Below, in pieces: positions 1-64,000 of a stretch of DNA of 64,000 nt. The stretch spans positions 326,384 to 390,383 of the forward strand of contig JAIMAU010000001.1 of assembly GCA_023511795.1 (NCBI GenBank), in the 5' to 3' direction. This stretch comes from Armatimonadota bacterium (GTDB lineage: Bacteria > Armatimonadota > UBA5829 > DTJY01). The position numbers and the translations under genes are program-made. Every line of letters begins with the position of its first letter. Position 1 is the stretch's first letter. The notes under the pieces are model-generated. The model was given only the letters and a program-made list of their open reading frames with translations, made no database searches and was not told the origin of the DNA.

Positions 1-1
1 T

Positions 2-868
2 AGCCCTCTACGCGTGTGCCTGGCCGCAAACCAAATCACCGAGGTTATGGGAATTGTCAACGGTACAACTAACTATATTCTCACCAAGATGGATAATGAA
101 GGCAAAGATTTTGCCGAAGCACTTGCAGAGGCGCAAAAGGCAGGTTATGCTGAGTCGGACCCAACCAATGACATTGAAGGTTATGATGCGCAGTACAAAA
201 TCGCCATTCTGGCATCGCTTGCATTCGGTTCGGTAGTTGATGTTCGCCAAATATACACCGAAGGGATAACCAAGGTGGCGCAGCGCGATATAGAATACGC
301 AAGGGAGCTGGGCTATGTAATCAAACTGTTGGCGATAGCGCGTGCAAATTGCCAAAGCATCCAGGCTAGAGTGCATCCAACATTGATATCCGCAAAGCAT
401 CCGCTTGCTTCGGTGAGCGATGTGTACAATGCAATCTATGTCCGCGGTGACTTCGTCCAGGATGTGATGTTCTATGGCCGTGGTGCTGGCTCGTTGCCAA
501 CAGCAAGCGCTGTTGTTGGCGACATAATGGAAATTGCGCGTAACATCAATGCAGGTTCAAATGCCCGCCTGCCTTTTCCGTTCCAAGACGAAAGGCCGGT
601 TCAAGGGATAGAAGCAATCCAAGCGCGTTACTATGTCAGGATGCTAGTTGCTGATCGTCCGGGCGTGCTAGCTGCGTTGGCAAAGGTCTTTGGCGATAAT
701 CAGGTGAGCATTGCATCTGTTGTACAGAAGGATTCACAGGGTGACAAAGCAGAGATTGTTCTAATAACACACGTAGTTGCCGAGCGCAACTTCCGCAAGG
801 CAATGGAAGAGATGGGCAGACTCCAGGAAGTGTCGGAAATTTGCAATTGGATTAGGGTGGAGGAATAA
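2..868 (+). CDS. hom: Homoserine dehydrogenase, C-terminal part (5' end outside window)
   Basis: Reduces aspartate semialdehyde to homoserine with NAD(P)H, the branch-point step towards threonine and methionine. The reading frame is open from base 2, so the NAD-binding N-terminal domain lies upstream of the window. The motif GIVNGTTNYILTKM and the segment ending YAESDPTNDIEGYDAQYK are signatures of the catalytic domain. The last ~75 residues, beginning YYVRMLVADRPGVLAAL, form an ACT domain, the usual site of threonine feedback inhibition. The stop lies 2 bases before thrC, so the two are almost certainly one operon. The family call is very sure; only the 5' end is missing. Confidence 0.95.
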   Translation, partial: SPLRVCLAANQITEVMGIVNGTTNYILTKMDNEGKDFAEALAEAQKAGYAESDPTNDIEGYDAQYKIAILASLAFGSVVDVRQIYTEGITKVAQRDIEYARELGYVIKLLAIARANCQSIQARVHPTLISAKHPLASVSDVYNAIYVRGDFVQDVMFYGRGAGSLPTASAVVGDIMEIARNINAGSNARLPFPFQDERPVQGIEAIQARYYVRMLVADRPGVLAALAKVFGDNQVSIASVVQKDSQGDKAEIVLITHVVAERNFRKAMEEMGRLQEVSEICNWIRVEE

Positions 869-870
869 AC

Positions 871-1953
871 ATGGTTCTTGACCAACAAACGGATATTTTT
901 CGAAGAGTCGGCGTCATTGAGAGATATCGGCATTACTTGCCCGTAACCGAAAAGACCCCCATTATCACGCTCCTGGAGGGAAGCACACCTTTAATTCGAG
1001 CGGAAAATTTGGCTCGTAAAATTGCGCCAAACCTCAAGATATACCTGAAATATGAAGGACTGAATCCGACTGGCTCGTTCAAAGACCGCGGGATGACAAT
1101 GGCCATCTCTAAAGCCGTCGAACAGGGAGCTAGGGCGGTTATGTGCGCATCAACTGGCAATACCTCGGCATCCGCCGCAGCTTATTGTGCACGAGCAGGA
1201 ATTGATTGCATTGTACTGATTCCCGAGGGAAATATCGCACTAGGGAAACTTTCACAGGCGATGATTCATGGGGCAAAGGTTTTACAAATCAAAGGGAACT
1301 TTGATGATGCCCTAAATTTAGTAAAGGAAATCACTTCTAATTACCCGATAACTCTTGTGAACTCGATTAACCCTTATAGAATTGAAGGACAGAAGACAGG
1401 CGCATTTGAGATATGCGATGTTCTAGGTGGACCACCGGATTATCATGCAATTCCAGTAGGCAATGCGGGCAACATCACTGCATACTGGAAAGGTTATAAG
1501 GAGTATCTAGAACATGGGAAGATTGACCGACTGCCCAAAATGATTGGTTTTCAGGCGGTGGGTGCGGCACCAATTGTTCTCGGGCATCCCGTCGAAAAGC
1601 CAGAGACAATTGCAACTGCCATTCGTATTGGCAATCCAGCAAGTTGGAAGCAAGCAGTTGCAGCGCGCGACGAATCTGGCGGCTTAATTGATATAGTCAC
1701 CGATGACGAGATTTTGGAAGCATACAAAATGCTTGCTAATCTTGAGGGAATTTTCTGCGAACCTGCGTCGGCTGCTTCTGTTGCAGGCGTTTACAAACTA
1801 TCTAGACAGGGCTACTTTACTGAACCAGCGACCGTCGTTTGTGTTCTTACAGGCCATGGGCTGAAAGATCCTGACCGTGCCATTAAGGTTGCTACGACTC
1901 CCATAATCATTGAACCCAATCTTAAAGCGATTTTAAAGGCAATTGGATACTAA
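871..1953 (+). CDS. thrC: Threonine synthase
   Basis: PLP enzyme that converts O-phosphohomoserine to threonine. At 360 residues it is of the short bacterial class. The PLP lysine is about residue 71 in GSFKDRGM, the STGNTSASAAAYCARAG segment follows, and a glycine-rich PVGNAGNITAYW phosphate-binding loop lies further on. The start ATG follows the hom stop by 2 bases, with GGAGG inside the end of hom as ribosome binding site. With hom it makes the last steps of threonine synthesis. No homoserine kinase is visible in the window. Confidence 0.96.
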   Translation: MVLDQQTDIFRRVGVIERYRHYLPVTEKTPIITLLEGSTPLIRAENLARKIAPNLKIYLKYEGLNPTGSFKDRGMTMAISKAVEQGARAVMCASTGNTSASAAAYCARAGIDCIVLIPEGNIALGKLSQAMIHGAKVLQIKGNFDDALNLVKEITSNYPITLVNSINPYRIEGQKTGAFEICDVLGGPPDYHAIPVGNAGNITAYWKGYKEYLEHGKIDRLPKMIGFQAVGAAPIVLGHPVEKPETIATAIRIGNPASWKQAVAARDESGGLIDIVTDDEILEAYKMLANLEGIFCEPASAASVAGVYKLSRQGYFTEPATVVCVLTGHGLKDPDRAIKVATTPIIIEPNLKAILKAIGY

Positions 1954-2010
1954 TTTGCTTGATTTTCTACTTTATTAAATAAAAAATATTATTTGGAGGA
2001 TGAGAGCGAA

Positions 2011-2952
2011 GTGATTGTGCTCACTACAAACATCCAAGGATTGCCAAAGTTTCGAACTGGTAAGGTTCGAGACGTCTATGACCTTGGCGACAAACTGCTG
2101 ATTGTGGCGACGGACCGGATCTCAGCATTTGACGTTGTGATGCCGAATGGGATTCCAGATAAAGGGCGTGTTCTCACTCAACTTTCGCTGTTCTGGTTCG
2201 ACCTTACAAAAAATGTCGTAGAAAACCATTTACTTACCGCTGATACAGACGAAATTTTAAAAGTGCTTGAGTCGTATGGCGTCGCCGATGTTGAGAGCCT
2301 AAGGGATTTACTAGACGGGCGTTCGATGATTGTGACCAAAACTAAGCCGTTTCCAGTTGAGTGTGTTGTTCGGGGTTATCTCTCAGGTTCGGCATGGAAG
2401 GAATACAAAGCTGGGCTCCAGACTGCTGGGGACAAATTTGTGGACCTTCATGGTCATCTGCTGCCGTCGGACCTTCGAGAATCTGACAAGCTTCCCGAGC
2501 CGATATTTACTCCGGCGACCAAAGCTGAGACGGGGCATGACCTGAATATCAGTATCCAAGAAATGGAGCGGATGATTGGAAAAACTGACGCTGATACGTT
2601 GATTAAAAAGACCCTTGCAATCTATGCTTTAGCGGCAGACTATGCAGCCTCTCGCGGCATAATCATTGCTGATACAAAATTCGAATTTGGCAGATTGGGC
2701 GACAAAATTATTGTAATTGATGAGGTCCTTACGCCCGATTCTTCACGGTTTTGGGATGTGAATACGTATTCGCCAGGCGGACCTCAGCCGAGTTTTGACA
2801 AACAATATGTGCGAGATTGGCTGGAGAGTATAGGCTGGAATAAAGAACCGCCACCTCCTGTTTTGCCAGATGATGTAGTTCAAAAAACAGCAGAGAAATA
2901 CCGCGAAGCATATAGGCGAATTGTTGGTAAGTCGCTTGTGCCAGGAGCTTAA
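2011..2952 (+). CDS. purC: SAICAR synthetase (phosphoribosylaminoimidazole-succinocarboxamide synthase)
   Basis: Joins CAIR and aspartate with ATP in purine synthesis. The motif GKVRDVYDLGD at the N-terminus, PFPVECVVRGYLSGSAW in the middle and DEVLTPDSSRFW near the end are hallmarks of the longer, yeast-like PurC form of about 300 residues. The frame is open from TTG at 1993, but GGAGGA at 1995-2000 sits inside that extension and is about 10 bases before GTG at 2011, so I place the start there. It is a separate unit from thrC, with an AT-rich 57-base gap that holds nothing else I can name. Confidence 0.93.
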   Translation: MIVLTTNIQGLPKFRTGKVRDVYDLGDKLLIVATDRISAFDVVMPNGIPDKGRVLTQLSLFWFDLTKNVVENHLLTADTDEILKVLESYGVADVESLRDLLDGRSMIVTKTKPFPVECVVRGYLSGSAWKEYKAGLQTAGDKFVDLHGHLLPSDLRESDKLPEPIFTPATKAETGHDLNISIQEMERMIGKTDADTLIKKTLAIYALAADYAASRGIIIADTKFEFGRLGDKIIVIDEVLTPDSSRFWDVNTYSPGGPQPSFDKQYVRDWLESIGWNKEPPPPVLPDDVVQKTAEKYREAYRRIVGKSLVPGA

Positions 2953-3021
2953 TGCGGCGCTCGAGGGATTGCTTCCCTTACAAAAGTTATTTGTTGCATT
3001 GAATAATTCAAAATTAAGACA

Positions 3022-4218
3022 ATGGCAACTGAAAATGTAAAATATATACTTCTTATACCAGACGGCATGGCAGACCGGCCCATTCCTGAGTTAGATGGGA
3101 AGACGCCAATGCAGGTAGCGCGCAAGCCGTTTATGGACCACCTGGCATCAACTGGGCAGGTTGGCGTGGTGAACACGATTCCCGAGGGGATGGAGCCTGG
3201 TAGTGATGTCGCGGCTATGTCACTCCTTGGCTACGACCCGCGGAAGTATTACACGGGACGCGGGCCAATAGAGGCCGTCAGCATGGAGATTCCGCTTGAA
3301 AAAAAGGACGTTGCTTTTCGCTGCAACCTTGTGAGCTCCGACGGAACAACGATGATCGACTATAGCGGTGGCCATGTGTCCACGGACGAAGCTCGCGAGT
3401 TGATAACTTTTGTAAATGAAAAACTTGGTACACGGAAAGTTCAGTTTTATCCAGGTGTAAGCTACCGCCACATCATGGTTTGGCGAGATGGTTCGGCCGA
3501 AATTAAAACCGAGCCGCCGCATAATATCATAGGCAAGGCGATTAAGGATTATTTTCCTCGCGGAGATGGGGAAAATATGCTTAGAGGCTTAATTTATGAC
3601 TCGCTGGAGATTCTTGATAGTCATCCAATTAACAAACGTAGACGAGAAGAAGGAAAAAATCCTGCAAATATGATATGGCCGTGGGGCCAGGGAAGAGCGC
3701 TTGATATGCCCAACTTCCTTGCGAAGACTGGCTGCACAGGAGCAGTTGTGGCGGCGGTTGACCTGCTAAAGGGCCTGGGGCGTGCCGTGGGCTTAAAGGT
3801 TGTGAATGTCCCGGGTGCAACCGGGTACCTCGACACGAATTACGAAGGAAAGGGTAAGGCAGCGGTTGAGGCCCTTAGGGACCGAGATTTCGTTCTTGTG
3901 CATGTCGAAGCACCAGATGAAGCTAGCCATATCGGTGATATAGACAAAAAAATCGAGGCTATTGAGAACGTGGATAAATTAGTACTCGGTACTATACTAG
4001 AAGGCTTAAAGAATGTGGAAAAGTTTCGCATTTTGGTTACTCCAGATCATGCTACGCCAATTGAGGCAAAGACCCACGTGACTGACCCGGTACCATTTGT
4101 GCTTTTCTCTTCGTTTGAACCAGCCAAAACTAACCTACCGTTTGACGAACGGGCTATCCCTGAAACAAAGCTTAGGGTGGATGAAGGCTTCCATCTTATT
4201 GATCTTCTCTTTGAATGA
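3022..4218 (+). CDS. apgM: Cofactor-independent phosphoglycerate mutase, ApgM type
   Basis: Interconverts 3- and 2-phosphoglycerate in glycolysis using metal ions and a serine nucleophile, as in the alkaline-phosphatase superfamily. At 398 residues it matches the archaeal-type ApgM rather than the ~510-residue GpmI. Seen motifs: LIPDGMADRP at residues 10-19 with the first metal-binding Asp, PGSDVAAMSLLGYDP with the probable nucleophile Ser, HVEAPDEASHIGD, and TPDHATP near the C-terminus. There is no clear Shine-Dalgarno before the ATG. The stop overlaps the tilS start by ATGA, which suggests translational coupling. Confidence 0.93.
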   Translation: MATENVKYILLIPDGMADRPIPELDGKTPMQVARKPFMDHLASTGQVGVVNTIPEGMEPGSDVAAMSLLGYDPRKYYTGRGPIEAVSMEIPLEKKDVAFRCNLVSSDGTTMIDYSGGHVSTDEARELITFVNEKLGTRKVQFYPGVSYRHIMVWRDGSAEIKTEPPHNIIGKAIKDYFPRGDGENMLRGLIYDSLEILDSHPINKRRREEGKNPANMIWPWGQGRALDMPNFLAKTGCTGAVVAAVDLLKGLGRAVGLKVVNVPGATGYLDTNYEGKGKAAVEALRDRDFVLVHVEAPDEASHIGDIDKKIEAIENVDKLVLGTILEGLKNVEKFRILVTPDHATPIEAKTHVTDPVPFVLFSSFEPAKTNLPFDERAIPETKLRVDEGFHLIDLLFE

Positions 4219-5621
4219 ATGAAAGACACAGGCTGATTGAATCGCTGCTCGCTACGGTACGACAATATACAATGTTGTTACCGGGCGAGAAGGTTCTCGT
4301 TGCCGTTTCGGGAGGCCCCGATTCGGTGGCCCTTCTGCACGCACTTTGGACTGTCCGAGATGAACTTAGCATTTCTCTCCATGTTGCCCATCTCAACCAT
4401 TCGTTTCGAGGTGAGGAATCAGATAAAGACGAGGAATATGTTCGTTCGCTAGCGGCGAACCTTTTAATCCCGTGTAGCGTCGAAAAGGTGGACGTGCCAA
4501 AAATCCAAAAAACTCTGAGGATTTCAGCCGAACAGGCTGCACGGCTTGTTCGATATGAGTTCCTTGAAAACACCGCGGAGAAAATCGGCGCCTCTCGAAT
4601 CGCTCTTGGGCACACAGCGGATGATCAAGTGGAAACAGTTTTAATGAACATTATTCGTGGCACCGGAGTCGATGGTCTCGTTGGGATGCCGCCGGTACGA
4701 GGAAAAATAATTCGCCCTTTAATAAGCGTACGGCGCAAAGACGTGAACGCATATATTCAAGAGGCCGGCCTTCAGCCGCGGATAGATGAAACCAATCTCC
4801 TTCCAATTTATACTAGAAATCGAATTCGCCTACAACTCCTTCCAACGTTGCGCGTGTTCAACCCTGATATTGATACCGCGATTTTGCAGCTAGCGGAACT
4901 TGCGCGGGCGGATTCAGCGTATCTCGATGAAAAGGCAAAAGAAGCCTTTATTCAAAATACTAAAAGCAGAGATGGAAAATCAGTCCATTTGGACTTGTCT
5001 GTTTTCGAGGTCGAGCCCCTTGCGATACGCCGCCGCGTTATTCGTGAGGCATATAAGGCAATCAAAGGCGAAATTACAGATTTGGGCTACAAACATGTTG
5101 AAGAGCTTCTGCGGCTTATCGCAACCGTTGGGGGATTTCGATATGAGCTTCCAGGAGGTATATTCGTAGAAAAAAGTGGGAGGTTAATTTCTTTCTATTC
5201 AGAAAGGCCGCCTGACCAACCGATTATATATAAGTATGAGCTGGCAGTTCCTGGCAAGACAGTCATTACTGAGGCCGACCTAATCATCGAAGCGGAGATT
5301 ATTACAGAGAAGATTGAGCCTCTGCGGCCGCGGGGAAGTATGGAGGTCGTTCTTGATTATGACGCTATCCGAGGGAGTCTTATCGCACGGAATTGGAAGC
5401 CAGGAGACCGCATTCAGCCTCTTGGGATGGTGGGATCTAAGAAATTGCAAGACCTATTTACTGATGAGAAAATTCCGCGGCAAATGAGATACAGGACGCC
5501 TGTTATTGAAGACAGTGAGAAAATCGTATGGGTTGTTGGATTGGCCGTCTCGGAGTTGGCAAAAGTAACTAGTTCGACTCGAACTTTCTTGCGCCTAACT
5601 GCTAACCCATTGCGAACTTGA
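4215..5621 (+). CDS. tilS: tRNA(Ile)-lysidine synthase
   Basis: Modifies C34 of tRNA-Ile(CAU) to lysidine using ATP and lysine, so the tRNA reads AUA and is charged with Ile. The N-type ATP pyrophosphatase P-loop SGGPDS is at about residues 32-37, and HTADDQVET and RGTGVDGL follow at about 135-160. The C-terminal substrate-binding domain carries KKLQDLFTDEKIPRQMRYRTP. The length of 468 is normal. It overlaps apgM by 4 bases and is followed by the ftsH promoter, a tilS-ftsH order common in bacteria. Confidence 0.95.
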   Translation: MNERHRLIESLLATVRQYTMLLPGEKVLVAVSGGPDSVALLHALWTVRDELSISLHVAHLNHSFRGEESDKDEEYVRSLAANLLIPCSVEKVDVPKIQKTLRISAEQAARLVRYEFLENTAEKIGASRIALGHTADDQVETVLMNIIRGTGVDGLVGMPPVRGKIIRPLISVRRKDVNAYIQEAGLQPRIDETNLLPIYTRNRIRLQLLPTLRVFNPDIDTAILQLAELARADSAYLDEKAKEAFIQNTKSRDGKSVHLDLSVFEVEPLAIRRRVIREAYKAIKGEITDLGYKHVEELLRLIATVGGFRYELPGGIFVEKSGRLISFYSERPPDQPIIYKYELAVPGKTVITEADLIIEAEIITEKIEPLRPRGSMEVVLDYDAIRGSLIARNWKPGDRIQPLGMVGSKKLQDLFTDEKIPRQMRYRTPVIEDSEKIVWVVGLAVSELAKVTSSTRTFLRLTANPLRT

Positions 5622-5646
5622 GTTTGACGATGCAAAGTGGTATAAT
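5618..5646 (+). promoter_or_regulatory. Putative sigma70-type promoter of ftsH
   Basis: TTGAGT at 5618-5623 and a perfect TATAAT at 5641-5646 are separated by 17 bases. The -35 overlaps the last codon and stop of tilS. The predicted start site is about 35 bases before the ftsH ribosome binding site. Called by eye. Confidence 0.6.
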
Positions 5647-5688
5647 CAAGTACCCTCCAATGCGAGGTAATAAGAGGAGGAATTGAGC

Positions 5689-7614
5689 TTGTCCAGGTTC
5701 TTTAAAACCTTTTTGATATTGATGATCTTGGCTTCTGCTTTGTATATCATAAGGGAGCCTTTCGCGCCAGGGCGGACAGCCAAGCAGATGGATTACTCCA
5801 CTTTTTGGAAGGAAGTCGAAAAGGGGCATGTTACTAAGGTAAGGTGGCGTGAGGATCGTTTGGAGGCAAACCTCACCACCACCGATAGAAAGATCATAGT
5901 AATGCTCTCCGGTGCAGGCGACGATGAGAAATCGGCGCTTTCAAGGGCAATAAGAGAAAAAGGTGGAGTACTTGAATATGCTGGTCCGCCTCTTTCGACA
6001 TTTATGCAGAGCCTGCTTTTCACGGTTCTGCCGATGGTTGGAATACTTGCAATCTTTTACTTATTCATTATCCGACAGGCGCAAATTGGCGGGAACCAAG
6101 CGCTTTCTTTTGGCCGCAGTCGAGCGAAGCGCTTCTCTGAGAACGTGCCGAAAGTTACGTTTGATGACGTTGCTGGAGTAGATGAGGCTAAGCAGGAACT
6201 ACAAGAAGTCGTTGAATTCCTACGGAATCCAAAAAAATTCCAGGCGTTAGGAGCAAAGATTCCGAAGGGCGTGTTGCTTCTGGGTCCTCCTGGGTGCGGC
6301 AAAACATTGTTGGCACGAGCCATCGCAGGAGAAGCAGGAGTACCTTTCTTCCATATCAGCGGTTCAGACTTTGTTGAAATGTTCGTAGGTGTGGGCGCAT
6401 CACGCGTTCGCGACCTATTTGAGACAGCAAAGGCTAACAGGCCTAGTTTAATATTTATTGATGAGCTTGATGCGGTTGGGCGTCAGAGAGGTACGGGTCT
6501 CGGTGGCGGTCATGATGAGCGAGAGCAGACACTTGACCAACTTCTCGTCGAGATGGATGGCTTCGACCCGAACACTGGCGTTATCCTTATTGCGGCGACT
6601 AACCGGCCAGATGTTTTAGACCCAGCGCTTCTCAGACCAGGTCGCTTTGATAGACGCATAGTTGTTGACCACCCCGACGCAAAAGGCAGAGAAGCTATTC
6701 TTCGGGTGCACATGCGTGGCAAACCACTAGATGCTGATGTTAACATCGAGAACCTTGCTCGAAGGACTCCGGGTTTCTCTGGTGCAGATTTAGCGAACCT
6801 TGTGAACGAGGCAGCGCTACTGGCGGCCAGGCGCGAGCGCACCAAAATCAAAATGGAGGATTTTGAAGATTCCATTGACCGTGTGATTGCGGGTCCGGAG
6901 AGGAAAAGCCGCATAATCAGCGAAAAGGAAAAGATTATGGTGGCGTATCACGAAGTCGGTCACGCGATCGTACAGGAACTTCTACCGCTCACTGACCCGG
7001 TGCACAAGGTATCCATATTACCCCGTGGACTTGCGCTGGGTTATACAATGCAGCTTCCACTTCAGGACAAGTATCTGACAACAAGAAGCGAATTGCTTGA
7101 TGACATCGCAGGGTTGCTGGGTGGACGTGCGGCGGAGCGGATTTTCTTTAACGAAGTCACAACTGGCTCGAATAGTGATTTGGAACGGGCAACGGAAATT
7201 GCTAGAAGTATGGTTTGTGAGTTTGGGATGAGTGAGACACTTGGCCCAGTTACATTCGGCAGAAAGCATGGAAATCCGTTCCTTGGGCGTGACCTGATGG
7301 AGGATAGAAACTACAGCGAGGAAATGGCAAAAGCAATCGATAACGAAGTCCGCAGAATTATCGATGAGTGTTATAAGCGCGCAGAGACAATTCTCCAGGA
7401 AAAAAGAGAAAAAGTGGTTGAGATAGTAGATGTGCTCCTCGAAAAGGAGACCATCGAGCGCGAGGAACTTGAAGTGCTCATGTACGGCAAGAAGAGTTCG
7501 GAGGCTGAGGGCAAAGGCGAAACACCAAAATCGTCTGGTGAACAGACGGAAAAATTAGAGCAGCCAAATCTTGCGCCAGACAGCAAGCCTCGTCTCGAAC
7601 CTGGAGTAGCATGA
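5689..7614 (+). CDS. ftsH: ATP-dependent zinc metalloprotease FtsH
   Basis: Membrane-anchored AAA+ protease that degrades misfolded membrane and short-lived regulatory proteins as a hexamer. A first membrane helix is at about residues 5-20 and a second near 105-128, with a small extracytoplasmic domain between. Walker A GPPGCGKT is near residue 199, Walker [15 protein letters not shown] and the SRH segment follow, and the zinc site HEVGH is near 421 (HEAGH is more usual). The last ~40 residues are a charged, proline-rich tail. GAGGAGG at 5674-5680 lies 8 bases before TTG 5689, so I prefer this start over TTG 5683. Its TGA stop overlaps the next gene's ATG. Confidence 0.96.
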
Positions 7615-8564
7615 TTCATGCTCTCCAGGATAACCAGCGTTTATCCTATTCCTCAAGGTCAGCTGTGAGTGCAATCATTCAATGTGTGCCTAACTTCAGT
7701 GAAGGCAGAAATGAGTCCGTCATCCAGGCAATTGTGGATGCTGTGCGTACTGTTAAGTCAGTTACGCTAGCTGATTATTCTTCAGACCCTGATCACAACC
7801 GTCTCGTTGTTACTTTTCTTGGTGGGCCAGAGGGTATTCGAGAGGCAGTATTAGCGGCGACGGCCCGAGCAGTCGAGCTTATTGACATGCAAAAACATAC
7901 TGGCGGTCACCCAAGAATTGGGGCCGCAGACGTTATCCCCCTTGTCCCCATTAGGGGCATTACAATGGCTGAGTGTGTCTCAATTTCCCATGAACTAGGG
8001 CAGGAAATCGCTGAGACCCTAGGCGTTCCTGTTTATTTTTATGAAAAGTCAGCCATAAAGGCTCACCGTACTAACCTTGCTGATGTACGCCGCGGGGGTT
8101 ACGAGCGCCTTGCGGAAGTTGGCTTAGAAGGTGAACGCGCTCCCGATGTCGGTCCAAAACGACTTCATCCGTCCGCAGGTGCAGTGGTTGTTGGTGCACG
8201 CGGTCCTCTTGTCGCATATAATGTCAATCTCCAAAGTGATGACATGGAAATTGCGGCAGATATCGCGCGCAAGGTTCGGAATGATAACGCACACTTGCCA
8301 GGCGTCAAGGCAATTAGCGTTTGGCTTGAGAGTCGCTCAAAAGCACAGGTCTCGATGAATGTAACGCGCCCTGATTTTGTAGCTCTTCCTCGCATTTTTA
8401 ACTTTATCGTAGGAGAGGTGCGAAAGTATGATGTCGAGGTGGATGAAAGCGAATTAATAGGCCTCGTTTCCCAAAAATACCTCGACGGTGCTTCTCCTAC
8501 AGACCTTCGTCTCCGCGACTTTAAACCTACCCAAATCCTCGAATACTGGCTAAGACGTATATAG
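7611..8564 (+). CDS. ftcD: Glutamate formimidoyltransferase
   Basis: Transfers the formimino group of N-formiminoglutamate to tetrahydrofolate, in histidine degradation and one-carbon supply. The motif [14 protein letters not shown], then [15 protein letters not shown] and [15 protein letters not shown], mark the formiminotransferase N and C subdomains. It is monofunctional, without the cyclodeaminase domain of the animal enzyme. The ATG at 7611 overlaps the ftsH stop (ATGA). The family usually begins just before [11 protein letters not shown], so GTG at 7665 (AAGGT nearby) is a serious alternative start giving 299 residues. No histidine-degradation genes are seen nearby. Confidence 0.9.
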
Positions 8565-8677
8565 TTTCCCCGGAAATAAATGCTCAGTGTTGCATTTCAA
8601 GCATAAAGGAAATTTTGTGTTTATGGAGAAAAATAAGACGTGAACTTAGCTAAATGGCTACTAACAGGGGGAGTTTG

Positions 8678-9712
8678 ATGAAAGACAAAGTTGGTTACGG
8701 TATTATTGGATGCGGCGTAATCGCACCATGGCACGCCGGAGCAGTTAGCAGAATTCCTGATGCGGAATTAATTGCTGTATGCGACATCGTTCCAGAAAAA
8801 GCAGAGAAAATCAAAAACGATTTTGGCGCGAAATACGTATATACCGATTACAAAGAAATGCTCAAACGAGATGATATTGATATCGTCTCGATATGTACGC
8901 CCAGTGGTATGCATGCGGATATGGGAATAGACGCTGCTCTTGCTGGAAAGCATGTAATGACCGAGAAGCCTATTGATATCAGCCTTGAGAAGATAGACAA
9001 GCTAATCCAAACCTGCGCCGAACAGAAAGTTAAGCTTGCGTGCATCTTTCAGCGGCGCACATCGCCATTATGGCAGCTTGTCAAGAAAACAATCGATGCT
9101 GGCAAGTTGGGCAAGCTTGTGTTGGGCGATGCGTATCTTAAGTATTTCCGAAGTCAGGAATATTACGATAGCGCGGGTTGGCGTGGAACGTGGGCGCTCG
9201 ATGGTGGCGGTGCCCTCATGAACCAAGGCGTTCACTGTGTTGACCTTCTCCGCTGGATAATGGGGCCAATTGACACAATCTTTGGTTTTGCCGACCATCT
9301 TGTAAGGAAAATTGAAGTGGAGGATACTTCAGTCGCCGCAATTCGATTCAAAAATGGAGCTTTTGGCGTGCTAGAAGGAACAACTTCTGTGACGCCAGGT
9401 ATGAATCACCGATTGGAGTTTCATGGCGAGAAGGGGACAATACTTGTAGACGGTGAAAATATCGTTCGCTGGGACGTGCCGGGCGAAGATAAGCAAGAGG
9501 TCACAAAAAGCCTTCAAGACCAGGTGGGCAATGCGTCTTCGGACCCAACTGCTATTTCTCAGCACGGCCACCAAGTGCAAATTGCGGACTTAATTGCTGC
9601 TGTGAAAGAAGATAGGGAGCCAATGGTGAACGGTGCTGAGGCAAGGCACGCAGTTGAAGTGATTCTTGCTGTTTACCAATCGGCACGGACTGGCCAGCCT
9701 GTCAAACTATAA
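8678..9712 (+). CDS. Gfo/Idh/MocA family NAD(P)-dependent oxidoreductase
   Basis: Likely oxidises or reduces a sugar or inositol-like substrate in the cytoplasm. A Rossmann fold opens with YGIIGCGVIAPWHAG, and CTPSGMHADMGIDAALAGK and TEKPID, typical of the family, follow. The GGGALMNQGVHCVDLLRW segment carries the conserved histidine/aspartate region of the C-terminal domain. AGGGGGAG at 8666-8673 stands 4 bases before ATG 8678, which decides this start over ATG 8654. The substrate cannot be deduced. It stands alone after ftcD and directly precedes the TPR gene. Confidence 0.9.
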   Translation: MKDKVGYGIIGCGVIAPWHAGAVSRIPDAELIAVCDIVPEKAEKIKNDFGAKYVYTDYKEMLKRDDIDIVSICTPSGMHADMGIDAALAGKHVMTEKPIDISLEKIDKLIQTCAEQKVKLACIFQRRTSPLWQLVKKTIDAGKLGKLVLGDAYLKYFRSQEYYDSAGWRGTWALDGGGALMNQGVHCVDLLRWIMGPIDTIFGFADHLVRKIEVEDTSVAAIRFKNGAFGVLEGTTSVTPGMNHRLEFHGEKGTILVDGENIVRWDVPGEDKQEVTKSLQDQVGNASSDPTAISQHGHQVQIADLIAAVKEDREPMVNGAEARHAVEVILAVYQSARTGQPVKL

Positions 9713-9731
9713 TGTGAGAGGACGGATTACC

Positions 9732-10517
9732 GTGTCGGCTCAACAAAATCGAAAGAAAAGGTTGACATCGGCTGATTATTTAAAGAAAGCGGACGAACTT
9801 GAGGCGAATGGAGAGTTTGAGAAGGCAATCGAGCTTCTAAATAAAGCCATTCGTACGGCCAAAGACAAGCCGCTTTTATATTATCGGTTAGCTGTGCTTT
9901 GCAGAAGCCAGCGAAGAATGGATGACGCCATTCTGGCCGCTAAGCGTGCCCTGAGAATCAAGCCGGATGATCTTCGGAGCCGCGATCTGCTTCTGGAAAT
10001 CCTGTTGGAGCTTGGGCGAGTTGATGATGCGATAAAAGAGGCAAAAGAACTCCTCAAATACTCACCACATAGCCTAAGTGCGCGAGACGTTCTCAGCATA
10101 GCTTATCTTCAAAAAGGAATGCTTGAAAAAGCACTGCAGGTTACAAATGAATTGATAAGTCTAGATCCTATGTCACCATTAAATCATTTTAAGAAGGCAG
10201 TGCTCTATCAGCAGAAGGGCGACATTGGCAATGCTGTTCAGGAGTTCACTAGGGTGTTGGAAATGCAGCCCGATGAGGATACAGCGCGTGAGGCTAGACA
10301 AGCAATTGAGGTTCTGGACAATTACCAGCTTCGCCACATACTTATGCTAGCGGCAGAGGATTACATATTCCGCGCAAAGCTAATTCGCGATCCGGCGGCG
10401 GCAGCCTTGGAAAGGGGATTCTATCTTAGCTACTCCGGAATGGCGACACTCAAACAAATTCAGTTTGAAGAATTGCCGGAAGTCTGGGCTGAATGGAAGC
10501 AAAAATTTTACCACTAA
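9732..10517 (+). CDS. TPR-repeat protein
   Basis: A 261-residue cytoplasmic protein made mostly of tetratricopeptide repeats, which usually bind partner proteins. Repeats start at about residue 15 (ADYLKKADELEANGEFEKAI), and at least four more 34-residue units follow, with the A/G/L and P positions typical of TPRs. The last ~60 residues lack repeats and are of unknown fold. GAGAGGA at 9716-9722 lies 9 bases before GTG 9732, so I reject the longer TTG start inside the upstream gene. The partner is unknown. The position before folP may mean co-transcription. Confidence 0.8.
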   Translation: MSAQQNRKKRLTSADYLKKADELEANGEFEKAIELLNKAIRTAKDKPLLYYRLAVLCRSQRRMDDAILAAKRALRIKPDDLRSRDLLLEILLELGRVDDAIKEAKELLKYSPHSLSARDVLSIAYLQKGMLEKALQVTNELISLDPMSPLNHFKKAVLYQQKGDIGNAVQEFTRVLEMQPDEDTAREARQAIEVLDNYQLRHILMLAAEDYIFRAKLIRDPAAAALERGFYLSYSGMATLKQIQFEELPEVWAEWKQKFYH

Positions 10518-10584
10518 TCGCTCTTATTCCTACTTGTGTTTGATTAGTTGAACTTGGGATAAGAGTGCATGTTGGAGTAAGAGC

Positions 10585-11838
10585 ATGGGTGGGCACAACG
10601 CTAGGGTCTATACCTCTCGGAGGCAGGATGACCTGGAAGCTGAGATGACGAGAATCGGAGCGGAGTGGGCCGGTGTCATCAGAATGCTTCCGAAGGCAGA
10701 ACACTACGTTATCAAGCTGGACAACGTGCGCACCCCAGCGGCGCTCATCCTTAAGGAAGAAATGCTGGCAAAGGGTGGAGATGCGGCCATCCATCGAGAC
10801 TGCATCACCGGTCGTATTGAGCACTCAGACGTACTGCTCATGGGTACTGGGAAGGTTTTTGACCAGGTGATTCATGACCTCCACGACCAGCAGTTTTCGT
10901 TGCCGGAAATCGCCGACGAAATCACTTTGGCAATCGAAAATTACCGTAGCCCAATTTCGCTTATGCCTTCTCCAAGTGAGCTTCCTGTCTGTCTCCAGTC
11001 GTTCTATTCTACTATGCGCGAGCGCACCCTAATCATGGGAATATTGAATGTTACGCCTGATTCCTTCTCCGACGGAGGATTGTATGTAGATAAAAATGCT
11101 GCCATTGAGCGCGGCTTGGAAATGATAGATGAGGGTGCTGACGTGATTGACATTGGCGGCGAATCAAGCCGTCCCGGTGCCGAACCTGTGCCTGTTGAAG
11201 AAGAGCTTGCAAGGGTCGTTCCGATAATTCAGGAGCTTTCAAAGCGTGTATCGGTTCCGATTTCAATTGACACATATAAGCCGGAAGTCGCACGTGCAGC
11301 GCTGGATGCAGGCGCAAGCATTATCAACGACATCACAGGCCTTGTAAATCCGCTTATGAGGGCACTTGCCGCCGAGCGAAAAGTCCCTGTGATAATCATG
11401 CATATGAAGGGCAATCCACAAACCATGCAAGATAATCCTGTCTATGAAGATGTGGTATCTGAGGTTATGAAATTTCTCCGCCAGCGCACAGAGCAAGTAG
11501 TCGAGGCTGGCTTGCCAGAAGAATACGTAATTATTGATCCTGGTATTGGTTTTGGCAAAACTGTCGAACACAACCTTGAGATTATCTACAAACTGCGCGA
11601 TTTCAAGTCGCTTGGCTCCCCCATTTTGATAGGCACATCAAGAAAGTCCTTCATCGGCAAAATTCTGGGCGGCCTCCCACCCACCGGGCGCTTGGAAGGT
11701 ACTGCCGCCACTGTGGCCATTAGTATTGCCAACGGAGCGAATATCGTTCGGGTGCATGATGTAAAACAAATGGCAAAGGTGGCGAGAATGACCGATGCTA
11801 TTGTTCGGTTTATTTCGGAAACACAACCGTTGCCGTAA
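10585..11838 (+). CDS. folP: Dihydropteroate synthase with N-terminal extension
   Basis: Condenses dihydropterin pyrophosphate with p-aminobenzoate in folate synthesis. The catalytic TIM barrel begins near residue 147 with TLIMGILNVTPDSFSDGG and continues through DIGGESSRPGAEPV, ISIDTYKPEVA and DPGIGFGKTVEHN. This domain is of normal length. The first ~140 residues are an extra domain (MLPKAEHYVIKLDNVRTPAA, then KEEMLAKGGDAAIHRD) found on FolP in some Firmicutes, deltaproteobacteria and related lineages; its role is not established. It converges on the sensor kinase gene, and the two coding ends overlap by 29 bases. Confidence 0.94.
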   Translation: MGGHNARVYTSRRQDDLEAEMTRIGAEWAGVIRMLPKAEHYVIKLDNVRTPAALILKEEMLAKGGDAAIHRDCITGRIEHSDVLLMGTGKVFDQVIHDLHDQQFSLPEIADEITLAIENYRSPISLMPSPSELPVCLQSFYSTMRERTLIMGILNVTPDSFSDGGLYVDKNAAIERGLEMIDEGADVIDIGGESSRPGAEPVPVEEELARVVPIIQELSKRVSVPISIDTYKPEVARAALDAGASIINDITGLVNPLMRALAAERKVPVIIMHMKGNPQTMQDNPVYEDVVSEVMKFLRQRTEQVVEAGLPEEYVIIDPGIGFGKTVEHNLEIIYKLRDFKSLGSPILIGTSRKSFIGKILGGLPPTGRLEGTAATVAISIANGANIVRVHDVKQMAKVARMTDAIVRFISETQPLP

Positions 11839-13528
11839 TCCTTTTGTTGCTTTTTAGTGAAAAGTGGCCATGGAGGTCATCGCGGACTAGACTTTCTACG
11901 ATTTGAAGTCCCAAGTTGCGGCTCTGCCGAAGGTCGAATCCTTTTGGTAGCGGTGTGCCGTCATTTATTACTGCAATCTCAATTTCACGTTCATTTTCTG
12001 AAAACCTTACGGCAACGTTCCCCTTATCAAGAGTCTTAAATCCATGCTTGAACGCATTTTGAATGAGTTCGTTTAAGATGAGAGCCACTGAGGTGGCTTT
12101 TGCTGGGGGAAGTAGGATATCCGGACCACTTAGTGAGGTTTCAACTTGTTTTTCGGACGATAGTAGACTTTGGCAAGTTGCAGCTAAGATATTTTCTGCG
12201 ACCTTCTTAATGTTGACGGTATCCATTTCTTCTTGGGAAAGAACTTCATGGACGGAAGCTATGCTGAGGATTCGGTTAATGCTTTCTTGTAGCACGGTTT
12301 CGACAGAGTTAGTTTTCGCATAGTGCATTTGTAGACGTAGGAGGCTAGCTATTGTCTGCAGGTTGTTTTTAACCCTGTGGTGCATTTCCTGGATGATTGC
12401 TGACTTGACGACAAGCTTTGCGTTATCAATGGCAAGAGCCGCATGGCTAGCAAGCGCTGTGAGGATTCCAATCTCGCCATTCGTGAAGACATGCGGTTTG
12501 TCTGTATAACAATTGAGCACCCCGATTATCTTTTCGCGCACGCGCAGGGGGACAGAAATCATTGAGCAGAGTCCTTCCTTTCGGGCAATGTCAGGATATC
12601 GGTATTCAGGAGTGCTTTTGACGTCAAGAACAGTAATTGGCCTGCCTTCTTGAATTGCTTTGCCTGCTAGACTCTCACCGAGCTTGAGATTTGGCTTGAA
12701 TATATATTCTCGGCTGGTGCTCTGTGTGGCACGGATTACAAGCTCTTGCTTTTCCTCATCTACAAGCATGACTGTTACGATTTTAAAATTCATCGTTTCG
12801 GCAGTCATGTTAACAATAAGGCCAAGTATTTCATCGAGATACATGCCGGAGGTCATCGAGCGGCTGACTTCAGATAAGGTTGAAAGGCGCGATACTTGGG
12901 TCTCCATGTTTCTATAGAGGCGCGAACTTTGAACGGCATTCGCTACTTGTTCGGCTATGTGCTCCATCAGGCGTATCTGGCTCTCAGTGTATTTGTGGGG
13001 CGGATTCGTGCGGATATTAATAACACCAACAAGTTGCTCGCCTGCAATGAGAGGAACAGAAAGCATGGAATGAAAGCGGTCTTCTTTTAGCCCGGCGAAG
13101 GCTTTGTAACGGCGATCCCTAAATGCGTCTCTATCAAGCGCTACGTGTTTTCGTTCTTGGGCTACCCAACCCGTGACTCCTTCGCCAACCTTCATTCTTA
13201 TTTTGCCAAGTAATTCTCTATTAGCACCTTTTGCTGCCCTAAGAACAAGTTCCTCGCTTTCATCATCCAGGAGGTAAATGAAGCAAGTATCAGTCTTTGT
13301 GACTTGGACAGCTATGTCGGCAACCACATCAAGCAAGTGCTGGGTATCGAATGTCGAACCGATTGCTTGCCCAAGCCGCCTGAGAGCTTCGATTTCGATA
13401 TCGCGCTCTGCCAGCATTTCTCGGAGATGCTTGTTCTCTGCCTCAAGTTTGCTATATTCCTCTATGAGTTGGTTCATGGGAGTCTTAGGTTTTGGGATCA
13501 TGGGAAGCAAGCGAAATTGGCTACCCAA
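11810..13528 (-). CDS. Sensor histidine kinase: coiled coil, two GAF domains, HisKA_2 and HATPase
   Basis: A soluble two-component kinase with no membrane segment. An N-terminal coiled coil (about 17-50) is followed by a GAF domain (about 65-205), a second GAF (about 230-370), the HisKA_2 phosphoacceptor segment EMHHRVKNNLQTIASLLRLQ with the His near 383, and a C-terminal ATPase domain with the N-box NELIQNAFKHG. This architecture commonly pairs with ANTAR response regulators, and the gene directly follows one. The start may be TTG 13528, 1 base after the regulator's stop, or ATG 13501. The ligand sensed by the GAF domains is unknown. Confidence 0.9.
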   Translation of the reverse strand: MGSQFRLLPMIPKPKTPMNQLIEEYSKLEAENKHLREMLAERDIEIEALRRLGQAIGSTFDTQHLLDVVADIAVQVTKTDTCFIYLLDDESEELVLRAAKGANRELLGKIRMKVGEGVTGWVAQERKHVALDRDAFRDRRYKAFAGLKEDRFHSMLSVPLIAGEQLVGVINIRTNPPHKYTESQIRLMEHIAEQVANAVQSSRLYRNMETQVSRLSTLSEVSRSMTSGMYLDEILGLIVNMTAETMNFKIVTVMLVDEEKQELVIRATQSTSREYIFKPNLKLGESLAGKAIQEGRPITVLDVKSTPEYRYPDIARKEGLCSMISVPLRVREKIIGVLNCYTDKPHVFTNGEIGILTALASHAALAIDNAKLVVKSAIIQEMHHRVKNNLQTIASLLRLQMHYAKTNSVETVLQESINRILSIASVHEVLSQEEMDTVNIKKVAENILAATCQSLLSSEKQVETSLSGPDILLPPAKATSVALILNELIQNAFKHGFKTLDKGNVAVRFSENEREIEIAVINDGTPLPKGFDLRQSRNLGLQIVESLVRDDLHGHFSLKSNKRITATVVFPK

Positions 13529-13529
13529 T

Positions 13530-14111
13530 CTATCCCATATCTTGCGTCAGGATGATTGCCTCTGCAATCTCCTTCATTGTTTTTCGAGTATTCATGCTTT
13601 GTGTTTGAATCCAGCGGAAAGCTTCTTGTTCTTTCATGCCACGTTTCTCCATGAGTATTCCCTTTGCACGCTCGATTAGCTTGCGGATTTCTAGTTTCTC
13701 TTGGAGGTCGCCAACATTTTTTTCAAGAACCTCCTTCTCTTGATAGCGGGAGATTGCTACCTCAATAGCAGGCAGAAGGTCAGCTTCTTTGAAGGGCTTG
13801 ACCAGATAGCCAAAAACCCCAGCTTTCTTGGCTCTTTCTATGAGGTCCTGCTGGCTGTATGCGGTCAAGAGTATGGTAGGCGCAATCTTTTCCTCCGAAA
13901 TTATCTTTGCCGCATCAAGTCAATCCATCTTCGGCATCTTGATGTCGAGAATGACAAGGTCAGGTTTGAGCAACCGAGCAAGTTCCACAGCTTTTTCGCC
14001 GTCGCCTGCCTCTGCTACAACCTGGTGGCCCATTTTTTCGAGTATCTTTTTTAAATCTAGCCGAATGATTGATTCATCGTCAGCAATGAGTATACGAAGT
14101 GTCTGCACCAA
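13530..14111 (-). pseudogene. ANTAR-domain response regulator interrupted by an in-frame TGA
   Basis: A receiver plus RNA-binding ANTAR protein that would act as a transcription antiterminator. Codons 1-63 encode a normal receiver start, with acidic pocket D11-D12, phosphoacceptor D56 in LVILDIKMP, ending KMD. Codon 64, at 13920-13922, is TGA. The same frame then continues without shift through LDAAKII, the LLTAYSQ and YLVKPF receiver motifs, a coiled coil and an ANTAR domain (KLIERAKGILMEKRGM) to a stop at 13530. The expected residue at codon 64 is the conserved Gly of the MPxMDG motif, so GGA to TGA, one base, explains it. It may be a real nonsense mutation or a sequence error. GGGGAGGAG precedes the TTG/GTG start. 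Confidence 0.85.
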
Positions 14112-14131
14112 TTACTCCTCCCCGCTTCAAC

Positions 14132-14161
14132 TTGTTGGAAAATTCTACAATATGGTATAAT
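14132..14161 (+). promoter_or_regulatory. Putative promoter of the membrane-protein gene at 14190
   Basis: TTGTTG (14132-14137) and TATAAT (14156-14161) are separated by 18 bases, and the predicted start is about 20 bases before the coding start. It faces and overlaps the - strand promoter at 14142-14170, so RNA polymerase could not occupy both at once. Confidence 0.5.
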
Positions 14162-14170
14162 CTTTGTCAA
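14142..14170 (-). promoter_or_regulatory. Strong promoter of the ANTAR regulator and sensor kinase operon
   Basis: Read on the - strand, TTGACA (14170-14165) and TAGAAT (14147-14142) are spaced 17 bases apart, close to the sigma70 consensus. Transcription would start near 14135, just upstream of GGGGAGGAG and the regulator start. It overlaps the opposing promoter at 14132-14161. Confidence 0.65.
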
Positions 14171-14189
14171 AGTGCCTATTTGCAGATAA

Positions 14190-15020
14190 GTGGAAAAAAG
14201 TATGCGGCTTAACCATGTGGGCTGGTGCATTGGTGCATCGGCCCTCTACCTGTTTATGAGAATTGGCCTTCCTATGCTTCGGATTAAGCTGCTACGGCCG
14301 GATGTAGCGGCGTTTATCTCAATTTGCGCCTTCATGCTAGTGCAATTGGCTCTGATGCTAGTAATCGCTCGGATGCAATTAAGACCAATATCTGCTTTGT
14401 TTGTTGCAATTCCCAATTTTGCTTTGACGATTGCCTTGACCTATATTATGCTAAATGTGAGGATTACTAATCCCTTATTGGTGGATTGCATACTTGCAGC
14501 TCGGTCGCTTTCTATGATGCTTTTGGCCGGTTCCATAGGCTATCTTGTTAGCTTTATTATTAGCGAACCGAACTTGCTTTTACCCGCTGCTGTGTTCGCT
14601 GCGCTGGTGGATTACTGGAGCGTTACTTGGGGACCTCTGAGCCATCTTTTAACCAACGCAATGCCTACGGTGGCAGCAGCATCGGTGCAAGTGCCGTCCA
14701 TTGGACATCCTCAACCGATTACTATGATAGGCATTGGCGACTTTGTATTTCTAGCCCTATTCTTTAGTGTATTGTATCGCTTTCGAATGAACATAAGAGG
14801 CTCTTTTTGGCTGGGCTATGCGCTTTTGACAGCTTCAATGCTGCTAGTTCTATATTATAAAACTGCATTACCTGCTTTAGTTCCCATAGGGATTGCAGTA
14901 ATAGCCATGAATTTGAGATATTTTAGGCTCAAACGCGATGAGCTTGTTGCTATAGTCTATGCTGGAGTAATTCTCCTAGCGTTTCTTGTCGTGGCAGGGT
15001 TTTTCTTTCTGCGAAGATAG
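14190..15020 (+). CDS. Hypothetical multi-pass membrane protein
   Basis: A 276-residue, very hydrophobic protein with roughly eight predicted membrane helices, for example about 15-30, 45-65, 70-90, 105-130, 185-205, 210-230 and 255-273. I do not recognise a family. There is no obvious catalytic motif, and one long loop (about 140-180, SHLLTNAMPTVAAASVQVPS) lies outside the helices. The start is GTG 14190 or ATG 14202, neither with a convincing ribosome binding site, so it may be translated from a very short leader. It is transcribed divergently from the two-component genes and is followed by leuS after 60 bases. Confidence 0.6.
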   Translation: MEKSMRLNHVGWCIGASALYLFMRIGLPMLRIKLLRPDVAAFISICAFMLVQLALMLVIARMQLRPISALFVAIPNFALTIALTYIMLNVRITNPLLVDCILAARSLSMMLLAGSIGYLVSFIISEPNLLLPAAVFAALVDYWSVTWGPLSHLLTNAMPTVAAASVQVPSIGHPQPITMIGIGDFVFLALFFSVLYRFRMNIRGSFWLGYALLTASMLLVLYYKTALPALVPIGIAVIAMNLRYFRLKRDELVAIVYAGVILLAFLVVAGFFFLRR

Positions 15021-15079
15021 GAAAATCATTAAATTATACTTTCCCGGTGATAATTGCCGGTTTTGTAAGGATGAGGGTG

Positions 15080-17572
15080 ATGGCAGAGAAATACGATTTT
15101 CAGTCAATCGAGAAAAAGTGGCAAGAACGATGGTCTAAAGCTCAGCTATTTAAAACCCGGGACGATCCCGAAAAGCCAAAGTATTACTACCTCGATATGT
15201 TCCCATATCCTTCTGGTGAGTTGCACATGGGCCACATGCGCAACTATATCATAGGCGATGTTATTTCTCGTTGCAGAGTAATGCAAGGATATAATGTCCT
15301 CCATCCGATGGGCTTTGATTCCTTTGGGCTACCTGCTGAGAACGCAGCTATTGAACGTGGCATCCACCCGGCTAAATGGACGATGGATTGCATTGCTCGG
15401 ATGCGCGAGCAATTTGGCCAACTTGGGATTTCCTTCGATTGGAACCGCGAGGTCATAACATGCCTTCCAGAATACTATAAATGGAACCAATGGTTCTTTC
15501 TAAAGTTTTTGGAAAAAGGCTTGGCATACAAGAAGCTTGCGCCAGTGAACTGGTGCCCCGAATGTCAGACTGTATTGGCGAATGAGGAAGTCGAAGGCGG
15601 CGTATGTTGGCGTTGTGGTAGCACTGCTGTTCGAAAAGATTTGGAACAGTGGTTCTTCAAAATCACAGAATACGCTGATCGCTTATTGCAAGATATCGAT
15701 TTGCTAGAAGAATGGCCTGAACGTGTGCGAACAATGCAGCGTAATTGGATTGGCCGTAGCGAAGGCGTCGTTATTAAATTCAAAGTTGCGGAGACTGGCG
15801 ACGATGTTCCTGTTTACACTACACGCCAGGATACTGTTTATGGCGTAACATATCTGGTTCTCGCCCCCGAACATCCACTAGTGGCAAAGCTCACTGCTGG
15901 CACGGAGTATGAAAAGCCTGTTAAAGATTTTGTGGCTAAAGTGCGAACTTTGAGTGAGATAGAGCGCCTATCAACTACACTGGAAAAGATTGGCATGTTT
16001 ATTGGGGCTAACGCTATCAATCCAATGAATGGAGAGAAAGTTCCAATTTGGATTGCAAATTACGTTTTACTAGAATACGGGACAGGTGCGGTCATGGGGG
16101 TCCCAGCGCATGATGAACGTGATTTTGAATTTGCAAGGAAATATGGCTTGGAAATTCGAGAGGTTATTGTTCCTCCAGGTCAAGCACCACAGGACCCTCA
16201 GCATATGGTGGCAGCTTATATCGAACCAGGTATTCAAATCAACTCGGGGCCATTCGATGGTATGCCAAGCGAAGAAGCCAAGAAGGCTATTGCAGATTAT
16301 ATGGAGGAACATAATATAGGCCATCGGCAGATAAGCTACCGCTTGCGCGACTGGCTTATTTCTCGCCAGCGTTATTGGGGCACGCCAATCCCGATTGTTT
16401 ATTGTGAGAAATGTGGCATGGTGGCTGTTCCCGAAGACCAGCTTCCCGTTGTCTTGCCAACGGATGTGAAGTTTACCGGTAAAGGTGAGTCACCACTTAC
16501 AACGTCAGCCACGTTCTTATATACGGATTGTCCTAAATGTGGTGGAAAAGCAAGACGCGAAACTGATACCATGGCGACATGGATAGACTCGTCTTGGTAT
16601 TTCCTAAGATACGCCAGTCCGCATGAAGATAAAATGCCATTTGACAAGGACGCAGTTAACTTTTGGCTGCCTGTTGACCAATATGTCGGTGGCGTTGAGC
16701 ATGCAGTACTCCACTTACTTTACTCCAGGTTCTTTACAAAAGTAATTAAGGACCTTGGCTTAATTAATTTCTCTGAGCCATTTTCACGCCTATTTACCCA
16801 GGGCATGATTTATAAAGATGGCTTTAAGATGAGCAAATCTCGTGGCAATGTGGTCTCCCCAGATTATATTTGTAGCAAGTATGGCGCGGATACAGGGCGC
16901 ATGTTCATTTTATTTATCGGACCTCCCGACCAGGACGCTGAATGGAGCGATCAAGGCATCGAAGGGGTTTTTAGGTATCTAAATCGCGTCTGGCGCCTCT
17001 TCAACGCAAATTCCGCAAACTTCGATTCGTCTTGGAGAGAAAAGCTCAAAGGCGCGAACCTGAGCGTGCCTGAGCGGAATATGCGTCGAAAAACCCATCA
17101 AACAATTCGCAAGGTTACCGAAGATATTGAGCGTTTCCACTTTAATACTTCGGTGAGTGCTTTAATGGAAATGGTGAATGAGATGGCAGATTATGTAGAT
17201 GCCATTGGTTCTAACCCATCAGCTGTCAGCCTTGCTGTTCTGTCTGAAGCTATGGAAAACCTTGTCTTGCTTCTCAGTCCATTTACTCCTCACTTGGCAG
17301 ATGAGCTTTGGGAGCGCCTGGGGAAATCGGACACCACATACCAGCAGAGTTGGCCTGAGTTCGACCCTGAGATTGCTAAGGTTGAGCAAGTTACAATTGT
17401 GCTTCAAGTGAACGGCAAAGTCCGAGATAGAATTGAAGTACCCGTGGACACCGACCGCGCAGAGCTTGAGCGGCTTGCCCTAGAAAGCGAAAGAATCAAG
17501 TCGTTCCTAGATAATAAACCTGTGAGAAAAGTTATTGTTGTTCCAGGAAAGTTGGTGAATATAGTAGTTTAA
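15080..17572 (+). CDS. leuS: Leucyl-tRNA synthetase
   Basis: Class I synthetase that charges tRNA-Leu. HMGHMRN (the HIGH motif) is near residue 49, KMSKSRGN near 583, and a CP1 editing domain between them carries the TTRQDTVYG-like motif (TTRQDTVYGVTYL) and GAVMGVPAHDERD. Zinc-binding cysteines occur around CPECQTVLANEEVEGGVCWRCG and again at CEKCGMV/CPKCGGK. The length of 830 is normal. I place the start at ATG 15080, just after GAGGG, because the family begins near EKYDFQSIEKKWQ; two upstream starts (15047, 15071) are open in frame. Confidence 0.96.
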   Translation: MAEKYDFQSIEKKWQERWSKAQLFKTRDDPEKPKYYYLDMFPYPSGELHMGHMRNYIIGDVISRCRVMQGYNVLHPMGFDSFGLPAENAAIERGIHPAKWTMDCIARMREQFGQLGISFDWNREVITCLPEYYKWNQWFFLKFLEKGLAYKKLAPVNWCPECQTVLANEEVEGGVCWRCGSTAVRKDLEQWFFKITEYADRLLQDIDLLEEWPERVRTMQRNWIGRSEGVVIKFKVAETGDDVPVYTTRQDTVYGVTYLVLAPEHPLVAKLTAGTEYEKPVKDFVAKVRTLSEIERLSTTLEKIGMFIGANAINPMNGEKVPIWIANYVLLEYGTGAVMGVPAHDERDFEFARKYGLEIREVIVPPGQAPQDPQHMVAAYIEPGIQINSGPFDGMPSEEAKKAIADYMEEHNIGHRQISYRLRDWLISRQRYWGTPIPIVYCEKCGMVAVPEDQLPVVLPTDVKFTGKGESPLTTSATFLYTDCPKCGGKARRETDTMATWIDSSWYFLRYASPHEDKMPFDKDAVNFWLPVDQYVGGVEHAVLHLLYSRFFTKVIKDLGLINFSEPFSRLFTQGMIYKDGFKMSKSRGNVVSPDYICSKYGADTGRMFILFIGPPDQDAEWSDQGIEGVFRYLNRVWRLFNANSANFDSSWREKLKGANLSVPERNMRRKTHQTIRKVTEDIERFHFNTSVSALMEMVNEMADYVDAIGSNPSAVSLAVLSEAMENLVLLLSPFTPHLADELWERLGKSDTTYQQSWPEFDPEIAKVEQVTIVLQVNGKVRDRIEVPVDTDRAELERLALESERIKSFLDNKPVRKVIVVPGKLVNIVV

Positions 17573-17603
17573 GCAAGTTTCCCTAAGAGAATGGAGGAAT
17601 TAA

Positions 17604-18359
17604 TTGGCTAAGCTTCTTCTTCTGGCTTATGTTGCTATTTGTCAGACAGTAATCAAAGTCCAACCGACCATTGTTGACCCATCCCAGTGGTCGTATTATG
17701 AAGTCCACAGGACAAAGGCTCCAATAACAGTTGACGGTGTCCTTACCGAGAAAGAGTGGGGCCATGCGCCCGAAACTTCGCCCTTTAGAGAAGTATTTCA
17801 GCCTGGAGATCTTCAAGAGGCGCGAACTACAGCAAAGCTTCTGTGGGATGACAAATACCTTTACGTAGCCTTCATCTGCTGGGATGATGATATTTGGAGC
17901 AATTATACCAAGTTCGATGACCCCGTTTATGCTGAAGAAGCCGCTGAGATTTTCATAGATCCCGAAGGTTGCGGGCGGCACTACTGGGAGATAGACATCA
18001 GCCCGCGCAATGTGGTTGTTGATTTAAACATTACGCGCGCTGGTTTTCAAGCTAATGCTGCTACGCTTGCACGCTATAATGTCAAAGGGTTGAAGACCGG
18101 CGTGAAGGTTTACGGGACGCTCGACAATCGAAACGACAAAGATGAGAAGTGGACTGCCGAATTGGCCATCCCTTGGTTGGATTTTAAGGGCAGGAAAGTT
18201 AATGTCCCTCCAAAAATAGGTGATTCGTGGAGAGCTAATATGTTTCGTTGTGAGCGTGCCGGGCCAGAGAAGGAAGACGACCAATTCCTTTCGTGGTCCC
18301 TTTCACCAGGCGTATTTCATCAGCCGAAAAACTTTGGCGTGCTTGTATTTTGCGAGTAG
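17604..18359 (+). CDS. Secreted carbohydrate-binding CBM9-like protein
   Basis: 251 residues; a short hydrophobic N-terminus (KLLLLAYVAICQ) looks like an export signal. The rest resembles one family 9 carbohydrate-binding module: ITVDGVLTEKEWGHAPE, then TTAKLLWDDKYLYVAFICWDD, EEAAEIFIDPEGC, the WTAELAIPWLDF strand, and a GDSWRANMFRCER segment near the end. CBM9-like domains bind sugar ends and often accompany xylanases, but stand-alone copies are common in this kind of genome and their ligand is unknown. TGGAGGA lies 5 bases before the TTG start. First gene of the + strand carbohydrate block. Confidence 0.82.
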   Translation: MAKLLLLAYVAICQTVIKVQPTIVDPSQWSYYEVHRTKAPITVDGVLTEKEWGHAPETSPFREVFQPGDLQEARTTAKLLWDDKYLYVAFICWDDDIWSNYTKFDDPVYAEEAAEIFIDPEGCGRHYWEIDISPRNVVVDLNITRAGFQANAATLARYNVKGLKTGVKVYGTLDNRNDKDEKWTAELAIPWLDFKGRKVNVPPKIGDSWRANMFRCERAGPEKEDDQFLSWSLSPGVFHQPKNFGVLVFCE

Positions 18360-18365
18360 AACGCT

Positions 18366-19487
18366 ATGAGTGTGGATTGCTCCACGGGTATTATTTGTTT
18401 CTTTCTGTTGCTAAGTTTTCATGCAGGAGCTGCCATGGAAAAGCCAGGAGTCGGATATACCATCGAAAAATTCACCATAAGCCGGGATGATTCCCTGTAT
18501 GAATGTTTCCCAAGCCTAGCAAGATGCAACAATGGAAGAATAATACTTACATATCGAGAGAGCGATTCCCACGTTGCAAGGGATTTTTGCAGACTAGTTG
18601 TGCGGATAAGCGATGACAATGGCAAGACGTTCTCAGAGCGAAAAATCTTGGCTGAGAGCCACCAGAAGGACGGCGTTCTGCTGAAATATAACTGTCCGAA
18701 GGTTCAGCAGCTAAAGGATGGACGCATACTGCTGATTTGTGATGTATTCAAAACTCCGCCAGCTGATGATGAGAAAGGTGGGGCAGGCTCGGATATAGTA
18801 TTCTTTTTCAGCAATGACTGTGGGGAGACCTGGTCTGCTGAGCAAAAAACTGGCGTTCATGGCATCATGCCCGATGAAGTTATTGAGCTTGCGAACGGTG
18901 ATTGGCTGTTGGCAACTCAGTTTCGGCGGGGGAATACCTTTCAGTGCGTGAGTCGAAGCACAGACGGCGGCAAAACATGGAGCGAACCTATCACCATTGC
19001 GGCGAGAGAAGGCTTTAATTTTTGCGAAGCGTCTATTCTCCAACTCCCGACTGGCGAGCTTGTGTGCTATATGCGCGAAAACAGCGGCAAAGGTCTGCCA
19101 ATATACAAATCAATTTCAAAAGATGGTGGTAAAACTTGGGAAGGGCCATTTGAAACCTTGATGATGGCTGGCCATCGTCCTGTTGCTCATCTTACAAAAA
19201 GTGGAAAAGTCATGATAACCTATCGCCATCAACCAGGTGGTGCAGGAGCATGGGCAAAAAATACCTTTGCCTACCTTGAATCGGTTGAAAGCGCTTTGGA
19301 AACTGATAGGTCAAAACAGTTTGGAGTTATCTTACCTCTTGATCATGACCGAAGCCAAAAATCGGATGGTGGTTATACCGGCTGGGTCGAAATTGAACAG
19401 GGTTGCTTTTTTGCCGTTAATTACATAGTTGATGACGCACCAAAGGCGCAGATACGAGGATATAGGTTTAGAGAACAGGATTTTTAA
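18366..19487 (+). CDS. Secreted sialidase-like (BNR/Asp-box) protein
   Basis: A 373-residue exported protein with a signal peptide (TGIICFFLLLSFHAGAA, residues ~6-22). At least four Asp-box repeats (S-x-D-x-G-x-T-W) are visible: SDDNGKTF, SNDCGETW, STDGGKTW and SKDGGKTW, as in six-bladed sialidase propellers. The FRIP-like region is not clear, so I call it sialidase-like; it may act on another sugar acid. The start lies 6 bases after the CBM9-like gene stop. It is probably co-transcribed with that gene and with the heparinase-like gene downstream. Confidence 0.8.
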   Translation: MSVDCSTGIICFFLLLSFHAGAAMEKPGVGYTIEKFTISRDDSLYECFPSLARCNNGRIILTYRESDSHVARDFCRLVVRISDDNGKTFSERKILAESHQKDGVLLKYNCPKVQQLKDGRILLICDVFKTPPADDEKGGAGSDIVFFFSNDCGETWSAEQKTGVHGIMPDEVIELANGDWLLATQFRRGNTFQCVSRSTDGGKTWSEPITIAAREGFNFCEASILQLPTGELVCYMRENSGKGLPIYKSISKDGGKTWEGPFETLMMAGHRPVAHLTKSGKVMITYRHQPGGAGAWAKNTFAYLESVESALETDRSKQFGVILPLDHDRSQKSDGGYTGWVEIEQGCFFAVNYIVDDAPKAQIRGYRFREQDF

Positions 19488-19550
19488 GAAAAGCTTTTGC
19501 TTGCGCGGAAGAATGGCAGGGTTATCTTGTGCAGTGGAGGAGAGCTTTCT

Positions 19551-22346
19551 ATGCAATTATCATACTTTTTAGTAGTCACCCTGCTGATGCTTGCTTCATC
19601 GGCTCCCGCCAGCACTGTTGAGGGCAGCAAAAGATATAGCGTTTTCTTCCCACCAGAACTAGTAGCAAGAGCCCGGAAAAATGTTTCAAAATATCAATGG
19701 ATGGCTGGACAAAAGAATGCGATTATTAAAGCAGCGCAACCCTGGCTGAAGATGTCAGATGATGAGCTTTGGGCGCTCATGTTTGGGCCAACTATTCATC
19801 GTGCATGGCATGTGCTTTCTGATGGCAACTGCCCTGCTTGCAAGAAACCTGTTCCCATGTATGGTTGGCGCCATGATGCACTGAATCATCCGTGGAAGGT
19901 TCAATGCCCACACTGCAAAGAGTTCTTCCCAAAGAATGATTTCTACAAATTCTATCTTTCTGGCCTTGATGAACATGGCATTTTTGATCCAAAGAGGGCC
20001 GACCGAACACTTCTCTTCAATACCGAGCATCCAAATCCAGACGACCCACTCCATAAGTTCGGTGTGGATGATGGTACAGGTTACGTTGAAGGTGGAAGGA
20101 AGTGGCAATTTATTGGCGCATATCTGATTTATGGCCAATGGAAACAGGCGGTTCTTGGCGGCATTCGAAACCTTGCAGCTGCATATGTAGTTACCGGTGA
20201 CCGCAGATATGCTCACAAAGCTGCTATACTCCTTGATAGGGTCGCTGACCTTTATCCAACCTTTGATTTCATGTCCCAGGCGGATTTATACGATGGGCGA
20301 AACCAGGGCAACGGGTATGTCTCTGTGTGGCATGATGCATGCGAAGAAACCCGTGAGCTTGCAATGGCGTACGATATGATTTCTGCCGCCATTTTTGAAG
20401 ACCGAAAGCTGATCGAATTTCTTTCACAAAAAGCAAAGCTTTTTGGCATCAGTAGCCGAAAGACCTCCGCAGAAGATATATGCCGCAATATTGAGGACCG
20501 CATTTTGCGCGATGCTTTAGCCAATCCAGCGAAAATTCATTCCAACTACCCTCGTGCGGAGATTACTAAGATAGTAATCATGGCAATTCTGGGTTGGCCC
20601 ACAAATAAAGACCAAGTGATGGCTATATTTGATGCAATGATGGAACGTGCCACCGCTGTGGATGGCGTAACGGGAGAAAAGGGACTGTTTGGATACTCAG
20701 CAATAACCATTCAGAGCGTCGCTGGATTGCTAGAACAGTTTTCAAGAATTGACTCGAGTTTTCTAGCGGATGCTCTAAGGCGGCATCCGAGAATTCGTGA
20801 TATGTTTCGCTTTCATATCGACACCTGGTGCATGAAAGAATACTATCCTTGCGTAGGTGACGCTGGAAGTTTCGCTCGGAAGTGTACTTCGTATGTTGGG
20901 GTGATTTTCTCCAAAGACCCGGCGGCTGGGAGCATGTGGACGTTTGCACTTACTCCATCGATGTTTAGCTTCCTGTGGCGTTTGTACGAGGTGACCGGAG
21001 ATGCCAATTTTGTCAAAGTGCTTTACCATGCGAACGAAAACAAATTGGAAAACCTCCCATACGATTTGTTCTGCGATGCCCCCGAAGCTTTTCAAAGGGA
21101 TGTCCGCAATGTAATTGCTCGAGTTGGGCCAACCATAGAGCAAAAGAGTGTCAACAAAAAGGAATGGCATATAGCAATCCTTCGGTCTGGCACGGGTAAG
21201 AACGCCCGCGCAGCATGGCTTCTGTATGACTCAATGGGCGGACATGGGCATGCAAATCACATGCACCTAGGCCTCTTTGCAAAAGGTCTCGACCTCCTGC
21301 CTGACTTTGGCTACAAGCCTGTCCAATTTGGCGGCTGGGGATCACCTAGGGCAATGTGGTATGGCATGGCGGCGGCGCACAATACGGTGGTGGTGGATGG
21401 AAAAGATCATGCTGGCGGTGCTGGCACCTCCACACTATGGGCTGATGGTGCGGAGTTCCACGCAATTCGAGCTACAGGAGGGGAGCCAGTCGGCACCAGG
21501 CGGTTTGAGCGTTTGATAGCCCTTGTGGATATTTCGGAAACTAGTTTTTATATATTTGATGTGTTCAGGGTATTTGGGGGAAGTGATCATGCTAAGTTTA
21601 CCGGAAGCCATTTCGGAACTATTTCAACAGACGGATTGTCACTCAAACCAGCACCAGATTATGGCTACGGCACGCAAATGCGTAATTTCCAAGTTGATTC
21701 CAACCCCCAGATTCCCTGGAGCGTTGATTGGAAGATTGAAGATAAATATGAATATCTTCCAAAAAACTCTGATATCCATTTCCGATATACCGACCTGACT
21801 TACGGTGCTGAGGCGTATGTCGCAGAGGCATGGGTTGCACTCGGCATAAGCACTACTGCGGACGCATGGATACCGCGAATCATAACGCGCAGAAGGTCAA
21901 CTGCTAGAGACTTATCTTCAACCTTTGTTGCGGTAATGGAACCGTATGAAAGTAGGTCTGCCATTAAGGAGATTCGGAGGCTTTTTCTCTCAGATGCTAA
22001 GGGCGAACCATGCTCAGACAATCAAGTGGCAGTCGAAATACTATTAGCAGATGGAAGTCGCGATTTAATCACCTCATTAGATATTGAAAACACACACCGT
22101 ATCCTTGTCCAAAAGGAATGGGATATGCAAACAGATGCTGAGCTTTGCATGGTTCGACAGGACGAGAAAGGCAAAATCAGAAAAATAATCGTGTGTAAAG
22201 GTAGTTTCCTTGAGGTCGATGGTGTCAAAATAGCTTTTAACGGCAAACCTGAGTTTATTGAGCTAGCCATTGATGAAAGCAAAGCATTGCTTATCTCCGG
22301 CGATGCTGAAGATATCAAGACCACTAGTTTGAATGTCATTAAGTAG
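19551..22346 (+). CDS. Secreted heparinase II/III-like polysaccharide lyase
   Basis: A 931-residue exported protein that probably cleaves uronate-containing polysaccharide by beta-elimination. The signal peptide is about residues 4-22 (YFLVVTLLMLASSAPAS). The N-terminal part carries two zinc-like CxxC pairs (CPACKKPV and CPHCKEFF), and an alpha/alpha barrel (~100-500) follows. The C-terminal sandwich starts with the GGHGHANHMHLGLFAKG and PDFGYKP motifs and AAHNTVVVDGKDH, typical of this family, where the histidines and a tyrosine serve the active site. GGAGGAG at 19536-19542 is 8 bases before the ATG, which decides the start. Substrate unknown. Confidence 0.85.
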   Translation: MQLSYFLVVTLLMLASSAPASTVEGSKRYSVFFPPELVARARKNVSKYQWMAGQKNAIIKAAQPWLKMSDDELWALMFGPTIHRAWHVLSDGNCPACKKPVPMYGWRHDALNHPWKVQCPHCKEFFPKNDFYKFYLSGLDEHGIFDPKRADRTLLFNTEHPNPDDPLHKFGVDDGTGYVEGGRKWQFIGAYLIYGQWKQAVLGGIRNLAAAYVVTGDRRYAHKAAILLDRVADLYPTFDFMSQADLYDGRNQGNGYVSVWHDACEETRELAMAYDMISAAIFEDRKLIEFLSQKAKLFGISSRKTSAEDICRNIEDRILRDALANPAKIHSNYPRAEITKIVIMAILGWPTNKDQVMAIFDAMMERATAVDGVTGEKGLFGYSAITIQSVAGLLEQFSRIDSSFLADALRRHPRIRDMFRFHIDTWCMKEYYPCVGDAGSFARKCTSYVGVIFSKDPAAGSMWTFALTPSMFSFLWRLYEVTGDANFVKVLYHANENKLENLPYDLFCDAPEAFQRDVRNVIARVGPTIEQKSVNKKEWHIAILRSGTGKNARAAWLLYDSMGGHGHANHMHLGLFAKGLDLLPDFGYKPVQFGGWGSPRAMWYGMAAAHNTVVVDGKDHAGGAGTSTLWADGAEFHAIRATGGEPVGTRRFERLIALVDISETSFYIFDVFRVFGGSDHAKFTGSHFGTISTDGLSLKPAPDYGYGTQMRNFQVDSNPQIPWSVDWKIEDKYEYLPKNSDIHFRYTDLTYGAEAYVAEAWVALGISTTADAWIPRIITRRRSTARDLSSTFVAVMEPYESRSAIKEIRRLFLSDAKGEPCSDNQVAVEILLADGSRDLITSLDIENTHRILVQKEWDMQTDAELCMVRQDEKGKIRKIIVCKGSFLEVDGVKIAFNGKPEFIELAIDESKALLISGDAEDIKTTSLNVIK

Positions 22347-22366
22347 TTCGGTTTGTTAAACCAAAG

Positions 22367-23293
22367 ATGCCAACACGACGCGAATTTTTAAGGCGAGCAG
22401 CTGGTTTTATAGTCGCTGGGGAAATCACTTTGTGTAACGAAACTAAGGCGGATAATATGTCGCAGAAAACTAAGTTACCGGAAATTATTACCCTTCCTGC
22501 AAGCTATTACCGGCAATTCGATGCCGATTTTGATCTCGATGTTCCCGCTGAGGGCTATGGCGGGTGGAAGAAGGCGGAAATTGAAATCTCACGTGACCAC
22601 ACGGCGCTTGTCGTAATGCACGCGTGGGATATGGGCACGAGGGAAAAATACCCTGGCTGGCATAGGGCGGTCGAATATATTCCTAGAGCCAATAAAATCT
22701 GTCAAACTGTTTTTCCTAAGCTGCTTTCGGCGGTTCGAGAAGCTGGCTTTAAGCTTTTCCATGTGGTCGGTGGTAGCAGGCATTACTATAGTCAATATCC
22801 TGGTTATCAGCGAGCAGTCAAGTTGGCAGGCGCTGAACCTGAGCGACTGGAAAGCATAAAAGCTGACCCAACTCTTGAAAAGTTAAGAAAGTTCAGGGAT
22901 GACCGCGTTTTTGTTGGTCGTCATAATGCAACAGATGTGGCAGAGGGCTTTAAAAATCTCGATTTTCATCCAACAGCAAAGCCTGTCGGGGATGAGGGAA
23001 TCGCTGAGAATGGCCACCAATTGTTTGCTTTGTGTAAGGAAGCAAGTGTGAATCATCTTATTTACACCGGATTTGCGATTAATTGGTGTCTGCTTCTCTC
23101 GCCGGGCGGAATGGTGGACATGTCAAAGCGGGGGATAATGTGTTCTGTAATCAGGCAGGCGACTACTGCTGTGGAAAACAAGGAAAGTGCGCGAGAGGAG
23201 CTTCACAAAGAAGAAGCTCTTTGGCGCGTTGCCCTTGCGTTCGGCTTTGTTTTCGACATAGATGATTTTATTAAAGCGTTGAGGGTAACTTAG
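22367..23293 (+). CDS. Tat-exported isochorismatase-like cysteine hydrolase
   Basis: 308 residues. The N-terminus TRREFLRRAAGF is a twin-arginine signal, so the protein is exported folded. The body resembles the isochorismatase/nicotinamidase fold: TALVVMHAWDMG near residue 78 supplies the usual catalytic Asp region, FKLFHVVGG the central strand, and YTGFAINWCLLLSPGGM the nucleophile Cys in its usual glycine-rich turn. An export signal on this fold is uncommon. It follows the heparinase-like gene by 20 bases. I cannot name the substrate; a cytoplasmic housekeeping role is unlikely. Confidence 0.7.
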   Translation: MPTRREFLRRAAGFIVAGEITLCNETKADNMSQKTKLPEIITLPASYYRQFDADFDLDVPAEGYGGWKKAEIEISRDHTALVVMHAWDMGTREKYPGWHRAVEYIPRANKICQTVFPKLLSAVREAGFKLFHVVGGSRHYYSQYPGYQRAVKLAGAEPERLESIKADPTLEKLRKFRDDRVFVGRHNATDVAEGFKNLDFHPTAKPVGDEGIAENGHQLFALCKEASVNHLIYTGFAINWCLLLSPGGMVDMSKRGIMCSVIRQATTAVENKESAREELHKEEALWRVALAFGFVFDIDDFIKALRVT

Positions 23294-23386
23294 TAATTAT
23301 TGATGCATTGTGGAGCTTTGTAATTGACTTAATCCACAAAATTGTGCTGTTATCTTTAAGAATTTTGTTGCTCTAGAGGGGAAATC

Positions 23387-23731
23387 ATGGCTAATTATAT
23401 TTTCCGAAAACTCGAAGAAGTTCCTACAATACAATGCCCCTGTGGTGAGAGCACAAGGATAATAACATGCGAAGATACACCTGTTGCCAATATCCACGTA
23501 ACCTATATCACTGATTCCAAAAAGCATTACCATAAAGAGGTTACCGAGTTCTATTATATTCTCGAAGGTTTTGGGGAAATGGAACTGGGTGATGAGGTGG
23601 TTCCTTTAAAGCCTGGCGTAACTATTCTCATTCCACCTGGCTTGCCACACAGGGCCTATGGCGAGGTTAGATGTCTGATTGTTGGTGTGCCCGCATGGCA
23701 ACATGACGATGAGTTCTTTTGTGGTGAATAG
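23387..23731 (+). CDS. Cupin-domain protein
   Basis: A 114-residue single-domain cupin. The first cupin motif, KKHYHKEVTEFYYILEGFG, carries two His and a Glu as metal ligands, and the second, PGVTILIPPGLPHRAYG, the third His. Such small cupins bind metal and act on sugars or small molecules, or sense them. GAGGGG precedes the ATG by 5-6 bases. It lies between the Tat hydrolase and the PHP protein, so a shared carbohydrate role is possible but not shown. Confidence 0.85.
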   Translation: MANYIFRKLEEVPTIQCPCGESTRIITCEDTPVANIHVTYITDSKKHYHKEVTEFYYILEGFGEMELGDEVVPLKPGVTILIPPGLPHRAYGEVRCLIVGVPAWQHDDEFFCGE

Positions 23732-23762
23732 AAGACCTTGCTGATGAAGGAGGCCGCTTTAA

Positions 23763-25118
23763 TTGTCCAACCAAGTAGCTCTCGAACAGCAACTCAATAG
23801 TTTCGACCATGGTGAGCGCCGTGCCGCTTTGGAAGAACTTGCATTGCAAGTTCAAAAAGGGCAGATTAAGGTACCGCCGCCGAAAGAAGAGGTCAATCTT
23901 CACTTCCACACATTCTTTTCCTTCAATGCGAATGGGTGGTCGCCAAGCTGCATTGCATGGGAGAGCCTAAAATATGGCTTGGAGATATCAGGAATAGTAG
24001 ATTTTGATGTCCTAGATGGCATGGATGAGTTTCTTGCGGCAGGCGAGATTCTTGGATTGAAAACAGTTGTCGGCCTTGAAACCCGCGTTTTTATCAAGGA
24101 GCTTGAGGATAAAGTGATGAGCTCTCCCAATGAGCCGGGCATTGCCTACTTTATGGCAGCAGGATGCTTTAAACAACCTCCTGAGGGAAGCGAAGCTGAG
24201 CGCATACTTAGGTCAATGGCTCAGACAGCCCACATGCGAAATATCGGCTTAATGTCACGGGTGAATGCATACCTGGGTGATGTTCAGCTCGACTATGAAT
24301 CAGATGTAATTCCTTTGACTCCTTCGGGCAATGCAACCGAACGCCATCTTTTGAAAGCTTATGAGTATAAGGCTGAGCAAGTATTTGGCGGAAACATAGA
24401 CAAAATTACATCGTTCTGGTCGGAGAAGTTAGGCATGTCAAAAGAGGAAGTGACGGCGCTTATTCCTGATACGCCGAAGTTCCATGAGATAATGAGATCG
24501 AAACTTATGAAGTTTGGCGGGGTAGGGTACGTGCCGCCGGATAGCGGAAGCTTTCCTACCATTGAGGAAGCAGTCCAAATGATTCATGGAATGGATGCAT
24601 TGCCGATGATTGCGTGGTTGGATGGTACTAATGCAGGCGAGGAAAATACGATAGAGTTTCTTGCACTACTTCGTTCAAAGGGTGTAGTTTCGGTTAACAT
24701 TATACCTGATCGGAATTGGAACATTAAGGATCCGGCTGAGAAAGCGCTCAAGCTCCGCAAATTGGACGAGGTCGTGCGGGCCGCAAGAGATTTTAGAATG
24801 CCAATCTCCGTTGGCACGGAAATGAACAGGGCAGGACAGCCCTTTGTGGACAACTTCTCGGCGCCAGAACTGAAGCCTTATGTGAAGGATTTTATCGATG
24901 GGGCGCGATGCATCTATGGGCATACCATTCTTGCGAGATACGCAGATTTTGGCTGGTTTAGCGAAAAAGCGTATGCGGCTTTTGGGCGCGATGAAGGTGC
25001 CAGAATGCGGTTCTTTGTCGAAGTCGGCAAGTCAATCGTTCCTTTGACAAAGATAGATGGGCGTCTCAAGGATATAAATGACCCTGAAACTATTATTCGA
25101 TTTCTAAAAAACAGCTAG
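23763..25118 (+). CDS. PHP-domain metal-dependent phosphoesterase-like protein
   Basis: 451 residues. The PHP motif NLHFHTFFSFNANGW (about residues 45-58) gives the His-x-His metal ligands, and GIVDFDVLDGMDEFLAAGEILG and TVVGLETRV continue the barrel. A later LPMIAWLDGTNAG and ISVGTEMNRAGQPF complete it. The family includes histidinol phosphatase-like and nucleotide phosphoesterases, and many members are uncharacterised. The start is TTG 23763 behind AAGGAGG. It sits in the middle of the accessory block. I infer hydrolysis of a phosphorylated metabolite, not a specific one. Confidence 0.78.
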   Translation: MSNQVALEQQLNSFDHGERRAALEELALQVQKGQIKVPPPKEEVNLHFHTFFSFNANGWSPSCIAWESLKYGLEISGIVDFDVLDGMDEFLAAGEILGLKTVVGLETRVFIKELEDKVMSSPNEPGIAYFMAAGCFKQPPEGSEAERILRSMAQTAHMRNIGLMSRVNAYLGDVQLDYESDVIPLTPSGNATERHLLKAYEYKAEQVFGGNIDKITSFWSEKLGMSKEEVTALIPDTPKFHEIMRSKLMKFGGVGYVPPDSGSFPTIEEAVQMIHGMDALPMIAWLDGTNAGEENTIEFLALLRSKGVVSVNIIPDRNWNIKDPAEKALKLRKLDEVVRAARDFRMPISVGTEMNRAGQPFVDNFSAPELKPYVKDFIDGARCIYGHTILARYADFGWFSEKAYAAFGRDEGARMRFFVEVGKSIVPLTKIDGRLKDINDPETIIRFLKNS

Positions 25119-25132
25119 TAGAGGAGAATCAG

Positions 25133-26884
25133 TTGGCAGGATTCACCACCAGGCCTGTAATAATGAGCACACACGCAGTAATTTCAACCGGACATTACCT
25201 TGCGACGAGTGCAGGGCTGAGAATTCTTCATCAAGGTGGCAATGCAATTGATGCAGGGATTGCCGCTGGCTTTTGTCTTGCAGTTCTTGAGCCGCAGCTT
25301 AATGGAATTGGCGGCGAGGTGCCAATATTGATTTATTCTGCTGAGCGCGGGAAGGTCTTTGCAATCAATGGGCAGGGAACAGCTCCAAAGCGGGCAACCA
25401 TTGAATGGTTTAGAAAACAAGGAATTAGTTTAATTCCAGGCGATGGCTTTCTTCCCGCCACTGTGCCAGCAGCTTTCGATGCGTGGGTAACGGCGCTTCG
25501 GGAGTTTGGCACAATGACGCTTGCCGAAGTACTTGTGCCAGCGGTTGAGATTGCAGAGTTTGGTTTCCCCATGTACGCTCATCTCAGAAATGCCCTTTGC
25601 ACTCATGCGGAAAAATTTCTTTCAGAATGGCCAACTTCTGCAGAGGCATTTCTTCCGGACGGCAAAGTTCCCGAAATTGGAGAAATCTACCGCCAGCCAT
25701 ACTGGGCAGCTACTTTCCGGAAGATTATCCAAGTGGAGAAAGAAGCATCAAACAGGGGCCGTGATGGCGCTCTTGAAGCCGCTAGGGATGCTTTCTATAA
25801 AGGCGAAATTGCTGAAAGGATAGCAGAGTTTGCCCAGAGCACAAAAGTGAAGGATGCAACCGGCGTTTCGCATTCTGGATTGATTGAATATGATGATCTC
25901 GCAGGCTACCGAAGCCGAATAGAGGACCCCGTTTCCGTCAACTACCGTGGATATGATGTGTTTAAGTGCGGCCCGTGGTCTCAGGGGCCGGTTTTTCTAC
26001 AGCAGTTAAACCTTCTGGAAGGTTTTGACCTTAGAAAAATGGGTCACAACTCAGCGGATTATATCCATACAATCATCGAGTGTGCTAAGCTTGCCTTTGC
26101 AGACAGGGAGGCATATTATGGCGATCCTGAGTTCGATGACGTGCCGCTTGACATTCTTCTGTCGAAAGATTATGCGGATTCCCGAAGGGCATTGATAGAC
26201 CAACGGCAGGCATCTGATGAATTTAGGCCGGGAGATGTTGGCCGTGGACCATTACCATATGACCCAGCGTCTGTCGCCTCTCCAAATGAGTCGGATTCAG
26301 CCGACCATGACACAACTCATTTGGATGTTGTTGATGCCGCTGGAAACATGTTTTCAGCTACCCCAAGTGGCGGTTGGCTGATGTCGTCGCCGGCGATCCC
26401 AGGTCTCGGGTTCCCCCTGGGCACCAGGGGACAAATGTTCTTCCTAGATTCACGTCGGCCAAATGCACTCCAACCTGGCAAGCGGCCGAGAACGACTCTC
26501 ACACCGTCTTTATGTATTAAGGACGGCATGCCGTTTATGGCGTTTGGTACCCCTGGCGGCGATATGCAGGACCAATGGACACTTCAGTTCTTCTTGAATG
26601 TTGTGGACTTTGGCATGAATGTTCAGGAAGCTGTGGATGCGCCATTATTCCATACATCTCATTTTCCAAGCTCATTCTATCCACGCACTATGTTGTCCAA
26701 GCGGTTGGCTGTTGAAGAACGCATACCCGAAAGCATTCGAGAAGAGCTGGCGCGGAGAGGGCATATAATTGCTGTTGGTGGGCCATGGGCTTTTGGCAGG
26801 GTGCTTGGAATTCAAAAACGTAATGATGTGATCTTTGGCTCTGCCTCGCCTCGTATGGAGACGGCGTATGCGGCGGGGTGGTGA
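25133..26884 (+). CDS. ggt: Gamma-glutamyltranspeptidase family protein
   Basis: A 583-residue Ntn-hydrolase precursor, cleaved into two subunits. The probable nucleophile is Thr394 in DHDTTHLDVVDAAGN, followed by the GNMFSATPSGGW segment and GTPGGDMQDQW. The large subunit carries VLEPQLNGIGGEVPILIY. No export signal is visible, so unlike E. coli Ggt it may work in the cytoplasm, where relatives include acylases and detoxification enzymes. The start is TTG 25133 behind AGAGGAG, 14 bases after the PHP gene, so the two are likely one operon. Confidence 0.85.
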   Translation: MAGFTTRPVIMSTHAVISTGHYLATSAGLRILHQGGNAIDAGIAAGFCLAVLEPQLNGIGGEVPILIYSAERGKVFAINGQGTAPKRATIEWFRKQGISLIPGDGFLPATVPAAFDAWVTALREFGTMTLAEVLVPAVEIAEFGFPMYAHLRNALCTHAEKFLSEWPTSAEAFLPDGKVPEIGEIYRQPYWAATFRKIIQVEKEASNRGRDGALEAARDAFYKGEIAERIAEFAQSTKVKDATGVSHSGLIEYDDLAGYRSRIEDPVSVNYRGYDVFKCGPWSQGPVFLQQLNLLEGFDLRKMGHNSADYIHTIIECAKLAFADREAYYGDPEFDDVPLDILLSKDYADSRRALIDQRQASDEFRPGDVGRGPLPYDPASVASPNESDSADHDTTHLDVVDAAGNMFSATPSGGWLMSSPAIPGLGFPLGTRGQMFFLDSRRPNALQPGKRPRTTLTPSLCIKDGMPFMAFGTPGGDMQDQWTLQFFLNVVDFGMNVQEAVDAPLFHTSHFPSSFYPRTMLSKRLAVEERIPESIREELARRGHIIAVGGPWAFGRVLGIQKRNDVIFGSASPRMETAYAAGW

Positions 26885-27013
26885 CGGAACACCTTGTGAT
26901 AGAACATTTGCCGCCGTAAAAATAAAGGGAATCGTCAAAGGCTTAGTAGCTATGAAGGTGCATGCTGGTCTAAAATAAATGTAAATTAAGAATGCATTAC
27001 GGAGAGCTGGACT

Positions 27014-27820
27014 TTGGATAAATCAAAGACATTAGTGGATACTCAGAGTAGCCATGACCGAAGGAAGGTATATCTCCAGCGGGTCGGTGTCAAAGGCGTG
27101 GAAATTCCGTTTCAAATCAAGGCTATGGAGGATGGCCATCAAACCGTTCTAGCTACCGTAGACCTGATGGCGGACCTGCCCCACTATTACAAGGGCACAC
27201 ACATGAGCCGATTCATTGAGATACTGGAGGAATGGCGCAACCGTCCAGTTTCAGGCCATGAAGTCAGGTTGATACTTCAGCAAACCAAGGATCATCTTCG
27301 AGCTGAGATGGCGCATGTTAACATCAGATTTAAGTATTTCATCGAAAAACAAGCGCCTGTATCAAAGCTGAGGAGCATACTCGGCTATACCAGTGCGTTT
27401 TGTGGCGACCTAAATGGAAAGACATTTGACTTTACACTTCGAGTAAATGTCCCAATTAATATTGTATGTCCTTGCAGTAAAGCCATATCGGAGGTTGGAG
27501 CACACAACCAAAGGGCTTTCATTCGAGCAAGCGTGCGTTTTGTTCCAGGAAAATCGCTTTGGATTGAGGAACTAGTCCACATTTTGGAACAGCAAGGGAG
27601 TGCCCAAATCTATCCAATCCTCAAGCGTGAGGATGAGAAATTCGTTACTGAGCGTGCGTTTATGACTCCAAAGTTCGTCGAAGATGTTGTCCGTGACTGC
27701 GTTCTCGTTCTTCGGAAGGAGCCTCGCCTTCGGTGGTTTGAAGTTGAGTGTGAATCAGAGGAATCAATTCACGCCCACAACGCATACGCATACCACCAAG
27801 AGACGCTTATGCAATCCTAG
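27014..27820 (+). CDS. folE2: GTP cyclohydrolase I, FolE2 (type IB)
   Basis: Makes dihydroneopterin triphosphate from GTP for folate or queuosine synthesis. Motifs: YKGTHMSRFIEIL near residue 57, VNIVCPCSKAISEVGAHNQR near 149 with the conserved catalytic/metal Cys, and a C-terminal CESEESIHAHNAYA. The length of 268 is normal. FolE2 is metal-flexible and often replaces zinc-dependent FolE1. The TTG start has only a modest GGAGAG ahead of it. Its 3' end overlaps the convergent dehydrogenase gene by 14 bases. Confidence 0.93.
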   Translation: MDKSKTLVDTQSSHDRRKVYLQRVGVKGVEIPFQIKAMEDGHQTVLATVDLMADLPHYYKGTHMSRFIEILEEWRNRPVSGHEVRLILQQTKDHLRAEMAHVNIRFKYFIEKQAPVSKLRSILGYTSAFCGDLNGKTFDFTLRVNVPINIVCPCSKAISEVGAHNQRAFIRASVRFVPGKSLWIEELVHILEQQGSAQIYPILKREDEKFVTERAFMTPKFVEDVVRDCVLVLRKEPRLRWFEVECESEESIHAHNAYAYHQETLMQS

Positions 27821-28805
27821 GCAACATCTCCTCGGTAACAAGACGCGAAGGAGTCCCGCCGGAGAAAAAGATTTCAAGGTTGTGTACTGCTGCCTCTCCT
27901 TGGCGGCGAACCATCTCAGGTGTGCCTCCTGAAATGTGTGGCGTAAAGACAACGTTTTCAAGCGCAAAGAACTCATGACCATCTGGAAGAGGTTCGGGGT
28001 CGGTTACATCTAAAGCCGCAGTAAATCGACCTGTTTTCAATTCTTCCAACAGCGCCTCGTGGTCAATAATTGCCCCTCGCGCAGTATTAATCAGAACCGC
28101 TCCTTCCTTAATTGACTGCAAATGCTCACGGCGAATCATGTGGCGGGTTTCTTCCGTCAGCGGCGCATGGATTGAAATTACATCGCATTTTGCGAACAGT
28201 TCCTCTAGGGAAACCTTTTTTGCCCCGAGGTTCTCAGCTTCCTCGGCAGTAATGTAAGGGTCATAGATACAAAGCTCAACATCCCATGGCTGAATAAATC
28301 TGATTACTTTGCGTCCGATTAGGCTTGCACCAACGATGCCAACGTGCTTGCCATTCAGTTCTCGTGGCTCTGCAACTCCGTAGGGCCGCCAGGTTTTTTG
28401 TGTACGGATGGCAGAAGCTAAGTTGACTACATTTCTAAGCATTATTTCCATCATAGCTACTGTCATTGCAGCTACTGAAATAGCCATTGCTGGTTGTGAT
28501 GTGCAAACAGTGATACCTCGTTTGAAGACCTCAGGTGTAATTATTCCCTTGATTGAACCGGCGGCGTGGACGATAACCCGCAGTTTATCCGCATTTGCGA
28601 TAACGTTAGGACTAAATCGTGGCGAACCCCAGCTCGTAATGCAAGCATCGAATCCTGGTATAAGCAAAGAAAGCTCTTCTTCGGTGTAGTTTTGGTCATG
28701 TGGATTTGCGACAACCTCACCAAGAGCATTGAGTCTAGCTTCCGATTCTTGGCTGAAGAGTCGTGCTCTGAGTGTTGGTCCAGGAAGGATAAGTATCTTG
28801 TGCAT
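27807..28805 (-). CDS. D-isomer-specific 2-hydroxyacid dehydrogenase family protein
   Basis: A 332-residue NAD-dependent oxidoreductase of the phosphoglycerate/glyoxylate dehydrogenase type. A nucleotide-binding GIVGASLIGRKVIRFI (the GxGxxG region is altered to GASLIG), a catalytic-site INTARGAIIDHEALLEEL and the His in FTPHISGGTPEM are present. The start ATG 28805 has GGAGA 6 bases upstream, and the family begins near KILILPGPTL, so I reject the longer 373-residue frame. The divergent neighbour is the DUF6807 gene. Substrate unknown. Confidence 0.86.
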   Translation of the reverse strand: MHKILILPGPTLRARLFSQESEARLNALGEVVANPHDQNYTEEELSLLIPGFDACITSWGSPRFSPNVIANADKLRVIVHAAGSIKGIITPEVFKRGITVCTSQPAMAISVAAMTVAMMEIMLRNVVNLASAIRTQKTWRPYGVAEPRELNGKHVGIVGASLIGRKVIRFIQPWDVELCIYDPYITAEEAENLGAKKVSLEELFAKCDVISIHAPLTEETRHMIRREHLQSIKEGAVLINTARGAIIDHEALLEELKTGRFTAALDVTDPEPLPDGHEFFALENVVFTPHISGGTPEMVRRQGEAAVHNLEIFFSGGTPSRLVTEEMLPRIA

Positions 28806-29046
28806 AATGTGTCTCCATTTATTGGTTGTTATCCCCAGCTTACCTGGCGGTATCTTATAAGTCAAGAGCAAAGTTTGGTTGACACCGAAAGCCTTAAAGT
28901 AGTAGATTAGATAACCGTGGAATTGCACAAAATTAGCTTATTGTGCGTCTAATAAACGTGGATTTATTGTACAAGGCATGCCATAAAAAGGCAGGATTCC
29001 CTTCTCGCGAATGTGAAAGGTCTAGAGTTGATGGGTGGAGTGAAAG

Positions 29047-30195
29047 TTGGCTAAGAAGATTGCAATCAAAGCAGATAGGCATAGCTACTACAATGAGCCG
29101 GTTATTGTAGCAATAGATGGGATGGAAGACCCAAAAGATTTGGGTCTTTCTCTTGTCGAGATTGGAACGGGCCGGACAATTCCGGCCCAGGTCATGGCCA
29201 GGCATGAAGATTGCATCCATCTTTGTATAGTGGTTGACGCTTTACCAAGAGGAGAAAGCCGTGAATTTGAGATAGGCTGTTCTTCTGATACGACCGATGG
29301 TGTGAATCTTATTGATGATGGCAAAAAAGTCGAATTTTGGATAGGTGGGAAGCTGTTTACAGCCTATCACTACGCATCTGATCTCCCAAGGCCATTTATG
29401 TTTCCTTTAATAGGTCCAGGCGGTGTAAACGTGACCAGGCGCTTCCCAATGGAGAAGGATGTCCCTGGCGAGACTAGCGACCACAAACACCATAGGTCTT
29501 TGTGGGTTGCTTTTGGCGACCTAAATGGTGCGGATGGATGGTCTGAGGAGCCTGGTCATGCTGTAACCGTGCACAAAGAGTTTCTCGATAAAAGCAGTGG
29601 CACAGCTTTTGGACGGATAAAAACGTTGAATGATTGGCTCGATTCCTCTGGAAATAAGATAATGGAGGAGGAGCGTGAAGTTATCGTATACAATGTATCA
29701 GAACATGCCCGTTTGATAGACCTCCGCGTCGTATTTAAAGCAACCCAAGGTGACGTTCGGTTTGGTGATACCAAAGAAGGCGGCATAGTAGCGATTAGGG
29801 TCGCTACGAGTATGGATGGCAACAAGGGAGGCTTGATTACAAATTCATACGGCGGCGTTACTGAGATTGAAACTTGGGGCAAGCGCGCACATTGGTGTGA
29901 TTACTCTGGACCGGTAGAAAGCCAAACCGTTGGAATTACTATATTTGATAATCCAGCCAACTTCCGATATCCTACATATTGGCATGTTCGAGATTATGGC
30001 CTTATGACTGCGAATCCATTTGCTTTATCGGCATATAAAAAAGACCCCAGCGTTGATGGGAGCTACATTTTAAAGGCTGGAGAGATATTTCCATTTGCTT
30101 ATCGGATATATATTCATAGCGGCGATGTGATTGCCGGAAATGTAGCTGAGAAGTATCACGGATATATCAACCCGCCTGTTGTGGCGGTGGAATAG
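29047..30195 (+). CDS. DUF6807 (PmoA-like) family protein
   Basis: A 382-residue protein of a family common in carbohydrate-rich loci of Planctomycetota, Bacteroidota and Armatimonadota; its activity is not established. Recognition segments: YHYASDLPRPFMFPLIGPGG, the DHKHHRSLWVAFGDLNG block with clustered His, and a C-terminal YWHVRDYGLMTANPFA. No signal peptide is seen, so it is likely cytoplasmic. The start TTG 29047 has GGTGGAG 6 bases upstream. Its TAG stop is in the same frame as the next gene. Confidence 0.85.
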   Translation: MAKKIAIKADRHSYYNEPVIVAIDGMEDPKDLGLSLVEIGTGRTIPAQVMARHEDCIHLCIVVDALPRGESREFEIGCSSDTTDGVNLIDDGKKVEFWIGGKLFTAYHYASDLPRPFMFPLIGPGGVNVTRRFPMEKDVPGETSDHKHHRSLWVAFGDLNGADGWSEEPGHAVTVHKEFLDKSSGTAFGRIKTLNDWLDSSGNKIMEEEREVIVYNVSEHARLIDLRVVFKATQGDVRFGDTKEGGIVAIRVATSMDGNKGGLITNSYGGVTEIETWGKRAHWCDYSGPVESQTVGITIFDNPANFRYPTYWHVRDYGLMTANPFALSAYKKDPSVDGSYILKAGEIFPFAYRIYIHSGDVIAGNVAEKYHGYINPPVVAVE

Positions 30196-30264
30196 GGTGC
30201 AAAAATTTCCAACCAAGCTAATTCTGCAGGCATTATTTATATAGGTAATGATGTTGTCTACCGG

Positions 30265-32685
30265 ATGCTCGACCTTGGGTCGGGTTTCCGAAGAGGAGTT
30301 ATTGGTGACGCCAGGAACGCCATGGAGCTGGTGCTGGCGCACGTATGCGAATTTATTTTCCGCGTCGGCTCACCTGGTGAGAATGCCCCATCTGTTGAAA
30401 TCAATCCCAATAATGCTGATTTTTTGGAAGTACGAGAATCCGAGGGCTCAGGTTTAGCCTTCTTTTTCAGACATCATAATCCCGAATTGGAAATAGAGCT
30501 TCGTGTGAGCGCAGGAATAGGTCCTCAGTTATCAAAGCAACTATTAATTAAAAATATCGAAGAAAAATCGCTCGTGCTTTTCGACGCGGTGCTCGATAGG
30601 TTCGAGGTACCTGAGGATGTAAACCTTTCTGGAGGCGGGCGTGGTTTGCCGGTAGTTATTGGAAACAGCGCATTCACCGCAATTGAGTTTCCGGAATCCG
30701 AAAACATTATCAAGGATTCGTTGGTCTCATTAGAATATTATCCGGCGTCGATAATTAAGCCAGGCGAAACTTTTAAGACCGAGCGTGCCATCTTCCGACT
30801 TTGCACTAGAGAAATTGAGGCTGAGGTTTTAAGCTATATCGAAGAGGTGAGAATTAATAAAAGCAAGCATTTTCGCTGCTGGTACTCTTCTCGTGGTGCC
30901 CATGAGTGCGAAGGGCCAAGTGAACATATCATAGCGGAACAACTAAGACATGTCTTAGACTTAAAAACAAATTGGCGTATACCATTTGAGTATTTTATTC
31001 TCGACTTTTCAGATTGTGATGTTGTGCCAGCCTTCTCTTCCGGAGACGAATGTTTTCCCGATGGTTTAGGCAGCACCCTAGAAAAAATAAAAAACGCTGG
31101 CCTTAAGCCGGGAATTAGTTTTGATTTTAATCATTTGTCGGAAATTGGGGACCCCCGGGATCTCCTCTTGGGGTTAGTGAATAGGGGGCTGAAGTTTATC
31201 TCCTTTCATTTGGGCTCCCAAGACAATGTGCTTTCTGACAAATATCAGCTGAATCTGCGCGCTCGAAAATTGATAGAATTGTTCTCTAATCTCAAGGCAG
31301 CTGATCCTGAGATTATCATCCAAGTCTCGACATCTAAATGTTCGCCTTGGTGGTTAAAATTCGCTGATTTTGTTTCCGAGGATGGTGACGGCACGGCCGA
31401 GATTCCAGCACCAAGCTTGAGGCATAGTCAAATATTGCATAATGACCTTAGGCATTGCTTATTTAAAGTAGATAGCGGCACTTATATTGGTTATTCGGAC
31501 CGGCCTTTCTGGTCTGGAAAGCAGTTTTGGAAACGTGATTTGATTATGTCGCTTTCCCGAGCTGGGCGAATAATGCTTTCAGGAGAGCTACATTTGTTGG
31601 ATGATAATGATAGGCTTTTCCTTCAACGTCTTGTACAAGTGAGGAGCGCTCACCGTGCGAGTATTGGTTTGCTTCAGCGAGTCATCGGAAAGCCCGAATT
31701 AGGAAAGGTATATGGGTTTTCAAGTGCAATACACGGCCGAGGCTTGGTTGCCCTTTATAATCCCTCCTGGGAAACAAAAGTCTTGGAACTTCGTGCTGAG
31801 GATTTACACTGTGATCCGTCTGTAAGAAATATCTGCGTTCAAATTTTCCCGGAACACGCGGCATGGGCGATCCTTCCAGGAAGTAGCTTTCATATTCATA
31901 TTGACCCTTGGGAGGTAAAATGGCTTGAAGTAGAGCCATCCGATGAACATATCGAGTTATTGGAAAAGAAATTTAGGCGAACGGAAAATGAGCAAATCCC
32001 TGTTACGTTAGTGCTGCCACCGGAAGGTGTAATAACAGAAATTACTCAAGCATTGGAAATGATCGATTTTGGTACCGGACTGGCATTTCGTTGCCGACCT
32101 GAATTGCCTCGTGCTTGGGAGTCCTTTCCGTTAATGATTGATATTAGTGGCCTAAAAGGCGAATTATATATAAACAACCACCCAATGGGAGTAAACGGAG
32201 AAGCTGGTTTCTCTATACTTTATCCTTGGACTAGGGATTATAGCTATATCGATTTCGGGAAGCAAAACCTGGTCTATTTGGCTACCAAAGAGGGCAATAT
32301 TAAGCCGCAGTCGAACATCAAACTCCGCTTATTGCCTTACTACAGTAGTAGCGCATGTCGTGAAGATTGGCCGCACTCAACCGATTGCTCTATGGTCATA
32401 ATTATCAGATATTTTGAGGATGAGAAGCCTTTCCGGCCCTCACTTGATCCGAGAATTGCTCAATGTGCCATATGGCTTGATGGTGTATGGATGGAACCAT
32501 ATAGGGTGCCACCGCTTATTCCACGCGTTCGCTCGGGCTTCTCATGGGCTGTCTTTATACTTGATCTTGAGGGCGATTGGGAGTGTGTTCGCATTCTCGT
32601 CCCAAAGATTGTCAATTGTGAATATAACGTTGAGTTTTTCCTTACCGATAAATTAAAAGCAGCTACTTTTGCGCAGGGCGAGTGA
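30265..32685 (+). CDS. Large GH36-like (alpha-galactosidase-like) protein, start uncertain
   Basis: 806 residues with no obvious signal peptide. The N-terminal ~200 residues are beta-rich. A TIM-barrel-like part follows (about 230-460: EYFILDF, then CFPDGLGSTLEKIKNAGLKP and GLKFISFHLGS, similar to clan GH-D enzymes), and a C-terminal beta region. I do not see the standard catalytic motifs clearly, so the enzyme class is tentative. The ATG at 30265 has no Shine-Dalgarno. The same frame is open from 30196, right after the previous stop, and reads like protein (SNQANSAGIIYIGNDVVYR), so the true start may lie in 30197-30264 or a base may be missing. The stop is 1 base before the next ATG. Confidence 0.6.
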   Translation: MLDLGSGFRRGVIGDARNAMELVLAHVCEFIFRVGSPGENAPSVEINPNNADFLEVRESEGSGLAFFFRHHNPELEIELRVSAGIGPQLSKQLLIKNIEEKSLVLFDAVLDRFEVPEDVNLSGGGRGLPVVIGNSAFTAIEFPESENIIKDSLVSLEYYPASIIKPGETFKTERAIFRLCTREIEAEVLSYIEEVRINKSKHFRCWYSSRGAHECEGPSEHIIAEQLRHVLDLKTNWRIPFEYFILDFSDCDVVPAFSSGDECFPDGLGSTLEKIKNAGLKPGISFDFNHLSEIGDPRDLLLGLVNRGLKFISFHLGSQDNVLSDKYQLNLRARKLIELFSNLKAADPEIIIQVSTSKCSPWWLKFADFVSEDGDGTAEIPAPSLRHSQILHNDLRHCLFKVDSGTYIGYSDRPFWSGKQFWKRDLIMSLSRAGRIMLSGELHLLDDNDRLFLQRLVQVRSAHRASIGLLQRVIGKPELGKVYGFSSAIHGRGLVALYNPSWETKVLELRAEDLHCDPSVRNICVQIFPEHAAWAILPGSSFHIHIDPWEVKWLEVEPSDEHIELLEKKFRRTENEQIPVTLVLPPEGVITEITQALEMIDFGTGLAFRCRPELPRAWESFPLMIDISGLKGELYINNHPMGVNGEAGFSILYPWTRDYSYIDFGKQNLVYLATKEGNIKPQSNIKLRLLPYYSSSACREDWPHSTDCSMVIIIRYFEDEKPFRPSLDPRIAQCAIWLDGVWMEPYRVPPLIPRVRSGFSWAVFILDLEGDWECVRILVPKIVNCEYNVEFFLTDKLKAATFAQGE

Positions 32686-32686
32686 A

Positions 32687-34453
32687 ATGAGGGGCAATCT
32701 GCCAAACATTTGGGGAAAAGGCGGAGCGCTCTTTGCATTCTCCGGTTTTGATGGCCCAACAGATTGGGCTCATCCATTTGTAGGTTCGACCTCAGGTGAG
32801 GGTAGGGGCATTGATTTTCACACCAATACTCCTGCCTCTTTGATGTTTCATTTCCCTCCTATTTGCTCCATTGAAGATGAGGTAGTCGCATGTGATGTCA
32901 TTTCTTCGTTGATTACTTTGCGAAACGGCAGGCTGCGTTTAAGATATTTATTCCTCGACGAAAAAACTGTGACAGGTGAAATATTCGCTATAGAGTCGCA
33001 GTCCCCCCAAGATGTTTCTATTGTTATTATGATGCAGGGAACGCTAGAGGTCCAGGATGCCACGAGTATAATATTCAAAGCAGGGCCCGAGGAACTTATT
33101 CTCATGGGCAAGGGCGCTAATTTGCACGTTTTCGAAGGAAAGCTATGTACATCGCTTGGAGAGGGTCAAGGCATAAGGTTTGTATTGACTTACTCATTTG
33201 ATATGCCGACTGGATCTAGGCTTGCTGATGCCGAACGGGCGCTGGCTGTGGACTTAGGTAAGATTTACAACGACCGGCTTGCCTTTTTTGAAAAATTGCC
33301 GTTGCCCGAATTCGAAGACCAGCTTTTCGTAAAAACTTATTATAAATGTGCGTCGGTTCAAAAAATAAATTGCAACAGGGCTGAGGGACGTATTAAATTC
33401 GACTGGAGCACACCCGACCGCTGGCCGCACAAGCATATGTGGATATGGGATTCCGCATTTCACGCACTTGGTTTGAGGCATTTTGCACCAAAATGGGCGA
33501 TGAACTCAATAAAGGCTGTTTTGTCAAAGCAAAGGCCTGACGGTTTTATCCCACATATGATGACGCCAAATGACGAACAAGACTCATTACTTGTTCAACC
33601 GCCAATCCTTTCATGGGCTACGTGGAAAGTGTATGAGACGACACGAGACGAGAAGTTTCTCCAATACTGTTACCCACGGCTAAAGGCAATGTTGCTTTAT
33701 GATTGCAGGGAGCTTGACAAAGATGAGAGCGGCTTGTGCGAATGGCCGAGTAGCAATGCCTCTGGCATGGATAACTCTCCGCGGTTTGACCAACCCATTG
33801 GTGACGCGGTCGATTTAAATGCGTATTTAGTCAATGACCTTGCCTACCTTGAGAAAATTGCTCGAAGGCTGGGGTTTTCTAATGAAGCTGGCATTTGGGC
33901 AGACCTTAAGTACAGCCGTATAGCCTTGATCAATGAGCGGCTATGGAATGCCAACGAGGGTTTTTACTATGATTTAACACCCGATGGAGTACAGATTGAC
34001 CTTAAAACGATAGCAGGATTTACTCCTTTATTTGCCGGAGTATGCAGTGAGAGCCAAGCAGAAGACCTCGTGAGGCATTTGAGGAACCCTGACGAATTTT
34101 GGCTGAAGTTCCCCATCCCTAGCGTTTCGTTTGATGAGCTTTCGTTCTCAGATGATATGTGGCGGGGGCCGGTCTGGATTAACTTCAACTACATGGTCAT
34201 AGAAGGTTTAATTCGATATGGCTACCTAACTTTGGCTGACGAGATAAAGAAAACAACATTGAGCGAGATTGCACGCTGGTATGCAGAGGATGGGGTTGTA
34301 TACGAGTTTTATGACAGCAAAGCTTCGAAGTCGCCTTCAAAACTTAGCCGAAAAGGTAAGCAAGACGTTAAAATTGGGGGCTGGCAGGTGGCCGAGTGTA
34401 TAAAGGACTACCATTGGACGGCGGCATTGTTCATAGATATGGCATTGGGTTAG
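32687..34453 (+). CDS. GH63/GH37-like glycoside hydrolase (MGH1-type alpha/alpha barrel)
   Basis: 588 residues. An N-terminal beta domain (1-200) is followed by an (alpha/alpha)6 barrel with KHMWIWDSAFHALGLRHF, SKQRPDGFIPHMMTPN, the SSNASGMDNSPRFDQP motif and DMWRGPVWINFNYMVIEGL, all characteristic of GH63 and mannosylglycerate-hydrolase-like enzymes. It lacks a signal peptide, so it probably acts on imported oligosaccharides or glycosides in the cytoplasm. ATG 32687 is preceded only by AGGGCGAG. It is coupled to the GH36-like gene, with 1 base between stop and start, and followed by a transporter-like gene. Confidence 0.82.
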   Translation: MRGNLPNIWGKGGALFAFSGFDGPTDWAHPFVGSTSGEGRGIDFHTNTPASLMFHFPPICSIEDEVVACDVISSLITLRNGRLRLRYLFLDEKTVTGEIFAIESQSPQDVSIVIMMQGTLEVQDATSIIFKAGPEELILMGKGANLHVFEGKLCTSLGEGQGIRFVLTYSFDMPTGSRLADAERALAVDLGKIYNDRLAFFEKLPLPEFEDQLFVKTYYKCASVQKINCNRAEGRIKFDWSTPDRWPHKHMWIWDSAFHALGLRHFAPKWAMNSIKAVLSKQRPDGFIPHMMTPNDEQDSLLVQPPILSWATWKVYETTRDEKFLQYCYPRLKAMLLYDCRELDKDESGLCEWPSSNASGMDNSPRFDQPIGDAVDLNAYLVNDLAYLEKIARRLGFSNEAGIWADLKYSRIALINERLWNANEGFYYDLTPDGVQIDLKTIAGFTPLFAGVCSESQAEDLVRHLRNPDEFWLKFPIPSVSFDELSFSDDMWRGPVWINFNYMVIEGLIRYGYLTLADEIKKTTLSEIARWYAEDGVVYEFYDSKASKSPSKLSRKGKQDVKIGGWQVAECIKDYHWTAALFIDMALG

Positions 34454-34499
34454 CGGTAAACAAAAAGAAAACTATCCTGATTACATGCTAATTGGTTAA

Positions 34500-36506
34500 T
34501 TGTTGATGAGTATCCCTACTGATATTAAAACAACAAAGGCTGTTGAGACCACAGCAAAACCACAAAAAGGCCTCACTAAACGTGTTGTTTTTATCGCCTT
34601 CATTCTGACCATTATTAACGACTATTGGATTGTGCAGATGGAGGTCGTACGTTATTCGTTTGCAACTTATGCCTCTCCATTTTATAACTGCCTCTTCACC
34701 TTACTCGTTCTAAGCCTAATAAATATGGGAGTAAGGAGCAAGTGGCCAAAATTTGCCCTTAATAGGGCTGAATTAACAACTATTTACATCATGGTTTCCA
34801 TAACAAGTGCTGTACTTTCGCACAATATGATGGAAATCCTTGTCTCGTTGATTGGCTATGCATTCTTTTTCCAGTCGCCAGAAAACAACTGGGCAAACAT
34901 GTTCCTTCACTGTCTGCCAAAATGGCTAACGGTAAGCGACCCGAAGTCATTGCGGAACTTCTATTATGGTAATTCGACGCTCTACGACCCAGCAAACTTT
35001 ACACCGTGGATAATACCGGTCATTTCTTGGTCTGTGTTTTGCTTTGTTTTGATAATAACTATGCTTTGTATAAATAGTATATTTCGCAAGCACTGGATAG
35101 AGTCCGAGAAATTGACATTCCCTGTGGTAATGCTTCCTTTAGAAATGACCGACGAGACAGGTTCGCTATTTAGAAACAAATATATGTGGATGGGTTTTGC
35201 TTTCTCGGGCATGCTAACCCTCCTTGCTGGCTTAAATTATCTTTTTCCATCTGTTCCCCATATCCAAATTGTGCGCAGGGACATTGGTAAGTACATCGTC
35301 AACCAGCCCTGGAAATCAATGGGTGGAATTCCCTTGGGTTTCTATTTTTGGGCAATCGGTATTGCATTCTTGATGCCGTTTGAACTTTCATTTTCATGCT
35401 GGTTCTTTTATTGGCTTGTGAAACTTGAGTTGGTGGCAAGTCATTTGCTGGGATTGCATGAGCTGATGGTTGTTGGCGGCGGTTTTGACCGAGCCTATCC
35501 GTTTGTAAACAGCCAGGCATATGGGGCATATCTTGGCTTTTTTGTTATGAGTATGTGGACCGGTCGCCACTACCTTAAAAAGGTATTCCGAACGGCGTTC
35601 CTACGAACCCGCGAAATTGATGAATCAAAAGAGGCCGTCAGCTACCGGACAGCAATTCTTGGAGCAATTGCTGGCATTTTATTTCTCAGTCTTTTTGCCT
35701 ATCGGATGGGTATGTCGCCATTAATAATCGTTATTTTCTTTATACTTTATTTTGTGTTTGCAGTCATTGTAAGTCGAATTCGAGCTGAACTTGGTTTCCC
35801 AACGCACGACATGCACGTAATGGGTCCTCAAAATCCCATAGTGACAGCAGCCGGAACGCAAAATCTTTCCTCACAAGATTTGGTTGGATTCTCAATGTTT
35901 TATTGGTTCAACAGAACTTATGCAAGCCATCCATCACCGCACGAAATGGAGGGTTACAAGCTCTCGGAACGGACAGATAGCCATGCTCGCCAAATGTTTT
36001 ATGCTGTTGGAATTGCCGCAATCTACGCTATGCCAATTGGGTTTTGGATGCTCCTGCACACCTACTATCAAAACGGCGGCGCCACTGCAAATATGGAGCA
36101 ATGGGCGCTTGGCTTTGGGAAAGAAGTTTACAACCAACTTGCAGGCTGGATGAAACAGCCTTTTCCGCCGAACCCAACGGCATTTATGTTTGTTGGTGTT
36201 GGGTTCCTTGGCTCAATGTTCCTCGGATGGATGAGAGTTCGTTTTCTTTGGTTCCCATTCCATCCTTTAGCATATGGTCTCGCGAGTAGTTGGGGAGTGG
36301 CACAGCTTTGGATGCCGCTTTTCATAGGGAGCACTGCAAAACTCCTCACTTTAAAGTTCGGCGGGCTATCTCAATACAAGCGAACACTTCCGTTCTTCTA
36401 TGGATTGATTCTCGGTGAAATCACAGTCGGATGCTTGTGGACCATCATTGGCATAGTCCTCGATATCCCAACCTATGATTTTTGGCCTGGGAAGTTTGCC
36501 TCATAG
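34500..36506 (+). CDS. DUF6785-like multi-pass membrane protein
   Basis: 668 residues with about 14 predicted membrane helices. The family (DUF6785/DUF6784 region, seen in Armatimonadota and Planctomycetota carbohydrate loci) has no assigned function; some relatives look like oligopeptide-type permeases. Helices are visible at about 28-45, 60-80, 90-115, 165-190, 220-245, 275-300, 345-370 and beyond, with a conserved-looking YHPSPHEMEG-like loop (SHPSPHEMEGYKLSERTD). No ribosome binding site precedes TTG 34500 or ATG 34506. Its place after two hydrolases suggests uptake of their substrate; this is inference. Confidence 0.75.
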   Translation: MLMSIPTDIKTTKAVETTAKPQKGLTKRVVFIAFILTIINDYWIVQMEVVRYSFATYASPFYNCLFTLLVLSLINMGVRSKWPKFALNRAELTTIYIMVSITSAVLSHNMMEILVSLIGYAFFFQSPENNWANMFLHCLPKWLTVSDPKSLRNFYYGNSTLYDPANFTPWIIPVISWSVFCFVLIITMLCINSIFRKHWIESEKLTFPVVMLPLEMTDETGSLFRNKYMWMGFAFSGMLTLLAGLNYLFPSVPHIQIVRRDIGKYIVNQPWKSMGGIPLGFYFWAIGIAFLMPFELSFSCWFFYWLVKLELVASHLLGLHELMVVGGGFDRAYPFVNSQAYGAYLGFFVMSMWTGRHYLKKVFRTAFLRTREIDESKEAVSYRTAILGAIAGILFLSLFAYRMGMSPLIIVIFFILYFVFAVIVSRIRAELGFPTHDMHVMGPQNPIVTAAGTQNLSSQDLVGFSMFYWFNRTYASHPSPHEMEGYKLSERTDSHARQMFYAVGIAAIYAMPIGFWMLLHTYYQNGGATANMEQWALGFGKEVYNQLAGWMKQPFPPNPTAFMFVGVGFLGSMFLGWMRVRFLWFPFHPLAYGLASSWGVAQLWMPLFIGSTAKLLTLKFGGLSQYKRTLPFFYGLILGEITVGCLWTIIGIVLDIPTYDFWPGKFAS

Positions 36507-36559
36507 GCTTAGAAGCGCTGAATTGAAAAAAATCTTAGAAAACTTTTTTAATATATCCC

Positions 36560-36611
36560 TTGACATGGAATATATTGTGTGATAGTCTAAAAACACCACA
36601 ATATATTGTAG
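36560..36611 (+). promoter_or_regulatory. nrdR promoter with two NrdR-box-like sites
   Basis: TTGACA (36560-36565) and an extended -10 TGTGATAGT (36578-36586) form a promoter. Two 16-bp AT-rich near-palindromes match the known NrdR box core: box 1 at 36565-36580 with core AATATATTGTGT, box 2 at 36596-36611 with core ACAATATATTGT. Their centres are 31 bases apart, about three helical turns, the paired geometry known for NrdR. Box 1 overlaps the promoter, so bound NrdR would block it. This implies autoregulation. Confidence 0.78.
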
Positions 36612-36631
36612 ATGCGCATCCAAGTTTTATC

Positions 36632-37096
36632 ATGAAATGTCCTTACTGCGGTCAAAATAATGACAAGGTTTTAGATTCCCGCTCGGTTCGTGATGGAGAG
36701 GGAATCCGCCGTCGCCGAGAATGCCTCGAATGCGGTAGGAGATTTACTACGTACGAGGAAATAGAAGAACTTCGTCTTGTCGTGGTGAAAAAAGACGAAC
36801 GGCGGGAGCCTTTCGACCGTTCAAAATTACTTAAGGGAATGGTTACTGCCTGCGAGAAGCGGCCGGTTAGCGTTGCTCAACTTGAAGCTGCTGCAGATGA
36901 AATTGAGCGCACACTCTACAATCGTGGTGAGAAGGAGGTGCGCTCATCCGAAATTGGCGATATGGTTATCGAGAAGCTCAGACGCCTGGACCAGGTTGCT
37001 TATGTAAGATTTGCATCCGTCTACCGTCAATTCGAGGATGTAACGCAGTTCAAAGAGCTCGTAGACGTTCTTGATGCAGATTTGGCAGGCAATTAA
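36632..37096 (+). CDS. nrdR: Transcriptional repressor NrdR
   Basis: A 154-residue repressor of ribonucleotide reductase genes. The zinc ribbon uses C3, C6, C31 and C34 (MKCPYCGQ and ECLECGRRFTTYEEIE), and the ATP-cone domain starts near residue 50 (VVVKKDERREPFDRSKL) and binds ATP or dATP. The start ATG 36632 agrees with the family, and the longer frame is rejected. There is no strong ribosome binding site. It lies just upstream of nrdJ, its expected target, and behind two putative NrdR boxes. Confidence 0.96.
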   Translation: MKCPYCGQNNDKVLDSRSVRDGEGIRRRRECLECGRRFTTYEEIEELRLVVVKKDERREPFDRSKLLKGMVTACEKRPVSVAQLEAAADEIERTLYNRGEKEVRSSEIGDMVIEKLRRLDQVAYVRFASVYRQFEDVTQFKELVDVLDADLAGN

Positions 37097-37274
37097 GAGC
37101 ACACAAATGCCAACGGCGTAGTCCAGCTTCGGCTGGATAACGATTTACAAAGTCAGGGTCGTCTTCAGACTGCATTGAAATTTTAATCACTCTGGATTCA
37201 GCCCTGCGTTTGCATTACCTAGAGGTTTTTCGCCGGTGGAATCCGGCTAAAATTTTCTATAGGAGGGGTCGAAG
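37097..37274 (+). other. nrdR-nrdJ intergenic region with two hairpins
   Basis: A stem with a stable C(UUCG)G loop lies at 37121-37138, and a second hairpin GCCGG/CCGGC (37232-37247) sits 13 bases before the nrdJ ribosome binding site. Neither has a U-tract, so neither looks like a terminator. I see no second NrdR box pair and no cobalamin-riboswitch B12 box, although nrdJ needs cobalamin. Confidence 0.35.
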
Positions 37275-39503
37275 ATGCTCACCAAGAACGCAATCACCGT
37301 TTTAGAAAGGCGTTATCTTAGGAAAGACGAGCAGGGCAACCCAATCGAAACGCCCGAGGGTATGTTCCATCGCGTCGCTAATGCGGTCGCGGCAGCAGAG
37401 CGGCTGTATGGTAAGTCTGATGATGAAATCAGAGAAATCGAAGCCGAGTTTTACCGAATGATGTCAGAGCTAGAATTCCTGCCAAACAGTCCTACGCTGA
37501 TGAATGCAGGAAGGAAGCTGGGCCAACTAGCCGCATGTTTTGTTTTGCCAATCGAAGATACAATGGAGAGCATCTTCGAAACCATCAAGCACACTGCGCT
37601 CATTCATAAGAGTGGCGGGGGTACGGGATTCTCATTCTCACGTCTCAGGCCAGCGAAAGACGTCGTCCAATCTACCAACGGCGTTTCCAGTGGCCCAATT
37701 TCCTTTATGGAGGTCTTTAACGCGGCTACCGAGGCTATTAAGCAGGGTGGCACCCGTAGGGGAGCGAATATGGGTTGCCTACGTGTAGATCACCCTGATA
37801 TCCTTGACTTCATTACAGCAAAAAAGGACAACAACCGGCTTACCAATTTCAACATTTCCGTTCTTGTTACCGAACAGTTCATGGAAGCTGTCGAGAAAAA
37901 CCAGGACTACGACCTAATCAATCCTCGTACAGGCCAAAAAACAAAATCGCTAAATGCGCGCAAAGTCTTCGATTTGATAGTAAACATGGCGTGGCGGAAC
38001 GGTGAGCCGGGGATTATTTTCATTGACCGTATCAACCGCGATAATCCTACTCCTAAGCTTGGAGAGATTGAATCAACAAATCCGTGTGGCGAACAGCCAC
38101 TCCTTCCCTATGAGGCATGTAATCTGGGCTCAATTAACTTGTCAAAATTCATTGCTAACTCTGGAGGTGAGCCCGCGGTAGATTATATGAGGCTGGGGAA
38201 GGCCGTTAGGATGGCGGTTAGATTCCTTGATGACGTCATTGATGTCAGCAAATACCCTCTGGTGCAAATTGATAAGATGGTCAAAGGCAACCGCAAGATT
38301 GGACTAGGGGTCATGGGCTTTGCAGATATGCTCATTATGCTAGGTATACCTTATGATTCTGAACAAGCAATCACTTTAGCAGAGGAAGTGATGTCGTTCA
38401 TCCAAACCGAGGCTAGACAAACGTCCGCGGAACTTGCCGCTGAACGAGGAGCATTTCCAAATTTCGAGGGGAGCATCTACGATGTGCCAGAGGGAACTCG
38501 AATGAGAAATGCAACAGTGACAACCATTGCCCCAACTGGTACTCTGTCAATAATCGCTGGATGCTCTAGCGGAATAGAACCACTGTTTGCAGTTGCATAC
38601 ATCCGTACCGTTCTCGATGGGACCCAACTTGTAGAAGTCAATCCATTATTCGAGAAAATTGCCAGAGAGCGAGGGTTCTATAGCGATGCCCTGATGAAGG
38701 AAATCGCTGTACGTGGAACGGTAAAAGGAATAGCCGAAGTACCGACGGAAGTTCAGCGCATATTTGTTACAGCTCACGACATTGCGCCCGTGTGGCATGT
38801 AAAGATGCAGGCGGCGTTCCAAAAATACGTAGACAATGCGGTTTCGAAAACTGTCAACTTTCCGAATTCCGCAACAACCGAAGACGTAGCGGAAGTCTTC
38901 AAGCTTGCCTACCGTTTGGGCTGCAAAGGCGTTACTGTCTACCGGGACGGCAGCCGTGAAGAACAGGTGCTGAGCGTTGGCACTGGCAAAAAGGAGGCAA
39001 CATCGAACTCTGAGACCGGTGTGCTTCAGCCGCGACCGAGGCCGGTTCGAACGTTTGGTGTGACCGAGAAAGTTAAAACGGGTTGCGGAAATCTATACGT
39101 GACGATAAACGAAGATAGCGAAGGCCTATGCGAAGTATTTGCGAGAATGGGAAAATCTGGTGGATGTGCCTCATCTCAGCTTGATGCGGTGTCGCGCGTT
39201 ATCTCGGCGGCACTTCGAGCTGGGGTTAAGCCTGAATCCATCATCAAGCAGCTTAGGGGGAATGTTTGTCCCTCGCCAGCATGGGACCAAGGAGGCCGAG
39301 TACTCTCATGTCCCGATGCTATTGGGATTGCTCTTGAACATTACCTTCAATACAAGCAGACAGGCGAGCCGGTAGAGACAGTAAGCAAATGGCAAAGCCC
39401 GCTCGACAATCTTGTTGGTGCTTGCCCTGACTGTGGCAGTGCTGTCGAACACGAATCTGGATGCATTGTTTGCCGCTTTTGCGGGTTCTCCAAGTGCGGG
39501 TAG
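37275..39503 (+). CDS. nrdJ: Adenosylcobalamin-dependent (class II) ribonucleotide reductase
   Basis: Makes deoxynucleotides with a cobalamin-generated radical. 742 residues. Motifs: FLPNSPTLMNAG near residue 67, ESTNPCGEQPLLPYEACNLG near 270 with the active-site Cys, APTGTLSIIAGCSSGIEP near 416 and the C-terminal swinging-arm region. It ends in a zinc ribbon, CPDCGSAV...CRFCGFSKCG, common in NrdJ. The N-terminal ATP cone is absent. AGGAGGGG lies upstream of the ATG. It probably shares NrdR control. An external or endogenous B12 supply is needed. Confidence 0.96.
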   Translation: MLTKNAITVLERRYLRKDEQGNPIETPEGMFHRVANAVAAAERLYGKSDDEIREIEAEFYRMMSELEFLPNSPTLMNAGRKLGQLAACFVLPIEDTMESIFETIKHTALIHKSGGGTGFSFSRLRPAKDVVQSTNGVSSGPISFMEVFNAATEAIKQGGTRRGANMGCLRVDHPDILDFITAKKDNNRLTNFNISVLVTEQFMEAVEKNQDYDLINPRTGQKTKSLNARKVFDLIVNMAWRNGEPGIIFIDRINRDNPTPKLGEIESTNPCGEQPLLPYEACNLGSINLSKFIANSGGEPAVDYMRLGKAVRMAVRFLDDVIDVSKYPLVQIDKMVKGNRKIGLGVMGFADMLIMLGIPYDSEQAITLAEEVMSFIQTEARQTSAELAAERGAFPNFEGSIYDVPEGTRMRNATVTTIAPTGTLSIIAGCSSGIEPLFAVAYIRTVLDGTQLVEVNPLFEKIARERGFYSDALMKEIAVRGTVKGIAEVPTEVQRIFVTAHDIAPVWHVKMQAAFQKYVDNAVSKTVNFPNSATTEDVAEVFKLAYRLGCKGVTVYRDGSREEQVLSVGTGKKEATSNSETGVLQPRPRPVRTFGVTEKVKTGCGNLYVTINEDSEGLCEVFARMGKSGGCASSQLDAVSRVISAALRAGVKPESIIKQLRGNVCPSPAWDQGGRVLSCPDAIGIALEHYLQYKQTGEPVETVSKWQSPLDNLVGACPDCGSAVEHESGCIVCRFCGFSKCG

Positions 39504-39539
39504 GCGCTTTGCGGCGAAAGTTGCAGATTTGAAGCCTTC

Positions 39540-39568
39540 TTGACATTAGGCGCGGGAGAAGCTATCAT
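39540..39568 (+). promoter_or_regulatory. Promoter of the riboswitch and AICAR transformylase transcript
   Basis: TTGACA (39540-39545) and TATCAT (39563-39568) are spaced 17 bases. The predicted start near 39575 places the RNA 5' end right at the aptamer, as expected for a riboswitch. Confidence 0.68.
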
Positions 39569-39573
39569 TGTTT

Positions 39574-39646
39574 CAGCGTGACTGGCGAATGAGCGGAATT
39601 GACCGCGATGGAGCGCTAATACCTATTGAATGCCGACCGCCTGGGC
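39574..39646 (+). ncRNA. ZTP (pfl) riboswitch aptamer
   Basis: The known conserved parts of the pfl/ZTP motif are present in order: CGTGACTGGCG (39577-39587), a hairpin GCGG/CCGC (39593-39606), GGAGCGC (39610-39616) and CCGCCTGGGC (39637-39646), the 3' pseudoknot element. The last element is also the 5' arm of a strong terminator, so ZTP/ZMP binding would hold the RNA in the antiterminated form. The gene downstream is an AICAR transformylase, whose substrate is ZMP. It is a typical pfl context. Confidence 0.92.
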
Positions 39647-39673
39647 AAAATAACGCCCAGGCTTTTTATTTTT
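39639..39673 (+). terminator. Intrinsic terminator, riboswitch expression platform
   Basis: GCCTGGGC (39639-39646) pairs with GCCCAGGC (39655-39662), loop of 8, followed by TTTTTATTTTT. Its 5' arm is shared with the ZTP aptamer's last element. It stops transcription before the transformylase when ZTP is low. Confidence 0.93.
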
Positions 39674-39766
39674 ACGCGGTCAGTAGGCGAAAATTGGAAG
39701 TATAATAGGTTCTGTTGGCCTGATTATAAAATTATTATTGTAGCCAGATATGGGGGAGGAAAATAA

Positions 39767-40939
39767 ATGAATCAGCAAGTTATTCCACTTAGGTATGGTA
39801 TGAATCCACATCAGAAGCCTGCACAGGTCATCTTGACTGACAGAAGTCCCAAAATAGAAATTCTGAACGGCACGCCAGGGTATATTAATTTTCTTGATGC
39901 TCTAAACGCTTGGCAGCTCGTTCGAGAACTTAAGGCTGCGCTCAATCTTCCGGCCGCAGCGTCATTTAAGCATGTGAGCCCAGCTGGAGCCGCCGTGGGA
40001 TTGCCACTATCGGATACTTTGAAAAAGGCATATTTTGTTGATGATATGGACTTATCTCCGCTAGCTATTGCCTATGCTCGTGCTCGCGGTGCGGATAGAG
40101 TCTCCTCATTTGGCGATTTCATTGCTTTGAGCGATACCTGCGACCTATCTACTGCGCAGCTTATCAAGCGCGAGGTTTCAGATGGTGTTATAGCGCCGGC
40201 ATACGACGGGGATGCGCTGGCTCTATTGCGAGGGAAGCGTGAAGGCAAATATCTAGTTCTCCGCATTGACCCGGATTATAATCCGCCAGAAATTGAGCAA
40301 CGTCAAGTTTTTGGCGTAACACTTGAGCAGAAACGCAATGACATTAAGATTGATGCCAGCGTACTTGCGAATGTTGTTACAGCGAAAAAGGAAATCCCAC
40401 CAGAAGCTCAGCGGGATTTAGTTGTTGCGCTTATTACATTAAAATATACCCAATCGAACTCTGTCTGCTTTGCCTACGATGGCCAGGTTATAGGCGTTGG
40501 TGCGGGCCAGCAATCTAGAGTGCACTGCACTCGACTGGCCGCCGGGAAAGCGGATCTATGGTGGCTGAGACAGCATCCTAAAGTGCTTGAATTAGAGTTC
40601 AGAAGTGGTTTGAATCGCGCTGAGAAGAATAACGCCATTGATGAGTTTCTCTGCGACGACCTGACTCCTCCTGAAGAGGCGCTTATGCGGGAGAACTTGC
40701 CTGGTGCTCAGCGCTTAACGAAAGAGGAGAAACGCCACTGGCTTGACAAGCTTACAGGAGTCTCACTAGGCTCCGATGCCTTCTTCCCATTCAGGGACAG
40801 CATTGATCGCGCAAGCAGGACAGGCGTAAAATACATAGCCGAGCCAGGTGGGTCAACGCGGGATAATGAAATCATTGCAGCAGCCGATGAATATGGTATG
40901 GTAATGGTATTTACTGGCATTCGCCTGTTCCATCACTAA
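39767..40939 (+). CDS. AICAR transformylase, stand-alone (no IMP cyclohydrolase domain)
   Basis: A 390-residue enzyme that transfers a formyl group from 10-formyl-THF to AICAR (ZMP), the penultimate step of IMP synthesis. Motifs: [24 protein letters not shown] near 65-77, and [33 protein letters not shown] as in PurH. It has only the transformylase part; the MGS-like cyclohydrolase domain of bifunctional PurH is absent and not seen in the window. GGGGGAGG precedes the ATG. Control is by the ZTP riboswitch directly upstream, a sensible feedback on its own substrate pool. Confidence 0.93.
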
Positions 40940-41000
40940 TCCAAAGTAACAGAAAAATTAAAATTGATGATTTTAAAACAATGGGAAAACAAAAAGTAAC

Positions 41001-42083
41001 ATGAGAACAGGTACTGCGAACCTGCCATTGCATGGCGGAACTGCGCCTGCATGGCTTTTTTCTAGAATGACAAAACTATCACGTGAGATTATTTCCCTCA
41101 TGGTGATAGAGTTCGGCACAAACGAGGTGCTTGCCAAGCTCTCGGACCCTTATTGGTTCCAAGCTTTGGGATGTGTCCTGGGGTTCGATTGGCATAGCTC
41201 CGGGGTCACAACTACCGTTTGCGGTGCCATCAAGGAAGGTCTGAAGGGCATAGAAGATGAAATAGGTCTCTTTGTTGCTGGTGGAAAGGGTAGTGTCTCG
41301 CGTCGAACTCCCCAGGAAATTGTGGCTTATGCCGACCGCTTTTCTCTAAACCTTGATCCCTCGAAGTTAGTCTACGCAAGCCGGATGTCAGCAAAAGTGG
41401 ATAACACGGCTGTTCAGGATGGTTATCAGCTCTATCACCACGTGTTCATTTTCAATAAGCATGGCGAATGGGCAGTTGTTCAACAAGGCATGAATGAAAC
41501 AAATCGTTGGGCGCGGCGGTATCATTGGCTTTCTACAAGCATGCAAGACTTCGTGTGTGAGCCTCATGCCGCTGTTTGTTCAGATTCTAAGAGTCGGTTT
41601 GTGCTAAATATGGTGGCAGAAGAGGCGGAGGAGTCACGGCGTACCTCTGCTGTTCTCGCGTCAGAGAGGCCTGAGAAACTTGTAAAAGAAATCGTGCGCA
41701 TAAAAGAACTCAACCTTCCAAAACATCACGAAGTCCTCATAACTGATCTTTCCCCGCGTTCGCTTGAGAAGACCCTATTAAAGGCATATGAACGCAGGCC
41801 GAAGAATTTTCGGCAGCTTTTAGAAATAGAAGGTGTAGGGCCAAAGACTGTCCGAGCCCTTGCTATGATTGCGGACCTCGCTTATGGGGCATCTGCTTCA
41901 ACGCGCGACCCTGCTAAATACAGTTTCGCGCACGGAGGAAAAGATGGACATCCATACCCTGTAAACCGCAAATTATATGACCGCTCGATTGAGGTTGTAA
42001 AGCGGGCTGTTGAACAAGCGAAAATAGGGAATACAGAGAAGTTAGATGCACTGCGCAATCTAAGCCGATTCTACGATTTCTAG
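41001..42083 (+). CDS. DUF763 family protein
   Basis: A 360-residue protein of a family (DUF763) found in bacteria and archaea; its biochemical role is not established. The opening RTGTANLPLHGGTAPAWLF and DPYWFQALGCVLGFDWHSSG are typical. Near the C-terminus, LLEIEGVGPKTVRALAMIAD looks like a helix-hairpin-helix, suggesting contact with DNA. No ribosome binding site is visible before the ATG. It follows the AICAR transformylase by 61 bases and is probably on the same transcript. Confidence 0.85.
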   Translation: MRTGTANLPLHGGTAPAWLFSRMTKLSREIISLMVIEFGTNEVLAKLSDPYWFQALGCVLGFDWHSSGVTTTVCGAIKEGLKGIEDEIGLFVAGGKGSVSRRTPQEIVAYADRFSLNLDPSKLVYASRMSAKVDNTAVQDGYQLYHHVFIFNKHGEWAVVQQGMNETNRWARRYHWLSTSMQDFVCEPHAAVCSDSKSRFVLNMVAEEAEESRRTSAVLASERPEKLVKEIVRIKELNLPKHHEVLITDLSPRSLEKTLLKAYERRPKNFRQLLEIEGVGPKTVRALAMIADLAYGASASTRDPAKYSFAHGGKDGHPYPVNRKLYDRSIEVVKRAVEQAKIGNTEKLDALRNLSRFYDF

Positions 42084-42105
42084 GTTTTTTAATATAAAAG
42101 TTTGT

Positions 42106-42765
42106 TTGTCATATCGAGAAATGCTGTACTACATTGGACGCACACTTTTTAGGCTCGCATTTTGGCTACTTGGTGGGTTAACATCAGTTGGGGCCGAAAA
42201 TATACCTCCTAGCGGCGGTGTTATTCTTGCGCCCAACCATAGGAGCTTTGCGGACCCCCCTGTAGTGGGATGTGGAATGAATCGAAAAGTTCATTATATG
42301 GCAAAGGAAGAGCTTTTCAAAGTTCCAATACTTGGCAAGCTCATACGTGCTGTTGGCTCCTTTCCAGTTCGGCGCGGAACGGCAGACCGAGCTGCTCTCA
42401 AGAAGGCGATTAAGATGTTGGAAGAAGGGCGTGTGATTTGCATCTTCCCCGAGGGTACTCGAAGTGTTGATGGAAAACTGAAAGACCCAGAGTTAGGCAT
42501 TGGCCTTGTAGCACTCAAATCAAGGGCGCCGGTTGTGCCAGTTGCTGTTTTGGGAACAGATAAAGTACTAGGCCCTCATTCTAAGCTTCCTAGAAGACAT
42601 CCGATTAAAGTAGTCTATGGCAAGCCGATTACCTTTGACGACTTGTATGAGGGAAGCCATGGACGCGAAGCCTTGGAGGAAGTTGGCCGTCGGACAATGG
42701 ATGCGATTGCTCGCCTTCTAGCCGAAGCAGGTGACCCTAAAGCAACCGAAAGAAAACAGTCCTAA
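42106..42765 (+). CDS. plsC: 1-acyl-sn-glycerol-3-phosphate acyltransferase
   Basis: Makes phosphatidic acid by acylating lysophosphatidic acid at the membrane. 219 residues. The HX4D motif is NHRSFADPP (H45, D50), and the FPEGTRSVDGKL substrate-binding motif is near 114-125. An N-terminal hydrophobic helix spans about 8-27. The start is TTG 42106 or ATG 42121; neither has a good ribosome binding site. It ends just before a strong promoter for a leader RNA. Confidence 0.88.
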   Translation: MSYREMLYYIGRTLFRLAFWLLGGLTSVGAENIPPSGGVILAPNHRSFADPPVVGCGMNRKVHYMAKEELFKVPILGKLIRAVGSFPVRRGTADRAALKKAIKMLEEGRVICIFPEGTRSVDGKLKDPELGIGLVALKSRAPVVPVAVLGTDKVLGPHSKLPRRHPIKVVYGKPITFDDLYEGSHGREALEEVGRRTMDAIARLLAEAGDPKATERKQS

Positions 42766-42781
42766 ACTTTACACAGAGCTA

Positions 42782-42810
42782 TTGACAAAACGTTTACAAA
42801 TACTTATACT
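42782..42810 (+). promoter_or_regulatory. Strong promoter downstream of plsC
   Basis: TTGACA (42782-42787) and TATACT (42805-42810), 17-base spacing. The predicted start (about 42817) coincides with the first base of the structured RNA's closing stem. Confidence 0.75.
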
Positions 42811-42816
42811 TTTTTG

Positions 42817-43026
42817 TAGCTGGCTCTCGCAAAAGCCTCGAGTGAAAGCATTGTATGCTGAATATTTAGTCAGCCCAGCGTCCACCTTCCGAAGCCGCAA
42901 AACCGCAGGGTGTGCAATCTTCGATTGGGCGCATCTTCACGGATGACTGACGCATGGCGGGAGCGCTAATTGGAAAACCGTTTGCTTATCTTTATAGGGT
43001 TTTGCAACCCTGTGGTATTATTATTT
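42817..43026 (+). ncRNA. Putative structured leader or small RNA, unclassified
   Basis: The 340 bases between plsC and the response regulator hold a strongly paired RNA. TAGC (42817-42820) pairs with GCTA (42965-42968), and GCTCTCGC (42823-42830) with GCGGGAGC (42957-42964), making a ~12-bp closing stem. Inside are AGCAT/ATGCT (42848-42860), GTCAG/CTGAC (42869-42873 with 42947-42951), CCCA/TGGG and CACC/GGTG helices. A segment CCGCAAAACCGCAGGG (42895-42910) is reminiscent of, but not equal to, the conserved core of c-di-GMP-I aptamers. A terminator-like hairpin lies at 42996-43011. It could be a regulatory leader of the regulator gene or a separate sRNA. Confidence 0.5.
42996..43026 (+). terminator. 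Weak terminator-like hairpin before the response regulator
   Basis: AGGGTT (42996-43001) pairs with AACCCT (43006-43011), loop TTGC, followed by an interrupted T-rich run (TATTATTATTT). It could end the structured RNA above or attenuate the regulator gene. Read by eye. Confidence 0.35.
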
Positions 43027-43105
43027 CCCGCAGGTCTAATTGAAAGCCTTATGCAACAGCAACACTAAGATCTTAAAGCGTTCAACGGAAGAGAGGTTTT
43101 TGACC

Positions 43106-43807
43106 GTGGCCAAACAGAAAGTTCTTGTAGTTGACGATGATGAAAACACTTGTGAATTGGTAAGGCTTCAGTTGGAGATGGCCGGATTCGAGCCAGTGTG
43201 TGCTTATAACGGAAAGGAAGGACTAGCAGTTGCCCGCGAGCACCGGCCCAATTTGATAATCCTCGACCTTATGCTCCCAGAGTTAGATGGAATAGAGGTA
43301 TGCCGTGAAATTCGACGTTTCTCCGATGTCCCAATTATTATGCTAACAGGCAAGGGTGATGAGTTCGATAGAGTACTTGGGTTGGAAATGGGTGCGGATG
43401 ACTATGTAGTAAAGCCGTTTAGCCCGCGTGAACTTATCGCCCGAGTAAAGGCAGTCTCGCGGCGCACGAAGCAGGCGGCAAGCCAAGAAGACCAGCAGGT
43501 TCTAAACTTCCCCGGTTTCTATATTAACCTTCTTTCAAGGGAAGTAAGGGTTAATAACGAAAAGGTAAGCCTAACTCCAAAAGAATTCGATTTGCTCTGG
43601 CATTTGGCAAGCAATCGAGACAGAGTGTTCACTCGTGAGCAGCTCCTTAAACAGGTTTGGGATTATGATGAGTTTTTTGGCGACGAGCGAACGGTGGACC
43701 AGCATGTAAAGCGGCTAAGGCGAAAAATTGAAAGAGATAATTCTTCATGTAGGATAGCTACCATTTGGGGAGTTGGCTATAAGTTCGAATTTAACAACAA
43801 TAAGTAA
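43106..43807 (+). CDS. OmpR/PhoB-family response regulator
   Basis: A 233-residue DNA-binding regulator. The receiver domain has phosphoacceptor D54 in IILDLMLPELDG, the acidic pocket DDDE, and the conserved Lys in DDYVVKPF. The winged-helix output domain (about 130-230) shows LTPKEFDLLWHLASN, VWDYDEFFGDERTVDQHVKRLRRKIE and IWGVGYKFE. GTG 43106 is chosen because GAGAGG lies 9 bases before it. No cognate kinase is adjacent, so it is an orphan by position. The long structured leader upstream may control it. Confidence 0.93.
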   Translation: MAKQKVLVVDDDENTCELVRLQLEMAGFEPVCAYNGKEGLAVAREHRPNLIILDLMLPELDGIEVCREIRRFSDVPIIMLTGKGDEFDRVLGLEMGADDYVVKPFSPRELIARVKAVSRRTKQAASQEDQQVLNFPGFYINLLSREVRVNNEKVSLTPKEFDLLWHLASNRDRVFTREQLLKQVWDYDEFFGDERTVDQHVKRLRRKIERDNSSCRIATIWGVGYKFEFNNNK

Positions 43808-43992
43808 TGGCAGCTTACAACCAGTTTGGTCTGAGTTGGCTCGTAATTTAAGCGATAGAACCCCACGAAATTACATGAACCGCACATTCATATGCCTAAG
43901 GGTTCGATTGATCATTCTCCGAAGGATTTTTCCCTTGCAGTGATGAACTTCTATTCTGAATAATCCTCATTATTCCTTCTAGGAGGTTTTTG

Positions 43993-46128
43993 ATGCGGTC
44001 TAACTTTATTTTAAGGCCAGTGTTGCTTGCCAGCCTGGCCATCTTACTGTTAATTGTCTCATTTGGATGGGCACAAGATATCCCAGATTTTACTTTTATC
44101 CATGGCAGCGACTCACATCTGCCTGACAGTATGTCTTCAACGCAATCAGTAATAAGCGAAATCGCAAATCTCGGCGAAATAAACTTGTTGCCTTATAAAG
44201 TAACAGTACCTGCGCCGTCTTTTGTCATAGTAACTGGCGACCTTACGGAGTTTGGTCCTTTCCAGGGCGGTCTTGATGCTTATCTTAACTGCTGGAAGAA
44301 TGTAAAAATTCCTATCTACAACCAATCTGGCAATCATGACGGTACATGGTATTGTATCCGCCGCGCACTTCGTAGATGGCATGGGTCGCACTGTTATTCA
44401 TTTGATTTTAACGATTGCCACTTCATTGGTTTAGATACCTCCACACCTCAAGATCCTCGTCCGACCATTACGACCGAACAGCTTCTTTGGCTAAAAGAGG
44501 ATTTCAAGAAGGTGAAGCCTACTACGCCGGTTTTTCTATTCTTTCATCATCCCCTATATGGAAGTGAGTTTGCAAGCGAATTCGAGTGCGATAGGCTTGT
44601 AGATATTTTGCGCCCTTATAATGTCGTTCTTATGATGGCTGGGCATTCACACGGACATGTACTTGCAAATGCAGTGGGATATGATCTTGTAACCGGTGGT
44701 TCGTTCTTAAAGCCTGACCCGGGGTTTAGCATAGTATCTGTAAAAGATGGCATTCTGCGCGTTGCATATAAAAAAGCGGGAGAAAAGGATGCTACTATTC
44801 CGATTCTTCAGAAGCCACTTTCTATAAAAAGCACCTATCCCGAAATCAAAATATTAGAGCCCCAGGAGGGCAAAGTATATGCAGGCGACTCAGTTCCTGT
44901 AATTGTAACTATTACTGGAAATACTAGCCGTATAAATGTGGCCACCTATAAGGTTGATGGAGAAGTTGTTGGCGATTTTATGTTGGAGATGGAACAATAC
45001 AAAGATTCCCTAGATATACGCCAGCTTCAGCCTGGCGCTCATTACCTAAAAGTTACTTTTACCGACGAAAATGGTAGCACCTTCCAAAAGTCGGTAAGCT
45101 TCTACACGGAATCATCTTCGGGTGCTAAAGCTATTTGGCGAGCATTCGCGGGCGGTTCATGTAAAGGCGCGCCTGCCATTACCAATGATGCGGTTTATGT
45201 TGGTGCTACTGATGGCAAGCTTTATGCTTTTAGACGTTCAGATGGAAAACTGCTCTGGACTTTCAAGACAGGAGGCGAGATACTGTGTCAGCCACTTGTG
45301 GTGAATGATACAGTATATTTCGGCTCAGGCGATGCTAAATTCTATGCTGTTGGCATAGATGGTAAGCTGAAATGGTCATATAATGCAGGCGGTCCTATTT
45401 ATTCTTCACCTGTGCTGGCAGGTGATTTAATAATATTCGGATGCAACGACTCCAAGCTCTATGCACTCAATTCATCCGGAAAATTAGTTTGGGCGAACGA
45501 TGACGCCGCCTATACTATTGAGAGCAAACCATTTGTTGACGGCGATACTGTTTACTTTGGCGCTTGGGATACTTATGTTTATGCTGTTGACGTCAAGACT
45601 GGTGCCACAAAATGGAAATGTGTTGGCTATGGTTCAGCAACAAAGCCTGCAGCTAGATATTATAGTCCAGCCGACTGTGGGCCCGTTGTTTCAAATGGCA
45701 AGGTGTTTATTGCAGATAGGAACATGAGTTTAAGCATAATAGACGCCGCTTCGGGCAAGATGTTAGATCACCGCGATAACTGCGCAGGGGTGGGGCTGTC
45801 CGAGGACGGACAACATGTATACCTCAGAGGCGATTCGAATAATGTCACAAAGATAGATCTTGAGGGGAAAGATGTCTGGAGCGTAAATGCTGGCGTACGG
45901 TTCATGCCAGCGGCCCCGACTGAGCGCGACGGCGTAGTTTATGTATGCACAAACACTGGCACGCTAAAAGCTTTATCTGCTTCAGATGGCAGCCTTTTGT
46001 GGACTTATCAGGTTACTCCGCGTCTTTTCGTAATGTCGAGCGTTGAGGCAAAAGACGGCGTTGCCTTCGTCACTGGCATGGATGGTAGCATAACGGCAAT
46101 CTCAGGAGGGTCAACCATAGCGAATTAA
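43993..46128 (+). CDS. Secreted metallophosphoesterase with PQQ-type beta-propeller
   Basis: A 711-residue exported protein. A signal peptide lies at about 9-28 (LLASLAILLLIVSFGWAQ). The calcineurin-like phosphoesterase domain (about 33-240) has GSDSHLPD, VTGDLTEFGP, SGNHDG, FFHHPLYG and AGHSHGH, giving the full metal set. An Ig-like domain follows (about 290-370), then a propeller of PQQ/YWTD-like repeats (about 385-705) such as VYVGATDGKLYAFRRSDGK, VYFGSGDAKFYAV and IIFGCNDSKLYAL. AGGAGG at 43981-43986 precedes the ATG by 6. The substrate may be a phosphate ester or nucleotide outside the cell; unknown. Confidence 0.88.
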   Translation: MRSNFILRPVLLASLAILLLIVSFGWAQDIPDFTFIHGSDSHLPDSMSSTQSVISEIANLGEINLLPYKVTVPAPSFVIVTGDLTEFGPFQGGLDAYLNCWKNVKIPIYNQSGNHDGTWYCIRRALRRWHGSHCYSFDFNDCHFIGLDTSTPQDPRPTITTEQLLWLKEDFKKVKPTTPVFLFFHHPLYGSEFASEFECDRLVDILRPYNVVLMMAGHSHGHVLANAVGYDLVTGGSFLKPDPGFSIVSVKDGILRVAYKKAGEKDATIPILQKPLSIKSTYPEIKILEPQEGKVYAGDSVPVIVTITGNTSRINVATYKVDGEVVGDFMLEMEQYKDSLDIRQLQPGAHYLKVTFTDENGSTFQKSVSFYTESSSGAKAIWRAFAGGSCKGAPAITNDAVYVGATDGKLYAFRRSDGKLLWTFKTGGEILCQPLVVNDTVYFGSGDAKFYAVGIDGKLKWSYNAGGPIYSSPVLAGDLIIFGCNDSKLYALNSSGKLVWANDDAAYTIESKPFVDGDTVYFGAWDTYVYAVDVKTGATKWKCVGYGSATKPAARYYSPADCGPVVSNGKVFIADRNMSLSIIDAASGKMLDHRDNCAGVGLSEDGQHVYLRGDSNNVTKIDLEGKDVWSVNAGVRFMPAAPTERDGVVYVCTNTGTLKALSASDGSLLWTYQVTPRLFVMSSVEAKDGVAFVTGMDGSITAISGGSTIAN

Positions 46129-46129
46129 A

Positions 46130-46194
46130 AAATCTCGCCAGACCTTGGAGCGAGATTTAATAAAATGGCGGGGGTGCTTCCCGCCATTTTTCTA
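46130..46194. terminator. Double hairpin terminator between convergent genes
   Basis: Hairpin 1: AAATCTCGC (46130-46138) with GCGAGATTT (46150-46158). Hairpin 2: AAAATGGCGGG (46162-46172) with CCCGCCATTTT (46180-46190), an 11-bp stem with a T-tail on the + strand and an A/T-rich tail on the - strand. It can terminate the propeller gene and the opposite GNAT gene. Confidence 0.85.
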
Positions 46195-46225
46195 TATCTA
46201 ATAGCTTATTTTCTAGAACTAGATT

Positions 46226-46813
46226 TTATAATTGTCGCCTGAGCCGTATCTCATCCCTTCGGGGTATTCCGGCGAACCCTACTTGGACCTCGTTGTCTTT
46301 GGCAATGAAGTTAGGTTTCACATCATATATTTGGAATCCATTTTTCTGGTAGAAGTAAATCGTCGGAAGGTCATCATTAGGCGTGGAAACCAAAACTTCT
46401 TTCTTTTTTTCGGACGAAGCCTTCTCAATGAGGCGTTCTATGAGCATGCTACCTGCTCCCAAACCCTGATATCCTGGTAGAACATCAAGCATTACGATTA
46501 CCAAAACCTCGGGTTCAATTGCATAGGAAAGCACTCCAGCTATGTTGCCATTTGAATCCGCGACATAGGCAGGCAAGCTCAATAAATCATATTCTTTATC
46601 CAGGGAACTTACTTTTGTCTTGCCTTTAAAGTATTCTGCTAGCTGCTTTATTCGTGAGTAATCTTCAGGGGTTGCTTCTCTTACCGAAAGGCTGTCGGAT
46701 GAGCCAAAACTAAGTCTCGATACTACCTCGATGCGGGCGTGTTCGGCGCAAACAGGGCGGCCGCTCCGACCACAAACGAATAACGCATCAGCCCCACAAA
46801 TTGTGCATTGCAT
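46226..46813 (-). CDS. GNAT acetyltransferase with N-terminal zinc finger
   Basis: 195 residues. The first 26 residues form a small zinc-finger-like module (C3, C6, C14, C22 and H25 in MQCTICGADALFVCGRSGRP onward) resembling a truncated B-box. The rest is a GNAT N-acetyltransferase, with the acetyl-CoA loop LPGYQGLGAGSMLIERLIE near 115 and the C-terminal IYFYQKNGFQIYD strand. Such a zinc-finger-GNAT fusion is uncommon. The substrate is unknown; the finger may bind protein or nucleic acid. It lies downstream of the PRC-barrel gene on the same strand and may be co-transcribed. Confidence 0.82.
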   Translation of the reverse strand: MQCTICGADALFVCGRSGRPVCAEHARIEVVSRLSFGSSDSLSVREATPEDYSRIKQLAEYFKGKTKVSSLDKEYDLLSLPAYVADSNGNIAGVLSYAIEPEVLVIVMLDVLPGYQGLGAGSMLIERLIEKASSEKKKEVLVSTPNDDLPTIYFYQKNGFQIYDVKPNFIAKDNEVQVGFAGIPRRDEIRLRRQL

Positions 46814-46912
46814 ACGCAGTCTCCTGAGGCAAACTGTCCAAAAGCTAATACATATAGAAATTAATATTTGCTCTTAGAATATCAAGCGCCTAGGGATTTG
46901 TCAACGAGTAAA

Positions 46913-47482
46913 CTACCACTCTTCTTCTTCCTCCTCTCCTTCCTCCTCTTCCTCCTCCACTTCCACTTCCTCTTCCTCTATCTCTTCTACTTCTTCTACT
47001 TCTTCTTCTTCTTCTATCTCTTCTTGTTCGCCGGCAAGCGTGAGACGCCCTGGTGGCCTCACATATCCGCTGGCAGGCTCCTCGCTTGGCCCAACCGCCT
47101 GGCTGGACCAATATTCGTAGTAGGGTTCAAATGCGGGAGCCCCCTCATGAAACTCTGGTGCCAAGCGAATTTTCTCTGCGTGAGTCAGAATGCGAACCGC
47201 GTCGTCGAGAATTTCTAGCTCTTCAACCGGAACGAGGACGTGTTTTCCACCCATACCAACCATGCCATTGAACTCAATTGCCGCCATTTCGACCTGACGA
47301 TTGCGCGGATTCACATAAAGGTCTTCAACAATTCCAACCTCCTCGCCAAGAGGATTGACTACCGCATGGCCGCGGATGTCGGGATAATGATTGAGATAAT
47401 CTTCTTGATCTTCAAGGTCGCTGAGCTTTTCTAAAATCAATGGCTCGTGGGTACCCGGCTCTTCCATCGATATTTCAGTCAT
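46913..47482 (-). CDS. PRC-barrel domain protein with extreme glutamate-rich tail
   Basis: 189 residues. A PRC-barrel-like fold occupies about 30-125 (RGHAVVNPLGEEVGIVEDLY then NRQVEMAAIEFNGMVGMGGK), as seen in sporulation/photosynthesis-related and RimM-like domains. A linker with an EYWSSQAVGPSEEP segment leads to a tail of ~39 residues made almost only of Glu with Val/Ile, ending in Trp. The tail's DNA is a long polypurine tract. GAGAGGAG lies 8 bases before ATG 47482, so the longer start is rejected. Role unknown; relatives are often stress or envelope associated. Confidence 0.8.
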   Translation of the reverse strand: MTEISMEEPGTHEPLILEKLSDLEDQEDYLNHYPDIRGHAVVNPLGEEVGIVEDLYVNPRNRQVEMAAIEFNGMVGMGGKHVLVPVEELEILDDAVRILTHAEKIRLAPEFHEGAPAFEPYYEYWSSQAVGPSEEPASGYVRPPGRLTLAGEQEEIEEEEEVEEVEEIEEEEVEVEEEEEEGEEEEEEW

Positions 47483-47828
47483 CAGCACCACTCCTCTCTT
47501 TAAAAAATATTTTCCTGAGTTCATTTACCCTAGAATGCCGTGCTCAAACTTATGACAATGGAAATATGCGTGGCTGCGTGCTTAATTGGCAAACACTTTG
47601 TGATGGTATCTAGAATGCTTGATAATCTTAACTTTGCTATGTTAGAATACTTTGTCATTTGCAAGAGCAAAGCGATGCTCGCAAATACGAAGCCGCAGGG
47701 GTTAATAACTGAGCTATAAGAAAATATATCTCCTTGAAAGCACCCGGTGGCACTGGCGCAGAACTTTAATTCTTACACATCCAAGTGGGCTATTGAGCGT
47801 CAATAGCCCATTTGAGGAAACATAAAGA
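47483..47828. other. Divergent intergenic region with ricT leader
   Basis: A 346-base stretch between divergent genes. It holds a + strand promoter (47619-47648) and a leader RNA with a hairpin TTTGC-AA-GAGC/GCTC-GCAAA (about 47669-47685), the segment CGAAGCCGCAGGG (47688-47700), and a clean hairpin GGGCTATTG/CAATAGCCC (47788-47810) about 20 bases before ricT. A weaker - strand promoter for the PRC gene may exist near 47530-47560. Confidence 0.45.
47619..47648 (+). promoter_or_regulatory. Putative promoter of ricT-fmdB-metG
   Basis: TTGATA (47619-47624) and TAGAAT (47643-47648), 18-base spacing. Predicted start near 47655, giving a leader of about 175 bases before ricT. Confidence 0.55.
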
Positions 47829-48821
47829 ATGCCTGTAGTAGTTGGAGTGTGCTTTAAAAAGGTTGGGAAGATATACTACTTTGATCCTGCCGGGCTTGAC
47901 TTGCAGGAAGGTGATTTCGTCATTGCCGAGACTGCGCGCGGCATCGAGTTAGGCCAGGTAATGACCGAAGTCCGCGAGGTTCCCGAGGAAGAAATAGTGC
48001 CGCCTTTGAGAAATATTCTCCGAAAGGCAACGCCTGAGGATTTCGAGCGCGAGGAGAGCAATAGACAGAAAGAAGAGCATGCTTTTCGAGTTTGTGCTGA
48101 AAAAATCCAAAAACACAACCTGCCAATGAAGCTAATCGAAGCTGATTACTCATTTGACGGTTCTCAGGTGACGTTTTATTTCGCCGCCGAAACGCGAGTT
48201 GATTTTCGCGAGCTTGTAAAGGACTTGGCAAGCACTTTGCGAATAAAGGTTCAGCTTCACCAAGTCGGCGTGCGCGATGAAGCCAAGTTTTTTGGCGGTT
48301 TGGGGATGTGCGGGCGAGCGTTGTGCTGCGCAACTTTCCTAAAGGATTTCGAACCAGTCTCCATGAAAATGGCAAAAGAGCAAAGTCTTTTCCTCAATCC
48401 TATCAAGTTTTCCGGCATATGTGGCAAGTTAATGTGCTGTTTGAAATTCGAATATCCAATCTATAAGGAGGCTAAGTCCAGGCTTCCAGCAGTCGGCTCC
48501 ACGGTAATGACGCCAAGAGGTCCAGGCAAAGTAACAGAGGTAAACATTATTAAAGAGGTACTTACGATTGACTTTGGCGAGGGGATCATTAGCCACTATC
48601 CCGCTTCCGAGGTTAAAGTAGTTTGTAGCTTATCCAAAGAAGAAAATGACAGAGTGGAAGACGAGCAAAGGGAAGCCGAGTTTCAACCGCCTTCGATGTG
48701 CAGATGTCCTGCAGAAAGTTGTTCTGCGCATTTGATAAACCAAGAAGAGGGCGATTTTGAGCCCAGGGAAGAGCGATTCCAAGAGATTCCTAGCGACTAC
48801 AAAACGCAGAAGGAGCAGTAG
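47829..48821 (+). CDS. ricT: PSP1/RicT (YaaT) family protein
   Basis: A 330-residue cytoplasmic protein of the RicT/YaaT family; in Bacillus it joins RicA and RicF to activate RNase Y-dependent RNA processing, with iron-sulfur clusters. PSP1 core motifs: YYFDPAGLDLQEGDFVIAET near 15, then the Cys-rich block FGGLGMCGRALCC near 160 and SGICGKLMCCLKFEYPIY near 197. The C-terminal ~50 residues are extra and carry three more Cys. It is 12 bases from the fmdB-like gene and probably co-transcribed with it and metG. Confidence 0.9.
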   Translation: MPVVVGVCFKKVGKIYYFDPAGLDLQEGDFVIAETARGIELGQVMTEVREVPEEEIVPPLRNILRKATPEDFEREESNRQKEEHAFRVCAEKIQKHNLPMKLIEADYSFDGSQVTFYFAAETRVDFRELVKDLASTLRIKVQLHQVGVRDEAKFFGGLGMCGRALCCATFLKDFEPVSMKMAKEQSLFLNPIKFSGICGKLMCCLKFEYPIYKEAKSRLPAVGSTVMTPRGPGKVTEVNIIKEVLTIDFGEGIISHYPASEVKVVCSLSKEENDRVEDEQREAEFQPPSMCRCPAESCSAHLINQEEGDFEPREERFQEIPSDYKTQKEQ

Positions 48822-48832
48822 AAGATTAGACA

Positions 48833-49054
48833 ATGCCAATATACGAGTTTAAGTGCCAAAATTGTGGAACGCGGTTTGAGAAACTCTGCAATATTAACTC
48901 TGCAGCGAGCGGTATAAATTGTCCAAACTGCGGCGCTTCTGAGGTGCGCCGTCTAATATCTGCATTTTATTCACATGGTAGTAGCTCACCTTCGAGTTCA
49001 GGCTCGTCGAGCTGTGCGTGTTGCCAAAAATCAAGCTGCGCGGGTTGCAAATAA
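48833..49054 (+). CDS. FmdB-family zinc ribbon protein
   Basis: A 73-residue protein. The FmdB-type zinc ribbon MPIYEFKCQNCGTRFEKL uses two CxxC pairs (C8/C11 and CPNCG near 30). The tail is Ser/Cys-rich (CACCQKSSCAGCK), typical of longer family members. Function unknown; it may bind protein or RNA. Starts 12 bases after ricT. Confidence 0.85.
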   Translation: MPIYEFKCQNCGTRFEKLCNINSAASGINCPNCGASEVRRLISAFYSHGSSSPSSSGSSSCACCQKSSCAGCK

Positions 49055-49119
49055 AAGTTGCTTGCGAAAGCGTAATAAGCCTCAATTGGAAGTTTGTTAA
49101 TTAAGAAAGGGTTTATCTC

Positions 49120-51108
49120 GTGTGTAGAAAAATTGACAAAGTATTCTACATAACAACGCCTATTTATTACGTAAATGATGTGCCACATATTGGCCATACG
49201 TACACCACTACCGCCGCAGATGTCCTAGCTCGGTTCAAGCGTCTGCAAGGATTCCGAGTGCTGTTTGGCACAGGCACCGATGAAAATGCACCAAAAGTTG
49301 CAGAAGCTGCTGAGGCAAAAGGGCAAACACCTCAAGAGTTTGTGGATGAAATTGTCTCCGAATACCTAGAGACTTGGAAGCGCATGCACATCGCTTACGA
49401 CGACTTCATTCGCACAACTGAGGAAAGACATCGTCGCGTTGTAGAAGCAGTGTTCGAAAAGCTGCTTAAAAGCGGGGATATTTACAAGGACTTCTATAAA
49501 GGATGGTACTGCATCTACGATGAAACCTTTTTCCGAGAATCCGAAGTCGTCGATGGCTTGTGCCCCAATCCTGAGTGCAGAAGGCCAGTTCGCTGGGTAG
49601 AAGAAGAGAATTATTTCTTCCGCCTCTCGGCATACGGCGATCGCCTGCTCGAGTACATTGAGTCGCATCCGGATTTTCTTGGCCCAGAATTCAGAAAGAA
49701 CGAGGTAATCAGCTTTATCAAAGCTGGTCTAAGAGACGCTTGTGTTACGCGAGCTTCTTATGGATGGGGCATTCCAGTCCCCGGCGATCCAGAGAAAGTC
49801 ATCTACGTTTGGTTCGACGCCCTTCTTAATTATCTCACCATGGCAGGATATTTGTCAGATGAACGGAAGTTTGCCGAAGTATGGCCGCCCGATGTTCAAC
49901 TTATGGCAAAGGATATCTTTGTAAGGTTTCATTCCACGTTGTGGCCTGCCATGCTAATGGGCTTAGATTTGCCGCTTCCTAAGCGTATATATGCACATGG
50001 GTTCTGGACCGCCGAGGGTGAGAAGATGTCGAAATCAAAGGGGAATGTCGTAGCGCCGGTGCAGCTCGCGGAAGAAATTGCCGCCATGTCGCAAGCAGAC
50101 TTGGATATCGCCATAGATGCGGTGCGCTACTACCTTATGCGTGAGGTAACTTTTGGGCTAGATGGCGATTTTTCACGCGCTGGTTTGATTGGGCGATTTA
50201 ACTCAGATTTAGCAAACGACCTTGGAAACCTCCTGAATCGAACTCTGCCGCTTCTTCACCGCCATCGGGGCGGTGTCGTGCCCGAGCCGGCGGCTGACGA
50301 TGAGCAAAGCAGAAACCTTGCTGACACGGTCTTGAAAATGGTCGAAGAGGTTGCGGAGTGCATTGACCGCCTGCAGTTCAGCGAGGCGCTTAGTTCGATT
50401 TGGGGTGTAGTCGCCCGTGCAAATAAGTATTTGGAAGAACAAGCGCCTTGGCGACTTGCAAAAGATGAAACAAACGGCTTGCGATTAGATACCATACTGT
50501 ATACTGTGCTAGAAACAGTTCGCACAATTGCAATTGTCATACAACCCTTTATGCCTACGGTTTCGCAAGCTATTTGGAGCCAGCTCGGCATACCCGAGCC
50601 GCTTTCAGAGCAGTCTTGGGATGACGCGGCCGCTTGGGGAAAGTTGAAGCCGGGAACACGCACAGCCGAACCTAAGCCGATATTTCCGCGAATAGAGACC
50701 AAAAAGATTGCTTTAACTCAGGCTGGCGAAAGTAAACGCCCCGCACCAGCGGTGGCGGCAGAACGCAAGGAGGATAAGCAAGTGGAGCAAATTTCGTTTG
50801 AAGAATTCAAGAAAATTGACCTGCGTATCGGGAGAATTGTTGCCGCCGATAAAGTCGCCGGAGCTGACAAGCTCCTCCAGCTTAAAGTTGATTTAGGAAC
50901 AGAGCAAAGACAAATTGTTGCAGGAATAGCTCAATGGTATTCACCTGAGGAATTGGTTGGGCGTGAAATTGTTGTAGTGGCTAACCTAGCTCCCGCAAAA
51001 ATCCGCGGCGTGGAATCAAAAGGTATGCTTTTGGCAGCAGACGTTGACGGCACAGCGGTGCTATTACAACCCGATAAAGAAGTTCCTCCTGGCTCTGGCG
51101 TAAGATAA
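49120..51108 (+). CDS. metG: Methionyl-tRNA synthetase with C-terminal tRNA-binding domain
   Basis: Charges tRNA-Met. 662 residues. YITTPIYYVNDVPHIGHTYT carries the HIGH motif near residue 22, and KMSKSKGN is near 302. CPNPECRRP contributes zinc-binding cysteines. A C-terminal EMAP/CsaA-like tRNA-binding domain (about 555-662) starts with EEFKKIDLRIGRIVAADKVA. Start GTG 49120 behind AAAGGG. A strong terminator follows. Confidence 0.95.
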   Translation: MCRKIDKVFYITTPIYYVNDVPHIGHTYTTTAADVLARFKRLQGFRVLFGTGTDENAPKVAEAAEAKGQTPQEFVDEIVSEYLETWKRMHIAYDDFIRTTEERHRRVVEAVFEKLLKSGDIYKDFYKGWYCIYDETFFRESEVVDGLCPNPECRRPVRWVEEENYFFRLSAYGDRLLEYIESHPDFLGPEFRKNEVISFIKAGLRDACVTRASYGWGIPVPGDPEKVIYVWFDALLNYLTMAGYLSDERKFAEVWPPDVQLMAKDIFVRFHSTLWPAMLMGLDLPLPKRIYAHGFWTAEGEKMSKSKGNVVAPVQLAEEIAAMSQADLDIAIDAVRYYLMREVTFGLDGDFSRAGLIGRFNSDLANDLGNLLNRTLPLLHRHRGGVVPEPAADDEQSRNLADTVLKMVEEVAECIDRLQFSEALSSIWGVVARANKYLEEQAPWRLAKDETNGLRLDTILYTVLETVRTIAIVIQPFMPTVSQAIWSQLGIPEPLSEQSWDDAAAWGKLKPGTRTAEPKPIFPRIETKKIALTQAGESKRPAPAVAAERKEDKQVEQISFEEFKKIDLRIGRIVAADKVAGADKLLQLKVDLGTEQRQIVAGIAQWYSPEELVGREIVVVANLAPAKIRGVESKGMLLAADVDGTAVLLQPDKEVPPGSGVR

Positions 51109-51111
51109 TGC

Positions 51112-51152
51112 AAAAAGAGCGGAGACTATAAAAAAAGTCTCCGCTCTTTTTG
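51112..51152 (+). terminator. Intrinsic terminator of metG
   Basis: GAGCGGAGACT (51117-51127) pairs with AGTCTCCGCTC (51136-51146), flanked by AAAAA on the 5' side and TTTTT on the 3' side, so it can work in both directions. Confidence 0.93.
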
Positions 51153-51275
51153 TTGCTGGTTTTATCAGCTACTTTTGAACATTATTAGATTTGGAATAGT
51201 CTAATTGAATAGCGCATGATTGCTTAAACGTGAGCACAGTTCGCGCCCACCCCAGAAAAGAGGAGGAGAAACAAA

Positions 51276-51695
51276 ATGTTTTCAAGCACGCATGGAAAGG
51301 TCCTAATCGCAGTGTTAGCGCTGGTGGTGCTAGTCAGCATGATCGCAATCTTGGCGAGCAATCCCAGACATGCGCTTGCTCAAGTGCCGCCTGCTCTTGA
51401 TGAGCGGCCTGCACCAGCACAGCCTCCCAGCCAGCCACCCATGGGCGATATGAATATGACGCGTCGGCCCATGATGGGTCTAGGTGGTATGTCAATCGCC
51501 GCCAATGAAAAGTATGTTTATGTAGTAATGGGCGGCACGATTTATCAGTTTACTGCTGATACCCTCAAAAAGGTCAAGGAGACGACCATTTCACCTGCGG
51601 CACAGACAACACCAGGCGGAATGATGCCCCCAATGAGCCCAAACAATTCGCAAAGGATGCCTCGTCAAATGGGCACACCAAGCCAAAATCCTTAA
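51276..51695 (+). CDS. Small exported Met/Pro-rich protein
   Basis: 139 residues. The N-terminal helix (about 9-27: VLIAVLALVVLVSMIAILAS) is a signal peptide or anchor ending before HALAQ. The rest is Met/Pro/Gln-rich (for example MGDMNMTRRPMMGLGGM and GGMMPPMSPNN) with one short beta-hairpin-like segment KYVYVVMGGTIYQFTADTLKKV. I do not recognise a family. Methionine clusters could bind copper or silver, but no supporting gene is nearby. GAGGAGG precedes the ATG, and a terminator follows, so it is a one-gene unit. Confidence 0.7.
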   Translation: MFSSTHGKVLIAVLALVVLVSMIAILASNPRHALAQVPPALDERPAPAQPPSQPPMGDMNMTRRPMMGLGGMSIAANEKYVYVVMGGTIYQFTADTLKKVKETTISPAAQTTPGGMMPPMSPNNSQRMPRQMGTPSQNP

Positions 51696-51731
51696 AGAAA
51701 ATAAAGAGAATAGTTATAAAGATTAACTACC

Positions 51732-51770
51732 AGCGTCTCTTTCTATATTAGAATAGGGACGCTTTCTTTT
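51732..51770 (+). terminator. Intrinsic terminator after the Met/Pro-rich gene
   Basis: AGCGTC (51732-51737) pairs with GACGCT (51758-51763). An inner helix TTCTA/TAGAA (51741-51753) extends the stem, and TTCTTTT follows. Confidence 0.75.
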
Positions 51771-52048
51771 ATCGGAAAAATTTGACGAGGAACGGAGAGT
51801 ATGCTACATTTTTGCAACATAAGGTCTGCAAAAAACCGCAATGATTTTTAAAAGATTTTTATTTCTCACTTTACAACACCAAGGACATGTGATACACTTA
51901 TGCGCAGAAGGCACGTTCCAAGTTGAATAGCCATGCTATTCAACCTCATCCGATTCAACGAAAGTGTTCTCGTGGTACTCACAGTCCTCGCGACCACTAT
52001 TCTAACGGGTATATAGCCTTCAATTTAATGTAGAGGTACTCGTCGCCC
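51771..52048 (+). promoter_or_regulatory. Upstream region of the CphA-N-like gene: promoters and inverted repeats
   Basis: Two promoter candidates: TTGACG/TACATT (51782-51810, 17-base spacing) and TTTACA/TACACT (51870-51898, 17-base spacing). Inverted repeats: TTTTTGCA/TGCAAAAA (51809-51834), a perfect 10-bp arm pair GTTGAATAGC/GCTATTCAAC with 3-base loop (51922-51944), and GTGGT/ACCAC (51972-51997). The 51922 hairpin lies in the predicted leader and could be an operator or RNA element. Confidence 0.45.
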
Positions 52049-52597
52049 TTGAGAGTCGTGGAGATACTTTTCTATGACCAAAACAGGGTCAAATTGGTCG
52101 TCGAGATGTCTGACCCGACTCGATACTCGACAGAACATGCTCCGCACATCCCTCGCTTGCTCTTTAAGCTATTTCCACATTTAGCTCGGCACCGATGCGA
52201 CAATGACAACGGATACACATTCAAGAAAGAATGCCGAAATACTGAGATTCCACACCTTTTTGAGCATCTTATTATCGAATTGCAGGGTCAAGTTCAAAAA
52301 ACTAAGATTCTCAAAGGCGAGACACAATGGAACTGGCGAATAGATCCTAGAGGCCGCTTCCATGTGTACGTTGACTACGAAAACGAAATCCTTGTTCTCG
52401 GCGCAATCCGACTTGCGGAACGCATAATCAATGCCCTCGACGACCGCAGAATTGATGAAATTGACATTGATAAGGAAATCGGGCGTCTAAAAGAGCTAGC
52501 CGCTCTTGGAATGGAGATTGCTAATCCCAGCCAAAAGCGAAGTGAAGCACATTCTGCATCAAATCTGTCGCCAACGCCTACAACCGCAAACCTTTAG
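52049..52597 (+). CDS. Orphan domain resembling the N-terminal domain of cyanophycin synthetase
   Basis: A 182-residue protein. The segment IPHLFEHLIIELQGQ (H69, E72, H73) matches the H-x(2)-E-H metal-site-like motif in the N-terminal domain of cyanophycin synthetase (CphA), and the early part MRVVEILFYDQNRVKLVVEM fits its first strands. In CphA that domain can cut polymer into primers. Here it is alone, with no ligase or Mur-like domain and a disordered Ser/Thr/Pro-rich tail. No other cyanophycin gene is in the window. The assignment is tentative. Start TTG 52049 with GAGG 12 bases upstream. Confidence 0.55.
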   Translation: MRVVEILFYDQNRVKLVVEMSDPTRYSTEHAPHIPRLLFKLFPHLARHRCDNDNGYTFKKECRNTEIPHLFEHLIIELQGQVQKTKILKGETQWNWRIDPRGRFHVYVDYENEILVLGAIRLAERIINALDDRRIDEIDIDKEIGRLKELAALGMEIANPSQKRSEAHSASNLSPTPTTANL

Positions 52598-52927
52598 CCA
52601 AAAAGCCAAAGTAAAAATACGAATACGATAACCTACTAATTTAAAAAATCTGTACCTCCCGTGAGAACATATTTCCAGGGTTTCTCTCTATTTCGCCCCC
52701 AAAATTTCAACTTCGTTTGCCTTCTGGAGTCCTCCCTCCGCCGCAAAAGGCTAGCAAATTCTTGAGCGAGAGTCCAAAACAAAATTGTTGCTGTAATGAT
52801 GCCTAAATGAAAAATTGCAAACTACATGATTTAGCGTGCCTCATAAAAAATATCTGCGACAACGAAGGAGTTGTTGGAGCTTGCAGATAAAATTATGAAA
52901 ACGTTATCATTTTTTCGCTGAAACTGG
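52598..52927. other. Gene-free stretch before dppA
   Basis: About 330 AT-rich bases with no convincing gene on either strand. One hairpin stands out: TATCTGC (52851-52857) with GCAGATA (52883-52889), and an inner ACAAC/GTTGT helix. No terminator or recognisable RNA family is seen. Confidence 0.3.
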
Positions 52928-52956
52928 TTGACTATCTGAGCAAGCGTAGTTATAAT
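52928..52956 (+). promoter_or_regulatory. Strong promoter of dppA
   Basis: TTGACT (52928-52933) and a perfect TATAAT (52951-52956), 17-base spacing; the start near 52963 gives a short leader of ~33 bases. Confidence 0.78.
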
Positions 52957-52995
52957 AAAGAAAAAGCGGGCTGTTTGCACTGTGGAGACCACCCG

Positions 52996-53811
52996 TTGAA
53001 AATTTATATCTCAGTAGATATTGAAGGGATAACGGGACTGGTACACTTTCACCAATATTCGGCAGAAAGCGGCCAGCAGTACGATATGAGACTGCAGATG
53101 ACGCGCGAAGCAAACGCCGCCGTGGCAGGAGCATTCGAAGGCGGTGCAACCGAGGTATTGGTGAATGATGCCCATGGAACCCAAAAAAACCTTATACCGT
53201 TTGAATTGGATAAAAGAGCTAGGCTAATCCTAGGGAATACCAAGCCCCTTTCGATGATGCAAGGGATAGATGAATCATTCGACGGGGCTTTCTTTGTCGG
53301 CTACCACGGCGGCGCTGGAATGCAGGCAGTGTGTTCCCACACGTACACCGATTATGTGTCAGAGGTTAGATTAAACGGACAGCCTGCCGGCGAGGTTATG
53401 ATAAATGCGGCAGTCGCAGGATACTTCGGAGTCCCCGTCGCGCTTGTGACCGGCGATTCCGCCGTCTGCAATGAAGCGTTGTCTATCCTCGGCGCAGTCG
53501 AAACGGTAGCAGTAAAAGAACCCATAACAAGGGCTTCAGCCAAAAGCTTGCATCCTGAAATCGCATGCGAGCGGATTAAAGCCGCCGCTAAGTCAGCCGT
53601 TGAGCGGCTATCGGAGCTGGAACCATTTACATTGGAACCCCCTATCCGATTAGCGATATCCTTTACACACGCTGGCTGTGCGGACCGCGCGGAAATCATG
53701 CCTGGCTCACGGAGATTGGATGCCGTCACAGTCGGCTACGAGTCAGAAGACTTTCACAATCTTTATCGCGGATTTCTGACAATGTTGGACTTAGCGGGAA
53801 CAGCCGCATAA
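52996..53811 (+). CDS. dppA: D-aminopeptidase DppA family (M55)
   Basis: A zinc-dependent peptidase of 271 residues that removes D-amino acids, linked to D-Ala-D-Ala recycling. KIYISVDIEGITG gives metal ligands D8 and E10; NDAHGTQKNL, GYHGGAGMQAVCSHTYT and NAAVAGYFGVPVALVTGD follow. The start is TTG 52996, with GGAGA 7 bases upstream, matching family length; the upstream TTG 52975 is less likely. A 76-base gap separates it from nagZ. The pair suggests cell-wall peptide and sugar recycling. Confidence 0.9.
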   Translation: MKIYISVDIEGITGLVHFHQYSAESGQQYDMRLQMTREANAAVAGAFEGGATEVLVNDAHGTQKNLIPFELDKRARLILGNTKPLSMMQGIDESFDGAFFVGYHGGAGMQAVCSHTYTDYVSEVRLNGQPAGEVMINAAVAGYFGVPVALVTGDSAVCNEALSILGAVETVAVKEPITRASAKSLHPEIACERIKAAAKSAVERLSELEPFTLEPPIRLAISFTHAGCADRAEIMPGSRRLDAVTVGYESEDFHNLYRGFLTMLDLAGTAA

Positions 53812-53886
53812 CGGGTAAAAAAACTATTTGGATAATGTAGAGCCAACGCTGTTTGCTCAATTAATCAGAAAGTCGAATTATCACAA

Positions 53887-55497
53887 ATGGTAGATATGAA
53901 TCTAAAGGAGAAAATTGGACAGCTCCTAATGTTCGGCTGGCAGGGTGAAACAGCCGAAGAAAACCTGAAAGTGTCCGCTCACGCTCGTGCGCTTGTTGAA
54001 GAATTCAAAGTAGGCGGAATTATCCTTCTTGGAAGGAACGTTCAAAATCCAGAGCAGGTTGCAAATACCCTAAACGAGCTCCAAAGCCTTTCGAAGCTCC
54101 CCCTTTTTATAGCGGCCGACCAAGAAGGCGGCCTAGTTACGCGCCTTAAGGACCCATTCACCATCTTTCCAGGGAACATGGCTCTTGGAGCTACAAGATC
54201 GCCGGATTACTGCTACAAAGCCGCGAATACAATTGCTGAGGAGCTATTAGCAGTCGGCGTTAATTTTAACTTCGCACCATGCGTTGACGTAAACATCAAT
54301 CCAGATAACCCCATCATCGGCGTACGGTCGTACGGGGAATCACCTGAACTTGTCGCAGAGCTGGGAGTTGCCGCTATAAAAGGCTACCAATCCGCTGGAA
54401 TCCTTGCCTGTGCCAAGCATTTCCCCGGACATGGCGATACTTCGGTCGATACTCACCTTTCACTGCCTGTTATCCCTTACGACCGCGATCGCCTAAACGC
54501 AGTTGAACTAAAACCCTTCGCTGAGGCAATAAAAGCCGGCGTGGCATCAATCATGACAAGCCACATTGCCTTTGCCGCACTCGATGGCAAACTGCCAGCC
54601 ACCCTTTCAAAAAGCATTCTCACCAACCTCCTCAGAGAAGAAATGGGATTCGACGGCCTTGTCGTTACCGACTGTCTTGAAATGAAAGCCATCGCAGACA
54701 ACTTCGGCACCGCCGAAGCCGCAATTCTCGCCTTAAACGCCGGTGTGGATATCCTGCTCGCTTGCCACACTCTCGAAGTTCAGGCAGAAATCCGAGATGC
54801 GTTAATCCGAGCAGTTGAATCAGGCGAAGTACCAGAGCAGAGAGTGGATGAGGCTGTCGAAAGGATACTTGCTGCAAAAGAAAAATTCGACATTGAGTCA
54901 AAACGCTTTGTTAAGGTGGAAAAGCTTCGAACGGTCATTGGCGCAGATGACCACCGCAATCTCGAACTCGAAATAGCGCACAAAGCCGTAACCGTGCTTA
55001 GGAATAAAGACAAAATACTGCCGCTCAAACTTGGCGAAAATGACCAAATACTTGTGCTAGGGATGCATCCAGCGACCGAGTCGTTCGCTCAAGCAATAAG
55101 AAAATATCACAAAAATACAAAGCACTTACGCGTAAGTGCTTCGCCCAGCCCCGAGGAGATTTCTCGGATAAACCAGTTGATGAAGCAGTCGAAAGTTGCG
55201 CTTCTAACAACTTGCCCTTCGGAGCCGTGGACGAGAGGCTTTATTAAAGAAAAAATCCAAGCCGAATTTGTAAGTCGCATGCTGAATTCCAAAACTCCCG
55301 CCGTGATTGTAACTGTAAGGGAACCATACGACCTGCGGCATTTCCCCGATTCGAGAACGTGCATAGCAACTTACGGATACCCCGCAGCAACCGTACAGGC
55401 AACCGCAGATTTGATATTTGGCAAAGTAAGGCCAAGCGGCCGCCTCCCCGTAAGCGTTCCCGGATACGCAGATTTCGGGGCCGGTATTAGCTTCTAA
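53887..55497 (+). CDS. nagZ: Beta-N-acetylhexosaminidase, GH3 (NagZ-like) with C-terminal domain
   Basis: Releases N-acetylglucosamine from cell-wall fragments. 536 residues. The NagZ motif KHFPGHGDTSVDTHLSLP is near 177-194, ADQEGGLVTRL near 78 and TDCLEMKAIADNFG near 260 with the catalytic Asp. A second GH3 alpha/beta domain (about 360-536) ends in FGKVRPSGRLPVSVPGYA, as in longer Firmicutes-type NagZ. No signal peptide, so cytoplasmic, consistent with muropeptide recycling with dppA. Confidence 0.92.
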   Translation: MVDMNLKEKIGQLLMFGWQGETAEENLKVSAHARALVEEFKVGGIILLGRNVQNPEQVANTLNELQSLSKLPLFIAADQEGGLVTRLKDPFTIFPGNMALGATRSPDYCYKAANTIAEELLAVGVNFNFAPCVDVNINPDNPIIGVRSYGESPELVAELGVAAIKGYQSAGILACAKHFPGHGDTSVDTHLSLPVIPYDRDRLNAVELKPFAEAIKAGVASIMTSHIAFAALDGKLPATLSKSILTNLLREEMGFDGLVVTDCLEMKAIADNFGTAEAAILALNAGVDILLACHTLEVQAEIRDALIRAVESGEVPEQRVDEAVERILAAKEKFDIESKRFVKVEKLRTVIGADDHRNLELEIAHKAVTVLRNKDKILPLKLGENDQILVLGMHPATESFAQAIRKYHKNTKHLRVSASPSPEEISRINQLMKQSKVALLTTCPSEPWTRGFIKEKIQAEFVSRMLNSKTPAVIVTVREPYDLRHFPDSRTCIATYGYPAATVQATADLIFGKVRPSGRLPVSVPGYADFGAGISF

Positions 55498-55546
55498 CAA
55501 GCCGAAGCCTAAACATCCAATCCAGCCAGCAAAAATTTTCCATCTC

Positions 55547-55575
55547 TTCACGATTCGCCCCAATTCTGCTATAAT
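55547..55575 (+). promoter_or_regulatory. Promoter of the tRNA-Ser gene
   Basis: TTCACG (55547-55552) and TATAAT (55570-55575), 17-base spacing, with the start about 5 bases before the mature tRNA. Confidence 0.6.
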
Positions 55576-55585
55576 AAAAACGAGC

Positions 55586-55674
55586 GGAGGGGTGCCGGAG
55601 TGGTTTATCGGAGCGGTCTTGAAAACCGTCCTGGCGATGAGCCAGCGCGAGTTCGAATCTCGCCCCCTCCGCCA
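55586..55674 (+). tRNA. tRNA-Ser (anticodon UGA), CCA encoded
   Basis: The acceptor arms GGAGGGG (55586-55592) and CCCCTCC (55664-55670) pair, followed by discriminator G and encoded CCA (55672-55674). The anticodon loop CTTGAAA gives UGA, reading UCN codons. A long variable arm (TGGC...GCCA) and GTTCGAATC T loop confirm a class II serine tRNA. Confidence 0.97.
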
Positions 55675-56040
55675 TTCCATTAAGTGGCTGCAATTCTCCA
55701 AAAAATTCAACCTTCCACCGCTTGCGCATCTCAAAATTCTCTGCCACAAAATAAACCCGTCCAAATATGAGCATAAGGAAAATCACCAAATGCATAAATA
55801 ATCCAAATAGCTCCGCTGAATATCCCAACCTAAAGTCTCAGAAGCCGGTGCATAAAAGACCAAAATAAAATAAAAAACCAATATCCACAGCGCTTTTTCC
55901 CAATTCCAATTTCGCTTGGAGCAGGGGCTACGTTATTGAGCCTGAAAAACAAGAGGCTCGTAGCTTTTTCCAAGAAGATTGCCGCATCCAGCAAATCCAT
56001 TGCAAGCTAAAATAGCCGATATTTACCTTGTTACCATCGC
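55675..56040 (+). other. Gene-free stretch after tRNA-Ser, with a terminator
   Basis: No convincing coding region on either strand. The only clear element is the terminator hairpin at 55927-55969, which may end the tRNA transcript or an unknown small RNA. Confidence 0.4.
55927..55969 (+). terminator. Intrinsic terminator downstream of tRNA-Ser
   Basis: GCTAC (55927-55931) with GTAGC (55960-55964), and GAGCCT (55938-55943) with AGGCTC (55954-55959), form a two-part stem with bulge GTTATT, followed by TTTTT. There is no coding gene between the tRNA and this site. Confidence 0.75.
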
Positions 56041-56207
56041 TTGGTGCTTGTGTACCATCAAATGGTTGGCGTGTACCATCCGATGGTTGGCGTGTACCAT
56101 CGAATGGTTGGTGTATACCATCGGATGGTTGGCGTGTACCATCGGATGGTTGGCGTGTACCATCGGATGGTTGGTGTATACCGTCGGATGGTTGGTGTAT
56201 ACCATCG
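56041..56207. repeat. Tandem repeat, 21-bp unit, seven full copies
   Basis: Units start at 56055, 56076, 56097, 56118, 56139, 56160 and 56181, with partial copies at each end. The consensus is CCATCGGATGG followed by TTGGCGTGTA; changes are single bases (AA, CG or GA for GG; TGTATA for CGTGTA). ACCATC/GATGGT inside each unit is palindromic. Because 21 is a multiple of 3 and no stop occurs, all six frames stay open; one frame would read M-V-G-V-Y-H-R repeated. No start context or homology supports coding. Looks like a minisatellite. Confidence 0.95.
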
Positions 56208-56360
56208 CTTTGTAGCAAAAGATAATTCCATGGTTGCGCTTGCCATCTAAGGCGCATCCAATCCAGGCTCAGAGAGCATATTTAATCTGCAATGATAAGC
56301 CAAAAATCTCGGAAGCAAACAAAAGATCCAGCTTATTGGCGGCAATTCGCAGTACGTATA

Positions 56361-56389
56361 TTGACCGTCTCATCTCGACATGATAGAAT
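56361..56389 (+). promoter_or_regulatory. Promoter of the URO-D family gene
   Basis: TTGACC (56361-56366) and TAGAAT (56384-56389), 17-base spacing; predicted start about 20 bases before the ribosome binding site. Confidence 0.68.
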
Positions 56390-56418
56390 ATGCAAGCTGA
56401 GGATAGGAGGAATAATCG

Positions 56419-57492
56419 TTGTTTGAACCAATCCCCGACTTTGAGCGCCTACGCAAGGCTTTAACCTGCGATGGAGAACCCGACAGAGTTCCGCTATGCG
56501 AATTGGGCATTAGTCCGACAGTTATGCCGCAATTTATCGGGCGAGAGGCGAAAAATCTTGAGGACTACGCAGAATTCTACGCGAAGGCGGGCTATGACTA
56601 CCTGAAGGTAACCCCAATTTACAATTGGAATCCCGAGGGCAGAGTGCCAAAGGAAGGCGTTCGCAGGGGAGCTGGCAAAGCCGCAGACACAGATACCGAG
56701 GTGAGCATTCAGTATGCTCCAGAAGGCGAGGGGATAATTACAACACTTGAAGATTTCGAGACCTACCCCTGGATGGACGTTGAGGATGTGGATTTCAGCG
56801 TCTTTGACCAAGCGAACAAGATACTCCCCGACGGCATGCAGATAATAGGCCACCAAGGCGACATCTTTACCAACGCTTGGTGTTTGATGGGATTTGAGAC
56901 ATTCTCCTATGCGATGGTTGAAGAGCCAGAGTTAATTGAAGCCATGTGCCACAAGTGCGGGGAGATAATCTACGAAATCTTCGAGGTTATAGCCGAGCAG
57001 GAAAACATCGGCGCTCTTTGGCTTTCCGACGACATTGCATACACGGAAGGCCTAATGGTTTCGCCATTGTTCCTAAGGAAGCACATATTCCCGTGGTTCA
57101 AGCGCATTGGGAACCTAGCGCGCAAGATAGACGTCCCATATATGTATCACTCTGACGGCGACCTTTGGCAGGTAATGGATGACCTAATAGACGACATCGG
57201 ATTCAACGCACTGCATCCGATTGAACCGAAGGCGATGGACATAAAAGAGCTTAAGGAGAAGATTGGCGACCGCGTTTGCTTGATTGGAAACATCGACCTA
57301 GGATACACGCTCACCAGAGGCACGCCCGAGGAGGTAGAAGAAGAGGTTAAGGAGAGAATACGCGATATTGCGCCGGGCGGCGGGTACTGTGTTGGTTCTA
57401 GCAATACCGTGCCTTACTACGTTCCTTCCGAGAACTTCCGCGCAATGGTGGAAGCAACGCTCAAATGGGGAAAATACCCAATCAGCATTTAA
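56419..57492 (+). CDS. Uroporphyrinogen decarboxylase (URO-D) family protein
   Basis: A 357-residue TIM-barrel protein of the URO-D/corrinoid methyltransferase superfamily. Seen: DRVPLCELGISPTV, DYLKVTPIYNW, IGHQGDIFTNAWCLMGFETF, LWLSDDIAYTEGLMVSP, YHSDGDLWQVMDDL and LHPIEPKAMDIKELK. The HSDG segment and LIGNIDLGYTL near the end resemble MtaA-like methyltransferase domains more than true HemE, which is usually shorter and has a different N-terminus. A one-carbon methyl-transfer role is likely; substrate unknown. TTG start with AGGAGG 8 bases upstream. Confidence 0.88.
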   Translation: MFEPIPDFERLRKALTCDGEPDRVPLCELGISPTVMPQFIGREAKNLEDYAEFYAKAGYDYLKVTPIYNWNPEGRVPKEGVRRGAGKAADTDTEVSIQYAPEGEGIITTLEDFETYPWMDVEDVDFSVFDQANKILPDGMQIIGHQGDIFTNAWCLMGFETFSYAMVEEPELIEAMCHKCGEIIYEIFEVIAEQENIGALWLSDDIAYTEGLMVSPLFLRKHIFPWFKRIGNLARKIDVPYMYHSDGDLWQVMDDLIDDIGFNALHPIEPKAMDIKELKEKIGDRVCLIGNIDLGYTLTRGTPEEVEEEVKERIRDIAPGGGYCVGSSNTVPYYVPSENFRAMVEATLKWGKYPISI

Positions 57493-57595
57493 ATTTTCAT
57501 CTGAGAAAACCGAGCAAATTGGAGTAAGAGAAAGTCCTTCGATTCGCCGATATTTACAACTTTTCCACAATCAAAACTAATGCGGAGTAGCACAA

Positions 57596-58177
57596 ATGGC
57601 AAAATACATCTCACTGGCGATAATTCTAGCATTTGGACTAATGATTGCCGGATGCGGAGGCGGCGGTGGTGGAGGCGGTTCGTCCCTCACAATTAGCCCT
57701 AGCTCCGTTACCCTCAATATTGGGGGGACGAAAACATTCACGGCAAGCGAGCCTGTTGACTGGCGGGTAGCTGAGATTAATGGAGGTACTATAACAACAG
57801 GTGGAGTTTACACCGCTCCGAACGTGGCTGGGACTTATCATATTGTTGCGACAAGCAAGGCAAACCCTAGCAAGGTGGCAATTGCGACGGTATTCGTTGC
57901 CGCCAGTGGGACTAGCGTTATCATAGACCCAAGCAGTGTTGCACTTAGGCCAGGTGGGAAGGTAACGTTCTATTCAAACATACCCGTTAACTGGAGAATA
58001 CAGGAAACCAACGGCGGAACCATCGTTCCTTTGAGTGAGACTTCGGCAGAATACACTGCGCCCTCGAGAAACGGCGATTATCACGTTATCGGCACAAGCA
58101 AAGCAGACCCGACAAAGAGTGGAACTGCAAATATATTTGTAGACAGCGATCTCCCTCCTCCTCCGCCACCGGGTTAA
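57596..58177 (+). CDS. Lipoprotein with two Ig-like repeats
   Basis: 193 residues. The N-terminus ends in a lipobox IAGC (Cys near residue 20) followed by eight glycines. Two ~70-residue beta repeats follow (first SLTISPSSVTLNIGGTKTFT, second SVIIDPSSVALRPGGKVTFY), each closing with a TYHIVATSKA or DYHVIGTSKA strand; they look like bacterial Ig-like (Big) domains. The end is Pro-rich. Probably anchored outside the cytoplasmic membrane. No function can be assigned. Confidence 0.82.
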   Translation: MAKYISLAIILAFGLMIAGCGGGGGGGGSSLTISPSSVTLNIGGTKTFTASEPVDWRVAEINGGTITTGGVYTAPNVAGTYHIVATSKANPSKVAIATVFVAASGTSVIIDPSSVALRPGGKVTFYSNIPVNWRIQETNGGTIVPLSETSAEYTAPSRNGDYHVIGTSKADPTKSGTANIFVDSDLPPPPPPG

Positions 58178-58279
58178 TTTGGCAGACTTGGTTGCCCTGG
58201 GAACCAGATAGCCCCCAAGAAGCGTACTCCTAATAGAGCAATCTGCTGGACACAGGGGATTGTTTAAGGGGAGTGGGGT

Positions 58280-58384
58280 ATGACAGCTAGGCACTGCAGT
58301 TGGCTAGTCGAATTTGGCTGGCTAATCTGGTTATTCATTTCTCTGGGACTTATTCTCTTTCATCCAGCCGCAGTCCATTCATAA
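58280..58384 (+). CDS. Possible small membrane peptide (34 residues)
   Basis: ATG 58280 follows AAGGGGAG (58266-58273) by 6 bases and opens a 34-codon frame ending at TAA 58384. Residues ~12-27 (FGWLIWLFISLGLILF) form one hydrophobic helix with flanking polar ends. No homologue is recognised, and chance is possible. It lies between the lipoprotein gene and the convergent secreted-protein gene. Confidence 0.3.
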   Translation: MTARHCSWLVEFGWLIWLFISLGLILFHPAAVHS

Positions 58385-58422
58385 CCCAAAGGGTTGAAGT
58401 GCGGGCTTTGCGGTTTGCGAAT

Positions 58423-60120
58423 CTAGGGCTGAAAGAGAATAGCTATATCGTTTTGTGAGCGGACCTTGAGCAGGCGGAGGAGATTGGAGCCGCTTTCCTC
58501 GCAAGAACTAATCCCCGTTACCATAACAAGGCTGTTCAAACCGGGCAGTGTGAGGTTCGGAGCGTAGCATTTTAGGTGGGCATTTGAGCCGTCGTTGATT
58601 ACAAACCAATCTGTTCCCACGGATTCGACGTGGCCCCAAGTTCGGACAAGGAGGCCAATGTTGTTCAGTCCAGTTCCCCCAAGTACGCCCTTTTGCCCAA
58701 CAACTGGCGGGCCCTCGGAGTAATGGAAGTCGGAGCCTCCTATGTCGGAATTCTTCAGCCCGACGGGTCTGAGAGAAATGGGCGAACTAATTTCAACTAA
58801 GTCTGGGTCGAGAATAGCCCTCTCGCCATTGACCGTTGCCATCATCCCTTGGATGTCGAGCACCATTCCGCGGACTACGGGCGGAACATCCGAAAAATAA
58901 AGTTGGATTCCACAGCCTCGGTCAGCATTTTGCACATATATGCAATTGCCGATTTCATCTTTGGCGGTGGATGCAACGGCGCCCGAGATTTGGACTAAGC
59001 TGTTGTCTGGGAGGCACTTCGCCTCCGCAATAGTTACAGGCGCCAGCGCCGAAGCGAACTTAACGTTGTAGTCCTGGCAGTCGAAGTAAGCGGCGTTAAC
59101 GTTGCCCAAAGAATCAAGTGCGTAGCTCAAGTGCCCGCCTGGTGGTGGAAGCGGGTCAATTTCTTCGGTGAACCACCTGCCTCCGAATTTCCATGCATTC
59201 ATTAACCTTCCTGTGGAGGGATCGAAGTAGCCAATCATGGGTATGCCGCCCTGCGTTATAGAAAGGGCACAGTTGTAGAAAAAGCCCATCGAGAGCGTTG
59301 CCACTGTTTCCGGCGCAAAGGATGCCGCTATTCTCAGGAACTTAAGCTCCGCCCTATCGAGCGACAATTGGAAGTAAGCTACGCAAGGAATGCCATCGGG
59401 GCCTAAAGCAATGGCCGACTGTCCGAAAACTGGGGATGAAGAACTCCCGTCAAGGGTTTTGACATTCCACTGGCCATCGCCTTTGCTTGTTGCCAGCTTC
59501 AACTCGGATGAGGACGCGTCGACAAAAGCAATATATATGTCATTGCCATTGATGACCATGGCTGGCTTCGTTACATCGCCGACTTGGGCAATATCCTCAG
59601 TAAACCAAACGCCCGAATCAATTCGACGTGCGAAACTAACGCTGAATAATTCGCCAACTGCGCGGCAGAAAGCTATACAAGGCTTCCCCGAAGAGTTGAA
59701 TCCCAGAGAAATATTGCTTGGAAGCCAGCCGATATCTCGGACGGTCTCAAAATTCCAGTTTCCATATTGTTTATAAGCGAATCGAAGCAAAATTCCGAAA
59801 TAGTCAGGGCATTCAATATAGGCAATACACGGCTGACCATCTGGGGTAAAGGCAAGCGATGAATATCCGCCTGCAAATCCTGCGGCTGTAACGCGTGTTG
59901 AACTCCAGCCGCCGAGGTCCTTTGAAGCTAAATAAAGATCTCCAGCCGCTGTGTAGCTTATCGAAGGGATGTTTTCAGGGCCAATTGCGATGGAACAATC
60001 GCCATTGGCGAATCCACCGCTGTATACTTGCTCGACATCCCAGAATGCGGCGTAGGAAGGTAAAGCAGTCAAAAATGCTATTGTTACAATAGTTAGAAAA
60101 ACCAAAGCCTTTTTGTTCAT
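58423..60120 (-). CDS. Secreted propeller-like protein with C-terminal OB-fold-like domain
   Basis: 565 residues with a clear signal peptide (about 4-24, LVFLTIVTIAFLTALPSYAA). The middle has about six or seven similar blades, with phrases such as PDGQPCIAYIECPD, SGKPCIAFCR, NDIYIAFVDA and PDGIPCVAYFQLS. The C-terminal ~180 residues (from about 370, AEAKCLPDNSLVQISGAVAS and YVQNADRGCGIQLYF) resemble OB-fold domains common in secreted proteins of Armatimonadota-like genomes. No enzyme motif is seen. The preceding - strand gene is another secreted protein. Confidence 0.75.
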   Translation of the reverse strand: MNKKALVFLTIVTIAFLTALPSYAAFWDVEQVYSGGFANGDCSIAIGPENIPSISYTAAGDLYLASKDLGGWSSTRVTAAGFAGGYSSLAFTPDGQPCIAYIECPDYFGILLRFAYKQYGNWNFETVRDIGWLPSNISLGFNSSGKPCIAFCRAVGELFSVSFARRIDSGVWFTEDIAQVGDVTKPAMVINGNDIYIAFVDASSSELKLATSKGDGQWNVKTLDGSSSSPVFGQSAIALGPDGIPCVAYFQLSLDRAELKFLRIAASFAPETVATLSMGFFYNCALSITQGGIPMIGYFDPSTGRLMNAWKFGGRWFTEEIDPLPPPGGHLSYALDSLGNVNAAYFDCQDYNVKFASALAPVTIAEAKCLPDNSLVQISGAVASTAKDEIGNCIYVQNADRGCGIQLYFSDVPPVVRGMVLDIQGMMATVNGERAILDPDLVEISSPISLRPVGLKNSDIGGSDFHYSEGPPVVGQKGVLGGTGLNNIGLLVRTWGHVESVGTDWFVINDGSNAHLKCYAPNLTLPGLNSLVMVTGISSCEESGSNLLRLLKVRSQNDIAILFQP

Positions 60121-60135
60121 TGTTGGATAAAATGA

Positions 60136-60164
60136 GGGCCGGAGAGCATTCGCTCCGCCGGCCC
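60136..60164 (-). terminator. GC-rich hairpin between two secreted-protein genes
   Basis: GGGCCGG (60136-60142) pairs with CCGGCCC (60158-60164), with an inner GAGC/GCTC helix. On the - strand it follows the upstream gene's stop and is trailed by CATTTTATCC, so partial termination before the next gene is likely. Confidence 0.65.
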
Positions 60165-60171
60165 TTAGTTA

Positions 60172-61086
60172 TCAAGGTGTTCTATAGACAATTACTGCGA
60201 TGTCGCCGGAGGTCAATGGACCGCCTGCCGAATACGCTATCTTCGACAGCGAGTCGCTTACGAGAGGGATTGCCCTGATGTAGAATTCATCCCTCAGCGA
60301 AGTGCTTGGATCATCCGGCGCAGCGTTGTCTATTGCCTTTACCTCAATCAAGGCAGGCCGTCCGTTAAATGTGCCCTTGCCGACCATCACCGCCACGTTT
60401 TCTGATATTTGGAGGTGTTCTACGGCTGGCAGGTAGATTTTAACTGGAGGACGAATTGAAACGGCTTGAACCAAAGGGTTGTACTCCACATAATACAAAC
60501 TGCCTTTTACCACTCCGTTGATTTTTGATGCCTCAAAGGTGAACTTGCCAGTATTCTTTCCTACGGCTATTGTCCCTTGGCCCTTGGCGGACAGATTAGG
60601 AGTCGGAGGGGCAGAGTAAACAACAATATCCCCCTTGATTACACCGCCTGCCTTGTCGTAGATGATGGGCAGCGGGCTGTTTAGAGGCTTGGCGACTATG
60701 TGGAACCAGTCTTGATTCAAATCGTCAATAACTTCCACCATCAGATTCGCCGCCATCCCATTCCACCAGCCGACGGCGTGAATCCAGGCGTGATTGCCCT
60801 CAATCCTCAATCCTGTGACAGATCGTGAGTAAATCACGCATGGACGTATTGAGGGATTTGAGGGAAGCTCTTGATACTTGAAGCCGCCAAAAAGCACATT
60901 CCCCGACCTTGCAACGTTGATATCAAAAACGCCGTAGGTCGTTTGGTCAACCAAGATGGCGCCTGTACCCTTGACGCTGGCTTCTGGAACTGGGGTAGTC
61001 TGGGCTGTCAGATGGGGGCTAAACACGACTGCCATCAAAGCCGCCGCAATTACCACTAAAGCAGTTCGCCTAAGCAAACTATTCAC
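60172..61086 (-). CDS. Secreted protein with two tandem beta-domain repeats
   Basis: 304 residues with a signal peptide (about 8-28, LVVIAAALMAVVFSPHLTAQ). Two ~125-residue repeats start GTGAILVDQTTYGVFDINVA (about 40) and GQGTIAVGKNTGKFTFEAS (about 170); both end in a GDI(V/A)V strand. The pattern resembles post-COAP-type beta domains of surface proteins. Function unknown. GGAGG precedes the ATG. The strong - strand promoter at 61132-61160 drives it. Confidence 0.78.
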   Translation of the reverse strand: MNSLLRRTALVVIAAALMAVVFSPHLTAQTTPVPEASVKGTGAILVDQTTYGVFDINVARSGNVLFGGFKYQELPSNPSIRPCVIYSRSVTGLRIEGNHAWIHAVGWWNGMAANLMVEVIDDLNQDWFHIVAKPLNSPLPIIYDKAGGVIKGDIVVYSAPPTPNLSAKGQGTIAVGKNTGKFTFEASKINGVVKGSLYYVEYNPLVQAVSIRPPVKIYLPAVEHLQISENVAVMVGKGTFNGRPALIEVKAIDNAAPDDPSTSLRDEFYIRAIPLVSDSLSKIAYSAGGPLTSGDIAVIVYRTP

Positions 61087-61131
61087 CTCCTTTCTTTCTT
61101 AGAGGGTAGCATGCTATGGGAACTTAAATTT

Positions 61132-61160
61132 AAGATAATAGCATTTGAGCGGTTTGTCAA
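61132..61160 (-). promoter_or_regulatory. Promoter of the two secreted-protein genes (- strand)
   Basis: On the - strand TTGACA (61160-61155) and TATCTT (61137-61132) are 17 bases apart. Predicted start about 40 bases before the coding start. Confidence 0.65.
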
Positions 61161-61171
61161 TAATAATTTTT

Positions 61172-61200
61172 TTGATGATTCTTCGAACGCAAAGGATTAT
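61172..61200 (+). promoter_or_regulatory. Possible promoter of the exported protein at 61282
   Basis: TTGATG (61172-61177) and GATTAT (61195-61200), 17-base spacing. Weaker than the opposing - strand promoter. Confidence 0.35.
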
Positions 61201-61281
61201 CTGTGAAGTGAATTTAAAGATGCATAAAGGGTCGAAAAATCTAACTGCTTTCAGCTCTTCTTGGAAGAGGAGGTTTTTGAA

Positions 61282-61995
61282 GTGAGCCTGAGAACAGTTT
61301 TTGCTTGCACAGCTCTAATTGTTTTGACTATGGTTAGCCCGCTTTTCCCTGCAGAGGAGATGCTTTCTTCACTGCCGGTCTATCCGGGCGGGAAGGTAGA
61401 TTTTGAGCTCAACATTGCCGAGGATGACTTCCTGCCAGCATTTCGTCACTTGCTTTTGGCAGTTCCAATATTCGCTGGCAAGATGGCAACAAGTTTTCCA
61501 ACTTCTGAGGCAGCAAAAGATGGGGTGCCGGGGACTCATCCAGTTGACCCAAAGACATATATGAGAATTAGCTCGGAGATTGCAAAAGAGCTCCAGGCCG
61601 CTACTACCGGCCTCAAGCAATTTTCGGTGGTGACCTACCGAATAGATAATGCTGTAAAGCGAGAGCAGGTTGCCAACTTCTACATGCAAAAGCTTGGCTT
61701 GACCAAGGGATGGAGGAGCATTATGCGAGTGGATTCACCGCTTTGCATGTGCCGAATCTATGCCAAGCCGGGCATCGAGGGCATCTTTGTATTGATTGTG
61801 CAGTTTGACCGCATAATTGCAAGTAGGACCAGCGGCAAGATTGACTTTGTAGCGATTAGCAGAACATTGGAAAAGTACTTGCCGGCAATTTCCGAACAAA
61901 TGACAAACTTGAAGCTTCCGCCTCAGCCTGAGCAGCCTGCGTCGGTGCCTGGGCAATCTGACAAGGATTCGAAAAATGGAGGCCAGGCTGAGTAG
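61282..61995 (+). CDS. Hypothetical exported protein
   Basis: 237 residues. A hydrophobic signal (VFACTALIVLTMVSPLFPA, about 5-23) is followed by a mixed alpha/beta domain (GGKVDFELNIAEDDFLPAF; VTYRIDNAVKREQVANFYMQKLGL; AKPGIEGIFVLIVQFDRII) and a Pro/Gln-rich tail. No family recognised. The FYMQKLGL-like segment recalls small repeat motifs seen in secreted proteins of soil bacteria, without a known function. GAGGAGG lies 8 bases before GTG 61282, so the longer TTG start is rejected. Confidence 0.7.
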   Translation: MSLRTVFACTALIVLTMVSPLFPAEEMLSSLPVYPGGKVDFELNIAEDDFLPAFRHLLLAVPIFAGKMATSFPTSEAAKDGVPGTHPVDPKTYMRISSEIAKELQAATTGLKQFSVVTYRIDNAVKREQVANFYMQKLGLTKGWRSIMRVDSPLCMCRIYAKPGIEGIFVLIVQFDRIIASRTSGKIDFVAISRTLEKYLPAISEQMTNLKLPPQPEQPASVPGQSDKDSKNGGQAE

Positions 61996-62028
61996 CTCGA
62001 ATTTTCCAAAAGCAAGAAACTTTTAGTT

Positions 62029-63501
62029 TTACTTCCTTCCGTGTGCTTGCCAGAATTCCTCGACGGCACGGCGCTTTTCTCTGGCAAGGCGGTCGCTCAA
62101 CCCAACCCAATAGGTCTGAGGGTTAACCAGGCGCCTCATTTCCGCCGGGATGTGCTTGATTTGCTCCTGGGCGAAAGCTCGAATTTCTGGGACAGGTTTT
62201 GGGGGGACGAGTCTCTTTCCTTGGCGCATGACAGGTTGGAGGAGAGGATGCCTCTCACAGTGGCTGGAGAATCTAAGTATTTGTTCGAACACCATGCGGT
62301 CGTGTGAGACAACCTCGCCCATTTTCCAAGATTCATCATCATCTTGGAACATCACGTCCCCTGCGATGAAGCCGTTTTTGTCATAGAATCTAATTGGCAT
62401 CTTAATTCCAGGGTCTGTCATTTTCTCGGGGTTATCCGTAATCTTAAACTTTGGTTCCCAACGGCCGTTTTCATAGATTGCCGCAAGTTTGTAGACTCCA
62501 CCGAGAGCAGGTTCTGAGCCTCCAGTCATGAGCTTGGTGCCAACGCCCCAAGCGTTTACTTTTGCACCTTGGCGTTTGATATCAGCGATTAGCATTTCAT
62601 CAAGCTCGCTTGATGCCACAATTAGAGCGTCCTCAAAGCCGGCTTCGGCAAGCATTTTGTAGGCTTCTTTGCTTAATTTTGCCAAATCACCCGAGTCTAT
62701 ACGAATTCCTGGCCTGCCAGTCCAGCCTTTAGCACGAAGCTCTTTGAAGACTTTAATTGCGTTGGGCACGCCACTTGATAGGGTGTCATATGTATCCACG
62801 AGCAGGATTAGATTCTTGGGAAATACCTCCGCATATGCACGGAAGGCGTCAATCTCCGATGGAAAAGACATTATCCAGCTGTGTGCTTGGGTCCCGACGG
62901 CTTGGACGCTAAAGCATTTTGCCGCTTGGGTGTTAGATGTGGAGTCGCAGCCGCCGATAATTGCAGCGCGAGTTCCGCTCATTCCGCCATCTGGTCCTTG
63001 CGCTCTACGAAGGCCGAACTCGAGGACGGGGTCGTTTTCTGCGGCGTATTTTACCCTTGCGGCTTTTGTTGCTATTAGGGTCTGATAGTTGAGCCGGCAG
63101 AGAAGTAGCGTTTCAATGAGTTGCGCCTGCGCAAGGGGGGCTTGTACTCTGACCACTGGTTCATGGGGGAAAATTGGCGTGCCTTCGGGCGGCGCCCACA
63201 GGTCACCCTCGAATTTAAAGTGTTTCATCGCCTCCAGAAAGTCTTTTTGGAAAAGGCCAAGGCTCCGTAGATAGTCTAAGTCATCGTCGGAAAAACGAAA
63301 ATCGCTTAGGTCGTCAAGCAAGTCATCGAGTCCAGCGAAGATTGCGAATCCTGTGTCGTTTGGCAGTTTGCGGAAGAAATACTCAAAGACGGCGGGCTCA
63401 TTTTGTTTGTGATGGTAGTAGTAGCCTGCCATCATTGTTAATTCGTAAAGGTCTGTGAATAAAGGTCCTAATGGCGACATGCCGCAATTTCTTGGGCGCA
63501 T
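62029..63501 (-). CDS. pncB: Nicotinate phosphoribosyltransferase
   Basis: Makes nicotinate mononucleotide from nicotinate and PRPP in NAD salvage. 490 residues. Motifs: SPLGPLFTDLYELTMMAGYY at the start, EFGLRRAQGPDGGM near 150, GTQAHSWIMSF near 205, and LVDTYDTLSSGVPNA with GIRIDSGDLAKLSKEAY near 240-275. The end carries the C-terminal insertion typical of the longer bacterial form. ATG 63501 is preceded by AAGGA, closer to family length than the 519-residue frame; ATG 63480 is another option. Confidence 0.93.
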   Translation of the reverse strand: MRPRNCGMSPLGPLFTDLYELTMMAGYYYHHKQNEPAVFEYFFRKLPNDTGFAIFAGLDDLLDDLSDFRFSDDDLDYLRSLGLFQKDFLEAMKHFKFEGDLWAPPEGTPIFPHEPVVRVQAPLAQAQLIETLLLCRLNYQTLIATKAARVKYAAENDPVLEFGLRRAQGPDGGMSGTRAAIIGGCDSTSNTQAAKCFSVQAVGTQAHSWIMSFPSEIDAFRAYAEVFPKNLILLVDTYDTLSSGVPNAIKVFKELRAKGWTGRPGIRIDSGDLAKLSKEAYKMLAEAGFEDALIVASSELDEMLIADIKRQGAKVNAWGVGTKLMTGGSEPALGGVYKLAAIYENGRWEPKFKITDNPEKMTDPGIKMPIRFYDKNGFIAGDVMFQDDDESWKMGEVVSHDRMVFEQILRFSSHCERHPLLQPVMRQGKRLVPPKPVPEIRAFAQEQIKHIPAEMRRLVNPQTYWVGLSDRLAREKRRAVEEFWQAHGRK

Positions 63502-63565
63502 TTTCCTTGTCTCCGTTGAGTTTCTCCGATGCGATTCTACCCACAATTTTCGCCTGCCATCATTT

Positions 63566-63669
63566 TTGCATATATGCAATACGAACAATCGCTGAAGGGT
63601 AGGGCGGTAGATTTGGCGAACATTGAAATTAAACTAAAAAATAATTAGCTTGGCAATATTTGCATTGCC
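63566..63669. promoter_or_regulatory. Inverted repeats in the pncB/Gfo divergent region
   Basis: A perfect 14-bp palindrome TTGCATATATGCAA (63566-63579) lies 65 bases upstream of pncB, and GGCAAT/ATTGCC with 6-base spacer (63652-63669) lies near the divergent gene. Either could be an operator. No known NAD-repressor site consensus is clearly matched. Confidence 0.4.
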
Positions 63670-63690
63670 GAATTAGAAAAGAGTGATGGC

Positions 63691-64000
63691 ATGGTTGAGG
63701 ATTATAAATTGAGTAGGCGCGATTTTCTAAAAGGCTCAGCGGCTACTGGGGCCGCTTTGAGCTTGGGCGTTTATGGCGGTAATGCCGCACTTGCTGAACC
63801 TAAGGTAATTGGCGCGAACAACCGCATTCTGGTGGGAATTATCGGCTGTGGAAACAAGGGGACAAGTCATCTCAGGGGTCTAGTTCAGAAATCAAAAAAC
63901 GAAGGGAAGGTTGCGGTTGTTGCGGTATGCGACATCTACGAGCGCCGAAAGCAGCGTGCAAAGGAAATCTCTGGTGCAGAAGTATATCACGACTATCGTA
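63691..64000 (+). CDS. Tat-exported Gfo/Idh/MocA-like oxidoreductase (3' end outside window)
   Basis: 103 codons are visible to the window end. The twin-arginine signal LSRRDFLKGSAATGAALSLG is followed after ~25 residues by a Rossmann start VGIIGCGNKGTSHLRGL and VAVCDIYERRKQRAKE. Exported Gfo/Idh proteins with this layout are common in Planctomycetota and Armatimonadota and likely act on sugars outside the membrane. The start ATG 63691 has only weak AGAG ahead of it. Confidence 0.85.
   Translation, partial: MVEDYKLSRRDFLKGSAATGAALSLGVYGGNAALAEPKVIGANNRILVGIIGCGNKGTSHLRGLVQKSKNEGKVAVVAVCDIYERRKQRAKEISGAEVYHDYR

Follow-up and report, generated by a model that had tools for sequence, protein, structure and literature searches.

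The window analyzed here, a 64,000-nt stretch of a 3.09-Mb genome, contains a candidate RNA element flanked by plsC (Pfam Acyltransferase) and a gene for an OmpR/PhoB-type response regulator (RR), whose nearest named relatives in our search come from Armatimonadota. An initial annotation had described the element as an unclassified structured RNA, perhaps of a new class, with its own strong promoter, a closing stem around several inner helices, and a terminator-like hairpin. Its placement between plsC and a response regulator agrees with the Pfam domains of both neighbors. The RR gene (43106..43807, on the + strand like the promoter, hairpins, and leader described below) encodes a 233-amino-acid protein with the domains PF00072 (Response_reg) and PF00486 (Trans_reg_C). 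The best NCBIfam models for this protein are MtrA, YycF, and PhoB, every score being below the cut-off. Its GTG start codon at 43106 opens the string GTG-GCC/T-AAA/G-CAG, which is common to the whole RR family, and a probable ribosome-binding site, GGAAGAGAGG, is located just 5' of it at 43087..43096. Directly downstream of the RR gene, 43990-46128 encodes a calcineurin-like phosphoesterase domain fused to a PQQ/BamB-type beta-propeller.

The near-consensus promoter reported in the initial annotation is present: a sigma-70-type TTGACA-17-TATACT sequence at 42782..42810 matches the consensus at 11 of 12 positions. In order to evaluate which transcript it serves, we scored the regions upstream of close RR orthologues from the class. 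All 22 of them carry a near-consensus promoter (10 to 11 of 12 positions each), with a spacer of 17 nt in 21 cases and 18 nt in the remaining one. The distance from the -10 box to the conserved protein start is 81 to 116 nt in 17 genomes of families f2 to f5. In f1, the family of the candidate, it is 258 to 433 nt (5 genomes), and long leaders were found only there. The plsC-leader-RR gene order is also present in three other f1 genomes, G002, G003, and G004, whose leaders at the orthologous position measure 433 nt (L086), 312 nt (L087), and 258 nt (L088), respectively, and cannot be aligned with one another. Since the promoter is orthologous across the class and the synteny is kept in f1, we assign 42782-42810 to the RR gene and regard the candidate as its extended leader. 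The restriction of long leaders to f1 suggests that leader length probably jumped once in this family, after which the sequence would have turned over fast. At several of the orthologous sites (L084-L105), we observed GATGAGCTTA or GATGAGTT shortly 3' of the -10 box, which suggests a conserved start-proximal element or an operator. TTTACA repeats (reverse complement TGTAAA) also surround the -35 box at 42769-42798 and, judged by eye, are not kept in relatives; they resemble WalR-type half-sites and may form an autoregulatory operator.

With its start placed from the position of the -10 box, the leader covers 42817..43105, about 290 nt up to the start codon. Alignable leaders come from two species only, this genome and its sister species G001, between which 9 of 289 leader sites differ (3.1%). 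The same species pair differs at 195 of 1295 four-fold degenerate sites (15%; leader lower, Fisher p = 5e-10) and at 50 of 430 other intergenic sites (12%; leader lower, p = 2e-5). The excess of four-fold changes over leader changes indicates that the leader has been under purifying selection along its length within the genus. Divergence stays low up to the start codon, with only 2 changes in 42971-43105, downstream of the domain supposed to be an aptamer. Constraint reaching this far indicates a function for the leader, without setting the supposed aptamer apart from the rest of it. Together, the orthologous promoter, the synteny, and the conservation up to the start codon are those of a 5' untranslated region (5' UTR).

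We then compared the proposed structure with shuffled sequences and with the sister species. The closing stem of the initial annotation (42817-42830 with 42957-42968) can form as a helix of 8 + 4 bp, UAGC..GCUCUCGC with GCGGGAGC-GCUA, beginning about 7 nt past the -10 box, but a helix of equal or better score was obtained in 22 of 300 shuffles (7%), and one of its outer pairs is broken in the sister species. Likewise, the inner helices exist on paper, but the fold of the domain (42817-42970) is no better than that of shuffles, with z = -1.0 (an equally good fold in 39 of 200 shuffles) and z = -0.83 in a second estimate. The fold of the whole leader is also at shuffle level (z = -0.41). In the minimum-energy fold with the proposed stem, 4 of 7 substitutions fall on paired columns and all 4 break the pair, leaving 0 compensatory changes in this two-sequence comparison. 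An Alifold consensus, fitted to the same two sequences, showed 3 one-sided consistent changes and 1 break. The energy of this consensus is ordinary relative to random mutants with the same substitutions (equalled by a fraction of 0.70 of the mutants for the domain). The pairing profiles of the two species are somewhat more alike than usual among such mutants (equalled by 0.125 of them for the domain and by 0.022 when the second hairpin is included). In one small alternative hairpin, the pair 42859/42868 changes from U-A to C-G, which looks compensatory but was judged unconvincing given that several alternative folds had been tried. Local structure in the leader is thus possible but unproven.

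Only two local hairpins stood out, and both are moderately unusual. The first is rod-like (7+5+3+3 bp) and spans 42878..42932; its segment, 42876-42938, has z = -2.5, uncorrected for segment choice. The rod is invariant in both species (0 of 55 sites substituted), so that covariation has no bearing on its predicted pairing. The second is an extended hairpin of about 61 nt at 42993..43053 (-20.2 kcal/mol), with z = -2.6 for the segment 42993-43056, again uncorrected for segment choice, and a single substitution in 61 sites relative to the sister species, in the loop at 43021. This hairpin competes with the terminator-like one of the initial annotation (42992..43015, -10.3 kcal/mol) and, with roughly double its stability, can take its place once 43053 has been transcribed. 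The terminator-like hairpin exists on paper, but its U-tract is poor: the tail, UAUUAUUAUUU, is interrupted by A and reads UAUUAAUAUUU in the sister species. The site therefore does not show the GC-rich hairpin followed by an uninterrupted U-tract of an intrinsic terminator or attenuator, and such terminator-like sites occur at chance level, with 20 seen in 20 kb of the window versus 21.9 expected from shuffles. From these features, the hairpin at 42992-43015 is probably not a working terminator.

In keeping with the initial description of the element as unclassified, cmsearch against Rfam placed the leader in no known family at gathering score, and the weak matches (E up to 10) were far below the cut-off. 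The reported likeness to the core of the c-di-GMP-I riboswitch (GEMM-I, RF01051) was not upheld: it is confined to a short core-like string, whereas the Rfam scan of 42770-43110, with E values of up to 10 admitted, gave no match to this family. We also rejected 6S RNA (RF00013), which the element resembles in length and closing stem, as the 6S RNA of this genome is encoded on another contig (G000:C2:143182-143376, 90.5 bits). A covariance model of 42817-42970 recovered only the two congeners across the class, a further match at E 8.8 being noise. The same model, run on 291 genomes of the phylum with stricter filtering, under which weak matches may be missed, gave 2 genomes, both from the genus. 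The search for covariation in relatives proposed with the initial annotation yielded nothing beyond the genus in these genomes and, in the fold with the proposed stem, 0 compensatory changes. Leaders of RR genes from sister genera gave no match in a covariance search with the filters off, and they also fold at shuffle level. BLAST among the leaders of the family returned only chance matches of 8 to 13 nt, and a DNA search with the G004 leader recovered only itself. A 27-nt match in genome G008 (E 4e-4) was taken as chance, as it lies in an unrelated context and reads as protein coding on the opposite strand. A pattern scan of viral contigs gave no match, and a literature search returned nothing specific on Armatimonadota leaders.

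A positive control was available in the same window. A ZMP/ZTP riboswitch (RF01750) at 39568-39653 scored 64.5 bits versus a gathering score of 39, and this riboswitch and a tRNA were the only Rfam matches in the whole window; a tRNA-Ser(TGA) lies at 55586-55674. The ZTP element sits just 3' of a near-consensus promoter (39540-39568) and overlaps a strong terminator-like hairpin at 39639-39662 with a T-rich tail (GCCTGGGC..GCCCAGGC-TTTTTATTTT). An open reading frame at 39767, a putative gene for AICAR formyltransferase/PurH, lies downstream of it. The ZTP element and the RR leader both follow a near-consensus promoter, but the family match and the strong hairpin followed by T-rich sequence belong to the former alone. 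Recovery of the ZTP riboswitch shows that a true riboswitch in this window can be found by the methods used, and the RR leader lacks its marks. Of 85 sites in the ZTP aptamer, 6 are changed in the sister species, so sequence conservation alone cannot tell this riboswitch from the RR leader.

The proposal of a riboswitch-like leader or a small RNA (sRNA) can be weighed against these results. In a riboswitch or attenuator, the stem 42817-42830/42957-42968 would close an aptamer and the terminator-like hairpin (42992-43022) would be the expression platform, with CCGCAGGGU, in the domain, pairing with ACCCUGUGG, in the 3' half of the hairpin, as the antiterminator. The position of the leader behind a promoter and the purifying selection on it are consistent with this scheme, and the two pairings are indeed mutually exclusive, the minimum-energy fold of 42810-43022 using the alternative one. 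However, the fold energy at shuffle level, the uncompensated loss of pairs in the fold with the proposed stem, the poor U-tract that is altered in the sister species, and the extended hairpin that outcompetes the terminator-like one all speak against it. Riboswitch classes are normally widespread, and no homologue was found beyond the genus in the 291 phylum genomes. We therefore regard a riboswitch or attenuator as unlikely. A related possibility is that the long f1 leaders (258 to 433 nt) represent one fast-evolving, signal-sensing regulatory RNA that controls the RR gene and has kept its structure while its sequence turned over, which we consider highly improbable. A new class of RNA would be expected to precede related genes in a range of species, and the domain was found in 2 of 291 phylum genomes; with its energy at shuffle level, 4 broken pairs, and dissimilar leaders in the sister genera, the suggestion of a new structured RNA could not be maintained.

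An independent sRNA of about 150 to 200 nt, sited upstream of the RR gene by happenstance, would account for the strong promoter and for a possible hairpin end. This part of the initial proposal is less likely than a leader because the promoter is that of the RR gene class-wide, even where only 81 to 116 nt separate the -10 box from the protein start, and because no convincing terminator follows. Moreover, conservation continues beyond the putative end of such an sRNA to the start codon, no copies occur elsewhere in the class, and the 6S RNA is encoded elsewhere, which together make an independent sRNA quite unlikely. Conversely, the leader could lack any function at the RNA level and be conserved for transcription factor sites or a short upstream open reading frame. 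The whole leader shows no structural signal above shuffles, and a 29-codon frame starting at ATG 42954 is open in both species, but its 1 synonymous and 1 nonsynonymous change give no coding signature, and binding sites are not expected to constrain 289 nt, so that this explanation is very unlikely. An open reading frame at 42731-42946 was disregarded, as its start lies within plsC and 5' of the promoter.

The shared promoter, the long leaders restricted to f1, and the synteny argue for reading 42817-43105 as a long, lineage-specific 5' UTR belonging to the RR gene, under selection and most likely acting in cis, rather than as a free-standing RNA; we give this interpretation a probability of about 0.68. 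RNA polymerase would start at the class-conserved promoter 42782-42810, as the comparison of orthologues suggests, and continue past the leader to transcribe the RR coding sequence. The leader, which probably grew or was inserted in f1 and diverges quickly between genera, would most likely act in cis after initiation. The rod 42878-42932 and the hairpin 42993-43053 may set the stability of the mRNA or access to the ribosome-binding site 43087-43096, and the leader is possibly the target of a protein or an sRNA. The locus resembles bacterial regulator genes with long, structured 5' UTRs in its strong promoter, its few hundred untranslated nucleotides, the regulator gene itself, and its conservation in a narrow lineage, but differs from them in that no ligand, protein, sRNA, or ribosome access mechanism has been demonstrated for it. 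This case illustrates that a genuine promoter combined with a plausible fold can mimic a new riboswitch, even though a lineage-specific 5' UTR is all that statistics and comparison support. Should the leader be regulatory, it would add a post-transcriptional layer to the control of a class-wide response regulator in one family of Armatimonadota.
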